DNA of 64,000 nt, taken from NCBI GenBank assembly GCA_027484655.1, contig JAIXSM010000015.1, positions 1-64,000 of the forward strand, read 5' to 3'. The stretch's first letter is position 1, and every line of letters begins with the position of its first letter. The stretch comes from Hyphomicrobiales bacterium. GTDB lineage: Bacteria > Pseudomonadota > Alphaproteobacteria > Rhizobiales > Beijerinckiaceae. Positions 1-64,000 of this stretch are shown here, one piece after another. The notes under the pieces are model-generated. The model was not told where the DNA came from. It saw only the letters and a program-made list of their open reading frames with translations, and searched no databases. Both the position numbers and the translations under genes were made by a program.

Positions 1-445
1 AACAGCGAAACTCGCCGCCCTGATCGATCAATGACCAATCAGGTTGAAAACGCCCCGAGAAGCTCGAGAAGTCCGAAGCAACCGCGCCGCATCGCAGCAG
101 CGTCGCCGTCGGTGAGCGGTATATAGGTCCAACTCACCCAAACCGTCAACTCGATTTCAAAAAAAATACACAAACCAGCCCCACCGCCCCCGGCGCCGGG
201 CCAGCGCAGCCACAATCGGGCCATGATCTGCAGCAAGATGCCTCGAGCCTCGCCTTATCCTGCGAGCGCGTTGACGCCGGCGTCGGCTGCGTCCAGTGTC
301 TCGTTTGACGGTTGAATCGGTCGGCGGCGTCGCGGCGCGGGCGCCATCTGAACAGGACGGTGGAGTGGGAACCTCTAGGCCCATCAGTGGAGTCTACAGC
401 CTTGACGGCGCGCGGCGGAAGGGCCGGGCCGCCGCCCTGCGCTCC

Positions 446-2392
446 ATGGGCGTGGATCCGCCGCTCGAAACTGACGGCGTCGCCCATACGGATCTGGAAC
501 GCCGCAGGGTGTCGGTCCGCTGGCTCGCCGGCACCATTCTCACTGGCTTCGCTGGCGCGGCGCTGATCGGCGGCGCGGTCTATGCGGCTTTGGATCCCTC
601 TCTGTTCAATGCCGAGCAACCGCAGGTCACGACGCTCGAGCGCCCGGCCCCCCGACCCGAGGGCGCTGCGGCGCGCAAGGGCGACCGCCTTTTCAGGCCT
701 GTCGATATCATCGCCGCCCGCCAGACCTTCCGCACCCCCACCACCATGCGCGCCGGCGACCGCGAGATCGTCCGGCAGAAAACGTTCACCCGCGTGGCGA
801 CGAACCTCGCCATCACGCCCACCGGCTTCGCGTCGGACGTTCCCGCGTTCAACCCGCTGAAGCTCCTCGCCGGGGGTCCCGCCCAAGCCGAGTTGGGACT
901 GGACCCGGAGCCGCCGCGGGAAGACGCCGACGTCAGTTTCGTCATGCACGCGCTGGCCCCCATCAGCGTTTTTCCTGAAGGGCTGGCGCTGAGCGACGAC
1001 GAGGTCGCCGCCCAGCTCAACGAGTTCGTGCGGATGAATGGCCGCGACGCGGCCCGGCCCACCCTGCCGATCCCGCAGCAACTGCTGCTTACCCGCACCA
1101 GCCGCCACGCCATTGACCCCGTGGGGCTCACCTACGCGACCACAGGCGACACGCGTTTCTCCACCATGTTCTCGTCCATCGAGGTGCGCATGGTTCCGGA
1201 GAATGTGACGATCATTCCGAAGGCGGACGCCCAGGCGAGGGACTCCGAGGACAGGGTCGTTGTGGTGCGCCGGAGCGAGGGTCTTGAGGACATCCTCAAC
1301 GAGGCCCGCGTGCCCCGGGAGCAGATTCGCGCCATCATCGCCGCGCTGCCGACACGGCGCGGGCAGCCGCTGGTGAGCGAGGGGCAGCGGGTTCGCATCC
1401 TCTTCGCGCAAGGCGAGTCCGCAAGCCCCGGCCCCCTTGTCCTGCGGCTGTCGATCTACACCGACGATCGGGAGGAGGCGACCGTCGCCTTCGCCGACAA
1501 CGGAACCTACGTGCAGATCGCCCGCGCGGAGCCCGCGCCCTCCCAGCGCCCGCGCCCCGCAGACGACGATGAGGACGAGGACGAGGGCTTCACGCGCCTC
1601 TACAACGCGTTCTACGAGACCGCGCTGAAACAGGAGATACCGCGGCCCGTCATCGACGAGCTGGTGCGGATCTTCGCCAACGACATCGACTTCCAGAGAT
1701 CCGTCACGGGCGGCGACGCCTTCGAGGCGTTCTATGAGGAAAGCGAGGACGGCGATGGTCGGTATGATCTCCTGTACGCCTCGGTGACGGCCCGTGGCGA
1801 AACGTTCAGGTACTACCGGTTCCACTCTCCCGACGACGGAGTGCTGGACTACTATGACCAACAGGGCCGATCGACGCGAAAGTTCCTGATCCGCAAGCCT
1901 ATCGGCATCGGCGAGCAACGGTCCGGCTTCGGAATGCGCCGCCACCCGATCATGGGTTACATGCGCATGCACACCGGCGTGGACTGGGCCGCGCCGCACG
2001 GCACGCCCATCGTCGCCGCCGGCAACGGCACCGTCGTCAAGGCTGCGCGCGAGTCAGGGTACGGCAACCGCGTCGAGATCCAGCATGCGAACGGCTACGT
2101 GACCACCTACAATCACATGTCCGGGTTCGCCCGCGGCATTCAGGAAGGCGTGCGGGTGCGTCAGGGCCAGGTGATCGGCTTCCTCGGCTCAACCGGCCTT
2201 TCCACCGGGCCACACCTGCACTATGAGGTGATCGTCAACGGCAACTTCGTGGACCCGCTGCGAATCCGTCTCGCCCGCACGCGCGAATTGAACGGTAGCC
2301 AGCTCGCCGATTTCCGGCGCGAGCGCGGGCGCATCGAAGAGCTCATGAACCGCGCGCCCCAGGCTCAACGCTTCGCCGCCCGCACGAACTGA
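446..2392 (+). CDS. M23 family metallopeptidase (murein endopeptidase-like), N-terminal TM anchor; ORF is open from 296
   Basis: C-terminal 'SGFGMRRHPIMGYMRMHTGVDWAAPHGTPIVAAGNGTV...GPHLHYEV' is a typical LytM/M23 motif; TM segment near the N terminus. Start 446 vs 296 is uncertain. Confidence 0.9.
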   Translation: MGVDPPLETDGVAHTDLERRRVSVRWLAGTILTGFAGAALIGGAVYAALDPSLFNAEQPQVTTLERPAPRPEGAAARKGDRLFRPVDIIAARQTFRTPTTMRAGDREIVRQKTFTRVATNLAITPTGFASDVPAFNPLKLLAGGPAQAELGLDPEPPREDADVSFVMHALAPISVFPEGLALSDDEVAAQLNEFVRMNGRDAARPTLPIPQQLLLTRTSRHAIDPVGLTYATTGDTRFSTMFSSIEVRMVPENVTIIPKADAQARDSEDRVVVVRRSEGLEDILNEARVPREQIRAIIAALPTRRGQPLVSEGQRVRILFAQGESASPGPLVLRLSIYTDDREEATVAFADNGTYVQIARAEPAPSQRPRPADDDEDEDEGFTRLYNAFYETALKQEIPRPVIDELVRIFANDIDFQRSVTGGDAFEAFYEESEDGDGRYDLLYASVTARGETFRYYRFHSPDDGVLDYYDQQGRSTRKFLIRKPIGIGEQRSGFGMRRHPIMGYMRMHTGVDWAAPHGTPIVAAGNGTVVKAARESGYGNRVEIQHANGYVTTYNHMSGFARGIQEGVRVRQGQVIGFLGSTGLSTGPHLHYEVIVNGNFVDPLRIRLARTRELNGSQLADFRRERGRIEELMNRAPQAQRFAARTN

Positions 2393-2446
2393 GGTCGGAT
2401 CGCCGGTCAGCCTGTTTCAATCAGTCTGACCGCTCCAGATTTCCTT

Positions 2447-2560
2447 TCATCGCGCAATCTGATCGATCCTCGCTCCGCTCCGGTCGAATTGCGCTTCAGC
2501 GATTTTTCTCATCGCGCAATCTGATCGATCCTCGCTCCGCTCCGGTCGAATTGCGCTTCA
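2447..2560. repeat. Two direct copies (2447-2498, 2509-2560) of a 52-bp unit with internal dyad (GCGCAAT...ATTGCGC)
   Basis: Identical text tcatcgcgcaatctgatcgatcctcgctccgctccggtcgaattgcgcttca read twice, 62-bp period. Confidence 0.95.
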
Positions 2561-3493
2561 AGCAAACCCCAGCCGCTCACGCACCTGCTGGGCGCTGACC
2601 CCTTCCGCGCGCAGCGTCCGCAAGGGCGTGGATGCCGAGCTTTTCGCAAGCTTGCGCCCGTCGTCGTCCTTGATGAGCCTGTGATGGCGATACCGCGGGG
2701 CCGGCAGATCCAGCAACGTCTGCAGGAGGCGGTGCAGACTGGTCGCATTGAACAGGTCCATTCCGCGCGCCACGTCGGTGACGCCCTGGAGCGCATCATC
2801 AATCACCACCGCCAGATGGTAGCTCGTGGGCACGTCCTTGCGGCCAACCACCACGTCGCCCCACAGGGATGGCTCCGCGTTCACATCCCGCGGCTCAGCG
2901 CCTTCGAAGAACTCGCACCAGCCGATCAGATCCTGCGCCTGAGCGATTGCCGCCTGCATGTCGAGACGCAGCGCGGCGTGCTGGCCCGATGCGAGCCGGC
3001 GCTGCTTGTCCTGATCGGAAAGATGCTTGCACACCCCCGGGTAGAACGGCGCTCCATCCGGATCGCGCGGCCAGTCGGATCTTCCCCCGACTGCCGCCGC
3101 AACATCCGCGCGGGAGCAAAAGCAGGGGTAGACCAGATCGCGCGCCGCCAGCCGCTCCAGCGCGAGCGCATAGTCCGACAAGTGCTCGGATTGCCTGCGC
3201 ACGGGCTCTTCCCACTCGAGGCCGAGCCAGGCAAGATCCTCGTAGATAGCGGCGATGTACTCCGGCCTGCTGCGCACAGGGTCGATGTCCTCTATGCGCA
3301 ACAGCAGACGCCCGCCCATCTCCCGCGCCAGTTTCGCATTGAACAGCGCCGAGTAGGCGTGACCGACGTGCAAATAGCCGTTCGGCGAGGGTGCGAAGCG
3401 GAACACGGGTTGCGATGTGACAGGATCCGTCATCTGCGCCATCTTGTTCGTTCGGTGCCTGCGCGGACGCGCAGCGCACATGAAGAATAACAC
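2558..3493 (-). CDS. gluQRS: tRNA glutamyl-Q(34) synthetase GluQRS
   Basis: 'FRFAPSPNGYLHVGHAYSALFNAKLAREMGGRLLLRIEDIDPVRSRPEY', Cys-rich 'YPCFCSR' segment, short GluRS-like length; start probably internal Met near 3439. Confidence 0.92.
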   Translation of the reverse strand: MLFFMCAARPRRHRTNKMAQMTDPVTSQPVFRFAPSPNGYLHVGHAYSALFNAKLAREMGGRLLLRIEDIDPVRSRPEYIAAIYEDLAWLGLEWEEPVRRQSEHLSDYALALERLAARDLVYPCFCSRADVAAAVGGRSDWPRDPDGAPFYPGVCKHLSDQDKQRRLASGQHAALRLDMQAAIAQAQDLIGWCEFFEGAEPRDVNAEPSLWGDVVVGRKDVPTSYHLAVVIDDALQGVTDVARGMDLFNATSLHRLLQTLLDLPAPRYRHHRLIKDDDGRKLAKSSASTPLRTLRAEGVSAQQVRERLGFA

Positions 3494-3651
3494 ATTTGTC
3501 TCGACCCGCCCGACGACGCGCCGCCATTGAAAACGGGCGGGCCCCCCGGTGGATCCTCACGGCCGGCTGGGCGGTCAGGCCCCACGCATGAAGCAGCGCG
3601 GCCTTGACGCGCAGGCGCGCGGCGTTCATGGCCACGGATGCAACGCGGGAG

Positions 3652-4356
3652 ATGAGAATGACGACGCGCATTGATGGCCCCCGACTGGCGCCCCGTTCGG
3701 GCTCAGCCAAGCAGCTTGTGGTCATTCTTCACGGCTACGGCGCCGATGGAAACGATCTCATCGCGCTGGGCGAACAGTGGGCGCAGATCCTGCCCGATGC
3801 GGCGTTCGTCGCGCCCAACGCCCATGAGCCTTGCGAGCATATGCCCAGCGGTCGCCAGTGGTTCCGGCTCACTGACCGCAATCCCCATGAGCGCTGGAAC
3901 GGCGCCTGCGCCGCCGCGCCGATCATCAACGATTTCATTGACGAGGAGCTGAGGCGACTGGAGGCGCCGGATTCCCGGGTCGCGCTGGTTGGCTTCAGCC
4001 AGGGCGCCATGATGGCCCTGCACGTGGGGCTGCGCCGGCCGCGGGCGCCCGCTGGCGTGCTTGCCTATTCCGGCGTTCTGGTGGGCCCGGAGAAGCTCAA
4101 GGCTGACCTGGCGGCGCGCCCGCAGGGAGCGTCTTCGCCGCCGGTCTTTCTCATTCATGGCTCCGCGGACGAGGTGGTGCCAGCGGAAGCGCTGTTCATG
4201 TCGGCGGACGCGCTGTCCGAAGCCGGGCTTTCCTGCCAGTGGCGCCTCGCCCACGGACTGGGCCACAGCATCGACGGCACCGGGCTGGCCAAGGGCGCGA
4301 TGTTCCTCGCCTCATGCTTTGGCATGCCGTTCCCTGAAAAGCTCATCCGTCGCTGA
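3652..4356 (+). CDS. alpha/beta hydrolase, phospholipase/carboxylesterase family
   Basis: 'VVILHGYGADGNDLIALGEQWA', 'GFSQGAMMAL', 'HGSADEVVP', 'GLGHSID' motifs. Confidence 0.88.
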   Translation: MRMTTRIDGPRLAPRSGSAKQLVVILHGYGADGNDLIALGEQWAQILPDAAFVAPNAHEPCEHMPSGRQWFRLTDRNPHERWNGACAAAPIINDFIDEELRRLEAPDSRVALVGFSQGAMMALHVGLRRPRAPAGVLAYSGVLVGPEKLKADLAARPQGASSPPVFLIHGSADEVVPAEALFMSADALSEAGLSCQWRLAHGLGHSIDGTGLAKGAMFLASCFGMPFPEKLIRR

Positions 4357-5125
4357 CGTCTCCAAGACGTCTCCAAGACTTCTCCAAGACGTCTCCGAGC
4401 CGCGCGCCTGCCGCCAGCGCAGGCTGGAAGGCGACCGACCGGCGCCGACCGGCGCGGCGGCCAAGAGCCGGGTTGTAGAGCTGCTTCGTCGCCTCAACGA
4501 GATGAACGCCCGCGCCGGGAAGCGCCAGCCGCGCGCCGACCTTCTCGAATACGGGCGCGCAGCGCAGCAGGAACGGCCGCTCGAAGGGAGGCGTGTACAG
4601 CGCCTCGCACCAATGCAGCGGCGAGAACATCGTCTCCCGGAGAAGATTGCGCAACTGGCTGCGGGAGTAAGGCTGGCCATGGCCAAAGGGGGTCGAATCC
4701 ACCCTCGCCCAGACCCCTGCCCGGCTCGGCGCGATGACAATCATCCGCCCGCCCGGCGCGAGGATGCGCCACACCTCCGCGAGGAACTCATAGGGTTGAT
4801 CCGCAGCTTCAAGGGCGTGGATCACCAGCACACGGTCGATAACGCTGTCGGGCAGGGGCAGCGCGGTGATGTCAACAAGCGCGCTGGCGGAGGGGCCGGA
4901 GGCCGGCCAATTCACCACGCCCTGCTCCGCCGGCATGAAAGCGATGGCGCGCTCACAGTTTGCGCGCACGGCGTCGAGGTAGGGCGTCGCATAGCCGACG
5001 CCAAGAACACGCTGGCGCGCGCAATCGCCCCACCGCGCGCTGACAGCCGCCGACAGCAGGCGATGGGCCGTTTGCCCGAGCGGCGAGGCGTAAAAGGAAC
5101 GCAGATCGAGAACATCGACGGCCAT
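4343..5125 (-). CDS. class I SAM-dependent methyltransferase
   Basis: 'VLGVGYATPYLDAV', 'LPLPDSVIDRVLVIHALEAADQPYEFLAEVWRILAPGGRMIVIAPSR'. Confidence 0.85.
   Translation of the reverse strand: MAVDVLDLRSFYASPLGQTAHRLLSAAVSARWGDCARQRVLGVGYATPYLDAVRANCERAIAFMPAEQGVVNWPASGPSASALVDITALPLPDSVIDRVLVIHALEAADQPYEFLAEVWRILAPGGRMIVIAPSRAGVWARVDSTPFGHGQPYSRSQLRNLLRETMFSPLHWCEALYTPPFERPFLLRCAPVFEKVGARLALPGAGVHLVEATKQLYNPALGRRAGRRRSVAFQPALAAGARLGDVLEKSWRRLGDVSDG
4355..4398. repeat. Four tandem 11-bp units (gacgtctccaa and variants)
   Basis: gacgtctccaa / gacgtctccaa / gacttctccaa / gacgtctccga read consecutively. Confidence 0.95.
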
Positions 5126-5229
5126 GGGACAAACGTATGCCTCGCGAGCGCCCGCTTCAACGGGCGCGGCCCGAACCTGCGCACGCGCGTTTGACCGCCC
5201 CGGCGCCGTTCTTTAGCCTTCGCGGCGAC

Positions 5230-6012
5230 ATGGAGAAGCAGATGCCCGCAATCGTTCACCAATTCATGTGCCTTGATGACAACTTCGGCGTACTGGTGCA
5301 CGATTCCGTCACCGGGGCCACAGCCTCGATCGACGTTCCCGAGGGCGCGCCAGTGTTGAACGCCCTCAGCGAGATAGGCTGGACGCTCACACACATACTC
5401 GTCACGCACCATCACAAGGATCACATCGGCGGCGTGGACGAGGTGCGCAGGCGCTTCCCCGATGTGGAGATCATCGGCCCCGCCCCGGATCGGGCGCGCG
5501 TGCCAGGCGCCCACCGCTATGCAGGCGAGGGCGACGTGGTGAAGGTCGGCGCACTTTCAGCGCGGGTGATTGAAACGCCGGGCCACACGAGCGGACACGT
5601 CTGCTATCATTTTTATGCGGACGGCCTGCTGTTCGCCGGCGACACGCTGTTCGCCATGGGCTGCGGCCGCGCCTTCGAGGCGCCCGCACAGGTTCTGTAC
5701 AGCTCGGTGATGAAGCTCGCCGCGCTTCCTGACGACACGCGTATCTACTGCGGCCATGAATACACACTGTCGAACGCGCGTTTCGCGATCAAGGTCGATC
5801 CGGATAACCCGCGCCTGCGGGAGCGACTCGTAGAGGTCGAGCGCCTGCGCGCAGCCGGTGAGGCGACGCTGCCAACGACCATGGCGCTCGAAAAAGCGAC
5901 GAACCCGTTCCTGCGCGCCGCCGACCCAGCCCTGCGGAAAGCGATTGGCATGGAGACAGCCGCAGATGCGGATGTGTTCGCGGAACTGCGCGAACGCAAG
6001 AACAAGAGCTGA
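5230..6012 (+). CDS. gloB: hydroxyacylglutathione hydrolase (glyoxalase II)
   Basis: 'THHHKDHIGG', 'TPGHTSGHVCYHF', 'LFAGDTLFAMGCGRAFE', 'YCGHEYTLSNARFA'. Confidence 0.93.
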   Translation: MEKQMPAIVHQFMCLDDNFGVLVHDSVTGATASIDVPEGAPVLNALSEIGWTLTHILVTHHHKDHIGGVDEVRRRFPDVEIIGPAPDRARVPGAHRYAGEGDVVKVGALSARVIETPGHTSGHVCYHFYADGLLFAGDTLFAMGCGRAFEAPAQVLYSSVMKLAALPDDTRIYCGHEYTLSNARFAIKVDPDNPRLRERLVEVERLRAAGEATLPTTMALEKATNPFLRAADPALRKAIGMETAADADVFAELRERKNKS

Positions 6013-6040
6013 GACGCAACACCGAAGGGCGTGCATAGCG

Positions 6041-6505
6041 ATGAACTTTTCAGCTTCCAGTTTGAGCGCGGCCGAGGTGGTGCGGATGCTCGATCTCGCG
6101 CCCCACCCGGAGGGCGGCTTCTACCGCGAGACGTTCCGCGATCCGCGCACGGATGCGAACGGACGGTCGGTCTCAACGCTGATCTATTTTCTGCTGGGGG
6201 TTGGCGACGTGTCCGCTTGGCATCGCGTCGATGCCGCAGAGGTCTGGCACTACTACGCCGGCGCGCCGCTGGTCATCACCATTTCGCCAAACGGGAACGA
6301 TGCCGCCGCCGCCCACCTGGGGCCGGACCTGCGCACGGGCCAGCGCCCGCAGATCGTCGTTCCCGCCGGTCACTGGCAGACGGCGACGAGCCTGGGCGAA
6401 TGGACGCTCGTGGGCTGCACCGTGGCGCCCGCGTTCGACTTCGCGGGCTTTGAGCTGGCGGCGCCGGACTGGCGCCCGACGCCTCGCCCATCGGGCCGTT
6501 CATGA
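6041..6505 (+). CDS. cupin domain-containing protein (DUF985-type)
   Basis: 'LAPHPEGGFYRETFRDPR...STLIYFLLGVGDVSAWHRVDAAEVWHYYAGAPL...VPAGHWQTA'. Confidence 0.85.
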   Translation: MNFSASSLSAAEVVRMLDLAPHPEGGFYRETFRDPRTDANGRSVSTLIYFLLGVGDVSAWHRVDAAEVWHYYAGAPLVITISPNGNDAAAAHLGPDLRTGQRPQIVVPAGHWQTATSLGEWTLVGCTVAPAFDFAGFELAAPDWRPTPRPSGRS

Positions 6506-7108
6506 GCCCTTGGCGAGGCCTTCGAGCTTGCGCTGCATGTCCGCGATCTGACGCTTGAGATCGTCAAGCTCGGCGCCCTTGCGAGGCGCGGTCGCCGCCT
6601 CCGGCGCGGGCTTGGCGGCCTCCTGCGACGCAGCGGCGGCTGGGATGAACGGAGTGAACATGCCGACCGCCTGCGTATACAGTTCAATGTTGCGGCGCGT
6701 CTGCTCCTCGATCGCGTCGAACATCTCCTGACCCGGAAGCGCGCCGCCGAACGTGGTCTTCATCTGCTCCCGCATTTTCTGCTGTTCGTCCGTGAACCGG
6801 CTGAGCGACATCTCGAGGAAGCCGGGCACGAGCATCTGCATGCTGTCCCCGTAAAAGCGGATCAGTTGTCGCAGAAAGGAGACCGGCAGCAGGCTCTGGC
6901 CGTCCTTGGCCTCCTGTTCGAAGATGATCTGCGTGAGAACGGAACGCGTGATGTCCTCGCCGGTCTTGGCGTCCACCACAACGAAATCCTCGCCGCCCTG
7001 CACCATGCGGCCCAGATCCTCAAGGGTGACATAGGCGCTCGAACCAGTGTTGTAGAGCCGACGGTTCGCGTACTTCTTTATGATTGTAGGCTGCTTTTCG
7101 TTGGTCAT
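6500..7108 (-). CDS. phaR: polyhydroxyalkanoate synthesis repressor PhaR
   Basis: 'IIKKYANRRLYNTGSSAYVTLEDLGRMVQGGEDFVVVDAKTGEDITRSVLTQIIFEQE'; divergent from phaA-phaB. Confidence 0.95.
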   Translation of the reverse strand: MTNEKQPTIIKKYANRRLYNTGSSAYVTLEDLGRMVQGGEDFVVVDAKTGEDITRSVLTQIIFEQEAKDGQSLLPVSFLRQLIRFYGDSMQMLVPGFLEMSLSRFTDEQQKMREQMKTTFGGALPGQEMFDAIEEQTRRNIELYTQAVGMFTPFIPAAAASQEAAKPAPEAATAPRKGAELDDLKRQIADMQRKLEGLAKGS

Positions 7109-7365
7109 GACGCCCCTGCCCGACCGGAGCGCGCCGACCGCCCCTCCTTTTGGACGATATGCCTTTTTTCACTTGCTTGGAACAATTTTGTGCAATGCGA
7201 CGAAAGACGTGTCCGGGGCGCCCATGGTTGCAACCAATTGCTCATCCAGCGCGCTGGTTTCGTCGCTTGACCGGCGCGCGGTGAAAGTGGTCCAACACTA
7301 GGGAGATCGCCACAGGGCGAACGCCAGCGGGCCAGGGCGCCTGCCGGGAACGCGGGAGACAAGAC

Positions 7366-8541
<1,176 letters not shown>

Positions 8542-8602
8542 CGAAAGGTCGCCTCCGGCGGCGCGCGGCGTCGCCGGCTCCGGACACACAAGGGAGGGGA
8601 CA

Positions 8603-9328
8603 ATGGGCAAGATTGCAGTGGTCACCGGCGGCACGCGCGGCATAGGCGCGGCCATTTCGAAGGCGCTGAAGGCCGCCGGCTATTCGGTCGCGGCGAACTA
8701 CGCTGGCAACGATGAGGCCGCCGAGCGTTTCCGCAGCGAGACCGGGATCCCGGTCTACAAGTGGGATGTGTCGAGCTACGAGGCCTGCGCCGCGGGCCTC
8801 GCGCAGGTGGAGGCCGACCTCGGCCCGGTCGATGTGCTCGTGAACAACGCCGGCATCACCCGGGACGGCTTCTTCCACAAGATGAGCCCCGACCAGTGGA
8901 GCGCCGTCATCGGCACGAACCTGAACTCCCTGTTCAACATGTGCCGCCCCGTGATCGAGGGTATGCGCAACCGCAACTTCGGCCGCATCATCTGCATCTC
9001 GTCGGTGAACGGCCAGAAGGGGCAGGCGGGCCAGGCCAACTACTCGGCGGCCAAGGCCGGTGAGCTTGGGTTCGTCAAGGCGCTCGCCCAGGAGAACGCC
9101 AGCAAGGGCATTACGGTCAACGCCATCGCGCCCGGCTACGTAGGGACCGAGATGGTCCGAGCCATCGATCCGGCGGTGCTTGAAAAGCGGATCCTGCCGC
9201 AGATCCCGGTTGGCCGCCTCGGCGAGCCTGAAGAGATTGCCCGCTGCGTGCTCTTCCTGGCGGCGGATGACGCGGGATTTATCACGGGCTCGACGATTTC
9301 CGCCAATGGCGGCCAGTACATGCTTTGA
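8603..9328 (+). CDS. phaB: acetoacetyl-CoA reductase
   Basis: SDR 'VTGGTRGIGAAI', 'NNAGITRDGFFHKM', 'YSAAKAGELGFVKALAQE'; adjacent to phaA. Confidence 0.95.
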   Translation: MGKIAVVTGGTRGIGAAISKALKAAGYSVAANYAGNDEAAERFRSETGIPVYKWDVSSYEACAAGLAQVEADLGPVDVLVNNAGITRDGFFHKMSPDQWSAVIGTNLNSLFNMCRPVIEGMRNRNFGRIICISSVNGQKGQAGQANYSAAKAGELGFVKALAQENASKGITVNAIAPGYVGTEMVRAIDPAVLEKRILPQIPVGRLGEPEEIARCVLFLAADDAGFITGSTISANGGQYML

Positions 9329-9433
9329 GGGGCGATGCCCGCAAACTGGGCTTTAATCGGAACCTGAGCGGGTCCGGCCGGGGAAAAATTTAACCGTTGC
9401 GCGGGGCGTTCCACGCCCTGCGGACGGAATTCT

Positions 9434-9462
9434 TTGATTCGCGTGGAAGTTCGTGATATAGA
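9434..9462 (+). promoter_or_regulatory. Candidate sigma70-type promoter TTGATT-N17-TATAGA
   Basis: -35 TTGATT at 9434-9439, 17-nt spacer, -10 TATAGA at 9457-9462. Confidence 0.5.
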
Positions 9463-9468
9463 CTTTCT

Positions 9469-9544
9469 TAACAGTCGCAAGCGTGGCCTGTCCATTCTTA
9501 CATCAACCTTGCGGTCGCTCCGGCTTGGCCGGAGCTGTTTTTTT
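9469..9544 (+). ncRNA. Candidate ~76-nt small RNA ending in an intrinsic terminator
   Basis: Promoter-like element directly upstream, no ATG in the interval, strong terminator hairpin plus T-run at the 3' end. Confidence 0.4.
9517..9544 (+). terminator. Rho-independent terminator
   Basis: GCTCCGGC-ttg-GCCGGAGC followed by tgttttttt. Confidence 0.85.
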
Positions 9545-9708
9545 GCGCCGTGAGCTGATCGAGGAGTGCTCGTCGTCGAGGTTTAGCATTACCCCGCCGG
9601 GTACAGCGTTCGCATAGCCGACTGAGGCCGGGCCATTCGCCCGAGCGACCAGGGCTTTCGCCCTGACTTCGTCCCGTCTCCACAGCGGGATAGACAGGAG
9701 TGCCGAGT

Positions 9709-11364
9709 ATGGGATCGCCGAAGACGAAGTCCGGTTCCGCCAGCGCGCGGCCCGACAGCCAGAGCGCAAGCTCGAAGTCTGACAACGCCAGCTCGGCGGT
9801 CACACGCCCGGTTCGCTCCGCCCGCGCGGCCCGCGGCAAAGCCGTCCCGCCCCAATCTGCGACAACCAAAACTCCTGCCGCCAAAACTCCTGCCGCCAAA
9901 ACTCCGGCGACCAAACCTGCCGCAGCTAAGCCTTCCGCGACCAAACCTTCCGCGACCAAACCTGCCGCTTCCAAACCTGCGGCGGTTAAATCCGGAGCCC
10001 CGTCGCCGAAAGGCGAAGCGGTGAAACCAGCCGGGAAGGCTGGGACTGCGAAGGGATCCGCGACCGCCCAGCCCCGGCCAGCGAGCAAACCGCTGGCAAG
10101 CTCGAAAGCTCCCGTTGAGGCGCCCGCAACCGCGCGCCCGGAGCCTGCGTCAAAGTCCAGACCGACCGCCGGCAAGAACGACAAGAACTCATCCGCCTCG
10201 CAGAAGCCGCCCGCTCCGTCGGCAGTTTCCGTGAAGGCGACCACAGCCACCAAGAACACAGCAGGCAAGACAGCTTCCGTGACCAACGCCACAAAGACGA
10301 CCAAGGCGGCGCCAGCCGCTCCCGAGAAGTCCCCCGCCCAAAAGCCGGCGCCGCGCGCGGCCGCAAAGTCCAAGCCTGAAGAGAAAGTCGTCGCCCAGAC
10401 CGAGAGCAAGGCAAAGGCCCCGGCGAAAGCCGTTGAGCTTGCAACCCCTGCCGCCGAACCGGCGGCCAAGCAGCCGGTCGCCAAGCCTTCAGAAGCCAAG
10501 CCTTCAGAAGCCAAGCCTTCAGTCTCAAAGCCTGCGGCCGCCAAGCCTTCAATCGAAAAGCCTGCAATCGACAAGCCTTCAATCGACAAGCCTGCAATCA
10601 ACAAGCCTGCGGTCGCCAATTCTACGGTTGCGCCGGTCGAAAAGGCGCCGGAGAAGACGGCTTCGGTGGACGTTCCGCCGGTAGAGGCCGTCCGCGCGGC
10701 GGAGAAGCCCGCGGCGCCCAAGCCCGCCCCCCGCGCCGCCGCCCCGAAGGACGGGGAAAAGCCCGCGCCGGGCGCGCACCGCACTGGCTTCAAGTCGCAG
10801 GAGTTTATCGTTTACCCCGCCCACGGCGTTGGCCAGATCGTCGCCATCGAGGAGCAGGAGGTTGCGGGCTTCAAGCTGGAGCTGTTCGTCATCAACTTCG
10901 CCAAGGACAAGATGACGCTGAAGGTTCCGCTGCCGAAGGTGATCGCCGGCGCAATCCGCAAGCTCTCAGACGAGGCCACCGTAACGAAGTCGCTGGAGAC
11001 TCTCACAGGCCGTGCGCGCGTGAAGCGCACCATGTGGTCGCGGCGCGCGCAGGAGTACGAGGCGAAGATCAACTCAGGCGACCTCATCGCGATCGCCGAG
11101 GTTGTGCGCGACCTGTACCGGTCAGACGCCCAGCCGGAGCAATCCTACTCCGAGCGTCAGCTTTATGAGGCTGCGGTTGACCGGATGGCCCGCGAACTCG
11201 CCGCCGTGCGGCAGCTCACAGAGAGCGAGTCCATGAAGGTCGTGGAGCAGCACCTCGAGCGCGGTCCCAAGCGCGGACCGCGCAACCAGTCCGCAGCCGA
11301 TGGAGACGGGGACAGCGACCCGGACACGGATGGCCCGGACGGAGAAATCGACGCGGCTGCCTGA
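9709..11364 (+). CDS. CarD family transcriptional regulator with ~360-aa Lys/Ala/Pro/Ser/Thr-rich N-terminal extension
   Basis: C-terminal 'EFIVYPAHGVGQIVAIEEQEVAGFKLELFVINFAKDKMTLKVPLPK...ARVKRTMWSRRAQEYEAKINSGDLIAIAEVVRDLYR' is CarD; N-terminal low-complexity 'KTPAAKTPAAKTPATKP...'. Confidence 0.92.
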   Translation: MGSPKTKSGSASARPDSQSASSKSDNASSAVTRPVRSARAARGKAVPPQSATTKTPAAKTPAAKTPATKPAAAKPSATKPSATKPAASKPAAVKSGAPSPKGEAVKPAGKAGTAKGSATAQPRPASKPLASSKAPVEAPATARPEPASKSRPTAGKNDKNSSASQKPPAPSAVSVKATTATKNTAGKTASVTNATKTTKAAPAAPEKSPAQKPAPRAAAKSKPEEKVVAQTESKAKAPAKAVELATPAAEPAAKQPVAKPSEAKPSEAKPSVSKPAAAKPSIEKPAIDKPSIDKPAINKPAVANSTVAPVEKAPEKTASVDVPPVEAVRAAEKPAAPKPAPRAAAPKDGEKPAPGAHRTGFKSQEFIVYPAHGVGQIVAIEEQEVAGFKLELFVINFAKDKMTLKVPLPKVIAGAIRKLSDEATVTKSLETLTGRARVKRTMWSRRAQEYEAKINSGDLIAIAEVVRDLYRSDAQPEQSYSERQLYEAAVDRMARELAAVRQLTESESMKVVEQHLERGPKRGPRNQSAADGDGDSDPDTDGPDGEIDAAA

Positions 11365-11380
11365 GCGCGCCGCGCGCACG

Positions 11381-11413
11381 AAAAAAGCCCGGCTTGATAG
11401 CCGGGCTTTTTTT
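11381..11413. terminator. Bidirectional intrinsic terminator between convergent carD-like and rpoH-like genes
   Basis: aaaaaaGCCCGGC-ttgata-GCCGGGCttttttt. Confidence 0.92.
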
Positions 11414-11439
11414 GTTGTCACAATCGGAAAGACCGGCCG

Positions 11440-12306
11440 TCAAACGCGCGCGGTCGCCGCTTCCTCAGCGTGCATGGCGAGCAAACTGCGGCGCAGCTTG
11501 TCGATGGCGCGGGACTCGATCTGCCGGACGCGCTCCTTGGAAATGCCGAGTTCACCCCCGAGCGTTTCAAGCGTCTTGGCGTCGTCGCGCAGTTGCCGAG
11601 CCTCAAGAATATGAAGCTCACGCTCGGACAGGGTCGCCATGGCCTCGCGCAGCCAGCGCAGGCGCCGCTCGCCGTCGATGCGGGCGCCGACGATCTCATC
11701 CACGAGCGGGCCGTCATCGACGAGAAAATCGCCCCGTTCCGCCGATGCGCTGTCGTCATCGCTCACCGGCGCGTTCAACGAGATGTCGGGCCCGGAAAGA
11801 CGGGCGTTCATCCCCTCCACGTCGGCGACGGAGACGCCCAGCGCCATGGCGATCTGCTCATGGGCGGACTGGCCGGCGTCGCCATTCTGGGCGAGGCGGG
11901 CGCGCAAGCGGCGAAGGTTGAAGAACAGCGCTTTCTGCGCCGAGGATGTGCCGCCGCGCACGATAGACCAGTTGCGCAGCACGTAATCCTGTATGGACGC
12001 GCGGATCCACCACGTCGCATAGGTGGAGAAACGCACCTCGCGCTCCGGCTCGAACCGCGCAGCCGCCTCCAGCAGGCCAACGTGGCCTTCCTGCACGAGA
12101 TCGGCGACCGGCAAGCCATAATGACGGAACCGCATGGCGACAGCCATCACCAGACGCATGTGCGCATGGGCAAGCGCGTGCAACGCGACCTCGTCGTCCG
12201 CCTTGCGCCAGCGAACCGCGAGGTTGCGTTCCTGCAAGCGGTCGAGAAAAGGAGCGTTCATCGCCGCCTTCACGAACTGCCGGGAAATTCCAGCCGCTTG
12301 CGCCAT
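11440..12306 (-). CDS. rpoH: RNA polymerase sigma-32 family factor (RpoH-type)
   Basis: 'LVQEGHVGLLEAAARFEPEREVRFSTYATWWIRASIQDYVLRNWSIVRGGTSSAQKALFFNLRRL' and region 4 'LGGELGISKERVRQIESRAIDKLRRSL'. Confidence 0.92.
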   Translation of the reverse strand: MAQAAGISRQFVKAAMNAPFLDRLQERNLAVRWRKADDEVALHALAHAHMRLVMAVAMRFRHYGLPVADLVQEGHVGLLEAAARFEPEREVRFSTYATWWIRASIQDYVLRNWSIVRGGTSSAQKALFFNLRRLRARLAQNGDAGQSAHEQIAMALGVSVADVEGMNARLSGPDISLNAPVSDDDSASAERGDFLVDDGPLVDEIVGARIDGERRLRWLREAMATLSERELHILEARQLRDDAKTLETLGGELGISKERVRQIESRAIDKLRRSLLAMHAEEAATARV

Positions 12307-12413
12307 GCCGACCTCCTGTTCAACTTACCTCTATACGCGGCATGCGTTGTGGCGGATCATTAGCGCCCACCGGCTTGGCGAAACGAAGCTCGAGTGCAGA
12401 AGGAGTGATACTG

Positions 12414-13265
12414 ATGGACCAGAGAATCATCGCACTTTACGACGAGTTCACTCACCGGCCCCTTGATCGACGCGTGTTCATGGAACGCCTCGTCGTATTG
12501 ACGGGTTCCGTTGCTGCGGCCGAGATGGCGCTGGCGTCTCTGGCGCCCAACTACGCTGTCGCGCAAGTGGTCGCCGAGAACGATCCACGCGTGCGCACAT
12601 CACGCGTAGAAGTGGCTGGGATTCAGGCCTATCAGGCATGGCCCGCCAACACGACGCCGGACGCTGCACGCGCGGTTGTTATTGTGATCCATGAAAACCG
12701 CGGTCTCAATCCGCATATTCAGGATGTGGCTCGCCGTATTTCTACTGAAGGATTTCTTGCGATCGCGCCTGACATGTTGACGCCCATGGGTGGAACGCCC
12801 GCCAATGAGGATGCGGCGCGCGACATGTTCCCCAAGCTCGATCTCACGAAGACGGTGGCTTCGCTTGCAGCCATTGTCGATCACTACAAGAAGGCGTCGC
12901 CGCCAAAGAAAGTAGGCGCTGTCGGCTTCTGCTGGGGCGGCGGCATGGTGAACAACCTCGCAGCAGTGTCATCTACACTTGACGCTGGCGTTGTCTACTA
13001 CGGCGTATCGCCCAAGCCCGATGACGCGCAGCGCATCCGCGCCGCGCTGATGATGCACTACGCAAGTCTTGACAAGCGCATCAACGACACGGTGCCTGCG
13101 TACGAGGACGCGTTGAAGAAGGCCGGCGTGAAGTATCAGGCGTTCATGTACGAAGGCGCCAATCACGCTTTCAACAATGAGACGAGCGCCGAGCGCTACA
13201 ACGCCGAGGCTGCGAAACTTGCTTGGGATCGCACCATCGCGTTCTTCCGGCAGACGCTCGCCTGA
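12414..13265 (+). CDS. dienelactone hydrolase family protein
   Basis: 'VVIVIHENRGLNPHIQDVARRISTEGFLAIAPDML', 'GAVGFCWGGGMVNNLA', 'YEGANHAFNNET'. Confidence 0.9.
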   Translation: MDQRIIALYDEFTHRPLDRRVFMERLVVLTGSVAAAEMALASLAPNYAVAQVVAENDPRVRTSRVEVAGIQAYQAWPANTTPDAARAVVIVIHENRGLNPHIQDVARRISTEGFLAIAPDMLTPMGGTPANEDAARDMFPKLDLTKTVASLAAIVDHYKKASPPKKVGAVGFCWGGGMVNNLAAVSSTLDAGVVYYGVSPKPDDAQRIRAALMMHYASLDKRINDTVPAYEDALKKAGVKYQAFMYEGANHAFNNETSAERYNAEAAKLAWDRTIAFFRQTLA

Positions 13266-13273
13266 TCGCGCAG

Positions 13274-13308
13274 GGGATGGGAGCCAAAAGCTCCCGTCCC
13301 TTTCGTCT
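13274..13308 (+). terminator. Intrinsic terminator
   Basis: GGGATGGGAGC-caaaa-GCTCCCGTCCC followed by tttcgtct. Confidence 0.7.
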
Positions 13309-13328
13309 ACAGCCCGCTGGATGCGGGC

Positions 13329-14819
13329 TTATTCCTGCACCAGCTTGTAGCGTGCGCCGGGTTGCAGGGGGCCTGCCCTGCGAATTCCGTTGATGAGCAG
13401 GAACACCTCGTGCCCTTGCTCGGGGATCGCCATGCGGGCGCCCAGCGACTGGCTTGTATCGCCCGCCCGCGCCGTCACAATCGCCAGCCGCAGCGCGCGC
13501 ACCGACGACATCTCCTGCGGGCTGATGCGTCGGAACGAATTGATCGAGGCCATGAACCGCCGGTCGAGTTCAGGCGTCAGGGAGCGGCTCGCGAATATGA
13601 CGCGATACACCTCACCGCCCAGCCGGACGGCCGCGATCCGGAACCGCCATTCGGCGCTCGTCGCCGTGGCCTTCGCCGCCGGGAGCCCGTTGACGGTGGT
13701 CTCCTGAACGGAGTCCCGGTCAAGTCCTTCGATCCAGCCCGTCGCCATGTAGGTGTCAAGGCTCGTTTCCCCGGGCACCCGCACGCTGTCCAGACGGAGC
13801 GCCTCGTTGCCCTTGTTGGCGACGCCGAGGACGGCTTGCGAGGCGCTCTCGAGTGTAAAGCCTTCGGGCGCGGTGAACATGAATCCAAGCCGGCCTTGCA
13901 GGAACGTGCGACCGCGCACCAGGCCTTCCGCCGGATCGTCGCCAAAGTCGATTCCCGCGATGGCGTTCAGGTAAGCGTCGCGGCCGTTGTCGCCGCTCCC
14001 GGGGGCGCCCACCTCCCGGGCCGCCGCGATGGCGCGGTTGATGCGCTCCGGGGTCGAGGGGTGCGTGGACATGATGTCAGCCTCGTCCGAACCCCGCTGC
14101 CCAAGCAGGGAGGCGCGCATGGCGGTGGACTTGCCCAGGGCCTCGAGGAACCGCGCTGCGCCGTAAGGGTCGTACCCCGCGCGCGCGATGGTCCTCACGC
14201 CAATTTGATCGGCCTCCAGCTCCTGCCGGCGGGAGAAACTCGCCAGTGACAGCTTTTCAATCGCCTGCACCTCCTCGCCCCGCTCGCGGCTCTGCACCAC
14301 GCTGGCGACGCGCTGACGCAAGTCAGCTGTCCTGGCGGCCTCCTCGCGCTGCGAGGCGTGGCGGGCGGTCACATGGGCGATCTCGTGCGCCATGACCGCG
14401 GCGACCTCGGCGGTGTCGTTGGCCAGCGCCAGCAACCCACGGGTGACGTACAGGTTTCCAGACGGCAGGGCGAAGGCGTTCACGGTCGGCGTGTTGAGGA
14501 TCGTGACCCGGTAGGCGCGACCGGGCGTCTCTTCAGCCTTGGCCAGCCGCGCAAGCACCTGGTTGAGGTGGGCCTCGGCGGCCGGCGCGCGGTACTCGCC
14601 GCCAAACATGGCGACGAGGCGGGCGTGCTCCGGAGACGGGGCGACGGCCGGCTCGGCCTCCGGCTGGGACACAGGCGGCGTCTGCACGGAGCGCCCAGCG
14701 CCCCGGTCCCCGAAGGGATCGAGGGTGGCGCATCCCGCCAGCGCAGCGCACATCGCCGCAACCAGTATCGCTCCGGATTTCACCATTCCCGTCAAACACC
14801 TCGTGCAGCATGACGCCAT
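13329..14819 (-). CDS. M48 family metalloprotease (periplasmic, lipobox-like signal)
   Basis: 'AAVMAHEIAHVTARHASQRE' HExxH, 'EADQIGVRTIARAGYDPYGAARFLEAL', 'STHPSTPERI'; start may be an internal Met. Confidence 0.9.
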   Translation of the reverse strand: MASCCTRCLTGMVKSGAILVAAMCAALAGCATLDPFGDRGAGRSVQTPPVSQPEAEPAVAPSPEHARLVAMFGGEYRAPAAEAHLNQVLARLAKAEETPGRAYRVTILNTPTVNAFALPSGNLYVTRGLLALANDTAEVAAVMAHEIAHVTARHASQREEAARTADLRQRVASVVQSRERGEEVQAIEKLSLASFSRRQELEADQIGVRTIARAGYDPYGAARFLEALGKSTAMRASLLGQRGSDEADIMSTHPSTPERINRAIAAAREVGAPGSGDNGRDAYLNAIAGIDFGDDPAEGLVRGRTFLQGRLGFMFTAPEGFTLESASQAVLGVANKGNEALRLDSVRVPGETSLDTYMATGWIEGLDRDSVQETTVNGLPAAKATATSAEWRFRIAAVRLGGEVYRVIFASRSLTPELDRRFMASINSFRRISPQEMSSVRALRLAIVTARAGDTSQSLGARMAIPEQGHEVFLLINGIRRAGPLQPGARYKLVQE

Positions 14820-14927
14820 GACTTCGCGCGGCGTCGTCCCGTGTCCACACCATGAGAATACGCCCGGCCTGTGGCGCCGGACGCAGCCGACCCCGCGTCA
14901 TTTCACGCCAGAATTGCGGACAGATCG

Positions 14928-15776
14928 TTACAGCTTCGTCTGCCGACCCACTGGAACCCCTGAAATGATCTCGATGGCCCCGGATGTCTCGATCAGTACA
15001 CGGGGCGCCCGGCTGAGGTCCAGCGCGCCCCGGGCGCGGATGTTCTTGCCTGCGAGAGAGCCCGCCGCGACCTTCGCCCGCTCCATGGCGCGAGCCACGT
15101 CCCGTTCGATGACAAGGCTGACGCTGGCGGCGGAATCGGCGCCAAAGTTCACGAACGTGGGCCCACGACCCGCCCGCACGCTGGCCACGCGACCCTGCAC
15201 GATCACCATCCGCCCCGCGCGCCGGGTCAGGTCCGGCGGGCTGGCCGCGTCGATGACCGCGAACTGCGGCTCCTCCCACAATCCGCGCCGGCCAGCTCGC
15301 GCACGGACCTCGGCGGCGTAGAGCCGCTCAAGGCAGGCGCCTGTCTCGGTCGCCGGATCGACACGGGCGAGGCCAGCGTCAACGAGCGCCTCGGAGAGGG
15401 AGGGCAGGCGATGGGGGGCTGCGCCGTCGTTTCGCAGGAACAGGCGGCCGACGATCCGCCCCCAGCGGTCGGGCTCGGCGCGCACAGGCGCCAAACCCAA
15501 AGGCCCGGCGATCACCCACAACGCCAGATCCTCGGAGGCGGTTTGCGCCAGATCCGCGTCGCCGCCGCGCACCACCGGCGGCTCGACGCCGGCGAGGCGG
15601 ATGGGCGGCCCGTCCGCGCGCTCCAGATCGAGGTGGGCATTGGGCTCCACGTCGCCCACGAGTTCAAGCCGCTCCGGGCGACAGGGGTCGGCGTCCGGGT
15701 TCGCGAGGGCGTGGGTCGCGCCAAGAGTCAGGAGCAACGCCCCCAGCAACGCGCCCGGGAGCGCGACGGCGCGCAT
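14928..15776 (-). CDS. thermonuclease (SNase-like) family protein
   Basis: 'IRLAGVEPPVVRG...AEPDRWGRIVGRLFLRNDGA...LVDAGLARVDPATETGACLERLYAAEVRARAGRRGLWEEPQFAV'; signal peptide from M60 of the longer ORF. Confidence 0.72.
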   Translation of the reverse strand: MRAVALPGALLGALLLTLGATHALANPDADPCRPERLELVGDVEPNAHLDLERADGPPIRLAGVEPPVVRGGDADLAQTASEDLALWVIAGPLGLAPVRAEPDRWGRIVGRLFLRNDGAAPHRLPSLSEALVDAGLARVDPATETGACLERLYAAEVRARAGRRGLWEEPQFAVIDAASPPDLTRRAGRMVIVQGRVASVRAGRGPTFVNFGADSAASVSLVIERDVARAMERAKVAAGSLAGKNIRARGALDLSRAPRVLIETSGAIEIISGVPVGRQTKL

Positions 15777-15835
15777 CCGGCGCCCTTGCTTTTCATTTGC
15801 CGCGCGTGTGCTAAACAACGTTCGCTCCGCGGTGC

Positions 15836-15912
15836 GGTCCCGTAGCTCAGCAGGATAGAGCAGCGGTTTCCTAAACCGAAGGTCACAGGTTCGACTCCTG
15901 TCGGGACCGCCA
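15836..15912 (+). tRNA. tRNA-Arg (anticodon CCT), CCA encoded
   Basis: GGTCCCG...CGGGACCGCCA acceptor, anticodon loop TTCCTAA, T-loop GGTTCGACTCC. Confidence 0.95.
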
Positions 15913-16126
15913 GCGGAAATCAATGGGAAAAATGCGCGCCTGATCTCCCGCAAGCTGGCGGCTGCAAGACTTCGCCATCTGATTCGCGGGGCGCACGCCC
16001 GTCTGGCGCCTTGTGAGCGCGCGGTGGGGCATATAATCTGCCGATCAAGCGAGATAACGAGCGGGGAGGAGGGAGTTTCCGGGCGCGCGTCCGGACTCCC
16101 CGTCGCACCAAGGGCGTGAGGCGATC

Positions 16127-17350
16127 ATGGACGATCAGACGAAATCGGCGGACTTTTTTGTCGGCGGCGTGCGTATGCCCCGCCCGTTCCGCATCCGACG
16201 GCTCGGACACTTCGGCCTCGACATGGAGGACATCCACGCGGCCCGGACGTTCTACACGGAGAATTTTGGCTTCCGCATCGCCGATCCGCTGGATCTCGGC
16301 CACCGCCTGCCGCCCGAGGAGCAGGGCCAGCATGGCCCCACCACCGGCTACTTCATGCGGCACGGCACCGATCACCACTCGTTTGTGATCTTTCCGCGCA
16401 AGCTGCGGATGCGCCTGCTGCCCCATTACAACAAGCAAAGCACCATCAACCAGATCACGTGGCAGGTGGCCAGCCTGCGCGAGGTGGTGGACGGCTTCAA
16501 CTGGCTCACGGAAAAGGGCGTCAAGATCATCCGCTCGGGCCGTGACAACCCCGGCTCCAACTGGCACGCCTATCCGCTGGACCCGGCCGGCCACACCAAT
16601 GAGATCTACTACGGCATCGAGCAGATCGGCTGGGATGGCCTGTCGAAGCCCGGCGGGATGCACCGGCGCGGCTACACGCAGACGCCCGAGCTGCCCCACC
16701 GCTCCGAGTACGCCGAGACGCAGGAGGGCTTCGCCGCCGGCGTCGATCTTCTGAGCGCCACGCGCGCCCATGAGCCGCTGGAGGAGAAGCACGACGTGGG
16801 CGGCGTGCTGCTGGGCCGCCCCTTCAAGGTCACGAAGATCGGCCCGGTGCGCATCTTCGTCGATGACGTGGCGAAGAACCTGGCGTTCTACCGCGACCAC
16901 ATGGGCCTCACCCTCACCGAGGAGGTTGTGTGGCGCGGCCATCGCTGCGTTTTCCTGCGCGCCAACACCGAGCATCACTCCATCGCGCTCTACCCAACCG
17001 CGCTGCGGGCGGAACTGGGCCTGAGCGCCCACACCACGCACTTCTCCATCGGCTTCCAGGTCGGGGATTACCGGCAATTGCGCGACGCCATGAGCTGGCT
17101 TGAGGGCCGCGGCGTGACGATCCGCAAACTGCCGCCGGAGCTGTTCCCCGGCATGGATTATACAGCGTTCGCGTTCGACCCCGACGGCCACGCGATCCAG
17201 CTCTACTGCTACATGGAGCAGATCGGCTGGGACGGTCGTCCGCGCCCTGCGGCGCAGCGTCCGCGCATCGACAACGACGCGTGGCCCGAGTATGTGGACG
17301 CGGCGAGCGACACGTTCGCCGGCGAAGTGTTTCTGGGCCCGTATAACTAA
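16127..17350 (+). CDS. two-domain VOC (vicinal oxygen chelate) family protein, extradiol dioxygenase/glyoxalase-like
   Basis: Two VOC modules: 'RIRRLGHFGLDMEDIHAARTFYTENFGFRI...' and 'VRIFVDDVAKNLAFYRDHMGLTLTEEVVWRGHRCVFLRANTEHHSIALYP'. Confidence 0.85.
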   Translation: MDDQTKSADFFVGGVRMPRPFRIRRLGHFGLDMEDIHAARTFYTENFGFRIADPLDLGHRLPPEEQGQHGPTTGYFMRHGTDHHSFVIFPRKLRMRLLPHYNKQSTINQITWQVASLREVVDGFNWLTEKGVKIIRSGRDNPGSNWHAYPLDPAGHTNEIYYGIEQIGWDGLSKPGGMHRRGYTQTPELPHRSEYAETQEGFAAGVDLLSATRAHEPLEEKHDVGGVLLGRPFKVTKIGPVRIFVDDVAKNLAFYRDHMGLTLTEEVVWRGHRCVFLRANTEHHSIALYPTALRAELGLSAHTTHFSIGFQVGDYRQLRDAMSWLEGRGVTIRKLPPELFPGMDYTAFAFDPDGHAIQLYCYMEQIGWDGRPRPAAQRPRIDNDAWPEYVDAASDTFAGEVFLGPYN

Positions 17351-17381
17351 GCCCGTCAACCTCGAAGAAGGACGACACCAC

Positions 17382-18287
17382 GTGAAGTTTCTCACTTACA
17401 AGTCGGGCGACGCCCTGAAGGTCGGCGCGCTCGACGACGCCCGGGGCGTGTGCGATCTCGTCGCTGCAGCGAAGACGCTTCTGGGCAAGGATCTGCCCGA
17501 CAGCCTGCGCGCAATCGTGGAAGGGGGCGACAGCGCCCTGGCCACGGCGCGCGAGGCGCTGGCCGCCGCGCAGGGCAAGCCCGACGGGCTGTTCACGCCG
17601 CTTGCCTCAGTCAAGATCGCCACGCCTCTGCCGGGCGCACGCAAGAACGTGTTCTGCGTCGGCCGCAACTACAAGCTGCACATCGAGGAGATGGCCGCCG
17701 CCTTCGGCCGCACGCCCGACTATCCGAAGAACCCGGAGTTCTTCTCCAAGCCGCCGACGACCATCGTCGGCCACGAGGACGGCGTGGAGCGCCACGAGGG
17801 CTACACCGACAAGCTGGACTACGAGGTCGAGCTGGCCGTCGTCATCGGCAAGAAGGGCCGCAACATCAAGGAAGCGGACTTCGAGGACTACGTGTTCGGC
17901 TACACGGTGGTGAACGACATCACCGCCCGCGACGCCCAGCGCGCCCACGGCCAGTTCTTCAAGGGCAAGAGCTTTGACACGTTCTGCCCCATCGGCCCGA
18001 TCGTCGTCACCAAGGACGAGTTCGGCGCCCCCTCGGGCCACCGCCTCACCCTGCGCGTGAATGGCGGCGTGCGTCAGGACTCCAACACGTCCGATCTCTA
18101 CTTCGGCGTGCCGAAGATCATCGAGAGCCTGTCCGGCGCCCTGACGCTGGAGCCCGGCGACATCATCGCCACCGGCACGCCGTCGGGTGTGGCGGCCGGC
18201 ATGAAGGAGCCCGCATGGCTCCAGAAGGGCGATGTGGTGGAGGCGGAAGTCGAAGGCGTCGGCGTTCTGCGCAACACCATCGTCTGA
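17382..18287 (+). CDS. fumarylacetoacetate hydrolase family protein (GTG start)
   Basis: 'NVFCVGRNYKLHIEEM', 'KPPTTIVGHEDGVERHEGYTDKLDYEVELAVVIGKKGRNI', 'GYTVVNDITARDAQ', 'EPGDIIATGTPSGVAAGM'. Confidence 0.93.
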   Translation: MKFLTYKSGDALKVGALDDARGVCDLVAAAKTLLGKDLPDSLRAIVEGGDSALATAREALAAAQGKPDGLFTPLASVKIATPLPGARKNVFCVGRNYKLHIEEMAAAFGRTPDYPKNPEFFSKPPTTIVGHEDGVERHEGYTDKLDYEVELAVVIGKKGRNIKEADFEDYVFGYTVVNDITARDAQRAHGQFFKGKSFDTFCPIGPIVVTKDEFGAPSGHRLTLRVNGGVRQDSNTSDLYFGVPKIIESLSGALTLEPGDIIATGTPSGVAAGMKEPAWLQKGDVVEAEVEGVGVLRNTIV

Positions 18288-18314
18288 GCCCAGCAGGCCA
18301 GATCAACGCTCCGG

Positions 18315-18349
18315 AGGCCGCTTCCTGCAGGGAGCGGCCTTCTTCGTTT
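18315..18349 (+). terminator. Intrinsic terminator-like hairpin downstream of the FAH gene
   Basis: AGGCCGCTTCC-tgca-GGGAGCGGCCT followed by tcttcgttt. Confidence 0.6.
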
Positions 18350-18612
18350 CAGCCCTCGAAGACGAGGCGCAGCACGCCCGAACCCTCGTCAATGCGCAGG
18401 TCCGCAAAACGGCCGGACAGCGCGGCCATGCGCTCACGCGGCGCATGAACCTCCGTCAGCTGCGACTGAAGGCGACGAGCAAGCAGGAGTGCGCTCTGCA
18501 CAATGCCGAAAAGATGGTCATCGCGCTCGGGCAGTTCCGTAATTGTCAGGGCGACAGCGCCGGGACTGGGCAGCAGGGCCGCAAGCATCCGCTCAAACTC
18601 GACCAGAGACAT
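18349..18612 (-). CDS. hypothetical protein (87 aa)
   Basis: Intact ORF in an intergenic gap, no overlap with other genes; no family recognised. Confidence 0.5.
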   Translation of the reverse strand: MSLVEFERMLAALLPSPGAVALTITELPERDDHLFGIVQSALLLARRLQSQLTEVHAPRERMAALSGRFADLRIDEGSGVLRLVFEG

Positions 18613-18752
18613 TGGAACCCCTCATACGCCACCGGCTAAATGGCGAAGCGCAGGCCAAAGAGCAACCCCACCGCCATCAAACCTGCCCGGCCGCCGCCGA
18701 CTCCCTCGCGGTGAACCATGGACACAAAAGGTTAAGGCCAAGGTATAGCGGA

Positions 18753-19835
18753 TCAGTAGGCGATGCCGGACCCCGGCCCGAGGTACGCGCGCGCCGGCAG
18801 TCCGCCGCTCAGGCCGACACGGGGAGGCGCCGGGCGGGCTGAACTCGTCACGTCGGCGCCCACAGGAGCCATATACCGCGGCCCCGCCGGCACAGGGGCC
18901 GGAACGCCCCACGCAGGGGCTTGAGGGACAGAGGCGGCAGATTGCGCGGCGACGGGCGCGGGCGTGCGAGCCGGCCTTGCGCGCGCGGCCTCCCGGGGGC
19001 GGGCTGCGACCCTCGTCCGGGGTCGCGGGGGCGGCGCTGGCTGGGCGACGGCCTGCGGAACGACCACAGGCGCCGGCTTCGGCACCGCGCTCTCAAGGGT
19101 GACCGCCATGGGGGCCACGAAGCCTTGCGGCGCGGCGGCGGCGGCGGCGATGGTCGCCCCGCGGTCGTCCAGCCCCCTGCGGTCCATGCGGACGAGGCGC
19201 TCGATTCCGGCGCGATCGCCGCGGCGAAGCCCCTCCATCAGCGCGGCGATCTCGTCGAGGGTCATGTTGTTACGGCACATCCGCAGGCGCACGGACGCCG
19301 GCGCGGCGCCCGACATAAATCCGCCAAGACCGCCCGACTCCCCGCGAATGTCGTCGATCCACTGCCACGCGAAGACGCACCGCTCGCCATTCTCGCGACG
19401 GCCTACCGCCAGACCGAACGGTCCAAACGCATTCGACATGGGTCTTGTGACGACCATCATGGGCACGCCGCGGAACCGCGCGGCGGTCTCGATGGCGATG
19501 CCGCGTTGCGACGGCTTGCCCATTTGCAACATGCCATGGGGCGCCTCATCGCCGCCAGACGTACGGACGCTGACCTCCAGCACGTTCTCGCCGCCGCTCG
19601 CGCCGGCGAGAACGATCTCCTGTCGCGTGCCATTTCGGAAGTGCTGCTCGCGCACGCGCAGGACGCCTCCGGCCTCCACCGGCAGGGAGAGAAGCGGTTC
19701 AGCCGCAGCGTTCGCCGACAGAGGCGACAGGATCGAGGCAGTCGTGTCAACCCGGCCGACGAAGCCGCGGTCGACGCCGATCTGCTGACATCCCGCCAAC
19801 GCCGTGGCGGCGGCCAACAGGAGCAATGGTTTCAT
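18753..19835 (-). CDS. bcsN: cellulose biosynthesis protein BcsN-like lipoprotein
   Basis: Lipobox 'LLLLAAATALAGCQQ'; last gene of the bcs cluster; BcsN assignment rests on position and architecture. Confidence 0.6.
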   Translation of the reverse strand: MKPLLLLAAATALAGCQQIGVDRGFVGRVDTTASILSPLSANAAAEPLLSLPVEAGGVLRVREQHFRNGTRQEIVLAGASGGENVLEVSVRTSGGDEAPHGMLQMGKPSQRGIAIETAARFRGVPMMVVTRPMSNAFGPFGLAVGRRENGERCVFAWQWIDDIRGESGGLGGFMSGAAPASVRLRMCRNNMTLDEIAALMEGLRRGDRAGIERLVRMDRRGLDDRGATIAAAAAAPQGFVAPMAVTLESAVPKPAPVVVPQAVAQPAPPPRPRTRVAARPREAARARPARTPAPVAAQSAASVPQAPAWGVPAPVPAGPRYMAPVGADVTSSARPAPPRVGLSGGLPARAYLGPGSGIAY

Positions 19836-22321
19836 TGTTCGATCTCCGCGTTCGCCGGTTCCTGTGCAAGTTCTTGCTCAAGCTCGTTTGCGCCCGGCTC
19901 GCACCACGGCGAGGGATCCTGCCCGGGCGGGCACGTGTCCTGCGCGCCGGGGGGGCTTTTTGACAGCAGTCGTGAGAGGCGCGGGCGCCAGTCGGCGGCG
20001 AACGCCTCCATGTCCTCCCTGCGCGAGTGTTCAAACCGGTGCGCACGCGCCGCCAGATCCGGCGCGTCTTCATCGTCGCGCACGAACTCCCGGGCCCGTA
20101 AGGAATCGCGCAGCACCGCCGGCGCGTCGGCGAGCGGATCGTCCGGAATGCTGGCGGTCGGCGTCATGTCCACCCCATCGCCGCCAAGCGCGGCGTTGCG
20201 CATCAACACGCCGGCCTGCCCGGGCGCCACGCGGGGCGCGGGCGGCAAGGGCGCGCGGGAGGCTGACGCGATCGCCTGCATGGCTTGATGCGGATCGACG
20301 AACGCAGGCGCGTTCGCGGCGGCCGCTCCCTCGCTCGCCCATGCGGTGCCCGCCGGGGCGACCTGGGCGGAATGCGGCGCGTCCGCCGCGGTCTGCCCGT
20401 TGGCGCCGGGGAGCAGGCTGAACCCCCAGCGCTCGTAGGGCATGGCGCTCACGCCTTGCACGCGGCGCGCGACCAGTTGAGCGGGCGCAGGCTGCTCCAT
20501 ACGCAGCGCCGTCTGGGCCGCAGGCGGCGCCGCGCTCGCAGCGGGCCGGCCCATGAGCTTGCCCGACGATGCGAAACGCCGGTGGTTCTCCAACTCCACG
20601 GCGGCAGGAAACTCCCCGCGGGCAAACTTCGGCAACTGATCGTTCGCGACCGGCAGAAGGTGTTGGCCCCACGATTGCGGCGCCCAGTGTTGTGACGCCA
20701 TGCCGGCGGCGGGCGGCGGCGACGCTCCAAAGTGACGCGGCGCTGCGTGAACCGGCGCGGGCTGGGGCGCAAGCGCCCGCGTGGCGGCGGGAGCGACGCG
20801 GCCTGACGCCAGCAGATCGCATGGGGAAGGCGGGCGCTGGTAGCCATCCGGGAACAGCAACGCGAGAGCCTTGGGAAAGAGCCCGTCATAGCGGTTGGCG
20901 AGCTCGAAGAAATCCTTGGTGCGCTTGAGTTTCTGCGATGCAAGCATCAGCCCGACAACCGTTGTCTCCTTCGGATACCAGGCGACGGCGCGCTGGAACC
21001 ATTCGTAGGCGGCCTCGAACTGGCACGTGTTGTAGGCGTACCAGCCCAGCGCCTGCGCCCCCTCGCCGGACGCCAGATCCACGGTCACTTGCGCGTAGCG
21101 CGCGAGACGCTCGGGCTCCACATACGGCGGGACCGGATTGGTGAGTTGCGCCTCCAGAACATCGATGTACAGGATCGCATTGTTCGCCAGCGGTTCGCGC
21201 CAGGCGAACGCCACCTCCTCCGCCTCGCGCAGCATTCCCTTCTCGCGCAGCACGTGCGCAAGACCGTGCGCCACCATGGCGTCGCCGCCGCGCTCCAGCG
21301 CGAGCTTGAACCACTCCAGCGCCTCGCTGTACTGCCTGTTCTTCAGGTGGTGCCACGCCACAAGGCCTGACTGATTGGCGTCATTCACGCCGCGCGCGTA
21401 AGCCTCGAACGTGCGCACCTCGGCCGCAGGAACGGGCTCCGGGCGCTCATCGTGGAGATAGGCGCTGATGCGCGCACGCGTGATGTCGATGGCGAGGGGC
21501 GCGAGATCGCTGCGCCCCGCCTCGTCGATGCGCGCTTCGACAAGCAGTTTTTCGACCTCGCTCATGCGCATGGTGTCCATCGCCTTCTGGATGGTGGCGA
21601 TGCGATCTTTCGGGTCAGGCGCAGTGCGCAGGATGGAGCGGTATATGTCGAGCGCTTCGCCGGTCTGCTTCATGCGCGCGTACGTCTCGGCCACGGTCCA
21701 TTGCAGATCGATGTCGGCGCGGTCGCCGCCATAGCCGTCCTGTCGCACGGCGGCGATGATGTCGTTGAGCTGTCCGGCGCGCCACATGCCCATGAGCCGC
21801 AGCCGCAACTCCTTGCGCGCGATCTTGTCGGTGAGATCCTTCGAGGGACGCCAGTCGGGCTCCTGCTTCTGGCGCAGCTCGATGGCGGCGCGCAGTTCGT
21901 CCATGCGATCCGCGCCGAACAGATCCCACAATGGCTGCTCGTCCTCGCTGGATGTGCTCGCCGGCTCCACCAGCGTCTCGGGCGGTCGCCAGTACGGATA
22001 GAGCCGCTGCAGGCGCTCGATCTCAAGTGCCACCCGGCGGGTCTGGTTCTGCGCCGCGTAGTAGCGCAACGCAGTCTCGTCGGGGCCGCCTTCCTCGGCG
22101 TCGATGGGCTTGATGGCCAGCGCCGGCGCGCGCCTTTGCGGCTGCGGGGCCGGAACAGGCGCAGCCTCCTTTTGCGAGGGGCCGACGGCCCGCCCGGCCG
22201 GCGACGGCTGCTGGGGCGCCTCAACAAGAAAGCCATGCGTCGCAGGCGTCTGTGCGTGCGCGCCGGTGATGGCGACGGCGGACGCGGACACAAGGAGCAG
22301 GCGGGTCAGCCGGGCTGGCAT
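19832..22321 (-). CDS. TPR-repeat protein of the cellulose operon (BcsK-like?)
   Basis: Signal peptide; TPR-type helical pairs ('DIDLQWTVAETYARMKQTGEALDIYRSILRTAPD', 'EWFKLALERGGDAMVAHGLAHVLREKGM'); ATGA-type overlap with BcsN-like gene; no recognisable beta-barrel domain. Confidence 0.7.
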   Translation of the reverse strand: MPARLTRLLLVSASAVAITGAHAQTPATHGFLVEAPQQPSPAGRAVGPSQKEAAPVPAPQPQRRAPALAIKPIDAEEGGPDETALRYYAAQNQTRRVALEIERLQRLYPYWRPPETLVEPASTSSEDEQPLWDLFGADRMDELRAAIELRQKQEPDWRPSKDLTDKIARKELRLRLMGMWRAGQLNDIIAAVRQDGYGGDRADIDLQWTVAETYARMKQTGEALDIYRSILRTAPDPKDRIATIQKAMDTMRMSEVEKLLVEARIDEAGRSDLAPLAIDITRARISAYLHDERPEPVPAAEVRTFEAYARGVNDANQSGLVAWHHLKNRQYSEALEWFKLALERGGDAMVAHGLAHVLREKGMLREAEEVAFAWREPLANNAILYIDVLEAQLTNPVPPYVEPERLARYAQVTVDLASGEGAQALGWYAYNTCQFEAAYEWFQRAVAWYPKETTVVGLMLASQKLKRTKDFFELANRYDGLFPKALALLFPDGYQRPPSPCDLLASGRVAPAATRALAPQPAPVHAAPRHFGASPPPAAGMASQHWAPQSWGQHLLPVANDQLPKFARGEFPAAVELENHRRFASSGKLMGRPAASAAPPAAQTALRMEQPAPAQLVARRVQGVSAMPYERWGFSLLPGANGQTAADAPHSAQVAPAGTAWASEGAAAANAPAFVDPHQAMQAIASASRAPLPPAPRVAPGQAGVLMRNAALGGDGVDMTPTASIPDDPLADAPAVLRDSLRAREFVRDDEDAPDLAARAHRFEHSRREDMEAFAADWRPRLSRLLSKSPPGAQDTCPPGQDPSPWCEPGANELEQELAQEPANAEIEQ

Positions 22322-23472
22322 GAATTGTACCTCATGTTGGCGGCGGTGATCGCAAGCAATTGGATGGTGGCGGCGTAGTAGTGCTCGCCGTCGCGCAGCG
22401 TGCGGAAGTCCGGGCTGGCGGGCTTCTGCTCAAGGGCGCAGGCGAGCAGCGTCGCAATGGCGCCATAACCGCGCTCGGTCAGGCGGTCCGCCTCGGCGCC
22501 TGTGTCGAGGTTGATGGTGGCGAGCCCGCGGGTTCGCTGCGCCCACGCATGGAAAGCGGCGTAATGCTCCCAGTCGCCGACGCCCGCCCATGCGAGATAC
22601 AGCGGGATGCGGATGGCGTTGTAGGAGAACTGGCGCGGGAAGCCGTCGGCCGGTCGCGGCGCGTCCCCGCGCACCGTGATCCAGTCCGCCGGCAACTGGC
22701 TGTCGCCGAAGCGCGCGGCGCGGATCTGATCGAGGCCCGTCTGGATCAGCCCGCGCCAATCGACCTCCGGCGCCACGCTGGAGAGCCGGGCGAAGGCGGG
22801 AAACACGTAGTAGGAAAGATTGATGATGGGGCCGTCCGGCCGGTCGCTGGCGCTGAAGCCCAGCACGCCCGGCAGCAGAATGGCGCCGCGCGGGGTCTTG
22901 AACAGCACGGTCTTGCGCGCAAGCTCCACCGCGATGCGCCGTCCGGACGCCCGATGGGACGCGTCAGCCCACAACTCCGCCGCTTCCGCCAGCGCCCACG
23001 CCACGAGCACATCGCCATCCGTGGCGTTGTTCATGTCGGTGACCGCAGGCCGCTGCCCGGGCGTCCAGCGCCATGCAAGAAGCTGGTCGTCGCGCACCAT
23101 CAGGTTGGCGCGGGTCCAGCCCCAGATGCGCTCGAAGGTCGGCCTGTCGTTGGCCGCCACCGCGAGCAACATGCCGTAGCCCTGCCCCTCGCTGTGGCTG
23201 ATCTGGCCGTTGGCGGTGTCGATCACGCGCCCTGATTGCGTGACGAACCGCTGCTTGTAGGCCTGCCAGGCCTGGGGCGCGTTCAGCGTGCCCCCGAGCG
23301 GCAGGGAGCGTCCATCGAGCTTGCGCATGGTCCGCGCAGGCTCGCCCTGCGCCGACGCGGGCGCATCAACAGCGGGGATTTTCTGCGCCTGCGGCTGAGG
23401 CGTCTGCGCACGGGCGTGGAGCGGCAGGGCGCAGACCGCAACGAGCGAGGCGAGAAGAACGATGAATCTCAT
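22306..23472 (-). CDS. bcsZ: glycosyl hydrolase family 8 endoglucanase BcsZ
   Basis: 'WQAYKQRFVTQSGRVIDTANGQISHSEGQGYGMLLAVAANDRPTFERIWGWTRANL...DGDVLVAWALAEAAELW'; start at the M of 'MRFIVLLASLVAV'. Confidence 0.93.
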   Translation of the reverse strand: MRFIVLLASLVAVCALPLHARAQTPQPQAQKIPAVDAPASAQGEPARTMRKLDGRSLPLGGTLNAPQAWQAYKQRFVTQSGRVIDTANGQISHSEGQGYGMLLAVAANDRPTFERIWGWTRANLMVRDDQLLAWRWTPGQRPAVTDMNNATDGDVLVAWALAEAAELWADASHRASGRRIAVELARKTVLFKTPRGAILLPGVLGFSASDRPDGPIINLSYYVFPAFARLSSVAPEVDWRGLIQTGLDQIRAARFGDSQLPADWITVRGDAPRPADGFPRQFSYNAIRIPLYLAWAGVGDWEHYAAFHAWAQRTRGLATINLDTGAEADRLTERGYGAIATLLACALEQKPASPDFRTLRDGEHYYAATIQLLAITAANMRYNSCQPG

Positions 23473-26135
23473 GGCTCGTTCCTGCGTCCTGCGTTTGCGA
23501 CAAGGGTTGCGGTGGTGAACGCCAGCAATACGGCTGCGAGAAACGCCAGCAGCACGTACGCCTTGCTGTTGAGCGAAAACCATCCGGCGACGATGAGGCG
23601 CGCGTTCTGAACGCTGAAGGGCTGGGTGGAGATCAGCTGCGCATCGGTGGCGGCGACCGGCACGGCCTGCGCGTCGGAGCTGTTCAGAACGGCCATGCGG
23701 CCAGCCACCTGACGCCAGACGCGCGGGTCCACGAGGCACGCGACGGACTGTTGCAGAGTCGCAGCGTCTGGCGCGACAACCACCGTGCGCACGTCGCTTG
23801 CGCTCGCGCCCAGAAGGCCCTGCGCGACCACGAGCGGCGTATGCCGTGTGAGAATCGGCGCGGCGGGCTCGCCGTCGCCCCGCATCCACACCGCGTCGCG
23901 CGCCGCGGCCACCTTGCCGAGAGCCCAGCGGCTCACGGACTCGGCGCCCGAAAGCATGCGCCCGAAATAGCCTGGCCCGCCGCGAAGCTCCGAGTCCCAC
24001 TCGTCGTAGAGATCGCGCTCGCTGGCGGGGCCGCGCTGCTGCGTCTGCCCGACAGCCTGCGCGGTGGCGAGCCCCGCCATGCGCTCGGCCCGGCGGAAGC
24101 CGCCCTGCGGCGTCGGCATGTGGCACGAGGCGGGAAAGTTGCGCTGAAGCACGAGGCGATGACGCGCCATCTGCTCCGCGCGGGACAGCGATTCCGCCGC
24201 GCTGGCGCCCTGCCCCTCCATGCGGTCACGCCAGGCGTTGAACAGGTCATTCCGCTCCAGCCCGACGCTCTTCAGCATCTCGCTATCGAGTGCGCTCGCG
24301 GGCGCGACGATGAGAGCCGGCCCCTCGCCGGAAGCGGGCAAGGTGGAGCGCAGGCGAAAGTTGATCGGCCGGCCCGCGGCGATGGCGAAGTGGGTGGCCA
24401 GCGTGGCGGCGGCCGCAACGGACTCCCGGCTGGGCGCGGGCACGCTCAGCGTGGGCCGCGTTTCGGCGCCGACGTACGGGAAGGCGCCCGTGGCCGTCAC
24501 CGCGAGATCGGGCATCCGCGCGATGCGGGCGATCTGCGGGAGTTCGATGGTTGTGCTGTCGAGGAACAGGAAGCGCTTGGCCCCGGCTGTGGCGGCGAGC
24601 GGATCGCAGGCTCTGTCGGACGCTATCGGCAACTGCGCCTCGATCTCGATGCGGTTCAATCCCGGCCGCATGGCGCCGAGCGGCAGTTGCATCGGGTTTT
24701 GCTTGAACACGTCTCCCGCAGCCTTGGTGAGCTTGGTGCTCATCACGTGGCGACCGTTGACGCTGACGATAACCTGCGCGCCCGCGCTCAACCCCGGCGC
24801 GTAGCCCCCGGCGAGATCAAGGGTCGCCTTGCCATAATCCGCGGAATAAAAATCCGGCGGCAGGATGAGATTGAAAGCGGCGCGGAACAGGCGTCCGGAA
24901 AACTCCTGGCTGGCGACGCCCAGATCACGCAAGCGCACCACTTCGCCCCCGCCAACGCGATAGCCGGGGAACGCGGCGGCGGCGCGCACGCCTTCCGCAG
25001 ATCCCTTGTTGCTGGCGGCGACGGCGAACTGCTGCAAGGCCTCCTGCACGTCGTCGTCGGTGCGGCCCGTGGCCACGATGGTGGCGCGACGCCCGTCGCG
25101 CGCTGGCGCGACGAACACGGTTGGGCCATGCACGCCGGGCACGGCGATGGTCTCAAGCAGGCCGCGAATCTCCTCCAGCGGACCAACGACGAGGTTCACG
25201 CCATGTTCGCCCTGCGCGAGCGGACCAAAGTCGACCACCGGCTGGGCGAACCGCCCCAGCAGCGAGATCATTTGCGTGGCGCGGATGATCCGCTCAACCG
25301 ACCCCATTGTCGCCTTCTGCGGCGTCACGGCGCGGATGGGCAGGGCGCCCTGCTCGTCAACCGGCAGCGCCGCAAGGTCCGCAATGCTCGTCACGCCAGG
25401 GTCGGCGCGCGGCGTCAACAGCCCGGTCTGGGTGGGATCAATTTGCGTCCACAACTCGTAGGTCGCCTCCAGCGAGCAATCGACGCGATGGCGCTGCTCG
25501 GCGGTCACGCGAATGGAGTTGAACCCCGGCTTCACAAGACCAGCCGGAATATCGAACGTGGCGCTGCGCACGCCCCGCGTGCCAACGATGTTCGTGCGCC
25601 CCACCGCGATATCATTGATGGTGACGGTGAGATACGACGCCTCCGGCATCACCGAGACGGCGGCCAGATAGGCGACGCGGAATTGCAGGCGGTTCTGCGC
25701 CTGCGCTTCGGTCACGAACATCGGCCATTCGGATTGGGCGATCTCACCGGCGAGACGGAAGCCCTGAATGTTGTTCGTGAGGTGCCGGATCGTGTGTGTG
25801 GGGACCGGCGGCGGGGCCGGCGGACGAAGCAGACTCGCAGGGCCAGCCGCCGGGCGAGGATCGCCGTTGCGCGCAGCCGGCGTCAACGGCGCGGGTGCGG
25901 TCGAGGACAGGCCGGGCGCAAGAACGGGCGCCGGGGCGGGCGCGAGCGCGTTCACGCGGCCTGCCGCAGCGCCGCTTGCCGCCGCGCCGCTTGCCACCGC
26001 GCCGCCTGCCGGCGTGCGCTGGAGGCTTTCCAGAGCAGGCGGAGAGGCCTGCTGGGCGAGCGCGGGCGCAGCCAGCGTCCATGAGAGGGCCGCCACAAGC
26101 GCGGCGCGCATGGTTGTTCTTGCGTTCCCGGTCAC
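23469..26135 (-). CDS. bcsB: cellulose synthase regulatory/periplasmic subunit BcsB
   Basis: Signal peptide, two carbohydrate-binding-like halves, C-terminal TM, between bcsA and bcsZ. Confidence 0.92.
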   Translation of the reverse strand: MTGNARTTMRAALVAALSWTLAAPALAQQASPPALESLQRTPAGGAVASGAAASGAAAGRVNALAPAPAPVLAPGLSSTAPAPLTPAARNGDPRPAAGPASLLRPPAPPPVPTHTIRHLTNNIQGFRLAGEIAQSEWPMFVTEAQAQNRLQFRVAYLAAVSVMPEASYLTVTINDIAVGRTNIVGTRGVRSATFDIPAGLVKPGFNSIRVTAEQRHRVDCSLEATYELWTQIDPTQTGLLTPRADPGVTSIADLAALPVDEQGALPIRAVTPQKATMGSVERIIRATQMISLLGRFAQPVVDFGPLAQGEHGVNLVVGPLEEIRGLLETIAVPGVHGPTVFVAPARDGRRATIVATGRTDDDVQEALQQFAVAASNKGSAEGVRAAAAFPGYRVGGGEVVRLRDLGVASQEFSGRLFRAAFNLILPPDFYSADYGKATLDLAGGYAPGLSAGAQVIVSVNGRHVMSTKLTKAAGDVFKQNPMQLPLGAMRPGLNRIEIEAQLPIASDRACDPLAATAGAKRFLFLDSTTIELPQIARIARMPDLAVTATGAFPYVGAETRPTLSVPAPSRESVAAAATLATHFAIAAGRPINFRLRSTLPASGEGPALIVAPASALDSEMLKSVGLERNDLFNAWRDRMEGQGASAAESLSRAEQMARHRLVLQRNFPASCHMPTPQGGFRRAERMAGLATAQAVGQTQQRGPASERDLYDEWDSELRGGPGYFGRMLSGAESVSRWALGKVAAARDAVWMRGDGEPAAPILTRHTPLVVAQGLLGASASDVRTVVVAPDAATLQQSVACLVDPRVWRQVAGRMAVLNSSDAQAVPVAATDAQLISTQPFSVQNARLIVAGWFSLNSKAYVLLAFLAAVLLAFTTATLVANAGRRNEP

Positions 26136-28429
26136 GCGACCTTCACTCCCGTGTTGGATGTTTCGCTCTGCACGGAAGGCGTGCGGCCGGCAGCGACCAG
26201 CGTGCGCAGCCAGTGCGTAGCCGGCTGCGGATGAGCGCCCTCCTCCGCAGCGGGGGCCGCGCCGTCCCGGCGTAGCGCATAAGCGGCGGCGCGCACCGGC
26301 TCGATCACGCCCCAGACGACAAACTGCCAGCTGCCGGCGAAGATGCTCTTGTGTTTGCGGCGCGACGCGAGAAAGCGGGGCAACGCCTCCGAGTCGCCGT
26401 ACATCAGGTCCGCGAGAACATAGTATCCGCGCGGGCTCAGCTCCTCGAACTGGAAACCATAGATCGCGCGCCCGTCCGCGGCGCTCATGCGCTTCAGGGC
26501 CAGCGGCAAGGCGTCGGAGGGCGCAATCACGCCGCTGAAGGATTCAATCGTCAGCAGGCCGCGCGTCACACCGGGTCGCAGCTCCACCGGCGCCTTGTCG
26601 GCGAGCGCAAGGGCGCAGCCGCCGGCGGACACGTTCACAACATCAACCGCGACGGGAACGCCGTCCACGAACAGATGACCCTGCCTCGAAATCCCAAGTC
26701 TGGGATGCCTGTCAGCCTGCCTGCGCTCCGCAACCGCGCCCAGCGCCGCGCCCGCAATCAAAAGGTTGAACAGGTTCCACAGTCCAACGACGACCATAAG
26801 CTCGGAGACCGCCGGCTCGTTGAAGTAGCGCCAGACCGATACGCCGCCCCCCGCGAGCAGCAACCCATAGATCAGGAAGAAGGGCCACGCGAGTTCCGAA
26901 AGATGATCGTTCTCCAGCGAAAGACCCTTCGCGGTGACGTTGAACGTCGGCTTGCGCGGATTGGCGACGACCGAGACGAGCGCCTTCGACAGGAATACGC
27001 CCTGGATGTACTCGTAAAGCTCGGAGATCCAGGGCCAGCGCAGCTTTCCATAAAGGTAGTTCTGCATCATCAGGTTCACGACCATGTAGGTGGCCGTGTA
27101 GGCGATGGCCTCATCCAGGTTCGAGACGAACACCTTGATGTCGAGGAGAATGAACAGCAGCGGCGCAAGCATGAAAACAAGCCGCGGCATGGGGAAAAGC
27201 CAGAATGTCATGCTGGAGAGGTAGGCGGCCTTTTGTATGGGGCGCAGGCCTTGCTTGAAAATCGGGTTCTTCAGCAGGAAGATCTGCATCATGCCCTGAC
27301 ACCAGCGCGAGCGCTGGCCGATGAACGAGGCGAACGTCTCGGGTTGCAGGCCGGCAATGAGCGGCTTGTCAACGAAAACGCTCGTCCAGCCCTGCGAGTG
27401 CAGGTCGAGCGCTGTCTCGCAATCCTCTGTGATGGTGATGCCGGAGAAGCCGCCCACGGTCGCAAGCGCGGACCGGCGCAGGAGCGCCGCCGAACCGCAG
27501 AAGAACGAACCGTTCCACTTGTCGAGGCCACGCTGGATCGACGAGTAGAACATCTCGTTCTCGGAAGGCATCCGATCAAACGTGCGCAGGTTCTTCTCAA
27601 TAGGGTCGGGATTGAGGAAGACGTGCGGCGTCTGCACAAGAAACAGCTTGGGATCACGCGCGAAATGACCAATCGTCTCGCGCAGGAACGAGCGGAACGG
27701 GGCGTGGTCGGCGTCGAACACGACGACGATCTCGCCCTGGGACTGCGTGAGACCGTTGTTGAGATTGCCCGCCTTCGCGTGTTCGTTGCGCGCCCGCGTG
27801 AGATATTGCGCGCCCATCTGCGCGCACAGGGACGAGAGCACCGCGCGGCGCTGCCTTGCGGCCTCCGCCTTGGCCGGATTGGCGTCATTGCATTTCTGGT
27901 CCGTGCCGCCGTCGTCGAGAAGCCAGACGGTCAGCTTGTCGCGCGGATAATCCATCGACATGGCGGCGGCCATGGTGGTCGCAAGGATCGACTCGTCCTC
28001 ATTGTAGGACGGGATGAAGACATCGACCGTGGGAAGCTGATCGTCGGGATCGCGCTCAAGCGGACGACGGTTGAGCGGCTCGGCGCTGATCGTCAAGCTG
28101 ATCGCCAGAATGAGCACGCAGTAGAGTTCGGCCAGCAGCACCAGCACGCCGAAGGCCAGCCCCACCGGATCGGAGGCGGGCGGCAAGGTGCTCGTCAGTC
28201 GCCAGTAGAGGTACCGGATAACGACAAAGCCGCCGAGCGCGAGGAAAAGCTGCCGGTTGAACCGCGTCCGCGGCAGCCGCCACACCACTATCATCGCGCC
28301 GATCACGCAGAGCCCCAGCATCAACTGCGCATCAACGCTGACGGGATGGGAGAGCAGGACAAAAGCCGCGATGGCGCTGAGAACCCAGGCCGCTGCACAA
28401 ACACTGACGCTCATTGCAAATGCTTTCAA
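26132..28429 (-). CDS. bcsA: UDP-forming cellulose synthase catalytic subunit BcsA with PilZ domain
   Basis: 'VDVFIPSYNEDESILATT', 'FDADHAPFRSFL', 'TEDCETALDLHSQGW', 'QRSRWCQGMMQIF'; PilZ-region 'ERRQADRHPRLGI'. Confidence 0.96.
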   Translation of the reverse strand: MKAFAMSVSVCAAAWVLSAIAAFVLLSHPVSVDAQLMLGLCVIGAMIVVWRLPRTRFNRQLFLALGGFVVIRYLYWRLTSTLPPASDPVGLAFGVLVLLAELYCVLILAISLTISAEPLNRRPLERDPDDQLPTVDVFIPSYNEDESILATTMAAAMSMDYPRDKLTVWLLDDGGTDQKCNDANPAKAEAARQRRAVLSSLCAQMGAQYLTRARNEHAKAGNLNNGLTQSQGEIVVVFDADHAPFRSFLRETIGHFARDPKLFLVQTPHVFLNPDPIEKNLRTFDRMPSENEMFYSSIQRGLDKWNGSFFCGSAALLRRSALATVGGFSGITITEDCETALDLHSQGWTSVFVDKPLIAGLQPETFASFIGQRSRWCQGMMQIFLLKNPIFKQGLRPIQKAAYLSSMTFWLFPMPRLVFMLAPLLFILLDIKVFVSNLDEAIAYTATYMVVNLMMQNYLYGKLRWPWISELYEYIQGVFLSKALVSVVANPRKPTFNVTAKGLSLENDHLSELAWPFFLIYGLLLAGGGVSVWRYFNEPAVSELMVVVGLWNLFNLLIAGAALGAVAERRQADRHPRLGISRQGHLFVDGVPVAVDVVNVSAGGCALALADKAPVELRPGVTRGLLTIESFSGVIAPSDALPLALKRMSAADGRAIYGFQFEELSPRGYYVLADLMYGDSEALPRFLASRRKHKSIFAGSWQFVVWGVIEPVRAAAYALRRDGAAPAAEEGAHPQPATHWLRTLVAAGRTPSVQSETSNTGVKVA

Positions 28430-28537
28430 AGGGAATGACTTGACGTTAGGTCGCGTTTGTTAACGCATTTGCCAAGTTCAAGTTGGGAACCGGAAAACGG
28501 TCCGTTATGCTTTACGGATGCTTAAGGCGCGCCCGGA

Positions 28538-29287
28538 TCAGAAGGTCATCCGCGCATCAAGGATGCCGTAGGCGCCGCCGCCGCGCACACGGTCGTGGGC
28601 GTAGCCGCCGGAGACGCCGAACTGGACAGGACCAAGCTTCACGCCGCTCAAATGAAGGCCGACGCGGCCCTGCGTATAGAAAGTGTCGCCCATGGCGAGG
28701 ACTTCCGGGCCTATGTAAACCTGGTCGTAGATCGCGACGCCGGCCTTGAGGCGCATGTAGTAGGCGGCGTTGGCCGAAGACAGCGCCAGCGCGCCCGAGG
28801 CCATGGTTGTGCGGGTCGGCGTGGAGTAAAACTCCAGCACGCCCTTGAAGCCGAACGTTGAACCGGACGTCCTGTTTCTCGGGTCATAGCGGTCGAGGGT
28901 GGTGTTGAGTACGTCGAGACCGCCATACACGGAGAACTTCGTCCGGTCGGCGATCCACTCGTGGCCGACGAGAACGGCGCCTCCGGTCTGGTCGCCGCGC
29001 ACCTTGCCGACGCCGGGCGTGGTGGAGTCGTAAACATAGCTGCCCACCATGCCGCCGAGGCGCACACGCAGCCCCGTCTGCTCAAGCCCGCCGAAAGGGC
29101 CCAGCGTGCCCTGAACGACCGCGTGCTGGGCGCCGGTGACAGCGGCGATGGAGAGATCCACGCTCCCCAGCGGACTGAACGTTGTCGGCCGCCCGGACAT
29201 GGGCGCGCCCGTATACCAATCATTGGCGCTGACAGGCGATCCGGCCGCGGTCAGCACAACGGCGCTGGTGATGAGCTTGCTACGCAT
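28538..29287 (-). CDS. bcsS: cellulose biosynthesis protein BcsS-like
   Basis: Signal peptide, beta-rich outer-membrane-like protein immediately upstream of bcsA; family assignment partly from context. Confidence 0.7.
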   Translation of the reverse strand: MRSKLITSAVVLTAAGSPVSANDWYTGAPMSGRPTTFSPLGSVDLSIAAVTGAQHAVVQGTLGPFGGLEQTGLRVRLGGMVGSYVYDSTTPGVGKVRGDQTGGAVLVGHEWIADRTKFSVYGGLDVLNTTLDRYDPRNRTSGSTFGFKGVLEFYSTPTRTTMASGALALSSANAAYYMRLKAGVAIYDQVYIGPEVLAMGDTFYTQGRVGLHLSGVKLGPVQFGVSGGYAHDRVRGGGAYGILDARMTF

Positions 29288-29445
29288 CTGTGACCCTTAC
29301 GCATGGCGGGTAGTCGCGTCGGCGCGGGCGTTCCGCACCAGTCCGGGCTCCTGCTGGGTCAACATTTTACGCTTCCGCTTAAGTAGTAGTTAAGGTCAAG
29401 AAAAGCGGCGCGGATACGCTTTACGAAGGGTGAACGGCGGCCCAA

Positions 29446-29474
29446 ACGGAAACGCCGGCCACGGGGGCCGGCGT
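29446..29474 (-). terminator. Terminator-like hairpin downstream of efp
   Basis: Minus strand: ACGCCGGCC-cccgt-GGCCGGCGT followed by TTCCGTTT. Confidence 0.55.
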
Positions 29475-29518
29475 CCAGTTTTCAGCAAGAAGCAAGGATG
29501 CAGGGCGCGTGCGCCGCA

Positions 29519-30088
29519 TCAATCCTTGGCGCGCTCCACATAGGAGCCATCTTCCGTCTGCACGACCACGCGGGTGCCGGCCTGGATGTGCGGAGGCACC
29601 ATGCAGCGCGCGCCGTTCGACAGGGTCGCGGGCTTGTAGGAGGAGGACGCGGTCTGGCCCTTCACCACCGGCTCCGTCTCGACAACCTCGAAGACAACGC
29701 GCTGGGGCAGCTGGATGGCGACCGGCACGTTGTTGAAGACGCTGAGCATCACCTTCATGCCTTCCTGGAGGTAGATCGCCTGGTCGCCCAGCACGTCCGT
29801 GGAGACGGGCAGCTGGTCGTAGGTCTCCTGGTTCATGAAGTGGTAGCCCTCGCCGTCCTGGTAGAGGAACTCGAACTCGCGGTCCTCCACGTAGGCGCGC
29901 TCGACCTGCTCGGTCGTCTTGTACCGGTCAGAAACCTTCACGCCATCGGAGATGCGGCGCATGTCGATCTGCGTGGTGGGCGTGCCCTTGCCCGGATGGA
30001 AGCTTTCGGCGGAGAGAACGGCGTAAAGCTGGCCATCCTCACGCTCGATGATGTTGCCTTTGCGGATGGAGCTTGCGATGACTTTCAC
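29519..30088 (-). CDS. efp: elongation factor P (GTG start)
   Basis: '[91 protein letters not shown]'. Confidence 0.96.
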
Positions 30089-30189
30089 GGGATCAGTTCC
30101 TCGATTGCGGGGCCACTGAGCCTTTGCCCCCTGCGCCCGGTTCGAAATCGGGCCGCACAATAGCGATTCACGCGCAAATCGCCAGTCGT

Positions 30190-31248
30190 ATGTCCCAGAG
30201 CCCCTCCCCCTGGTGGTCGCCCAGCGTCCACGCCGACCGCCGCCCCCTCCTGCTCGCCCGCGCGCGCACATTCTCCGAATGGAGAAAGTGGTTCGCGGGC
30301 AGAGACTTCCTTGAGGTGGACACCGCCGCGCTGCAGATTTCCCCCGGCAACGAGGCCCACATCGGCGCCTTCGCCACCGCGTTCGAGGGAACTGACGGCG
30401 CCGCCCCGCTTTACCTCCACACCTCGCCGGAGTTCGCCTGCAAGAAGCTGCTGGCCGCAGGCGAGACGCGCATCTTCAGCCTTGGCCATGTGTTCCGCAA
30501 CCGGGAGCGCGGCCCCCTGCACCATCCCGAATTCACGATGCTGGAATGGTATCGGGCGGGCGAACCCTATGACGCGCTCATCGCCGATGTGGCGCAGCTG
30601 TGCGCGCTGGCGGCGCAGGCGGCGGGGTCGCGCGTGTTTCAGCACAAGGGGCTGACGGCGGATCCGTTCGCAGAGCCCGAGCGCGTCAGCGTGTGCGCGG
30701 CGTTCGCCCGCCACGCCGGGATCAATCTGGAGGAGACCCTGCGCGCCGACGGGGAGAACGACCGGGACGCGCTCGCAGGCCACGCCCGCGCAGCGGGGAT
30801 GCGGGTGAGCGACGACGATTCCTGGGCCGATCTGTTCAGCAAGATCATCGCAGAAAAGGTCGAACCAAAGCTTGGCGTGGGCCGGATCACGATCCTAGAC
30901 CGGTATCCGGTCTGCGAGGCGGCGCTCGCACGCCGTGCGCCTGACGACCCCCGCCTCGCCCAGCGCTTCGAGGCGTACGCCTGCGGGGTCGAAATCGCGA
31001 ACGCTTTCGGGGAGTTGACCGACGCCGCCGAGCAGCGCCGCCGGTTCGAGGCGGAAATGGCCGAGATGGAGCGCGTCTATGGCGCCCGTTACCCGCTCGA
31101 CGAGGATTTTCTAATGGCGCTCAACCACATGCCGGATGCGTGCGGCGTGGCGCTGGGCGCCGACCGCGTCGTGATGCTGGCGACCGGCGCCGGCAACGTC
31201 GAGAGCGTGATCTGGACCCCCGTCGCACGATCCGGCCCAGGCGGTTGA
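30190..31248 (+). CDS. epmA: EF-P lysine aminoacylase EpmA (GenX/PoxA)
   Basis: Class II LysRS core: '[24 protein letters not shown]', '[47 protein letters not shown]', '[12 protein letters not shown]'. Confidence 0.93.
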
Positions 31249-31321
31249 AGATGATCGCGCGAGCGGGGCGACCTCGTCGCGCGTTGCGTCCCTGACCGCT
31301 TTGGCCCTAAGCAATCGGTCC

Positions 31322-32422
31322 ATGACCGCCTTCCCCCACAACGGCGGCGCCGCGCGCCGGCCCGCCCTGGCGCTTTCGCGCCGCCCCCTGCGCAACCCCG
31401 ATGATCTCGCGGCCGCGGGGCTTGTGGCGGCGGACGATGCGGCCGCGCTGCACGAAGTCAGCGCGCGCTACGCTGTCGCGGTGACGCCGGCCATGGCGGA
31501 CCTCATCGACACTGCGGACCCGGCGGACCCGATCGCGCTGCAGTTTCTGCCCGACGTCCGCGAGCTGGAAACCCTGCCCCAGGAGCGCGCGGATCCCATT
31601 GGCGACGACGCCCACGCGCCGGTGGAGGGCGTGGTGCATCGCTATCGCGACCGGGCGCTGCTGAAGCTCCTGCACGCCTGCGCGGTCTACTGCCGGTTCT
31701 GCTTTCGCCGCGAAACCGTGGGGCCGGGCGGGGCGTCGTCGCTGTCGCCGGAGGCGTTCGCCCGGGCGATGGACTACCTGCGGTCGCATCGCGAGATCTG
31801 GGAGGTGATCCTCACGGGCGGCGACCCGCTGGTGATGGCGCCGCGCCGCCTCGCCGAGGTCATGCGGGCTCTGGGCGACATCGATCATGTGAAGATCGTG
31901 CGAATCCACACCCGCGTGCCCGCCGTAGACCCCGAGCGCATCGACCCGGCCATGGTCGAGGCGCTGAAGGCCAGCGGCAAGACGGTGTACGTGGCGTTGC
32001 ACGCCAACCACCCCCGGGAACTGACCCCCGCCGCACGCGCGGCCTGCGCCCGCCTGATCGACGCGGGGCTCCCCATGGTGAGCCAGACCGTGCTGCTGAA
32101 GGGCGTGAACGACGACCCGGACGTGCTCGCCGCGCTCATGCGCGCGTTCGTGGAGACGCGGGTCAAACCCTACTACCTGCACCATCCCGATCTCGCGCCC
32201 GGAACCGGCCACATGCGTGTGGACATTGCGCGCGGCCGGGACATCATGGCCGCCTTGCGCGGGCGCCTGTCCGGCCTGTGCCAGCCCGAGTATGTGCTCG
32301 ACATTCCCGGCGGGCACGGCAAGTCGCCCATCGGGCCGGTCTACGCCGAACCCGGCGCGGACGGCGGCTGGCGCGTCGCCGACTACGCCGGCGGCGTTCA
32401 TATCTATGAGGATTTTCGCTGA
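31322..32422 (+). CDS. epmB: EF-P beta-lysylation protein EpmB (lysine 2,3-aminomutase-like radical SAM)
   Basis: 'LLKLLHACAVYCRFCFRRETVG' CxxxCxxC, 'EVILTGGDPLVM', 'RIHTRVPAVDPERI'; follows epmA. Confidence 0.93.
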   Translation: MTAFPHNGGAARRPALALSRRPLRNPDDLAAAGLVAADDAAALHEVSARYAVAVTPAMADLIDTADPADPIALQFLPDVRELETLPQERADPIGDDAHAPVEGVVHRYRDRALLKLLHACAVYCRFCFRRETVGPGGASSLSPEAFARAMDYLRSHREIWEVILTGGDPLVMAPRRLAEVMRALGDIDHVKIVRIHTRVPAVDPERIDPAMVEALKASGKTVYVALHANHPRELTPAARAACARLIDAGLPMVSQTVLLKGVNDDPDVLAALMRAFVETRVKPYYLHHPDLAPGTGHMRVDIARGRDIMAALRGRLSGLCQPEYVLDIPGGHGKSPIGPVYAEPGADGGWRVADYAGGVHIYEDFR

Positions 32423-32484
32423 CCGCCCGTCTCGCGCGGCCTCGGTTATGATCCGCGCTGATTCGAAACTCCGGAGCGCCCCTC

Positions 32485-34866
32485 GTGAATAGCCTGCTGC
32501 GCCTGATACGCCCCACGCTGGCGGCCCTGACGCTCACGATCCTGCTCGCGGGAGCGCTGACTCTGTCCGCCGACGCCCAGACATCGCCGACGGCGACGCA
32601 GGCTCTCGACAGCACGCGCGCATCGCTGGAGCGCATCGAGCGCACGCTGGAGCGCCCTGACCTCGCCGACAGCGCGCTCCAGTCCCTGCGGACGGAGCTT
32701 GGGCCCATCGCCAGCGCGAACGAGGAACTGCTTGAGGATCTGCAACCGCGCCTCGAAGGCGCCCGCGCCAGACTCGAGCAGATCGGCAAGCCGACGCCGG
32801 GCACGCCCGAAGCGGCGCTCGCCGCGACCGAGCGGGCGGAGCTGCAAAAGCAGTTCGACGAGCTGGACGGACAGGTGAAGCGCGCCCGGCTCCACGCCGT
32901 GCAGGCGGAGCAGCTTGGCGCGAGCATCGTCAACCGCCGCCGGGCGATCTTCCAGCAGGCGCTTTTCGCCCGCGCCTCCAGCGTGCTCTCGCCGCGCCTG
33001 TGGTTCAACGGCATCAGCGAGCTGCCGACAGACATGCGCGCTGTCGGGATGCTCCTCAGCGACTGGGGATCTCTCGCCGCCGCGCGGCTGACAGGCGGCG
33101 CGCTCTTCAGCTGGCTGCTGGGCAACATCGCGCTTGTTCTGGCGGTGCTTGTGGCCCTCAAGGGCGCGCGGCAGTTGATGGGACGGCCGAAAACGCTGGC
33201 CGATCCCACGCCGCTCCAGAAAGCCGCCGGCGCGGTGTGGGTCGCCGTGGTCACCGCCACGATCCCTATCGTCGCAGCGCTGGCGTTCATCGAGATCGCG
33301 CGGCTGCATGACCTGTTCAACGCGCGCCTTGAACCGCTCGTTCACGCCGGCTTCGACGCGGTGCGCCGCATCGCCATTGTGCTGGGCGTGACGCGCGGCC
33401 TGCTGGCCGTGGACAGGCCGCAATGGCGCCTGCTCGAACTGACGCAACCGACCGCCGAGCGCCTCGCGCGGCTGGCCGTCACCGTGGCGATCATCGTCTC
33501 CGCCACCAAGATCATCGAGGCGATGAGCGACCAGGTGGCCGCGTCCGTGGCGGTGTCCGTGCTCACCCGGGGCGTGGGCGCGGTCGCCGTCGCGCTCGCC
33601 ATGGCGCTCACGCTCTACGGCGTCGCCGCGCGGCAGGACGAGGCGGAGGAGGAGTTCGGACCACGGCTCACGCCGCGGCGCGACTGGTACGCCATCTGGC
33701 GCCTTCTCGCGTGGGCGTCGATCGTCACGATCCTCGTGTCCTGCGCCATCGGCTTCGTCGCGCTTGCGAGCTTCATCGTCGATCAGATCGTATGGGTGAC
33801 GTTCGTTCTCGCTGCGGGATACATGTTTTACGCAGTGGCGACCCGGGGCGTGGACACCGCGTTCAAGCCCGGCTCCGTGGCGGGCCGCGCCGCCATGAAC
33901 ACGGTGGGCCTGAGCGGGGGCTCCCTGCGCCAGATCGCGACGCTGGTGCAGGGCGCGCTGTCCCTCGTGCTGCTGGTGGTTGGCGGCATGCTGATCCTCG
34001 CGCCCTGGGGCGTCGAATCAAACGACATGCTCGCCAACGTGCGCGCGGCGTTCTTCGGCTTCCGGGTGGGCGACCTCACCGTGTCGCTCTCCACGATCTT
34101 CCTCGCGCTGTTCCTGTTCGCGGGCGCGATCGTGTTCACGCGCATGTTGCAGGACTGGCTGGAAAACCAGTACCTGCCGACGACGCCCCTCGACGTGGGC
34201 CTGCGCAACTCCATCCGCACGAGCGTCGGCTACGTAGGCTTTTTCCTCGCCGCCGCCATTGCGCTTGGCTACATGGGGGTGAGTTTTGACCGGCTCGCCA
34301 TCGTCGCCGGCGCGCTGTCGGTGGGCATCGGCTTCGGCCTTCAGTCCATCGTCAACAACTTCGTCTCCGGGCTTATCCTTTTGTGGGAGCGGGCGATCCG
34401 CGTCGGCGATCTCATCACCGTGGGAGACGACCAGGGTCTGGTGCGGCGCATCAACGTGCGCTCGACGGAAATCGAAACGTCGGATCGCGTGACCGTGATC
34501 GTGCCAAACTCGAACCTCGTCGCCGGCGTGGTGAAAAACTGGGTGCGCACCGACCGCGTGAGCCGCATCCGCCTGCCTGTTTCGGTGAGCCTCGGGGTCG
34601 AGCCGGACCGGGTGCGGGATCTCCTGATCGCCTGCGCCAACGCCCACGATCTCGTGCTTGACCAACCCGCGCCCACTGTGGCGTTCGTGGCCATGACGGA
34701 CACCGCGCTTCGCTTCGAGCTGATCTGCTTCGCCGGAGACGTCGAAAAGGCCGGCAGAATGCGCTCGGACCTCAACTTCGCCATCTTCGCGCGGCTGCGA
34801 GAAGCCGGCGTCCTGCCGGCGCCAAAGCCCGAAGACGAGCCGCCCACGGTCAGGATTGGTAACTGA
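32485..34866 (+). CDS. MscS-family mechanosensitive ion channel with DUF3772-type N-terminal periplasmic domain (GTG start)
   Basis: 'LGYMGVSFDRLAIVAGALSVGIGFGLQSIVNNFVSGLILLWERAIRVGDLITVGDDQGLVRRINVRSTEIETSDRVTVIVPNSNLVAGVVKNW'. Confidence 0.93.
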   Translation: MNSLLRLIRPTLAALTLTILLAGALTLSADAQTSPTATQALDSTRASLERIERTLERPDLADSALQSLRTELGPIASANEELLEDLQPRLEGARARLEQIGKPTPGTPEAALAATERAELQKQFDELDGQVKRARLHAVQAEQLGASIVNRRRAIFQQALFARASSVLSPRLWFNGISELPTDMRAVGMLLSDWGSLAAARLTGGALFSWLLGNIALVLAVLVALKGARQLMGRPKTLADPTPLQKAAGAVWVAVVTATIPIVAALAFIEIARLHDLFNARLEPLVHAGFDAVRRIAIVLGVTRGLLAVDRPQWRLLELTQPTAERLARLAVTVAIIVSATKIIEAMSDQVAASVAVSVLTRGVGAVAVALAMALTLYGVAARQDEAEEEFGPRLTPRRDWYAIWRLLAWASIVTILVSCAIGFVALASFIVDQIVWVTFVLAAGYMFYAVATRGVDTAFKPGSVAGRAAMNTVGLSGGSLRQIATLVQGALSLVLLVVGGMLILAPWGVESNDMLANVRAAFFGFRVGDLTVSLSTIFLALFLFAGAIVFTRMLQDWLENQYLPTTPLDVGLRNSIRTSVGYVGFFLAAAIALGYMGVSFDRLAIVAGALSVGIGFGLQSIVNNFVSGLILLWERAIRVGDLITVGDDQGLVRRINVRSTEIETSDRVTVIVPNSNLVAGVVKNWVRTDRVSRIRLPVSVSLGVEPDRVRDLLIACANAHDLVLDQPAPTVAFVAMTDTALRFELICFAGDVEKAGRMRSDLNFAIFARLREAGVLPAPKPEDEPPTVRIGN

Positions 34867-34915
34867 ACGTCAGGATTTGACCCTTACGCCTAAACGGCTG
34901 ATTGCAAGGACACCC

Positions 34916-35425
34916 ATGGCTCTTCCCTATCTCTGCTCGCTGGCCGCCGCGGCCGGGCTCACCCTTGCGGGCTGCTCCACCGCGCCCCCGCCCAGGCTTC
35001 CGGAAGGCCAGCCGGGATTCTACGTCAATCTGGCGCAGCAGGGCGCGAAGCTCGACATGGCCGCCGCCCGGGACATGATCTCCCTCTACCGGCGCAATCA
35101 GGGCCTGGGTCCGCTCACCCTCGACCCCAAGCTCCAGCAGGCCGCCCAGGCGCAGGCGGACGCCATGGCCCGCGCCGGGCAGGTGTCACACGGCCCCGGC
35201 TCCCTGCAGTCGCGTCTGGCGCGGCACGGGGTCGATCCCGGCCGCGCGACGGAAAACGTGTCCGCCGGGTACTATACCGTGGCGGAGGCGTTCTCCGGCT
35301 GGCGGGACTCGCGGCCCCACAACGCGAATATGCTCAACCCGCACATGAAGCGGATGGGCATAGCCACCGCCTACGCGCCCGGCGCCAAGTACAAGGTTTT
35401 CTGGGCTCTGGTGATGACGGACTGA
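34916..35425 (+). CDS. CAP/SCP domain lipoprotein
   Basis: 'LAGCSTAPP' lipobox; 'LQQAAQAQADAMARAGQVSHGPGSLQSRLARHG...ATENVSAGYYTVAEAFSGWRDSRPHNANMLNPHMKRMGIA'. Confidence 0.9.
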   Translation: MALPYLCSLAAAAGLTLAGCSTAPPPRLPEGQPGFYVNLAQQGAKLDMAAARDMISLYRRNQGLGPLTLDPKLQQAAQAQADAMARAGQVSHGPGSLQSRLARHGVDPGRATENVSAGYYTVAEAFSGWRDSRPHNANMLNPHMKRMGIATAYAPGAKYKVFWALVMTD

Positions 35426-35429
35426 AGGC

Positions 35430-36224
35430 TCATCGGTCAGCCTTCAGCCGGCCCAGTTGCATCCGCGCGATGACCTGCATGGACACCGCGCGGGGCGAAA
35501 GCCCCGACGTCGCCGCGAGGAAGCGGTTCACAAAGCCCGGCACGACAACCGTCTTGCCCTTCATGAACCCATCGTAGCCAACCTGCGCGACGGACATGGA
35601 GGACGCCATGGGCATGGCGCCGAACGGACTTTCCCCGGCGCCGGCCCGCTCAAAAAACTCTGTCTTCGTAGGCCCCGGGCACAGGGCCGTCACGCGCACG
35701 CCCTCGCCTTTCAGTTCGTGCGACAGCGCCTGCGAAAATGACAACACGAACGCCTTTGTGGCGTAGTAAACCGCCATGCCCGGCCCTGCATAGAACGCCG
35801 CGGTGGAGGCCACGTTCAGCACGCCGCCGCGGGCCGCGCGCACCTGCGGCAGGAAGGCCAGCGTCAGATCCGTCAGCGCGCGCACGTTGAGATCGATCAT
35901 CCGCACCTGTTCGGCGCGATCCAGATCGGCGACAGCGCCGATAAGCCCGAAGCCTGCGTTGTTGACCAGCATGGACACCCGCGCGCCCTTGGCCGCCAGC
36001 GCATCCATCAATCCATCGGCTGCCCCGGCCTGCGCCAGATCAGCCTCGACCAGCAGCGGCCGCGGCGCGCCTGAGCCTGCGATTTCATCGGCGAGCGCGG
36101 AGAGGCGGTCGCCGCTGCGCGCGGCGATCGCCAGCCGGTGGCCGTTGCGGGCGAACACACGCGCCAGATCGGCGCCGATACCGGCCGACGCCCCGGTGAT
36201 GAGAACGACATCCTCCCCGCTCAT
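35430..36224 (-). CDS. SDR family NAD(P)-dependent oxidoreductase
   Basis: 'VVLITGASAGIGADLARVFARNGH', 'NNAGFGLIGA', 'YYATKAFVLSFSQALSHEL'. Confidence 0.92.
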   Translation of the reverse strand: MSGEDVVLITGASAGIGADLARVFARNGHRLAIAARSGDRLSALADEIAGSGAPRPLLVEADLAQAGAADGLMDALAAKGARVSMLVNNAGFGLIGAVADLDRAEQVRMIDLNVRALTDLTLAFLPQVRAARGGVLNVASTAAFYAGPGMAVYYATKAFVLSFSQALSHELKGEGVRVTALCPGPTKTEFFERAGAGESPFGAMPMASSMSVAQVGYDGFMKGKTVVVPGFVNRFLAATSGLSPRAVSMQVIARMQLGRLKADR

Positions 36225-36425
36225 GACCGGGATCCCGGGTGCGACGCGCAAGCCACGCCTTCGGCCACGAAACTGTGCAATCCCTCGAACATGTGAATAG
36301 CCTTTTCGCCCCTGCGCCGGCCGCTCCGGTCTGGTCCGCTTCAATCCGGCCCCTTATGCTGATATGGGTCCGCCACGATAAACTGCCAGGCGCGCCTGCC
36401 GCGCCGCCGCGAAGGGGGAGATGAC

Positions 36426-38753
36426 ATGGGAGAGTTTGCGCTTGGCCAGCCGGTGTCGCGCTTCGAGGATCCGCGCCTCATCCAGGGCGGCGGCCGCTAC
36501 GTGGACGACCTTGCGCTCCCCGGCATGACCCACGGCGTCGTGCTCCGCTCGAAGCACGCGCACGCAAAGATCCTGAACATCGACACGAGCCGCGCCAAGG
36601 CCGCCCCGGGCGTTCTCGCCGTGCTCACCCATGCGGACTGGGCCGCCTCCGGCTACAGCTCGCTGCCGCTGCCCACCGGCAAGAAGAAGCGCGACGGATC
36701 CCCCATCTACGCCCCGCCCCTGCCCGGCCTCACCGGCGACCGGGTGCGCTGGGTGGGCGATTTTGTGGCGTTCGTGGTTGCGGAAACCCGCGAGCAGGCG
36801 CTCGACGCGCTCGAACTGATCGAGGTCGACTACGAGCCAGTGCCGGCGGTGTTCACGGCGGAAGACGCCCTGAAGCCCGGCGCGCCCGCTGTGCATGACG
36901 CCAACCCCGACAACATCTGCTTCGTCCACACCGAGGGCGACAAGGCCGCCACCGACGCCGCTATCGCCAGCGCGCCGCATGTGGTGAAGCAGCGCTTCTT
37001 CATCAACCGCGTGATGGCCGCCACCATGGAGCCGCGCGGCAGCGTCGGCGTCTACGACAAGGCGTCGGACCGCTACACGATTTACACCACGCTCCAGCGC
37101 GCCCTCGATTTCCGCGAGAAGCTGGCGCAGACGCTGCGCATCCCCGAGAGCAAGCTGCGCGTGGTCGCCGGCGACATCGGCGGCAGCTTCGGCATGAAAT
37201 CCGGCGTCTACAACGAGGTTGGCCTTGTGCTGCTGGCCTCGAAGAAGATCGGGCGCCCGGTGAAGTGGACCGCGACGCGAACAGAATCCTTCCTCGCCGA
37301 CGCAGCGGGCCGCGACAACCTGACGGAAGCCGAGCTGGCGCTGGACAAGGATGGAAAGTTTCTTGCGCTGCGCATCAAGACGCTGGCCAATCTCGGCGCC
37401 TATGTGCAGCCGGGCTCCGACGGCGGGCCAGTGAGCAATCTCGGCACGCTGGCGGGCGTCTACACCACGCCGGCGATCCACGTGGATGTGACGGCGGTCT
37501 TCTCCAACACCCACTGGATGCGCCCCTACCGTGGCAACGGACGCCCTGAAGCCGCTTACGTGATCGAGCGCATCATCGACATCGCCGCTGATCGACTCGG
37601 CTTCGATCCTGTGGAGCTGCGGCGCAAGAACATGATCGCGCCCAGCGCCCTGCCCTACAAGACCGCCCTGTCGTTCACCTACGACTCCGGCGAGTTCGAA
37701 AAGTGCATGGACATGGCGCTGACCATGGCCGACTGGAAGGGTTTTGAAGCCCGTCGCGCGGAGGCGCGCAAGCGCGGCAAGCTGCGCGGCATCGGCCTGT
37801 CCAACTCCATCGAGAAGGCGGGCGCCGCCGGCTACGAGGGCGCGGAAATCCGCTTTGATCGCGGCGGCAGCGTCACCATTCTCTCGGGCGCCGTGAGCCA
37901 CGGACAGGGCCACGAGACCGTGTTCAAGCAGCTGGTGTGCGACAAGCTGGGGCTTGATCCCAAGGATGTGCACTACGAGCAGGGCGACACCGACGTGGTG
38001 TTCTTCGGCGAGGGCACAGGCGGCTCGCGCACGTCCTCCATCGGCGGCGGCGCCATGCTGATGGCGACCGGCAAGATCATCGACAAGGCGAAGAAGATCG
38101 CCGCCCACGCCATGGGTGTTGATGATGTCGACTTCCAGGACGGTGTGTTCGTCAACCGGCAGACCAACCAGACGCTGACCATGACGGAGGTGGCGCTGCG
38201 CGCCGCCAACCCGGACAAGATCCCGCGCGACATGGAGCCCGGCCTTAACGCCAGCGCGGTCTATCACCAGCGCAAGGCGAACTATCCCTCAGGCTCCCAC
38301 GTGTGCGAACTGGAGATCGATGAGGAGACGGGCGCGGTCGAAATCGTGCGCTACAACGTCGTGGACGACGTGGGCAACGTCATGAACCCGCTGCTGCTCA
38401 AAGGGCAAATCCACGGCGGCGTCGCCATGGGCATCGGCCAGATGCTGATGGAGGACATCAAGTACGACGAGAACGGCGAGCTGCTCACCGCCTCGTTCAT
38501 GGATTACGCCATGCCGCATGCGGACACCGTGCCGTACATGGAGGTGAAGAGCCATCCGTGCCCCACGCCCTCCAACCCGCTGGGCGTCAAGGGCGCGGGC
38601 GAGGCGGGCTGCGTCGGCGCGCTGCCGGCGGTGGGCAACGCGCTCGTGGACGCGCTCTCGCATCTGGGCGTCGATGACGTGCCCATGCCCGCGACGCCGC
38701 TGGCGCTGTGGCGCATCATCAACGCGCACAAGCAGAAAGCAGCGGCCGAGTAA
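36426..38753 (+). CDS. xanthine dehydrogenase family molybdopterin-binding (large) subunit, CoxL-like
   Basis: 'GQPVSRFEDPRLIQGGGRYVDDL', 'VAGDIGGSFGMKSGVYNEV', 'MRPYRGNGRPEAAYVIERIID', 'GVKGAGEAGCVGALPAVGNALVDAL'. Confidence 0.93.
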   Translation: MGEFALGQPVSRFEDPRLIQGGGRYVDDLALPGMTHGVVLRSKHAHAKILNIDTSRAKAAPGVLAVLTHADWAASGYSSLPLPTGKKKRDGSPIYAPPLPGLTGDRVRWVGDFVAFVVAETREQALDALELIEVDYEPVPAVFTAEDALKPGAPAVHDANPDNICFVHTEGDKAATDAAIASAPHVVKQRFFINRVMAATMEPRGSVGVYDKASDRYTIYTTLQRALDFREKLAQTLRIPESKLRVVAGDIGGSFGMKSGVYNEVGLVLLASKKIGRPVKWTATRTESFLADAAGRDNLTEAELALDKDGKFLALRIKTLANLGAYVQPGSDGGPVSNLGTLAGVYTTPAIHVDVTAVFSNTHWMRPYRGNGRPEAAYVIERIIDIAADRLGFDPVELRRKNMIAPSALPYKTALSFTYDSGEFEKCMDMALTMADWKGFEARRAEARKRGKLRGIGLSNSIEKAGAAGYEGAEIRFDRGGSVTILSGAVSHGQGHETVFKQLVCDKLGLDPKDVHYEQGDTDVVFFGEGTGGSRTSSIGGGAMLMATGKIIDKAKKIAAHAMGVDDVDFQDGVFVNRQTNQTLTMTEVALRAANPDKIPRDMEPGLNASAVYHQRKANYPSGSHVCELEIDEETGAVEIVRYNVVDDVGNVMNPLLLKGQIHGGVAMGIGQMLMEDIKYDENGELLTASFMDYAMPHADTVPYMEVKSHPCPTPSNPLGVKGAGEAGCVGALPAVGNALVDALSHLGVDDVPMPATPLALWRIINAHKQKAAAE

Positions 38754-38761
38754 GCCGCCGC

Positions 38762-39082
38762 TCAGAAATTGAACAGCGGCGAGGGGCGCCCCGGCGGATC
38801 GAAAGGTCGCGGCAGCGTCTCGCCGCCGTAGCGTCCGCGCTGGTGATCCCACGCCGGGCGCCCCCAGATCGTGTCCATGTTCACGTAGTTTTGCAGCGAG
38901 CCCGGCGGCACGATGGGGCCGCTGTCGGTGAATGGGCGCCGGCGAATGGTGAGCGGCGGCGCGCCGGCGCTGCGGATCGCGCTCTCGCGGTCGCGCCGGG
39001 TCTGCGCGCTGGCGTCTGCAAGGAAGGCGAACGCCGCGACGCCGACAGCGGCCACGGCCAGAACTGCATTCAGTGTGCGCAT
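38762..39082 (-). CDS. hypothetical small exported protein (106 aa)
   Basis: Clear signal peptide 'MRTLNAVLAVAAVGVAAFAFLADASAQ'; no family recognised. Confidence 0.6.
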   Translation of the reverse strand: MRTLNAVLAVAAVGVAAFAFLADASAQTRRDRESAIRSAGAPPLTIRRRPFTDSGPIVPPGSLQNYVNMDTIWGRPAWDHQRGRYGGETLPRPFDPPGRPSPLFNF

Positions 39083-39159
39083 CGATCAGTCCCCTTATCC
39101 CGGCTGTCTCGCCTGACAACCTCGACGGAGGGGAAGCGGTTCCTCAAAGGTCTGCGGCG

Positions 39160-39921
39160 TCACCGTCGCCGCTCGGGCGCGACGTTGGCCACCCGCGCGC
39201 GGCATTCGGGCGCGCGGCTCCGGGCGCGGGCGAAAAACGCGGCCGCCGCCGGATCGGCGGAGCGGTCGGCGATCGCCAGCCCCTCAAGGGCGCACACGAG
39301 CGCGTCGCGGGTTTCCCGCTCGCCCGCATCCATGCAGCCAAGACCGGAGATAACGAGCAGCGGGGCAGAAGCCTCATGACGGAAGCCGAGGCACGTGCGC
39401 GCGCCCTCGGCCCCGCGCACGCGCAACGCGCCCACATGGAAGGCGCCGAGGCGCGTCGGCGCCACATCGGGAACCGCAGCCGCCCTTTCCAGCGACAGCC
39501 CGGCCTCGCCGGCGCGTCGCGCCATCTCCAGCCAGAAGGAGACGCTGGCGCCCGCATCGTCGCCAGCGCGAAAGAGGCTCAAGCGCAGGTGCGGCGATCC
39601 GGGATCCGGCGAGCCGAACGCCAGTTGCTCGATGCGCCCGGGGCCAGTCGCCTGACGACGCGCATGATGAAACGCAGGCGCCGCGCCGAACGCATTGGGC
39701 TGCATCGCGAAAAGTCGGGCGCCCTGGGCATCCTCGAACCATGCCGGGGCGGGCGCGGGATCGGGATCGGGTGCGGAAGCGAGAGCGGCCGGGGCGGAGC
39801 GGGGCTCGTCAAGGCCCGCATAGCCGCCCAGAAATCCGGCGACAGCGCCCGCCACGAGAACGCAGCCCACGAGGCCCAGCGGACGGCGGCCGGCGGCGAG
39901 GAGCCTGTACGCGTGTGACAT
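39160..39921 (-). CDS. hypothetical membrane-anchored protein
   Basis: N-terminal TM 'LGLVGCVLVAGAVAGFLGGYAGL', intact 253-aa ORF in a gap. Confidence 0.6.
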   Translation of the reverse strand: MSHAYRLLAAGRRPLGLVGCVLVAGAVAGFLGGYAGLDEPRSAPAALASAPDPDPAPAPAWFEDAQGARLFAMQPNAFGAAPAFHHARRQATGPGRIEQLAFGSPDPGSPHLRLSLFRAGDDAGASVSFWLEMARRAGEAGLSLERAAAVPDVAPTRLGAFHVGALRVRGAEGARTCLGFRHEASAPLLVISGLGCMDAGERETRDALVCALEGLAIADRSADPAAAAFFARARSRAPECRARVANVAPERRR

Positions 39922-40138
39922 CCGTCGCTCCGGGGCCCCAGCGGCCCCACATGCGCAGGATTCCGGCCAAACGGATTAACGGAATCATTACAGGCGCCCT
40001 CTCGCCTGCCCTAAAGGTTAACAAAGACTTGAGAGCGTGCGGCCATGCTGGCGCCGGATTGACTCGGACGCGCCCCCATGGTGTTGACGGGCAAATTTTT
40101 CAGCCGGTCCCCCCCGGCGGTCAGCAAGGATCACGCAC

Positions 40139-41167
40139 ATGGGTTTCAAGGTCGCCATCGCGGGCGCCACCGGCAACGTCGGGCGCGAACTGCTCGACAT
40201 TCTGGCTGAGCGCCGCTTCCCCGTCAGCGAGGTTGTTCCGCTGGCCTCCAGCCGCTCCATCGGCACGGAAGTCTCCTTCGGCGACAAGACGCTGAAGTGC
40301 CGCCACCTCGACACCTACGACTTTTCCGACACCGACATCTGCCTGATGTCGGCAGGCGGCTCCGTGTCGAAGGAGTGGGCGCCGAAGATCGGCGCGCAGG
40401 GTTGCGTGGTGATCGATAACTCGTCCACGTGGCGCTACGACTCCGACGTGCCGCTCGTGGTGCCGGAAGTGAACGCGGACGCGGTCGCCGGCTTCCGCAA
40501 GAGGAACATCATCGCCAACCCGAACTGCTCCACCGCGCAGCTCGTCGTGGCGCTGAAGCCGCTGCACGAGCGCGCCACCATCAAGCGCGTGGTTGTCTCG
40601 ACCTACCAGTCGGTTTCCGGCGCGGGCAAGGACGCCATGGACGAACTGTTCGCGCAGACGCGCGCGATTTTCGTGTCCGATCCCGTCGAGTCGAAGAAGT
40701 TTCCCAAGCGCATCGCCTTCAACCTCATTCCGCAGATCGACGTCTTCATGGAGGACGGCTTCACCAAGGAAGAGTGGAAGATGATGGCGGAAACAAAGAA
40801 GATCCTTGATCCCAAGATCAGGCTCACCGCCACCTGCGTGCGCGTGCCCGTGTTCATCTCCCACTCGGAGTCGGTGAACGTGGAGTTCGAAAAGCCGATC
40901 ACGGCTGATGAGGCGCGCGACATCCTGCGCGAGGCGCCCGGCGTGCTCGTGATCGATAAGCGCGAGCCCGGCGGCTACATCACGCCGCATGAGGCCGCCG
41001 GCGAGGACGCCACCTACATCTCGCGCATCCGCGAGGACAACACGGTGGAGAACGGCCTCGCGTTCTGGTGCGTCTCCGACAACCTGCGCAAGGGCGCAGC
41101 GCTCAACGCGGTGCAGATCGCAGAGGTGCTGGTGAACCGCAAGCTCATCACGCCGAAGGCGGGGTGA
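40139..41167 (+). CDS. asd: aspartate-semialdehyde dehydrogenase
   Basis: 'KVAIAGATGNVGRELLDILAERRFP', 'LMSAGGSVSKEWAPKIGAQGCVVIDNSSTWRYD', 'NPNCSTAQLVVALKPL', 'VVSTYQSVSGAGKDAMDEL'. Confidence 0.96.
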   Translation: MGFKVAIAGATGNVGRELLDILAERRFPVSEVVPLASSRSIGTEVSFGDKTLKCRHLDTYDFSDTDICLMSAGGSVSKEWAPKIGAQGCVVIDNSSTWRYDSDVPLVVPEVNADAVAGFRKRNIIANPNCSTAQLVVALKPLHERATIKRVVVSTYQSVSGAGKDAMDELFAQTRAIFVSDPVESKKFPKRIAFNLIPQIDVFMEDGFTKEEWKMMAETKKILDPKIRLTATCVRVPVFISHSESVNVEFEKPITADEARDILREAPGVLVIDKREPGGYITPHEAAGEDATYISRIREDNTVENGLAFWCVSDNLRKGAALNAVQIAEVLVNRKLITPKAG

Positions 41168-41230
41168 ATGGGGGGCCTTGAGGGACGCCGCCCCTTGGCC
41201 TAGATTCAGTCTGGTCCCGGAGCGTGTCCC

Positions 41231-41461
41231 ATGGGTCTCTTGATCAAGGACGACGAAGTCGAACGACTCGCGCGCGATCTTGCGCGCAGTCAACATCTCG
41301 ACGTGACCGAAACGATACGGCTGGCGCTTGAGGCGTACGCTGCGGCTCATGCGAACATAGATCTTTGGACCAAGCTCAAGCCGCTGCGCGATGAGCTGGA
41401 TCGGGCCGGCCACACGGGACGGACTGCCGACAAGGCATTCTATGACCAACTTTCGACATAG
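41231..41461 (+). CDS. VapB/PSK-type antitoxin-like protein without an adjacent toxin
   Basis: 'MGLLIKDDEVERLARDLARSQHLDVTETIRLALEAYA' matches the Rv0623-like antitoxin pattern. Confidence 0.72.
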   Translation: MGLLIKDDEVERLARDLARSQHLDVTETIRLALEAYAAAHANIDLWTKLKPLRDELDRAGHTGRTADKAFYDQLST

Positions 41462-41553
41462 AACCGGCGCGATAGCCCGCCCGTTGCGCGCGCGGGCGCT
41501 CGTGTGCCATTGATCCTTTCAGACGAAGCGCAAACAAGCCGTCTGGAGGAAAC

Positions 41554-42708
41554 ATGTCGATCGCGGAACACCGCACCAAGCGCATTCTCACAACCCACGT
41601 GGGCAGCCTCCCGCGTCCCGCCTCGCTCTCGGAGCTGATGGTCGCGCGCATGGACAAGCGCGCCGTCGATCCGGCGGCGTTCGAAAACGCGGTGCGGCAG
41701 GCGGTTGTCGATTGCGTAGCCTGGCAGACAGGTCTGGGCGTGGACGTCATCAGCGACGGCGAGCAGTCAAAGACCGGCTTCTTTGCGTATCTGCACGAGC
41801 GCCTCGGCGGCGTGCGCCCACGCTCAGCAGGCGCGAAGGGGCGCACGCACACCAAAGAGATCAACGCGTTTCCCGCGTTCTACGCGGCCGGCCATTCCGG
41901 CACCCAGCCCGCAGGCTCCGAGTGCGTCGACCCGCTTGCCTATAACGGCCACGCCATTCTCGCCCGCGACCTCGAAAATCTGAAGGTCGCGCTGAAGAGC
42001 GCCAATCCGGTCGATGTGTTCATTCCCTGCGCGTCCGTGGGCACGGTGGAAGGCGCCGTCGTCGACATGCATTACAATAACGAGGACGCCTTTCTGGAGG
42101 CGATCAGCGAGACGATGCGCATCGAGTACGAGGCCATCGTGGCGGCGGGCTTCTCCATCCAGCTCGATGACCCGCGCCTTGCCATGCATTACATGCTCAA
42201 CCCGGAGATGACGGTCGAGCAGGCGCGCAAGTGGGCGTGGCGGCGCGTGGAGGCCATGAACCACTCGATCCGCAACATCCCTGCAAATCGTGTGCGCCAT
42301 CACACCTGCTACGGCATCAACATCGGCCCGCGCACCCACGACCTTGAGATGAAGCACCTCACCGACGTGATCCTCGCGATCAACGCGGATTACTATTCGT
42401 TCGAGTTCGCCAACCCGCGCCACGAGCACGAGTGGAATATCTGGGACGGCGTGAAAATACCGGATGAGAAGATGCTGCTGCCGGGCGTCATCACCCACGC
42501 CACGGTGCTCGTGGAGCATCCCGAGCTGGTGGCCCAGCGCATCTGCAAGTTCGCCGACGTTGTGGGCCGCGAGCATGTCATGGCGTCCACCGACTGTGGT
42601 TTCGCCTCCACCCCGCGCGCGGTGCCGGAAGTGGCGCCGGAAATCGTCGAGGCGAAGTTCCAAAGCCTTGTCGAGGGCGCAAAACTGGCGTCGCAGAAGC
42701 TGTTCTGA
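41554..42708 (+). CDS. cobalamin-independent methionine synthase II (MetE C-terminal-like) family protein
   Basis: 'ILTTHVGSLPRPASLSELM', 'GVDVISDGEQSKTGFFAYLHERLGG', 'CYGINIGPRTHDLEMKHL', 'STDCGFAS'. Confidence 0.9.
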   Translation: MSIAEHRTKRILTTHVGSLPRPASLSELMVARMDKRAVDPAAFENAVRQAVVDCVAWQTGLGVDVISDGEQSKTGFFAYLHERLGGVRPRSAGAKGRTHTKEINAFPAFYAAGHSGTQPAGSECVDPLAYNGHAILARDLENLKVALKSANPVDVFIPCASVGTVEGAVVDMHYNNEDAFLEAISETMRIEYEAIVAAGFSIQLDDPRLAMHYMLNPEMTVEQARKWAWRRVEAMNHSIRNIPANRVRHHTCYGINIGPRTHDLEMKHLTDVILAINADYYSFEFANPRHEHEWNIWDGVKIPDEKMLLPGVITHATVLVEHPELVAQRICKFADVVGREHVMASTDCGFASTPRAVPEVAPEIVEAKFQSLVEGAKLASQKLF

Positions 42709-42733
42709 GGGCTTCGTAACAGATTGCAGGATG

Positions 42734-42820
42734 CGTCATGGCGGCGAAGGCCGCCATCCACGGCAGGCCACAGGTGAGATATTTTGCCTGTCGTGGATTC
42801 CGGCCTTCGCCGGAATGACG
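42734..42820. repeat. 87-bp nested palindromic element with two hairpins in inverted orientation
   Basis: CGTCATggcggcgaaggccgccATCCACGgCAGG...CCTGtCGTGGATtccggccttcgccggaATGACG. Confidence 0.93.
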
Positions 42821-42837
42821 GCCAGAGCTTCAGCGCC

Positions 42838-43842
42838 TCACCCCGCCCTCCACGCCTCCATCAGAAATTCATACGAGCGCACGCGCGCGTCAAAATCGAA
42901 GATCGACGACGTCACCATCACCTCGTCGGCCTGGGTCTCGCGCACAAAATCCTTCAGCCGCGCGACGACCGTCTGGGGCGAGCCTGCAAACAGACGACGC
43001 CGGCGCTGCGCCACGTAAGCGCGCTCCTGATCGGTCCACGGGTGCGCGGCGGCCTCCTCTGGTGAAGGCAGCGGCAGAAGCACGCCACGCGCGCGGCGCA
43101 GCCAGTTGAGATCATATGTCAGCGACAGGCGCTCGGCTTCTTCATCCGTCTCAGCGACAACCGCGGCAACAGCGATAACCGAGTATGGCTGCGCAAGCGC
43201 CTGAGACGGCTCGAACGCCACGCGGTAGGCGCGCATGGGCTCGACGGCGTCATGATCGGAAAAGTGCGACGCGAACGCATAGCCAGCCCCGATGCGCCCA
43301 GCCAGATGGGCGCTGTAATCGCTGGAGCCCAGCAGCCAGAGGGGCGGCAGCGGCGCATCGGACGGCATGGCCTGCACCCGGTGAAACGGATGCCCCTCGG
43401 GAAACGCGCGCGTCTCCCACAGCATCAATTCCTGCAGGCGTTCGAGGAAATCGTCGCCCTGCCGCTCGTCAAGGCGACGACGCAAGGCGTAGGCCGTCGT
43501 CTGGTCCGTGCCCGGCGCGCGACCAAGCCCCAGATCGATGCGGCCGGGAAACAGCGCTTCCAGCGTCTTGAACCGCTCCGCGACCACCAGCGGCGCGTGG
43601 TTCGTGAGCATGATCCCGCCCGAGCCCACACGCATGCGCGTGGTGGCCGCCGCCACACGGCCGATCATGATGTCGGGCGCGCTTGAGGCGATGGAGGGCA
43701 TGCTGTGATGTTCGGCGAGCCAGAAGCGCTCGTAGCCGAGCCGCTCCACCGCCTGCGCCAGCTGCACGGTGCGCGCAAGCGCCTTGCTGGGCGGCGTTTG
43801 CGTGGTGACGAACGAAAGATCGAGAACGGAAAGAGGCGTCAT
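42838..43842 (-). CDS. LLM class flavin-dependent oxidoreductase (luciferase-like monooxygenase)
   Basis: '[85 protein letters not shown]'. Confidence 0.92.
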
Positions 43843-43856
43843 GCGCCTAATCTGCG

Positions 43857-44588
43857 TCAGAAGCGCGGTTCCGCCAAGGCTGCCGCGTGGGCCACGCGCC
43901 CCACCGCGGCAAAGGCGCCGCTGGCGGGATCGAGCGTGAGCAGCCGCCCGTCCATCACGCTGAAGAAGGCGCCGTGCAGCGCGAGCATGCCCCGCTCCTC
44001 GAGCGTGCGCACGCACGGAAACGTGCGCAGGTTTGCAAGCGACTGGCGCACAGACTCATGGGCCAGCGTCTCGACATAGTCGCTGAGTTCGCCGGGTGCG
44101 GGCGGCCCAAGCCGCTCGTAGGCCGGCTGGATGAGCCGGATCCACTTGCCGATGAAGTCGCCGGGCGACAGCGGGCGCATGTAGGGATCGCGCTCGTTCT
44201 CCGCAAAGGCGCGCACGCCGCCGCACTGGCCGTGGCCGAGCACCACGATGTGCTCCACCCGCAACGCCATCACCGCAAACTCAAGCGCAGCCGAGGTGCC
44301 GTGGTAATCATCGTTGGGCGCGTAGGGCGGCACGAGGTTGGCAACGTTGCGCACGACGAACAGCTCGCCCGGGCCCGCATCAAAGATGACCTCCGGCGAC
44401 ACGCGGGAGTCACAGCAGCCGATCACCATGGTGCGCGGCTTCTGGCCCATTTCCGCGAGCACGCGATAGCGCTCCTGCTCAGCCCGGTAACGCCCGCCGA
44501 GAAAGGCCTCGTAGCCGTCAATCAGCCGCTGCGGAAAGACGGCGGGCACGGAGGGGCGGCGGGCGGCGCTGGTGGTCTGGTCGTTCAT
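43857..44588 (-). CDS. beta-class carbonic anhydrase
   Basis: '[36 protein letters not shown]', '[18 protein letters not shown]'. Confidence 0.94.
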
Positions 44589-44703
44589 AGCGTGGTTTTA
44601 CGCCCCGACGATCACGGCCGCAACGCCCCGGTGGAACCGCTACGCCCCCGATGCATTGATCCTTCGTCGCGGCCTTGTAGCGACATCGCCATGGAGGGCC
44701 TGC

Positions 44704-44862
44704 ATGAGCCTGAGCACGATACTCATTGTTCTCCTCATCCTCGCGCTCGTCGGCGCGTTTCCGAACTGGGGCTACAGCCGATCCTGGGGGTATCGCCCAA
44801 GCGGCGCGGTGGGCCTCGTGCTGGTGATCGTGCTCATCCTCGTGCTGCTTGGCAGGCTCTGA
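44704..44862 (+). CDS. DUF3309 family small membrane protein
   Basis: 'MSLSTILIVLLILALVGAFPNWGYSRSWGYRPSGAVGLVLVIVLILVLLGRL'. Confidence 0.85.
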   Translation: MSLSTILIVLLILALVGAFPNWGYSRSWGYRPSGAVGLVLVIVLILVLLGRL

Positions 44863-44946
44863 CGGCGCAGCGGGATTTTCCTGCGAACGTCCCATGGCGC
44901 GGCCCCGGCAGGCCCGTTAGTTTGGCGTTCGCAACAAGGGAAAGCC

Positions 44947-45819
44947 ATGATCACCAGGCCGCGACGCAGCGTTCTCTACATGCCCGGCGCGAACGCGAGA
45001 GCGCTGGAGAAGGCCAGAACGCTGGCGGCGGACGCGCTCGTTCTCGATCTTGAGGACTCCGTCGCCCCCGCCGCCAAGGCGCAGGCCCGCGACCTCGTGT
45101 GCGAGGCGGTGCGCGCACGGGCCTACCCCGGGCGCGAAACTGTCATTCGCATCAATGGCTTCGATACGCCTTGGGGCGCCGACGACGTGCGCGCGGCCTG
45201 CGCTGCGGGGGCAGACGCGATCCTCGTGCCCAAGATCATGAGCGCGGCCGACGCGCTCGACGCCCACGCGCGGATGGACGCCGCGGGCGCGCCGCCTGCG
45301 GTGGGCCTGTGGCTGATGATGGAGACCCCCCGCGCCGTGCTCGACGCCGGCGCCATCGCCGGCGCGCGCTCACAGGCGCCGCGTCTGGGCGCGTTCGTCA
45401 TCGGCGCCAACGATCTGGCCAAGGAGACGCGGGTGCGCCTCGCCCCCGGCCGCGCCGCCCTGGTGCCGTGGCTCATGCAGATCCTGCTCGCCGCCCGCGC
45501 CCATGGGCTGGACGTGATCGACGCGGTGTACAACGACCACACCGACCTCGCCGGGTTCGCCGCCGAATGCGCGCAGGGACGCGACCTGGGCATGGACGGC
45601 AAGTCGCTGATCCATCCGGCGCAGATTGCCCCCTGCAACGACGCCTTCACCCCCTCGCCCGAGGAAATCGCGTGGGCGCGCGCCGTGGTCGCCGCGTTCG
45701 AAAGCCCGGAAAACGCCGGCGTCGGCGTCCTTTCCATGGACGGACGCATGGTCGAGCGCCTGCACGCCGACATGGCGCGGCGCACGCTGGCGGCAGCTAC
45801 GGCGGGGGATCAATCGTGA
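44947..45819 (+). CDS. HpcH/HpaI aldolase / CoA ester lyase family protein
   Basis: 'RSVLYMPGANARALEKARTLAADALVLDLEDSVAPAAKAQARD', 'VIRINGFDTPWGADDVRAA', 'GMDGKSLIHPAQIAPCNDAF'. Confidence 0.92.
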   Translation: MITRPRRSVLYMPGANARALEKARTLAADALVLDLEDSVAPAAKAQARDLVCEAVRARAYPGRETVIRINGFDTPWGADDVRAACAAGADAILVPKIMSAADALDAHARMDAAGAPPAVGLWLMMETPRAVLDAGAIAGARSQAPRLGAFVIGANDLAKETRVRLAPGRAALVPWLMQILLAARAHGLDVIDAVYNDHTDLAGFAAECAQGRDLGMDGKSLIHPAQIAPCNDAFTPSPEEIAWARAVVAAFESPENAGVGVLSMDGRMVERLHADMARRTLAAATAGDQS

Positions 45820-45900
45820 CCTTGGCCGGTTTCTGTTTCCGCGGGGCTCGCAGCCCTGTTACAACGGCCTCGCACGAGCCGCCCCTGGGACCGCACGACG

Positions 45901-47436
45901 ATGACTGACGAGACCCCCACCCCTCAAGGCGCCGCGCCGGCGACCCCGAACCGGTCCGGACGCCGCAAGCCGCCGCTGATCGAAGGCGAACCCGTGCGCG
46001 AAATCGCGCCCACCGGGACAGCCTCCCCGACCACCCAATCAGCGGACACGCCGACGCAGGGCCCAGAACCTGCGCCCACGCCTGCGCCCACGCCTGCTCC
46101 AGAGCCTGCACCCGAGCCGGCCCCTGCGGCGGCGCCGGCAGCCGCCACACCGGGGACGGACGAACCGACGACCGCTGCGACGGCCCCGCCCGGGGAAAAT
46201 CCGCCCAGCGTGGAGGCCGCCAGCGAGCCCGCGCCCCGGCGACGCCTTCCCATTCCCCTTCCCGAGGGTCTTGGCGCCATGGCCGCCGTCAGCCTCGCCA
46301 GCGCCGCGCTGGCGGCGATCCTCGTCTACGCCGCCACGCCGTCAGCCCCCGGCGAGGGCGGCGGCTGGCCGGGCGCGCTTGAGGCGCGCATCGACGCTGT
46401 CGAACGATTGGCCCGCGACGCCGCACGCCGGGCGGGAGAGGCCAGCGAGGCCGCGCGCAAGGTCGCCGACGCGCCGCAGGCGGGCGCAGGCGCAAGCGCG
46501 CTGGCGCCCCTTGAGGGCCGGATCGCCGCGCTGGAGAAAGCAGGCCGGGCGCCGCCCCCCGCCTCCGAGCCGCTGGAGCAGCGCCTCGCCGCGCTGGAGA
46601 AGAGCATCGCCGCGCCGAAACTGGACGCGCGCGCCACCGAAACCCGGGCGCCCGTTGCGCCGCCGGTCAACCTTGATCCGCTGCGCGAGCAGGTGGGCGC
46701 CGCCGAGCAGCGCCTGCAAGCTCTGGAGCGGCAGCTGGCGCCCATCGCGAAGGACGGTCCGGACGCCGCCCGCAAGATCGAGGCGCTGGCGCAGGCCCTG
46801 CAAGGCGCCGACGGTCGCCTGAAGGCTGTGGAGGAGCGGCTTCAGCCGCTGGGCGCCCGCGTAGACGAGGCCCGCGGCCAGGCCGAGACCGAACGCAAGC
46901 GCGCCGAGGCGCTGGCCGCCCGCGCGCTCGACGCCGCGCGCCTTGCGCTGGCGCAGTCCCTCGTGGGCGCCGTGGACGCCGGCGCGCCGTTCGCAGCGCA
47001 GGCGGACGCGCTGACCCGCCTTGGCGCCCCGGCCGAACGTATGGCGGCGCTGAAGGATAGCGCCGCAACTGGCGTGGCGCTGCCCGCCGACCTCGCGCGC
47101 GCCTTCGCCGCCCTGGAAGAGAAAGTGACCGCCCGTCAGGATCCAGGCCCCAACGCCTCGCTGGCGGACCGGCTGGCCAGCAGCGCCGCAAGCCTCGTGC
47201 GGGTGCGGCCGGCTGGAGAGCCAACCGGCGACGCCCCCGCGGACGTGGCGGCCCGCATCCGCAGGGCGCTGGAGCGCGGGGACGTGACGGCGGCGTTGCA
47301 GGCATGGAACAGCCTTTCCGAAGCGGGCAAGGCGGTTTCGGCCGACTGGGCGGCGCGCGCGCGCGCACGGCTCGCGGCGCAAGAGGCGGCGCGGGCGATA
47401 CTCGCCGAGGCGAGCGAACGGCTCGGCCGGACATGA
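45901..47436 (+). CDS. mitofilin/COG4223-type coiled-coil inner membrane protein
   Basis: Pro/Ala-rich N terminus, single TM, long coiled coil; directly upstream of hemY. Confidence 0.8.
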   Translation: MTDETPTPQGAAPATPNRSGRRKPPLIEGEPVREIAPTGTASPTTQSADTPTQGPEPAPTPAPTPAPEPAPEPAPAAAPAAATPGTDEPTTAATAPPGENPPSVEAASEPAPRRRLPIPLPEGLGAMAAVSLASAALAAILVYAATPSAPGEGGGWPGALEARIDAVERLARDAARRAGEASEAARKVADAPQAGAGASALAPLEGRIAALEKAGRAPPPASEPLEQRLAALEKSIAAPKLDARATETRAPVAPPVNLDPLREQVGAAEQRLQALERQLAPIAKDGPDAARKIEALAQALQGADGRLKAVEERLQPLGARVDEARGQAETERKRAEALAARALDAARLALAQSLVGAVDAGAPFAAQADALTRLGAPAERMAALKDSAATGVALPADLARAFAALEEKVTARQDPGPNASLADRLASSAASLVRVRPAGEPTGDAPADVAARIRRALERGDVTAALQAWNSLSEAGKAVSADWAARARARLAAQEAARAILAEASERLGRT

Positions 47437-47446
47437 CGAGGGCGAC

Positions 47447-49294
47447 ATGATCAAGGTTCTTGTTTTCCTCGTTGTTCTGGCCGCCCTGGCGTTTGGTTTC
47501 GCGTGGATCGCCGACCAGCCGGGCTCGGTGTCCGTAGTCGCCGGCGGCCAGCGCTACGACATGGATCTCGTGGTCGCGCTCGGCATCGGCATCGGAATCG
47601 TGATCACGGCGATGATCGTGTGGAGCGTGGTGCGGTTCGTGTTCCGCATCCCCACGCTGATGTCGCTCACGGCGCGAATGCGCCGCCGGAACAAGGGCTA
47701 CGCGGCGCTCACCCGCGGCATGGTCGCCGCCGGCGCAGGCGACGCAAGGGGAGCCGCCCGCGCGGCCCGCGACGCCGAGAAGCTGATCGGCCCCGAGCCT
47801 CTGGCGCTCCTGCTGAGCGCGCAGGCGGCGCAAATGAACGGCGACCGCGCAGGCGCCGAACGGGCCTTCCGCCGGATGGCCGACAATCCGGAAACCCGCC
47901 TGCTCGCACTGCGCGGGCTGCACGCGGAAGCACGCCGGCGCGGCGACGACGACGCAGCCGCCGAGTACGCCCGGGAAGCGCACGAGATGGCCGCCGCCCC
48001 GTGGGCCGGTCAGGCGGTGCTGGAGCGCCGCGCCATGGCCGACGACTGGGCCGGCGCCCTGCAGGTGGTCGAGACCAACCTCGCCCGCAAGGCGGTTGAC
48101 CGGCAAACTGCGGACCGCCAGCGCGCGGCGCTGAAAACCGCGCTGGCCATGCGCCTTGAGGAGCGCGACCCGGCGGAAGCCCTGGCGCTCGCCCGCGAGG
48201 CGCAGAAGCTCTCGCCTGATCTCGTGCCTGCGAGCGTGCTGGCCGGGGCGCTGCTGGCCCGGCGGGGCGATCTGCGGCGGGCCGCGAAAATCCTTGAGGC
48301 CGCGTGGCGCGCGAACCCGCACCCGGACATCGCGCGCGCGTATGTGGAGTTGCGCAGCGGCGACGCCGCCGGCGATCGCCTGTCCCGCGCACGCGCCCTT
48401 GCGCGACTGGCGCCAGGACACGCGGAGTCGCAACTCGCCATCGCCCGCGCGGCTCTTGAGGCCCGCGACTTCGACGCCGCGCGCCGCTCAATGAGCGAAC
48501 TTATCGAAGGCGGGCGCCGGCCAACCGCGCGCATGTGCCTGATGATGGCTGACATCGAGGAGACCGAACACGGCCCCTCCGGCCGCGTGCGCGAATGGCT
48601 CGCCCGCGCCGCCCGGGCCCCGCGCGATCCCGCGTGGGTCGCAGACGGGGTCGTCTCCGACAGGTGGCTGCCGGCCTCCCCCGCCACCGGGCAGATCGAC
48701 GCCTTCCGCTGGGAAACCCCCGTCGAGCGGCTTGCTGGCCCCGCAGAGGAGCCTCTGTCCGTCTGGGCGCCGGTTGAGCCTGTGCCGGCCGATGTCGAGC
48801 ACCCGCACCCCCCAGCCCACGCGCGACTGGCTCCAGCAGCGATGGAGCCGGACGTCGTGTTCAGCTCCGGCGCGCCCGACCAGCGCGCGGACGTGGCGCG
48901 CCCTGCGCCGGAGGTGATCGACCTCACGCCAGCGCCCGCGCCGCCCCCGGCCCAACCGCAAGCCCCGGCGGCGGAGCCCCTCTCGAACGGCGCCCCGGAC
49001 GGCGCCGCCATAAATACGTCCGCGCCCTCGCCTGATCGGCCCGGGGCCCGGGAGGGCTCGCGCACGCAAGCCGCCGCGCCAGCGCCAGCGCCAGAGACGG
49101 CCAAGCCGTCTGGGCAAACGTCGTCTGGGCAAGCGTCGTCTGGGCAAGCGCCGTCAAGCGCAAAACGTGAGGGCGGGCGAGCGGCGCGCAAGCTGCCGCA
49201 GCGGATCGTAACTGCGCCCGACGACCCGGGGGCCGAGGCCTCCGAGGATGACAAGGCGCAGGAAAGACGCCGCCGCTTCGGAATTTTTGGATGA
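47447..49294 (+). CDS. hemY: HemY-domain TPR protein (heme biosynthesis HemY)
   Basis: 'MIKVLVFLVVLAALAFGFAWIADQPGSVSVVAGGQRYDMDLVVALGIGIGIVITAMIVWSVVRFVFRIP' typical HemY N terminus. Confidence 0.92.
   Translation: MIKVLVFLVVLAALAFGFAWIADQPGSVSVVAGGQRYDMDLVVALGIGIGIVITAMIVWSVVRFVFRIPTLMSLTARMRRRNKGYAALTRGMVAAGAGDARGAARAARDAEKLIGPEPLALLLSAQAAQMNGDRAGAERAFRRMADNPETRLLALRGLHAEARRRGDDDAAAEYAREAHEMAAAPWAGQAVLERRAMADDWAGALQVVETNLARKAVDRQTADRQRAALKTALAMRLEERDPAEALALAREAQKLSPDLVPASVLAGALLARRGDLRRAAKILEAAWRANPHPDIARAYVELRSGDAAGDRLSRARALARLAPGHAESQLAIARAALEARDFDAARRSMSELIEGGRRPTARMCLMMADIEETEHGPSGRVREWLARAARAPRDPAWVADGVVSDRWLPASPATGQIDAFRWETPVERLAGPAEEPLSVWAPVEPVPADVEHPHPPAHARLAPAAMEPDVVFSSGAPDQRADVARPAPEVIDLTPAPAPPPAQPQAPAAEPLSNGAPDGAAINTSAPSPDRPGAREGSRTQAAAPAPAPETAKPSGQTSSGQASSGQAPSSAKREGGRAARKLPQRIVTAPDDPGAEASEDDKAQERRRRFGIFG
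49109..49153. repeat. Three tandem 15-bp units in the hemY 3' end
   Basis: tctgggcaaacgtcg / tctgggcaagcgtcg / tctgggcaagcgccg encoding SGQ[TA]S-type repeats. Confidence 0.9.
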
Positions 49295-49368
49295 GCGCGA
49301 AGCACGGTTGCAAACCGGTGCGGTAGACGATAATGGATGCCCAAGCGGCGCTTGCAAAGCGCGGTCGG

Positions 49369-49444
49369 GCCGCAATAGCTCAGTTGGTAGAGCACGTCAT
49401 TCGTAATGACGGGGTCGGGGGTTCGAATCCCTCTTGCGGCACCA
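49369..49444 (+). tRNA. tRNA-Thr (anticodon CGT), CCA encoded
   Basis: GCCGCAA...TTGCGGCACCA; anticodon loop TTCGTAA. Confidence 0.95.
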
Positions 49445-49730
49445 CTCTTTTCACATGCCTCGCAACATGCCCCGAATTGCACTCTCCCGTCGGGAGACGC
49501 ACGCGCGTGAACGGCGCGGACAGGCGGAACCGCGGCGCGAAGAGCGGCCCAGCGGGCGTGGTTCCAGCGTGGTTACAGGTTCAAAAGCGCCGCGACTCCG
49601 TACTTTAAGTGTCCCCGCGCCGGCGGAGCCCGCGAACTTGCCCGCTCAGATCCTCCTGCCAAGAGGACCGAAAAGAGGGCGAAGTCGCGTGCTCACCGGG
49701 CCCGTCATGTTCAGCCATGAAAGCGCGCCG

Positions 49731-50753
49731 TCATTCAGACGCGCCCATGATGCGGGCCACAGCCGCCTTGATATCTGGCGGCGGCGATCCGTGCTCCATG
49801 TAGAGCGCCGCGAGTTCGGCCCCGGTCTTTGGACTGAGGTCGAGAGCACGCCGTTTCGCCTCCACGATGAACTCCTCGCTTTTCACCATGGCGTCAAAGG
49901 CGGCGCGCAGGATTTCGACCCGCTCGACAGGCACGCCAGGCGCCATCACCAACGCGGTGCCAAATTCAGCGGAAAGCGCAACGAAGTCCCACAAGGCGCG
50001 CTGCTTGGCGTCGGAAATGAGATCACGCACGCGCGGCACGCCTTCGATCGGGACATGAGCGAAATCCATGCCAGCGAGAACGCGCACCTTATTCTCGCGC
50101 AACCATGCAGGATGCAAACTGGACAAAGTGGAAAGTGCGACGGTCGTCGCGCCGACCTCGCCTGACTCCATCGCAATCATCGTTGGCCCGGTACCGGTAT
50201 ATCCGAGCACTATCTTCAGTTTTGTACCAAGAATTTCGTTCATCAACATCGGGCCGGCGGTCGTAGTTGACCGCCTCGCCGTCGCAGCAAGTGTAATCTC
50301 ACGGCCTTTCAAGTCGTCAATATCCTTGACCCCGGACGTATGCCAGGCCACCAGAACGCGCGAGAAGTCGCTCATTCGGCCGATAAAGTGAAACTTCGAT
50401 GCGTCAAAGCGCACGGCGTTCGGCTCGATATGCGGCGTGACGAAGAAATTCGGGATCGCGACGGCCATGACGGTTCCGTCAAGCGGAGCGGCGTTAGCCA
50501 TGTAGTTGATCGAATTGATGCCGCCCCCGCCGGGCATATGCTCGATGACGACGGGTGGAGCACCGGGAATATGACGGCTAAGGTATGTCGACAACAGCAG
50601 CGCATATGCACTGAAGCCTCCGCCCGGGGCCGCCCCTATCATCAACCGGATCGTCTTGCCGCGATAAAAGTCGCCAGATTGCGTCTGCGCGGCGGCGATA
50701 ACCGGATTGAACAACAGAGCGATCACAAGAAGTAATGGCGGTAATCTTCTCAT
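49731..50753 (-). CDS. tripartite tricarboxylate transporter substrate-binding (TctC/Bug-family) protein
   Basis: Signal peptide, 'DFYRGKTIRLMIGAAPGGGFSAYALLLSTYLSRHIPGAPPVVIEHMPGGGGINSINYM'. Confidence 0.88.
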   Translation of the reverse strand: MRRLPPLLLVIALLFNPVIAAAQTQSGDFYRGKTIRLMIGAAPGGGFSAYALLLSTYLSRHIPGAPPVVIEHMPGGGGINSINYMANAAPLDGTVMAVAIPNFFVTPHIEPNAVRFDASKFHFIGRMSDFSRVLVAWHTSGVKDIDDLKGREITLAATARRSTTTAGPMLMNEILGTKLKIVLGYTGTGPTMIAMESGEVGATTVALSTLSSLHPAWLRENKVRVLAGMDFAHVPIEGVPRVRDLISDAKQRALWDFVALSAEFGTALVMAPGVPVERVEILRAAFDAMVKSEEFIVEAKRRALDLSPKTGAELAALYMEHGSPPPDIKAAVARIMGASE

Positions 50754-50993
50754 CCAACCCTCCTCCTGACACCGCCTGCGGAACGCGCGCCCGCATCCGG
50801 TGGGCAGCGGAGCCGCGCTCGCATTCGAGGTTTGGCCACGCCAAACTTCAGCGGATGTGTTTCTTCCTCCCAACGCCGGCCCCTGCCGCGTGATTGCGGC
50901 AGCAGACGTCCGAGGCTTTTTACCCCTCTGCGTTGGCTAAGTTTAGCAAGGACGCGCGCGCTCCGCAGACCTTCGCGTGGTCGTTTGAGCTGC

Positions 50994-51887
50994 TTACGGC
51001 CGCGGGCGCAGGACGTCGCCGGGTTTTGGCGCTCCGACCAGCGCGAGCTTCGCCCGGGCGACGCTGAACTTCGGCGTCACGCGTATGATCTCGACCTCGC
51101 CCAAAAGGGATTCGGCCTCGCCCAATGTCTCCTTGGTCACGGGGTCGATAAGCGCCGCGCCCACCGAGAACAGTTGATACACGTCGCCCACGGCCAGCCC
51201 CGGGCCTTCGCCGCGATTGACGAAGATGTCGGGGCCCTGCGCCTGAATGACCTGCAGCGGGAACAGCGCGCCGACAATGGAAGCGGTGAACTTGGCGCCA
51301 AGATCGGCGCTGAGAGCCCGCCAGGCCGCGTGCTCAACCACGGCCGCGTCGTTCTCGCCGGTCTGCCGCGCGGCGCCGGCGCCGCCCCGGCGCAGTTCGG
51401 CCTCGCGCGTCACCTGATAGACGATCTCGCCGGACGTCGTGTCGAGCACCTTGGCGCTCACGGTTGCGGAGCCCGTGGCGGAGAACACGAACTGGCCCGG
51501 GCGCATTTCGTTCGGCAGGCGTTGCACGCTGACGCTGACGTGGGAGATGAGTGGCTGGACGATGTACTGCACGTTGTTCAGCCGTCCGGCTTCCGCGGCG
51601 TTGCCAAGCGATTGCTCACCAGCGGCGAACTCCTGCTCGATGCGCACTGTCCGCAGCACTTCCTGCGTGCGCTCGAACACCGAGAACCGGCGGCTGGCGC
51701 GGATACCCTCCTCGATCTGGCGGGCGAGTTCCTGAGCGTCGAGTTTTCCAGGCTGGAAGCGGGCGCGCACGGCCTCGGCGACCAGCGGCTGAAACACCGC
51801 CAGCGAGGGGCGGTCCTGCGCCGCCGCCGGCGCTACGGCGGCCAACAGCAGCGCGAGCGCAGAAAACAAGTGTGCGGGTTTCACCAT
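50994..51887 (-). CDS. CsgG-like exported protein (gene 5 of operon)
   Basis: Signal peptide; 'LAVFQPLVAEAVRARFQPGKLDAQELARQIEEGIRASRRFSVFERTQEVLRTVRIEQEFAAGEQSLGNAAEAGRLNNVQYIVQP'; overlaps upstream gene by 7 nt. Confidence 0.7.
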   Translation of the reverse strand: MVKPAHLFSALALLLAAVAPAAAQDRPSLAVFQPLVAEAVRARFQPGKLDAQELARQIEEGIRASRRFSVFERTQEVLRTVRIEQEFAAGEQSLGNAAEAGRLNNVQYIVQPLISHVSVSVQRLPNEMRPGQFVFSATGSATVSAKVLDTTSGEIVYQVTREAELRRGGAGAARQTGENDAAVVEHAAWRALSADLGAKFTASIVGALFPLQVIQAQGPDIFVNRGEGPGLAVGDVYQLFSVGAALIDPVTKETLGEAESLLGEVEIIRVTPKFSVARAKLALVGAPKPGDVLRPRP

Positions 51888-53104
51888 CGGGGTTTGCTCG
51901 GGCTTGGAGGGGGTGCGGGACGCGATTGGGCGGCGGAGCGCGGCGCCTCAGCCCGCAAGATCAGGTCGGCGCCGTCCGGCAGCGCGCCGGCGATGAGTTC
52001 TCCGTAGGACAGCTTGGGATCGACCCGCATGACGCGGATCGTCGCGACATGGGTTTCCGCGCGGCCGAGCGGCTCTTTGGTGTAGGGATCGAACATCTCG
52101 TCGCCGAGAAAGTTCGCCGTGTAAGTCTGGCCGACGCGTACCGTGTCGCCGCCCTGGTTGATGGTGACGTAACGGCCCGCCGTGACCTGCAGCACGCGCA
52201 GCGGGAAGATGCCGCTGGTGACCTTCTCGCCCAGCGCCGCAGCGCCGGCGGCGAGCGCGGCGGCGACGTCGCCCTGCGCTTCCACGCCCGCCTGCCCCGC
52301 CCATTTGATCTGGCGGGTCGCGACGTCGAGGATCGAGAAATCGAGGACGATGGCTGTCCCGGCGTTGACCACGCGTTCGCCCGTCACAGGCAGCGTGCGC
52401 TCGTTCGAGAAGCTTTCGAGGCGGCGCAGTTTTGTGAGCAGCATGTAGTCGGCGCCCAGCATCTGCCCGATGCGCACGGTCTCGGCCAAGGGAACGTCGG
52501 CGCTGCGCAGGAGCGCCATTTCGCTGCGGTAAGCTGCCTCGTTCTCACGGTCCAGCACGGCGAACCGGCGCGTCTGCACGAAGTAGGACGTGATCGCGTC
52601 CCGCAGCGCCGCCACGTCGGCGGGCTGCGCCCCGGCGAGGTTCTGCGGCGGCATGGTGACGAGGCGCCGGCGATCCTGCGTGGGCAACCCGGGAGCCGCG
52701 AAGCGCTCGACGCTGACGGTGAGGCGGGCGAGAAAGCCCCTGCCCTCCTCCTCCACCGCATGAATCTGATAACTGCGAACGACCCCGCCCGAAGCTTGGC
52801 GGATCTCCTGCTGGAAACCTTCCGAAACCGTAGTGCGGGCGCTGCCCTCGTCGATCACCGAGGACAGGCTCTGTTGCGCGCGGCGCGCCGCCTCGAGGCG
52901 GACGCCGGTAACCTGCTCAAGGGCGGACACGAGGCCTGCGGCCACAGCCTCCTGCCGGGTGGCGCCGACGCCCTGCGCCTCGACGGTGAGGGTCTCGGCC
53001 ATGGCGGGGCGAGCGCTTGCGAGCAGGACCGCGACCGCGACCGCGCCGGCCAGCGCCCGGACGTGCATCCGCAAGCGACGGGCGCGCGGCATTTGCCTGT
53101 TCAT
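51881..53104 (-). CDS. CsgG-like exported protein with FlgT/LPP20-like N-terminal domain (gene 4 of operon)
   Basis: 'LTVEAQGVGATRQEAVAAGLVSALEQVTGVRLEA' then 'RDAITSYFVQTRRFAVLDRENEAAYRSEMALLRSADVPLAETVRIGQMLGADYMLLTKLRRL'. Confidence 0.7.
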   Translation of the reverse strand: MNRQMPRARRLRMHVRALAGAVAVAVLLASARPAMAETLTVEAQGVGATRQEAVAAGLVSALEQVTGVRLEAARRAQQSLSSVIDEGSARTTVSEGFQQEIRQASGGVVRSYQIHAVEEEGRGFLARLTVSVERFAAPGLPTQDRRRLVTMPPQNLAGAQPADVAALRDAITSYFVQTRRFAVLDRENEAAYRSEMALLRSADVPLAETVRIGQMLGADYMLLTKLRRLESFSNERTLPVTGERVVNAGTAIVLDFSILDVATRQIKWAGQAGVEAQGDVAAALAAGAAALGEKVTSGIFPLRVLQVTAGRYVTINQGGDTVRVGQTYTANFLGDEMFDPYTKEPLGRAETHVATIRVMRVDPKLSYGELIAGALPDGADLILRAEAPRSAAQSRPAPPPSPSKPRW

Positions 53105-53116
53105 GTCGCCTCCACT

Positions 53117-54424
53117 TTAGAAGTCGGACGTGGTCGAAGAGGCGCCGGAGCGCACCGGAGCCCCTGCGGGCGCGCCGACAACGCCAGGCCGCGCCGGCGG
53201 GTTGGCGACGCCCCTCGCCGCGCGCTCAAGCGCCTGTCCGGCAATGGCTGCGTCGTCGGCGTTGGAACGCGACCAGACGACGGCAACCGTCGTCATCAGC
53301 GCACCGGACCACGGGTGCTTCCCGCGCCAGGCCTTCACCTCCGAGACGCCGCTGAGGTTCAGCGTCTTGGCGACGGCCTCGATCTTCAGATCGTAGGCGG
53401 CTGCGTTGAAGGAGCGCGCGCTGTCGTCCGTCTCTCGGTAGGTGAAATCCACGTTGTCCTTGTCGCTGCCCGCTATGCGCTCGCCCACGAACCGCTGGAT
53501 GGCGGCGATGGCGCGCGTGCGGGCGCGGGTGTTGTCGAGGCTCGCCTGGCTCGAGGCAGGCACGCTGCCGAAGCCGACCACGAGCCGCTGCCCATGCTCG
53601 TTGGTCCACACGCGGGCGCCGGAGGTCACGGCCATCCAGTCGGCCTGGGCGCGATCCAGTTCGCTGAGGCGGGCCGCAAGCGACGCGTCGGGCGCGGCGG
53701 GCGGAAGCCGGAACCCGGGATTGATGATCGACTCGCCAATCTGCGCAAGCTTCAGGCTCCAAACGAGCCCTGTCAGCACGGCGTACTTGCCATCGACTGC
53801 GTTCGGCCCTTCGCACTGCACGGCTGTGAACGCGCCGCTGGCGAAGACCCGCGCAGAGGAGGCGATGCGCTCGCGCAGGCGTGTCTGGATCTTGAGGATC
53901 TCCTGCTTCTTCGCATCTTCGCTCCGCCCCGCGCCATCCCAGTTGGGAATGTATTTGCGGATCTCGTTGTCGAGGGCTGCGCCGGTGAGGACGAGCGTCT
54001 TGTCCGCCACGGAAAGCTGCGTGGCCGCGTCCTTCAGGAGTGGCGGCGGCTCATCGCCGCCGGCCATGAACGCGTCGAACGAACGCGAGGATGAGATTTC
54101 AAGGCCGATAAACTGGGCAAGCGAATTGCGCGCGTTCAGCTCGGCGATTGAGAAGGCCGCGTCACGCGCAGCAATCCATCGCGACGCATCGGACTTCTCC
54201 GCATTCACCTCGCCCTGCCCGCGCGCCACGAGCCGGAAAGATCCGTCGGGCCGCGCGTTCTTGCCTTCCGTCAGCTTTTCGGAGGCGAGCCAGTCGGCCC
54301 AGCACTGCTCCACATTCGTGGCCAAGCGCGCGGCGCCGGCGAGGTTGGCGTCCTGCGCGAAGGCCCCGGACGCGGCCAGCCCCGCCGCTGCTGCTACGAT
54401 GACTTTGGCCAGTGACGTTTTCAT
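53117..54424 (-). CDS. uncharacterised exported protein (gene 3 of operon)
   Basis: Signal peptide 'MKTSLAKVIVAAAAGLAASGAFAQ'; 435-aa ORF, 12 nt from the next gene; no family confidently recognised. Confidence 0.7.
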   Translation of the reverse strand: MKTSLAKVIVAAAAGLAASGAFAQDANLAGAARLATNVEQCWADWLASEKLTEGKNARPDGSFRLVARGQGEVNAEKSDASRWIAARDAAFSIAELNARNSLAQFIGLEISSSRSFDAFMAGGDEPPPLLKDAATQLSVADKTLVLTGAALDNEIRKYIPNWDGAGRSEDAKKQEILKIQTRLRERIASSARVFASGAFTAVQCEGPNAVDGKYAVLTGLVWSLKLAQIGESIINPGFRLPPAAPDASLAARLSELDRAQADWMAVTSGARVWTNEHGQRLVVGFGSVPASSQASLDNTRARTRAIAAIQRFVGERIAGSDKDNVDFTYRETDDSARSFNAAAYDLKIEAVAKTLNLSGVSEVKAWRGKHPWSGALMTTVAVVWSRSNADDAAIAGQALERAARGVANPPARPGVVGAPAGAPVRSGASSTTSDF

Positions 54425-54469
54425 ACACGGCTCCAGTGTCTTTGAGAGAAAGAACGAAGTGGACGCAAC

Positions 54470-56581
54470 TCAGCGCCGATCGACCTGTCGGGGAGCGACG
54501 GCCTGGCGCGGCGCCGCGCGGGGGGCGGCCGTCCGAGGCGCGGCCATGCGGGGCGTTCCCGCGCGCGACGTCACCTGAGGAGCCATGCGCTGCCCCTGAA
54601 CACGAGGCGCCATCTGGGGCGCCATGCCTCCGCTGGGGCCACCGCGGCCAGCCACCGCGGGCGCAGCCTGTGCGGGCATCTGGCCGGGGCGAGCGTCGGG
54701 CGCCGCGCCGTTCGGCGCGACGATCCTCGGCGGCGCGGCCATAGGGGCAGGCTGGCCGCTGCCCGGCCCGGCGCGCGGCGTCAGCGGCTGGAAATTGGCG
54801 CCGGCGGGCGCCGGCACAGGGCCAGAGCCCAAGGCCGCAGGCGCGGCGGCGGGCAACGGCCGGCCGACCGGCTGGAAGTTGGCGGCGGGAGCCACAGCCT
54901 GCACAGGTACGCCGCTCGGCGCGACGATCCTCGGCGGCGCAGCCATAGGCGCAGGCTGGCCGCCGCCCGGCCCGGCGCGCGGCGTCAGCGGCTGGAAATT
55001 GGCGCCGGCGGGCGCCGGCGCGCCCCGCACCGGCACAGGGCCAGAGCCCATGGCCGCAGGCGCGGCGGCGGGCAACGGCCGTCCGACCGGCTGGAAGTTT
55101 GCGGCGGGAGCCACAGCCTGCACAGGCACGCCACCGACCCCGCGAACCTGAACCGGCCGATAACCGACAGGCGCAGCCCAGGCTGGGCGAGCGGCCGGCA
55201 GCGATACGCGGGGCAGTGAACGGGCGGCCGACACCGCAAGGGGCGCCGCCGTCGCTGCGGCGACAGCCGCGACCGCGACCGGCGCCCAGGCCGGCATGTT
55301 GAGGCTGGGCGCCCGAGGAATAAACTCGACCGGCATGCTGGCGCTCGAGGCGATCATCTCGACGCCGGCGACCGGCGGCGGCAGCCCGGCGAACGAGACC
55401 GGCGCGAACGCCGACGGGGGCTCCATCGGCGCGCCCATACGGGCCAGACGCTGACGGGCGACGGACACGTTGCCGCCGTCCGGATAAAGGGCCAGGTACG
55501 TCCAGAACCCATCGGGCTGATTGCGCCGCAAGGCGCCGGACCACACCTCCGCCTCGCGGCGAACCGCCAGATTGTACTGCACGGTGGCAGCCGCCTCATC
55601 CTCGGGGAAGCGCACGAGGAACGCCTGATAACCTTCGATCGAGTCCGTAGCGACGACCTTCCGGAAGGCCTCCTCGCGGCTCAGTGAGGCAAGCTCGATC
55701 TTCTCGTCGGCCTTGTGCGCCAGCGTGGGCAAGGTCTGCCCCGGCGCGGGCGGGAAGAACGCGTAGCCGAGATCCGGAAGACGGTCAGAACTCCACGGGT
55801 ACTGGCGGTTCTGCGTTTCCTCGAACACGCGCGTGCGGGTGAAAGCGAAGAACTCACCGAACGAGGCGACCGGCCGGTCGATGGCGTCGAGAATACTCTT
55901 CGCGAAGATTCCCATTGGCGGCTGCGGCTCCGGCAGCGTGCGCCCCGGGCTCTGGTTGAACGCGATGAGAAAGCCCTCCGGCGCGTCCATCTTCGCAAGG
56001 CCGGGGCTGAACTCCGGATCGCTCGTCAACCGCTCGGGCGGCGCGGCCGCGTCAACCACCAGAATACGCGCGCGCGCCGACACAAGGCGCAGGCTCTCGA
56101 CGATATCCCGCAGGCGCAGGCCATTGAGCACCACATCCGCGCTCCGCGCCACCGGAGTGCCGACTGGCAGCAGATAATTCTCGCCATTGATCTGGGCGAC
56201 GCGCCCCGACAGATAAATGAAAATCGTCTCCGCCCCACCCGCCAGAGTCGCCCGCTCTGACAGGTCGCGCAGTCTCGCGCGAATGGACGCCTGATCGAGA
56301 TCGGATGCGCCGTTGGTGTGAAAACCGCGGTCTCCCAGTGCGCTCTCGATGTATCCCGCATCACCTGTCCCGGTGACGAGCCGCGCGCCCGGATAATCCG
56401 ACTGTCCAATAACCACAGCGAAGCGCCGCTCTCCCGCGCCGCCAGGCACTGCGCCAATCTCCTGCGCATGGCCGGCTGTGGCCGACAGCGCAGCGACGCA
56501 GACGATGCTAGCGCCCAATGCGCCAAGGATGCGATCAAGAATGCCCATCGCCAAATCCCCCGCCATCGAACGCCACGTCAC
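54470..56581 (-). CDS. caspase-fold (peptidase C14-like) protein, predicted catalytically inactive, with Pro/Ala/Gln-rich duplicated tail (gene 2 of operon)
   Basis: 'RRFAVVIGQSDYPGARLVTGTGDAGYIESALGDRGF', 'IFIYLSGRVAQINGENYLLPVGTPV', 'ARILVVDAAAPPERL', 'GLAKMDAPEGFLIAFNQSPGRTLPEP'. Confidence 0.82.
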   Translation of the reverse strand: MTWRSMAGDLAMGILDRILGALGASIVCVAALSATAGHAQEIGAVPGGAGERRFAVVIGQSDYPGARLVTGTGDAGYIESALGDRGFHTNGASDLDQASIRARLRDLSERATLAGGAETIFIYLSGRVAQINGENYLLPVGTPVARSADVVLNGLRLRDIVESLRLVSARARILVVDAAAPPERLTSDPEFSPGLAKMDAPEGFLIAFNQSPGRTLPEPQPPMGIFAKSILDAIDRPVASFGEFFAFTRTRVFEETQNRQYPWSSDRLPDLGYAFFPPAPGQTLPTLAHKADEKIELASLSREEAFRKVVATDSIEGYQAFLVRFPEDEAAATVQYNLAVRREAEVWSGALRRNQPDGFWTYLALYPDGGNVSVARQRLARMGAPMEPPSAFAPVSFAGLPPPVAGVEMIASSASMPVEFIPRAPSLNMPAWAPVAVAAVAAATAAPLAVSAARSLPRVSLPAARPAWAAPVGYRPVQVRGVGGVPVQAVAPAANFQPVGRPLPAAAPAAMGSGPVPVRGAPAPAGANFQPLTPRAGPGGGQPAPMAAPPRIVAPSGVPVQAVAPAANFQPVGRPLPAAAPAALGSGPVPAPAGANFQPLTPRAGPGSGQPAPMAAPPRIVAPNGAAPDARPGQMPAQAAPAVAGRGGPSGGMAPQMAPRVQGQRMAPQVTSRAGTPRMAAPRTAAPRAAPRQAVAPRQVDRR
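54712..55132. repeat. Imperfect direct duplication of ~205-215 bp (54712-54914 and 54916-55132) within the tail of the caspase-like gene
   Basis: Two near-identical blocks starting tcggcgcgacgatcctcggcggcg and ending cacagcctgcacaggYacgcc. Confidence 0.9.
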
Positions 56582-58491
56582 AGGGAGCCGACGAACGCGT
56601 TCGCGCCGTCAAAGCGAACCTTGAATGTCTTGCGGTCCTTGAAAGCCTCATACAAAGCGTCAACCAGATCTTCCGGGTCGAAGCGGTTCGGGTGCTCGAA
56701 CCGGATCTCGACCGACTTGTCGTTCGTGCCGGCAGGATCGACGCGCGTTTCAACGCCCGAGAGCGCTTTGGAGATCACATCGCGCAGCATGCGGATCTGC
56801 TGCCGATCCCGCTGGGTCATGCCCGCGATCTTCACAGCGTACTGGGACGAAGACCGCACACTCGCCGCCTGTGCGCCGGGAGCCGCCTTCTGCGAAGCCG
56901 CGATGGTGAGCAGACGCGCGCTGATGTCCCGGTGCACCTGCCGCGCCAACTCCGTTGCCTGCATGGGCAGCAACTGGCCGCGGCGCGCCTCCTTCGGCGT
57001 CGCCGTATCGCGCGGCACGCGTTTGGTATTGAGCACAGGAACGTTCGCAAGCTCCACACGGCCCCCGGGGTTCTTATTGTTGTCGAGGAGCTTCACGAGG
57101 GCGCGCAGGGTATAGTTTTCAAATCGCACCCCCCCCGTGGAGCCGACATCTGCGTGCTGGTCGTCATACTCAATCGATAGGATGTTCAGAAAGTAGTCGA
57201 CCTCGCCCCGCGCAATCGCCTCCTCCTCGCTATTGCGCGCGATGACACGGTAGCCTGCATTAATGAACTCAGCACGTATACTATCGATCAGGAAGCGGGT
57301 GGCAGGATCTTCCTTCTCCTCGTAGCCCAGTATGAAGCGAAACGCGCGATCGGCGCCGCTGACCGTCGCGGTCATGAGCTTCTGAACCTCGCCCTTTAGA
57401 ACCCCTACTTTAAAGATCCCGTCGAGGTTGCAGTTGAAGAGCTGCCCCACCTTTGTGCAGTTGAGCTTCGTATCGGACGTGAAGTATATCGCACGGAACT
57501 TATCAAGCGACGACTCGGCAGACTTACGGAACTGCCGGCCAACGTCGCCATCGGCCTGCGACCCAATCAATTCACGCAGTTGCTTTTCAAAAACCTCATA
57601 AACCGCGTCACGCTGCGCGACCGATTGACGGCCGTTGCTCGCCTTCCCCGATACGCGGACTTCGCCACGCGCTAGCATCTGGGCAGCTTCCTCGCGCCGA
57701 CGCTCCATCTCCATATGATATGCGGCGACGAGGTCGCTGGCCGAACGATCAAGCGCGATCAGTTCCGGCTCGGAGGCATTAGGGCCTCGACGCGCGGACT
57801 CGATTCGCTTGCGCAACTCTGCAGCGCGTTGCTGGTTGAACTTGTTGTCGGGCGACAGGAGAGGCTGCAGTTTGCGGATGGCGCCGTCAGCGATCTGCAC
57901 CCGGCGGGCTTCTGCCTGAGCCGCGAGCCGGGATGTCCGCGCTGCAGGCGTCTCGACCGCCACCTTGCCTATCTCGCGACCCGTGAGAAGTGCAGTCGCG
58001 GCTTGGTCCGCGGTTAGCGGCATCGATTGAGCCGAAGACAACACAAACACCTCGTCGCAACGCGTGCGCCCGACATCGAGCGTGCACTCGACGTTCTTCA
58101 TAAGATTGCGCGAGGATATCGGCTGGCAACGGCCAAAGATGGACGCAAGTTGCGGATCTGAGGCCGGTAGACCGTTGGAGATCAGCGCCTCTATGGACTG
58201 TCCGTTGCGCTGAAGCAACTGATCGGCACATGCACTAACGTAAGGATCGATACCAGCCCATGTTTTGCGCAACTCCACCATCCGCGCCTGCTCGGCCGCG
58301 CGGGCCGCGCGCTCCTGGGCCTGGATAGCACGCTGCTGCTCTTGGATCGCTTCTTGCTGCCGGCGCATGATCTCCTGGCGTTGCGCCTCATGTATAAGCA
58401 GATCGAAAATATTTTGAGCTTGCGCGGAATTGGGAGCCACGAATAATAAAGGATAGATTGCCAAGAAAAAAAGCTTCAATATTAAACTCAC
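56578..58491 (-). CDS. uncharacterised exported 637-aa protein with N-terminal coiled coil (gene 1 of operon)
   Basis: Signal peptide 'MSLILKLFFLAIYPLLFVAPNSAQAQ' then Q/R/A coiled coil; 4-nt overlap with the caspase-like gene. Confidence 0.75.
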   Translation of the reverse strand: MSLILKLFFLAIYPLLFVAPNSAQAQNIFDLLIHEAQRQEIMRRQQEAIQEQQRAIQAQERAARAAEQARMVELRKTWAGIDPYVSACADQLLQRNGQSIEALISNGLPASDPQLASIFGRCQPISSRNLMKNVECTLDVGRTRCDEVFVLSSAQSMPLTADQAATALLTGREIGKVAVETPAARTSRLAAQAEARRVQIADGAIRKLQPLLSPDNKFNQQRAAELRKRIESARRGPNASEPELIALDRSASDLVAAYHMEMERRREEAAQMLARGEVRVSGKASNGRQSVAQRDAVYEVFEKQLRELIGSQADGDVGRQFRKSAESSLDKFRAIYFTSDTKLNCTKVGQLFNCNLDGIFKVGVLKGEVQKLMTATVSGADRAFRFILGYEEKEDPATRFLIDSIRAEFINAGYRVIARNSEEEAIARGEVDYFLNILSIEYDDQHADVGSTGGVRFENYTLRALVKLLDNNKNPGGRVELANVPVLNTKRVPRDTATPKEARRGQLLPMQATELARQVHRDISARLLTIAASQKAAPGAQAASVRSSSQYAVKIAGMTQRDRQQIRMLRDVISKALSGVETRVDPAGTNDKSVEIRFEHPNRFDPEDLVDALYEAFKDRKTFKVRFDGANAFVGSL

Positions 58492-58918
58492 AGCTCAGCT
58501 CCCGTTTGCTTACAAACGCTCGTATTTTTACGTTAATACATAACTTCCTCCCAATGCAACAACGGCGCTGATAGCTACATTAGACCGCCTTATTCATCAG
58601 GGATGATTTCGAGGCTGGAGAACGCAACATAACGATCTGATTTAACGCAGGGTATGATCGCTGACGCAGATACAGTTCGCTGTCTCGCGCTAGCCACGTA
58701 CACCATGGCAGACGATAACCTCCCACCGTCCTCGTTTCTAGCCGTTGCCAGCATAGATCCTTCCCGCGCATCGAGCCAGTAAAGTCCGATACGTTGTTGA
58801 CCAAGTTCAAATGTGCGCCATCAGGTAAGTGGTCACGCCCGCATCGCCTTAACCGCCCCACCCCAGATACTGTCGACGCGGGGAACCACAGGCGCTTGAA
58901 AGCGCCGGAAAACCTGGC

Positions 58919-59023
58919 TAGAGCATTTTCCGTCCAAGTGGATGCCGGTTGGACGTAAGAAAATGCGTAAAAACAATAAGCTAGAGCGGACGACCTGATG
59001 CAATCAGGTCGGTTTCCGCTCTA
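58919..59023. mobile_element. MITE-like element with TAGAGC...GCTCTA ends and two internal hairpins
   Basis: TAGAGCATTTTCCGTCCAAG...CGGTTTCCGCTCTA; hairpin GCATTTTC-(GTCCAA..TTGGAC)-GAAAATGC and hairpin GAGCGGA-(GACCTGAT-gca-ATCAGGTC)-TCCGCTC. Confidence 0.75.
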
Positions 59024-59040
59024 ATGGCCCTCACAACAGT

Positions 59041-59268
59041 TTATAGTGTTTGCCGCAACATATTGATCGGGTCAGCCCCAAGCGCCCTGGCTATTCCGAC
59101 GAATTCAGCAATGTCCAGAAGGCGCTCCCCGCTTTCATACTTCGACACGAACGACTGCGGCTTATTCAACGAATTAGCCACCTCAGCCTGCGTCAAGCCA
59201 GCCTTCCTTCGAGCAGCGACAAGTTCCTCGAGTGGGATTTTATACAGCTCAGGAAAAAGTGAGCTCAC
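59041..59268 (-). CDS. XRE-family helix-turn-helix regulator (GTG start)
   Basis: 'LEELVAARRKAGLTQAEVANSLNKPQSFVSKYESGERLLDIAEFVGIARALGADP'. Confidence 0.85.
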   Translation of the reverse strand: MSSLFPELYKIPLEELVAARRKAGLTQAEVANSLNKPQSFVSKYESGERLLDIAEFVGIARALGADPINMLRQTL

Positions 59269-59319
59269 GTGAGAGGCCGCCAGATGAAACTGGCCCCTCA
59301 AAGAAACCCAAATTCGGAT

Positions 59320-59336
59320 TATCCCAAATCGGGATA
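59320..59336. promoter_or_regulatory. Candidate operator TATCCC-N5-GGGATA between the XRE gene and the divergent ORF
   Basis: Perfect 6+6 inverted repeat about 50 bp upstream of the XRE start. Confidence 0.35.
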
Positions 59337-59379
59337 TTTTGGCATACTCCCCGCCACATTTACGGTCGGGGGCGGCACG

Positions 59380-60145
59380 GTGAAGGATCAGTACGTTGGC
59401 GACGTCTGCGATTACCGGAAGTATGCGCTGCTTCGGGCGCTTACGAAGCATTCCTCTCTAAATCTCGGAATTTGCTGGATGTTAATGCCAGATGATGGCG
59501 GAAACGATGGCAAGCATCCCCAGTATCTTGCCACCCCCGAACGGTGGAAGCCCCAAGATCCCGAACTGTTCGACCTCCTAAAAGGAATAGTACAGCTAAA
59601 GATTGAGGCCAATGACAAGCGTGGTTCAGGGAGCACGGGCGAAAGAGACGAAGAGGATGGCAATCGTGGATCGCCACGATGGCTGCCCGAAATGGAAGCC
59701 AGCGGAGTGCTCGGGTCAGCTCAGTTTTTCAACGAGTACCTGTCTGATCAACTGAATTGTAAGAGAGGGTATATATCTTAGGCCAAGAGTTTATTCTCTC
59801 AGTGTGACCTCGTATTTTTCGATCCGGATAATGGACTGGACGTGCCGACCGTTCCCAAGGGGCGGCGGAATTCATCAAAGTATCTATTTCTGGACGAGTT
59901 ATTCGATTTTTGGCGAGATGGGGCGTCTATTCCGATTTACAAACATTAACTGCCTCAACACCGCCCTACATTTGATAAGCGGATCACTTAACGTGTCGCG
60001 GCTACGCTGCCCGGGTGTCGTATTATTTTATTCGCCACAGCGAACGTGCTGTTCGTTTTGGCGGCCCAGCCTCGACATGTGCAGCATTTCATGAAGGCGG
60101 CGGGTCGAATTTCGGAAAGATGGCCGACGTGGTTTCTAAAGCATT
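59380..60145 (+). pseudogene. Interrupted gene for a 'DYRKYALLRAL...DLVFFDPDNGLDV...SSKYL' family protein
   Basis: ORF to an amber stop at 59779-59781, same frame reopens to 59949 (AKSLFSQCDLVFFDPDNGLDVPTVPKGRRNSSKYLFLDEL...IYKH), then a shifted-frame 'VLFVLAAQPRHVQHFMKAAGRISERWPTWF' continuation. Confidence 0.6.
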
Positions 60146-60235
60146 TTCCGTTTAAGGTGGCTCATAGCCTGCTGCGGTGTAGCAGTTTGTCGCGTGCCGG
60201 GGCGTGACGATTGGAAGCAGAGCCCCAATGGTTGC

Positions 60236-60772
60236 CTACAAGCTCTCCTGGGTTCTTTCGGCAGCCTTGCGCAAGTGCGCTTTCAATTGGGAGAGCGCCT
60301 TTTCGATTGGGTTGAAGTCGGGGCTATAGGGCGGCAGGTAGCGCAGTTCGGCTCCGACCGCCTCGATGGCCGCTCGAACGGCTACTCCCTTATGTGAGCC
60401 GAGATTGTCCATCACGACGATGTCGCCTCCACTCAAGGTCGGAATAAGAACCTGCGCGACATAAGCCTCGAACGCTTCACGGTTGATGGGGCCGTCGAGG
60501 ACGAGCGGCGCCACCATGCCCGTTATGCGCAGGCCTGCCACAAAGGTCGTCGTTTTCCAGTGCCCATGCGGCACGCCCATGCGCAAGCGCTCGCCCCGCC
60601 CACAGCGCCCACGGCGGCGCGCCATGTTGGTGGAGGTCCAGGTCTCGTCGGTGAAGACGAGACGCTCGGAGTCGAGGTCGAATTGGAAGTCGAACCAGTT
60701 CTGTCGGCGCTTCAGGACGTCCGGCCGATCCTGCTCCGTGGCGTGGGCAGTCTTTTTTCCACGTGATCCCAT
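60236..60772 (-). CDS. IS630 transposase ORF B (DDE part)
   Basis: '[24 protein letters not shown]', '[46 protein letters not shown]'. Confidence 0.9.
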
Positions 60773-61097
60773 TGCGGGCGAAGAAGCGCCAGAGTGCGCC
60801 GATGGAGAAGCGATGGCCCTGCACGGCGATTTCTGCCTGCAATTCGACGAGGGTGATATCGCACGTGCGATCTACGATCCCGAGGATGAGGTCGCGGACG
60901 GCTTCGATGCGCTGCGAGCGGCGGTCGCCGCCTTGCGCCGCCAACTTTGGCGTTCCGGCATCACGAGCGCGAGCGCACCACCACACGGCGCTCGCTGCCC
61001 CCACGCCGAAGCGCTCCGCCGCTTGCCGACGCGACATTCCGCTTTCGACAGCGGCAACAACAGGTTCACGCAGGTCGAGCGAGAGAGGCTTCGTCAT
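60477..61097 (-). CDS. IS630 transposase ORF A (HTH part)
   Basis: '[40 protein letters not shown]...[19 protein letters not shown]'; tail after GITWKK is out of frame relative to ORF B. Confidence 0.85.
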
Positions 61098-61195
61098 CGC
61101 GACTGGCCTCCTTCTGCCAGCCTCAATATTGAATAAGATGAAAGCCGATTCGGGACTCCTGCATCGATTCAGTACGAACGGAAACCGCTCTAGAG

Positions 61196-61875
61196 CGCGT
61201 GTTCTTATTATAGAAGATCACGACAGTCTTAGGAAAAGCATTATAGCATCATTAATGCGATCAGGTTTCTCAGCTGACGGATTATTTTGCGCTGAAGACC
61301 TGATGGATGCGATAGCTACTACCCCGCCTGATCTCTATGTCATCGATATCGGCCTGCCTGGTGAAGATGGAATGAGCCTCGTGGCCAGGATATGGGGCCG
61401 TCAGCCTTTGGCTGGGATCGTCCTGCTATCGGGCCAGACGGCTTTGAACACCCGAATTGAGGGCTATGAGGCAGGCGCTGACGTATATGTGGCGAAGCCC
61501 TCCAATCTAGACGAGCTTTTGGCCGTCCTACGCTCGCTTGCCCGACGTACGGTCCAGAGCCGGTCCGAACAAAAGCTGGAGATTACAGTCTTCACCCACA
61601 CTAACCAATTGATCGGCCCAAAGTCGACGGTACAAACTAGCGATGCGGGGAAAAGAGTTCTCACGCGCTTTGCCCTATCCCCTCAAGGTATGTTGAACGC
61701 TGGGAAATATGGAATCTCTGGGTTCAGTAGAACCTCCGGTGAGCTCCCGAAGCCTTGAAGTCCGCATAACTACTCCGCGCAAAAAGCTTTCTGATACCGT
61801 CGGTGGCGGTAGCAATCCCGTTTTCGGTACTCATGGCGTTGGGTACAAACATCTGCCGACACTAAAGCTGAAGTG
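61196..61875 (+). pseudogene. OmpR-type response regulator, 5' end interrupted at the IS630 border and C-terminal DNA-binding domain frameshifted
   Basis: 'RVLIIEDHDSLRKSIIASLMRSGFSADGLF...YVIDIGLPGEDGMSLVARIW...GYEAGADVYVAKP' in one frame; 'SSRSLEVRITTPRKKLSDTVGGGSNPVFGTHGVGYK' winged-helix remnant in another. Confidence 0.7.
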
Positions 61876-61902
61876 ATTCCTGCTGAACTCGTAGTAGTGA
61901 AC

Positions 61903-62442
61903 CTACTCATTTATAATGTTACACATCTTTCTCTTTGGTAGTCTACGAAAACCGCTCGACGACGTCATCGCCCCACGATCTGCTTGGCCTTCTATGCTAA
62001 TCTTGATCTCCCTGTCGGCCAGCGCCTTGATAAACTCGATCGACGTAAATTGACTGCCCTGATCCATGTTGAAAACTTCGAGCGCAACATCCCGGGCCAA
62101 CGCCTCCTCGACGGCCGCAACGGAGGAGTCGCCCTCCAGCGTGCTCGGCACCCGCCAGGCGAACACCCGGCAAGTGAACCAGTCCATGCCGGCCGCGAGA
62201 TATATGGAGCCGCGCGCCATGGGGAAGTAATTAACGTCCATCCCCCAGACCTGATTGGGTCGATTGACGGGAAAGTTGAGCACAAGGTACGGACAGATTC
62301 TGTGCCAATGGGCTGGTTTGAGGTGTTCGGCTTGCGATACGGCGTGGTCATACTCATCCGCTTCAGCAGCGTGGCAACGGGCGGACGCCCCACCTTGACG
62401 CCCTCCTTTACGGCGACCCCTGCCCCAGCCGGCTTCCCGCAA
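61903..62442 (-). pseudogene. IS3-family transposase (OrfB, rve core) remnant
   Basis: 'NQVWGMDVNYFPMARGSIYLAAGMDWFTCRVFAWRVPSTLEGDSSVAAVEEALARDVALEVFNMDQGSQFTSIEFIKALADREIKISI' then loss of the conserved C terminus. Confidence 0.82.
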
Positions 62443-62566
62443 AGGGCAGGTCCGTGGCTATAAACTGCACCTGGAGGCGACAGTCCGACTGCGCGGATTG
62501 AAATGTCCTGACCAGCGGCGCATTATTAGTCAGACGAAGGAATCACACATACGGGGAGCGAAAGCG

Positions 62567-63610
62567 ATGGCGCGTACAGGCATGCTTTTGGCGCTTGTCG
62601 CGGGAGTCCTGGTGGGCGCCTGCCCGGCGCAAGCCCAGCCTGCAGACAGTTTTTACAAGGGTAAGACGCTCATCATTTACAGCGGCCTTTCGGCAGGAGG
62701 CGCCTACAGCGCCTATGCCCGCCTGCTTGAGCGTCACATCGGTCGGCATATTCCCGGCAATCCTGTCACGGTTATGAAAGTGATGGAGGGCGCCAACGGC
62801 CTTACACTCGCCAACTGGCTCTATAATGTCGCGCCGAAAGATGGCCTCGCTATGGGCATTTTCCACGAGCGCATCGGGCTGGAGCCAGTTGTCGCGCCAC
62901 AGGGCACGCTGTTTGACGGACGCAAGTTCGCATGGATTGGCAGCGCCGCGAAGCAGACGAGCGTTTGCTTCACCCGCGCGGGATCGCCGGTCAAAACGGT
63001 GGCCGACGCGCAGCGAATCGGAATCCCGGTCGGCGCAAGCGCCGCCGCCGGATCAGACTCCGTCATGCCGCGCATGATGAATACAATGCTGGGAACCAAG
63101 TTCCAGATCATACAAGGCTACGGCGGAGCAGATATCCTGCTCGCCATTGAACGCGGCGAGGTGGAAGGACGTTGCGGCTTCGGCTGGGCAAGCTTGAAGA
63201 CGACGCGGCCCGACTGGGCTGAGCAGAGAAAGATCAACCTCCTCGCGCAGTTTTCATACAAGCCACATCCGGATCTCAAGGACGTGCCGTTGATGATGGA
63301 CATGGTCTCAAAGCCAGAAGATAAGCGCGCGCTCCAGCTCGTGTTCGCCACACAGGAAATGGGCCGTCCATTTACGGCGCCTCCGGGAACGCCCGCTGAT
63401 CGGCTTGCGGTCCTGCGCAAGGCGTTCATTGCTGCTCTTGAGGATCCGGCTTTGGTGGCCGAAGCGCAAAAGCAGGGATTGGAAATCGATCCGATCACCG
63501 GTGAGGAGATAACCCAGATCCTTCTCGATCTTTACGATACGCCAAAAGAAATCGTCGATCGCGTAAACGGCTTTCGCACCGGTCGCTCTGACGAAAAATC
63601 CGTCAGGTAG
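62567..63610 (+). CDS. TctC/Bug-family tripartite tricarboxylate transporter substrate-binding protein
   Basis: Signal peptide, 'DSFYKGKTLIIYSGLSAGGAYSAYARLLERHIGRHIPGNPVTVMKVMEGANGLTLANWLY'. Confidence 0.9.
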   Translation: MARTGMLLALVAGVLVGACPAQAQPADSFYKGKTLIIYSGLSAGGAYSAYARLLERHIGRHIPGNPVTVMKVMEGANGLTLANWLYNVAPKDGLAMGIFHERIGLEPVVAPQGTLFDGRKFAWIGSAAKQTSVCFTRAGSPVKTVADAQRIGIPVGASAAAGSDSVMPRMMNTMLGTKFQIIQGYGGADILLAIERGEVEGRCGFGWASLKTTRPDWAEQRKINLLAQFSYKPHPDLKDVPLMMDMVSKPEDKRALQLVFATQEMGRPFTAPPGTPADRLAVLRKAFIAALEDPALVAEAQKQGLEIDPITGEEITQILLDLYDTPKEIVDRVNGFRTGRSDEKSVR

Positions 63611-63619
63611 GAGTTAGCT

Positions 63620-64000
63620 ATGGGCATCGACGGGACAGCGGCTTCCGGAAACCTGTGCCACGCAGCTTGCTGTCCGCCGCTGCGCTGGCCACCCGCACGT
63701 CGCTCGCTCCAGAACAAGCGAGCGGCGCCACGCGCGCAGCTCGGAGCGGGCGCTGGAGCGATACGCGCGCCAATCTCCGGGCGCGCGCCGACAGCGCAGG
63801 CGGGGTTGGGGCGAAATCATAGCGGCCCCTCGCCTCGCGTGGTCGACGTCCATTGCCACTTCTTCTCGGAAGATCTCAAGCGCGCCTGGCGGCAAGGCGG
63901 CGGCGCCTTACCGGCCAACATCGCCAACTGGACACATGCGCAACTGATCGAAGAAATGGACCGAAGCGATGTGGCGCAAAGCGTTCTGTCGCTGGCGTCG
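63620..64000 (+). CDS. amidohydrolase-like protein (partial, runs off the window)
   Basis: Manual translation open to the window end; 'RVVDVHCHFFSEDLKRAWRQGGGALPANIANWTHAQLIEEMDRSDVAQSVLSLAS'. Confidence 0.6.
   Translation, partial: MGIDGTAASGNLCHAACCPPLRWPPARRSLQNKRAAPRAQLGAGAGAIRAPISGRAPTAQAGLGRNHSGPSPRVVDVHCHFFSEDLKRAWRQGGGALPANIANWTHAQLIEEMDRSDVAQSVLSLAS

Follow-up and report, generated by a model that had tools for sequence, protein, structure and literature searches.

What kind of system is encoded by five exported proteins, one of them caspase-like, whose genes are packed together on the minus strand of the window (the whole 64,000-nucleotide stretch of DNA that was analysed)? An earlier note, made from the DNA letters alone, had proposed a cell-envelope operon comprising one caspase-like protein, two members of the CsgG/FlgT/LPP20 group and two unknowns, and had recognised no named system in it. 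This interpretation was supported in part, and the members of the operon can now be assigned more closely.

Operon layout and conservation

Gene A (637 aa, 56578..58491) was delimited as an ORF with 55% identity to its copy in a second genome, and gene B (703 aa, 54470..56581), encoding an exported pseudo-orthocaspase, as an ORF with a PF00656 match. Gene C (435 aa, 53117..54424) encodes an exported protein assigned to the DUF6844 family by a held-out profile matching at full length. Gene D (407 aa, 51881..53104) encodes an FlgT-like protein with N, M and C domains (fold match to FlgT 3w1e and held-out profile), and gene E (297 aa, 50994..51887) a protein with a CsgG/FlgT-M-like and an FlgT-C-like domain (Pfam, profile comparison and held-out profile). 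All five genes lie on the minus strand, and the ORF coordinates reproduced exactly the tight arrangement given in the earlier note, with a 4-nt overlap of A and B, a 45-nt gap between B and C, a 12-nt gap between C and D and a 7-nt overlap of D and E. The signal-peptide-like starts described there were also found, as each protein begins with an N-terminal hydrophobic core (12-residue Kyte-Doolittle mean of 2.2-2.7) followed by an AxA-type site, and the view of an exported cell-envelope operon was supported. Sequence inspection showed no lipobox in any of the five proteins, and D and E contain no Cys at all. A promoter scan of the operon gave no match and the predicted terminators were at chance level.

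Conservation of the neighbourhood, which the earlier note had proposed as a check, was found in a Beijerinckiaceae MAG, where the order A-B-C-D-E recurs, but spread over three contigs. The 3 kb contig L027 carries C-D-E and was the closest to the window among 76 loci obtained in a genome scan. Contig L113, found by searching the MAG with A and B, reads A-B-start of C, and contig L114 carries the N-terminus of A at its end. Identity to the window proteins was 55% for A, 44% for B, 55% for D and 49% for E. Held-out profiles recovered C (5.5e-40), D (8.8e-112) and E (1.4e-31), while shuffled or reversed versions of C, 400 in all, gave no match. Recurrence in a second genome together with the recovery by held-out profiles exceeds chance, and the five-gene set is a real conserved unit.

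The host genome, apparently alphaproteobacterial, is 100% complete and comprises 3.59 Mb in 80 contigs; it carries the operon between a tRNA-Thr gene on one side and IS-type transposase ORFs on the other. The hemY-tRNA-Thr link was conserved in three of seven family genomes examined, in which none of the window genes past the tRNA comes next, and the genes outside the operon differ between the window and the MAG within the visible flanks. These features point to an accessory unit moved horizontally. Of 198 further genomes from the order, none contained a D homologue, so the distribution of the operon is patchy; in a class sample of 385 genomes, a D homologue was present in nine others. A plasmid search with A as the query gave no match.

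The wider C-D gene set and its C-terminal tails

The 76 loci came from a scan of named genomes with four D sequences as the query, and their genes were counted from all ORFs. In 53 of them a C homologue adjoins D on the same strand. Other genes found near D encode LpoB (36 loci), a family of about 480 aa designated X (35) and YcfL (23), the commonest order being X-YcfL-LpoB-C-D; in the NCBI annotation, the locus on an Azospirillum plasmid reads YcfL, LpoB and DUF6844. The positions taken elsewhere by X, YcfL and LpoB are occupied in the window by A, B and E. C and D form the core of an unnamed, widespread envelope gene set. The window operon is a variant of this much wider set.

Protein C, one of the two supposed unknowns, matched a held-out DUF6844-family profile with E 5.5e-40 (131.9 bits, aa 19-435). 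Pfam PF20891 gave no direct match to the window protein, whereas 39 of 46 family members and the MAG copy do match it; NCBIfam has no model for C. On the basis of these profile matches, C is firmly assigned as a full-length DUF6844-family member. The family profile also matched 4QVR (E 1.3e-71), the solved structure of Francisella FTT_1539c, a relative of C. DUF6844 was not mentioned in the literature searched, which covers subscription journals thinly. In Francisella, outer membrane vesicles contain FTT_1539c as an immunoreactive antigen (PMC10963506), and its gene belongs to the operon FTT1537c-FTT1540c (PMC4696196), which is probably one of the X-YcfL-LpoB-DUF6844-FlgT-like operons. FTT_1538c, about 100-fold enriched in Francisella vesicles (PMC6795709), would be the counterpart of D judging from its operon position.

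Comparison across the family identified a C-terminal -DF tail in C (aa 434-435, 53120..53125, minus strand), and comparison of tails a C-terminal Trp in D (-SKPRW; 51884..51886, minus strand). Among 60 complete C proteins, 56 end in -DF or -F and two more in -W, with a variable linker preceding the tail. A terminal -W is also carried by 30 of 33 LpoB partners and 24 of 78 D proteins; for background genes from these loci, the share with a final F or W is 5.3%. LpoB with -W occurs in 27 loci and D with -W in 24, while both occur together in 0 of 77 (Fisher p 4e-6, relatedness uncorrected). The window and the MAG have the same tails, -DF in C and -RW in D. The -DF and -W ends are probably two docking tails.

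FlgT-like folds of D, E and A

An AlphaFold model of D, built with 47 sequences (pLDDT 84), comprised three domains. The N domain (aa 37-134, 52703..52996) is LPP20/FlgT-N-like according to Pfam matches of homologues and the model, and the middle domain (aa 146-300, 52205..52669) is CsgG/LpoB/FlgT-M-like according to Pfam and the fold match. The C domain (aa 302-385, 51950..52201; all three on the minus strand) is FlgT-C-like on the basis of homologue Pfam matches and the model, and its profile also matches the C-terminal domain of the pilus protein TsaP (6ve2, E 3.9e-7). The top PDB match of the model was FlgT 3w1e (E 3.8e-16, 405 columns, full length), followed by the FlgT-containing LPHT ring (a cryo-EM structure), CsgG and PelC. 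Global TM-scores between D and FlgT were low (0.17-0.30) because the domain orientations differ, and sequence identity was about 13%. Among 49 D homologues, Pfam reported CsgG in 40, LpoB in 32, FlgT_M in 10, FlgT_C in five, LPP20 in three and FlgT_N in two. Against Pfam CsgG (cut-off 20.8 bits), E scored 22.8 and D 17.1; of the FlgT Pfam models, FlgT_M gave 18.5 bits with E, below its cut-off of 31.2, and D matched none. Profile comparison showed that E corresponds to the M+C half of D. Taken together, the predicted model firmly supports an FlgT-like N-M-C architecture for D.

The placement of D and E in the CsgG/FlgT/LPP20 group, already made in the earlier note, was borne out by Pfam, the fold match and held-out profiles; the likeness to CsgG held as group membership, but the closest structural match is FlgT, and the lipidated Cys of CsgG is missing from D and E. 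FlgT is the H-ring protein of the Vibrio polar flagellum. FlgT, CsgG and PelC all form rings, and FlgT- and CsgG-type folds are familiar from flagella, curli and Pel export. In flagellar motors, LPP20/FlgP/FlgT-type proteins assemble into ring- or disk-shaped structures close to the outer membrane (PMC11756786). The flagellar rod family PF00460 was absent from the 100%-complete host genome, in which the controls matched.

Protein A, the second of the supposed unknowns, had no family match by sequence. It consists of a coiled coil (aa 23-79), a four-Cys part (aa 74-196; 57904..58272, minus strand), a helical part and then FlgT-like domains. Other Alphaproteobacteria encode the four-Cys part on its own as a small exported protein (loci L107 and L108; 34-38% identity, E about 1e-16), and all six Cys of A are invariant between the window and the MAG. 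In the predicted model, aa 277-535 (56887..57663, minus strand) adopt an LPP20/FlgT-N-type fold followed by a CsgG/LptE-type fold; the top fold match was again FlgT 3w1e (E 1.1e-7), with the LPHT ring 8z5n also matched. The model was built on two sequences and is of moderate confidence (pLDDT 65). It suggests that A is a third FlgT-like protein of the operon with a Cys-rich N-terminal part. When the profile of A was compared with those of X, LpoB, YcfL and their neighbours, no match appeared, and the idea that A is a divergent X was unsupported.

The LpoB-type matches could be read as a sign of peptidoglycan-synthase regulation, with D (and E) spanning the wall in the manner of LpoB to switch on a class A penicillin-binding protein and the YcfL-LpoB-C-D genes elsewhere forming a cell-wall regulation set. 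D is the sole LpoB match in the host genome, its middle domain scored above the Pfam LpoB cut-off (23.7 vs 22.3 bits) and the LpoB homologues of the 36 related loci are strong (E 1.8e-39 for the Azospirillum copy). However, the NCBIfam LpoB equivalog remained far below its cut-off (16.6 vs 110.6 bits), D has no lipid anchor, and the domain is common to CsgG, TolB, FlgT and LptE and therefore specifies no function. As the FlgT-C and FlgT-N domains are also left unaccounted for, this explanation was considered unlikely.

A CsgG-like outer-membrane secretion pore exporting a surface protein or polymer would agree with the CsgG score of E, with the CsgG matches of most D homologues and with the gene for a giant Ig-like protein that adjoins the Azospirillum locus. 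The absence of lipidation in D and E disfavours such a pore, and a curli-type one in particular was unsupported; the region separating the middle-domain strands looked variable and polar on inspection, with scant room for a second membrane hairpin. The operon contains no substrate gene, and FlgT ranks above CsgG in the fold search with D. A pore is accordingly a quite improbable reading, and a similarly low probability was given to a TsaP-like accessory ring around a pilus secretin (Tad or type IV). The TsaP match of the D C domain and two secretin genes in the host genome would suit such a ring, but both secretin genes lie on other contigs, unlinked to the window operon, no such link was noticed in the related loci, and no LysM domain is present.

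Pseudocaspase B and the proposed assembly

The caspase p20 fold of B (aa 52-267; 55781..56428, minus strand) matched PF00656 with E 2.5e-16, which upheld the caspase-like member of the earlier note as a fold. Its active site is lost: comparison with caspase active sites placed Arg127 (56201-56203) at the catalytic His and Ala179 (56045-56047; both on the minus strand) at the catalytic Cys. In the MAG copy, His is changed to Arg and Cys to Gly. The closest relatives of B across the order also lack the dyad, with Tyr, Gln, Val, Leu or Glu for His and Ala or Ser for Cys, whereas more distant relatives retain His-Cys. Judged from these residues, B should be unable to cleave. Pseudo-orthocaspases, caspase folds without the His-Cys dyad, have been reported mainly from Rhizobiales (PMC6426788), and the sequence of B fits this group. 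B also contains a hydrophobic segment (aa 435-451), and its tail is rich in Pro and Ala with imperfect repeats, though no tandem repeats above the threshold were found there. A second B copy of 37% identity is present in the host genome at C32; like the order-wide B paralogue, it lacks FlgT-like neighbours.

Locus L096 of an alphaproteobacterial MAG encodes a D homologue whose middle domain is interrupted in frame by an intact caspase domain (SGHG, DACR), an independent link between the caspase fold and D. A B counterpart is missing from most C-D loci, so B is dispensable for the core. A stress, cell-death or defence effector centred on the caspase fold, to which B itself and the intact dyad of the L096 fusion might point, was judged very improbable, since both catalytic residues are missing from the window and MAG copies alike, PADLOC gave no defence match and every partner is an exported envelope protein.

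The best explanation, put forward tentatively and at somewhat below an even chance, is that the operon encodes a periplasmic ring or collar, independent of flagella, that lies at the outer membrane and contains a non-catalytic caspase scaffold. D would be the full FlgT-like ring subunit, with an LPP20-type N domain, a CsgG/LpoB-type middle and an FlgT-C/TsaP-type end domain. E would be its half-length paralogue and A a third FlgT-like subunit, and A, D and E may form or stack into a ring. C would act as the usual partner of D, and the free aromatic tails, -DF of C and -W of D, probably dock both proteins on a common receptor. B, an inert exported pseudocaspase, may serve as a binding scaffold or adaptor.

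A broader proposal, possible but regarded with more doubt, is that such loci encode widespread, undescribed non-flagellar periplasmic ring machines, in which a DUF6844/FlgT-like core pair is held or addressed by the -DF and -W tails, the -W alternates between LpoB and the FlgT-like protein, and the dead caspase is structural in the host lineage. No description of the gene set was found in a literature search whose coverage excludes most subscription journals, and neither there nor in NCBIfam was a named system with the same gene content found, in agreement with the earlier note. FlgT/CsgG-type folds here make up the core of an operon type of many Proteobacteria, Campylobacterota and others that has no named function, even though a member of the C family already has a solved structure (4QVR) and vesicle antigen status. 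The conserved C-D pair, tails that exclude each other and the recruitment of a dead caspase allow direct tests of function, and the operon provides an exported pseudocaspase with its first concrete set of partners.

Among known systems, the operon shares with FlgT (3w1e, 8z5n) the N-M-C order and fold of D, the top fold match of A and export without a lipid anchor. It differs from the FlgT system in the lack of flagellar rod genes in the genome and in having three FlgT-like proteins beside a DUF6844 protein and a pseudocaspase. With CsgG and curli it has in common the middle-domain fold of D and E, but there is no lipidation, no sign of membrane hairpins and no substrate gene within the operon, nor was csgA, csgB, csgE or csgF visible there. 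B resembles alphaproteobacterial pseudo-orthocaspases (PMC6426788) as an exported caspase fold without the His-Cys dyad, and differs from them in the His to Arg change combined with Cys to Ala or Gly and in its place in an FlgT-like operon; relative to active orthocaspases, the C14 fold is present and the catalytic dyad absent. The X-YcfL-LpoB-DUF6844-FlgT-like operons of Oceanospirillales, Campylobacterota, Acetobacteraceae and others share with the window operon homologous, adjacent C and D genes and the -DF and -W tails, whereas X, YcfL and LpoB are replaced in position by A, B and E.

Surroundings of the operon

The tRNA-Thr(CGT) gene at window positions 49369-49444 adjoins hemY. Because this pairing was kept in three of the seven family genomes checked and was followed by different DNA, the A-E operon was placed in a variable region. 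In the Beijerinckiaceae MAG with the same gene order, a tRNA-Pro(GGG) gene (L114, 739-816) was located close to gene A. In both genomes, a tRNA gene is found close to the operon, yet on opposite sides.

Transposase-like ORFs, judged by eye as IS630-like and IS3-like, were located upstream of the operon (window 60236-62442), as was an HTH gene (window 59041-59451), and this stretch was low in GC. A perfect 6-bp inverted repeat, CGTTTG-taag-CAAACG (window 58503-58518), was identified about 12 nt 5' of the GTG start of gene A and is a candidate operator or translation-control hairpin.

Hydrophobic stretch in protein B

The pseudo-orthocaspase B has a hydrophobic stretch (aa 435-451, window 55229-55279) N-terminal to its Pro/Gln-rich tail. 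This stretch is also present in the MAG copy and in the paralogue of B. It may be a membrane segment, in which case the tail would lie on the other side.

Related loci in other genomes

Locus L102 (9368-14856) encodes, in order, an E-like protein, a 942-aa protein, X (of a ~480-aa family) and YcfL. The 942-aa protein contains three FlgT/CsgG-type repeats and is a tandem fusion of ring-type domains. In Burkholderiales (L078, L076 and L085), the C-D operons (DUF6844-family and FlgT-like genes) extend further. As read from the sequence, the next genes encode an exported SH3-like protein whose C terminus is -DDW and a metalloprotease of the M48 type. The Azospirillum C-D operon is adjoined on the opposite strand by a gene for a giant Ig-like protein (L013, 15017-25053).

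Follow-up and report, generated by a model that had tools for sequence, protein, structure and literature searches.

A divergent pseudo-orthocaspase with Arg-Ala at the dyad positions, encoded in an apparent operon of exported-looking proteins in a Hyphomicrobiales bacterium

The window, i.e., the whole stretch of 64,000 nucleotides analysed here, encodes on its minus strand a protein that is, as judged from its sequence, a proteolytically dead orthocaspase (pseudo-orthocaspase), in which Arg and Ala replace the His-Cys dyad of active orthocaspases and C14 proteases. We consider it moderately probable that this protein would be an exported binder of basic peptides and would join the other proteins of its apparent operon, as an adaptor, within a complex of the cell envelope.

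Substituted dyad, caspase fold, and retained pocket

The open reading frame (ORF; 54470 to 56581, minus strand) encodes 703 aa from a GTG start at 56581, with alternative ATG starts at 56566 and 56548. The GC content at its codon positions is coding-like, and this, together with a family profile score of 201 bits and a model with a pLDDT of 89, indicates that the ORF is no chance reading frame. The caspase p20 domain (55745 to 56431, minus strand) is defined by alignment, by the model, and by a Pfam match to Peptidase_C14 (PF00656) at residues 52 to 267 (E=2.5e-16; 60.5 bits against a cut-off of 21.4). In the preliminary description, both catalytic residues were claimed to be substituted, and re-reading of the codons bears this out: in the His-motif region of the minus strand, IYLSGRVAQINGENYLLPV, which includes YLSGRVAQ, the codon CGC at 56203 to 56201 places Arg in the column of MALT1 H415, and in the Cys-motif region, ILVVDAAAPP, the codon GCC at 56047 to 56045 places Ala in the column of MALT1 C464, H415 and C464 being the catalytic residues of MALT1. 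In this respect, the protein falls under the published usage of the term pseudo-orthocaspase, in which a p20 has one or both dyad residues replaced (PMC6426788).

The 703-aa ORF contains a single Cys, at residue 28, within a probable Sec signal peptide (56465 to 56548, minus strand) recognised by eye from MGILDR, a hydrophobic stretch, and AGHA/QE, which suggests that the gene product would be exported. The mature protein is thus without Cys, so that catalysis as a cysteine protease by any residue pair is excluded on sequence grounds, and the alternative His/Cys pair that was named as a refutation of the substituted dyad does not exist in the active site. Among the 62 aligned sequences, the p20 part is devoid of any Cys in 60. 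It is extremely improbable that the protein is still a hydrolase through other residues, e.g., a Ser or Thr near the old active site, as the intact fold and pocket might allow, because Ala occupies the nucleophile position and Arg that of the general base, and Cys is absent from the mature protein.

A search of PDB sequences with the window protein alone returned nothing meaningful, whereas a profile built from it together with 24 relatives matched MALT1 paracaspase (PDB 3v4o) with E=2.9e-5 and aligned the Arg column with H415 and the Ala column with C464. The AlphaFold2 model, which covers 55415 to 56464 and was built from the 62 aligned sequences (pLDDT 89.1; pTM 0.89), has a predicted caspase-hemoglobinase fold; it superposes on MALT1 with a Z score of 25.1 over 210 residues at 2.7 Å, and on caspases with Z scores of 22 to 23. 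Of the checks proposed for the substitutions, the alignment places Arg and Ala at the dyad positions, and the model has the caspase fold. Furthermore, two Asp residues are retained, one (56360 to 56362, minus strand) aligned with MALT1 D365 and lying in the NDA motif of orthocaspases, and the other (56051 to 56053, minus strand) aligned with MALT1 D462; both are present in nearly all family members. In MALT1, D365 and D462 line the S1 pocket (PMC4357240), and the acidic pocket that is also kept in cyanobacterial pseudo-orthocaspases has been read as able to accommodate basic substrates (PMC6426788).

Orthocaspases, as opposed to metacaspases, have no p10 domain; Pfam gives C14 alone for the whole protein, and the part beyond the p20 is modelled as a helical repeat followed by an Ala/Pro-rich tail. 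The TPR-like helical region (55415 to 55738, minus strand; pLDDT 89.6) has no Pfam TPR match, and its best Foldseek matches, BamD and YbgF, are not significant (E of about 0.7 to 1). This repeat is kept in 145 of 149 pseudo-orthocaspases, and that of the window protein scores 92.6 bits against a profile built without it, compared with 66.2 bits for the best intact-dyad protein. The tail (54473 to 55432, minus strand; 320 aa, 46% Ala plus Pro) overlaps the end of the helical region by a few residues and contains no tandem repeats detectable by TRF.

A dyad-less family and the place of the window copy

Among 61 related genomes, the closest relatives, which belong to the same genus and share 32 to 40% identity, include none with the catalytic Cys, which is replaced by Ala and once by Ser; at the His position, they have mostly Tyr, Phe in two, and His in one. 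Of the more distant C14 proteins, all but a few have His-Cys. Dyad frequencies were taken from a pattern-free sample across the Hyphomicrobiales, since the pattern-based sample of related loci is skewed to Tyr and Phe; in the order-wide sample, the dyad-less pairs are Tyr-Ala (29), Leu-Ser (7), Tyr-Gly (4), Gln-Ala (3), His-Ala (3), and others, and 34 sequences are intact. In a tree of the quick kind, root-free and computed with the dyad columns masked, every dyad-less row lies on one side of one branch, the support of which is 99% by SH-aLRT once two long rows are removed. This is consistent with a dyad-less clade spanning the Hyphomicrobiales and having one ancient origin. Pairs of close relatives have dN/dS values of 0.016 to 0.23, i.e., they are under strong purifying selection, which argues that the dead domain is maintained in the family. 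Recent decay of an active protease, which intact-dyad orthologues would have indicated, is rejected for the family, since the closest relatives are all without the Cys and nearly all without the His.

Scored against profiles that were built without it, the window protein reaches 201 bits with that of the pseudo-orthocaspases and 127 bits with that of the intact-dyad proteins, and it falls within the pseudo side of the tree. The tree alone is not decisive for its membership because a placement outside the clade is not rejected by the AU test (p=0.448); by profile score and helical repeat, the window copy is assigned to the pseudo family. It is the most divergent member in the alignment, with an end branch of 1.87, where the median is 0.28, and it keeps 57 of the 75 columns that are conserved at 95% or more (24% changed), whereas all other sequences keep at least 91.7% of them. 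The Arg-Ala pair is also present in five further sequences from the Hyphomicrobiales (Methylocapsa sp. S129, a Roseiarcus MAG, a Bradyrhizobium MAG, and two further MAGs), two of which lie at the conserved locus of the family. The tree was at first read as indicating an independent event for the window Arg; that reading was dropped, as the tree test does not reject a grouping of the window copy with the remaining Arg-Ala rows (p=0.49), and the pair may have either a shared origin or a convergent one, both of which are compatible with this result.

The same genome encodes a second, less divergent pseudo-orthocaspase, with Tyr-Ala, on contig C32. The C32 gene adjoins a histidine kinase gene and a serine-carboxypeptidase-like gene, the neighbours found at the usual locus of the family in many same-genus genomes (L031-L053); uracil-DNA glycosylase superfamily and 3-hydroxyisobutyrate-dehydrogenase-like genes are also seen there. 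Since the C32 copy occupies this usual locus, the window copy is an additional member that has been relocated or duplicated, and 36 genomes of the genus yielded no orthologue of it. In the comparison with syntenic orthologues suggested in the preliminary description, no syntenic orthologue of the window copy was found.

These features bear on the main rival to an adaptor role, namely relaxed constraint on the window copy, according to which the family would be functional and the Tyr-Ala copy on C32 would do the work, and the window copy would be a redundant paralogue drifting to loss, with Arg as a product of drift. The long branch, the changes in 24% of the strongly conserved columns, the second copy at the conserved locus, and the lack of an orthologue in the 36 genomes all speak for such drift. 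However, the ORF is intact over 703 codons with coding-like GC at codon positions, the pocket Asp and family-invariant residues are retained in a confidently modelled fold, the four co-oriented neighbours are intact with overlapping or close ends, and Arg-Ala recurs in the five other sequences, including the two at the conserved locus. We hold drift to loss to be unlikely, if still worth serious consideration.

A further alternative is that the dead protein pairs with or titrates an intact orthocaspase, as c-FLIP(L) does with caspase-8. Two Hyphomicrobiales genomes, G330 and G243, each encode an intact and a pseudo p20 in one ORF, so active and dead p20 domains can work on one chain elsewhere. 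The fused ORFs (G330, L276:2774-6160, minus strand, 1129 aa; G243, L279:2482-5862, minus strand, 1127 aa) begin with an intact His-Cys p20, which a charged stretch resembling a coiled coil separates from a Leu-Ser pseudo-p20 that has a helical repeat and a Pro-rich tail of the same kind. By contrast, no intact C14 domain was found in the genome of the window, the assembly of which is rated 100% complete, and in 18 of the 22 other family-bearing genomes of the genus, no further C14 domain was found. With the genome of the window included, 19 of 23 family-bearing genomes thus have the pseudo-enzyme without another C14 protein, which argues that it works without an active caspase and against a simple role as a caspase regulator. 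Such a role is very improbable and, for the genome of the window, already mostly refuted, save for the case of an active caspase that is unassembled or highly divergent.

A tie to anoxygenic photosynthesis has also been proposed, in that pseudo-orthocaspases are held to mark phototrophs in Alphaproteobacteria (PMC6426788), and the genome of the window has two reaction-centre subunit genes. However, in a survey of Photo_RC (PF00124) across 37 same-genus genomes, 17 of the 23 family-bearing genomes lack a reaction-centre gene and the family is missing from two of the eight phototrophs (Fisher p=0.68, or p=1.0 when the comparison is restricted to genomes with a completeness of 90% or more). Contrary to the proposal for Alphaproteobacteria, the published link is not supported within this genus, and we assign it a very small probability as an account of the window protein.

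An apparent operon and a possible envelope adaptor

The pseudo-orthocaspase gene is the second of five co-oriented genes between 58491 and 50994; neighbouring genes overlap or are separated by no more than about 46 bases, and the five form one apparent operon. All five encoded proteins start with a signal-peptide-like sequence, as seen by eye. The upstream gene (56578 to 58491, minus strand) encodes 637 aa, and its stop overlaps the GTG start of the pseudo-orthocaspase gene; the C-terminal half of this protein has relatives in two same-genus genomes. Downstream lie genes for proteins of 435 aa (53117 to 54424, minus strand), with neither a Pfam or NCBIfam match nor any relative among 60 related genomes, 407 aa (51881 to 53104, minus strand), with weak Pfam matches to LpoB (E=4.8e-5) and CsgG (E=0.0034), and 297 aa (50994 to 51887, minus strand), which is weakly CsgG-like/FlgT_M-like (Pfam CsgG, E=6.5e-5) and the gene of which overlaps that of the 407-aa protein. 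The 407-aa and 297-aa proteins are similar to each other.

The five-gene arrangement was found nowhere else among the genomes sampled. Relatives of the 637-, 407-, and 297-aa proteins occur together without a caspase in two same-genus genomes (G026, L192:510-6551; G028, L193:4626-10732), which suggests that the CsgG-like cassette varies in make-up and includes the caspase only here. The first gene of these related operons of exported-looking genes is an unassigned one with a Tat-like leader. The five operon proteins gave no PADLOC match for anti-phage defence, viral homologues could not be confirmed, and megablast found no plasmid match of the operon; promoter and terminator predictions gave no more matches than in shuffled sequences. 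Near the operon, an IS630-type transposase in two overlapping frames, with its DDE_3 and HTH parts, and a fragment of an integrase core (60236 to 61097 and 61903 to 62442, minus strand) are signs of mobile-element activity. TctC-type solute-receptor genes flank the region (49731 to 50873, minus strand; 62498 to 63610, plus strand), the second scoring below the Pfam cut-off.

The residues, the fold, the family membership, the absence of Cys, the retained pocket residues, the selection on the family, and the gene order are shown by the analysis; from these, export, peptide binding, participation in a complex, and any function of this particular copy are inferred. The caspase fold and the two Asp that bind a basic P1 residue are retained, and binding of basic peptides is therefore most likely kept: the old S1 pocket of the p20 would most likely hold a basic segment of a partner and leave it uncut, and the TPR-like helical region and the long Ala/Pro-rich tail would add binding surface for other partners. 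Furthermore, the apparent operon with four exported-looking proteins, two of them CsgG/LpoB-like, makes it probable that the window protein would join these proteins in a cell-envelope complex and act there as an adaptor. Weighed in favour of this role are the dyad mapping, the retained Asp, the modelled fold, the absence of Cys, the selection on the family, the helical repeat, and the tight gene order; counted against it are the long branch, the 57 of 75 conserved columns, the operon arrangement seen nowhere else, and the Arg beside the acidic pocket, which could fill or neutralise it. The earlier suggestion of scaffolding or binding in place of proteolysis is supported: no protease pair is present, and a binding or scaffold role would fit the acidic pocket, the family selection, and the helical repeats. 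A variant that we regard as doubtful is a lineage-specific envelope complex with the CsgG/LpoB-like proteins that recruited the dead caspase, with Arg as a plug or gate and the old pocket as a peptide-recognition module.

Comparison with known systems

Among solved structures, MALT1 paracaspase (PDB 3uo8, 3v4o, 8v4x) has the closest fold and the same S1 Asp residues; unlike the window protein, with which it shares 16% identity, MALT1 is an active Arg-specific protease. The eukaryotic dead caspase folds of c-FLIP(L) and Trypanosoma brucei MCA4 have a regulatory or scaffold role (PMC6426788); both act with active caspases, none of which was found in the genome of the window. Synechocystis SyOC also has a dead p20, being the pseudo-variant that is the single orthocaspase of its genus, and its deletion increases tolerance of oxidative stress (PMC7889975), so pseudo-orthocaspases can have phenotypes. 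Unlike the window protein, the pseudo-orthocaspases of Synechococcus and Synechocystis, which are of a different lineage, have Tyr-Ser or Tyr-Gly.

The Rhizobiales pseudo-orthocaspases published in 2019 comprise 561 sequences with long C-termini and the pairs Tyr-Ser, Tyr-Ala, Phe-Ser, Gln-Cys, and His-Ala (PMC6426788). Like them, the window protein has both dyad residues replaced, a C-terminus without assigned domains, and the acidic pocket; Tyr-Ala, among the commonest pairs in that study, is the commonest among the relatives examined here. Unlike them, it has Arg-Ala, which is not among the pairs named in that text, and a CsgG/LpoB-like operon, and it is more divergent than the other members sampled. 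Rhizobium-related bacteria are rich in pseudo-orthocaspases, for which the literature found gives no function or partner; the window copy has candidate partner genes adjoining it. The window protein is thus a divergent addition to a published family, new in its gene neighbourhood and in a dyad pair that the published text does not name.
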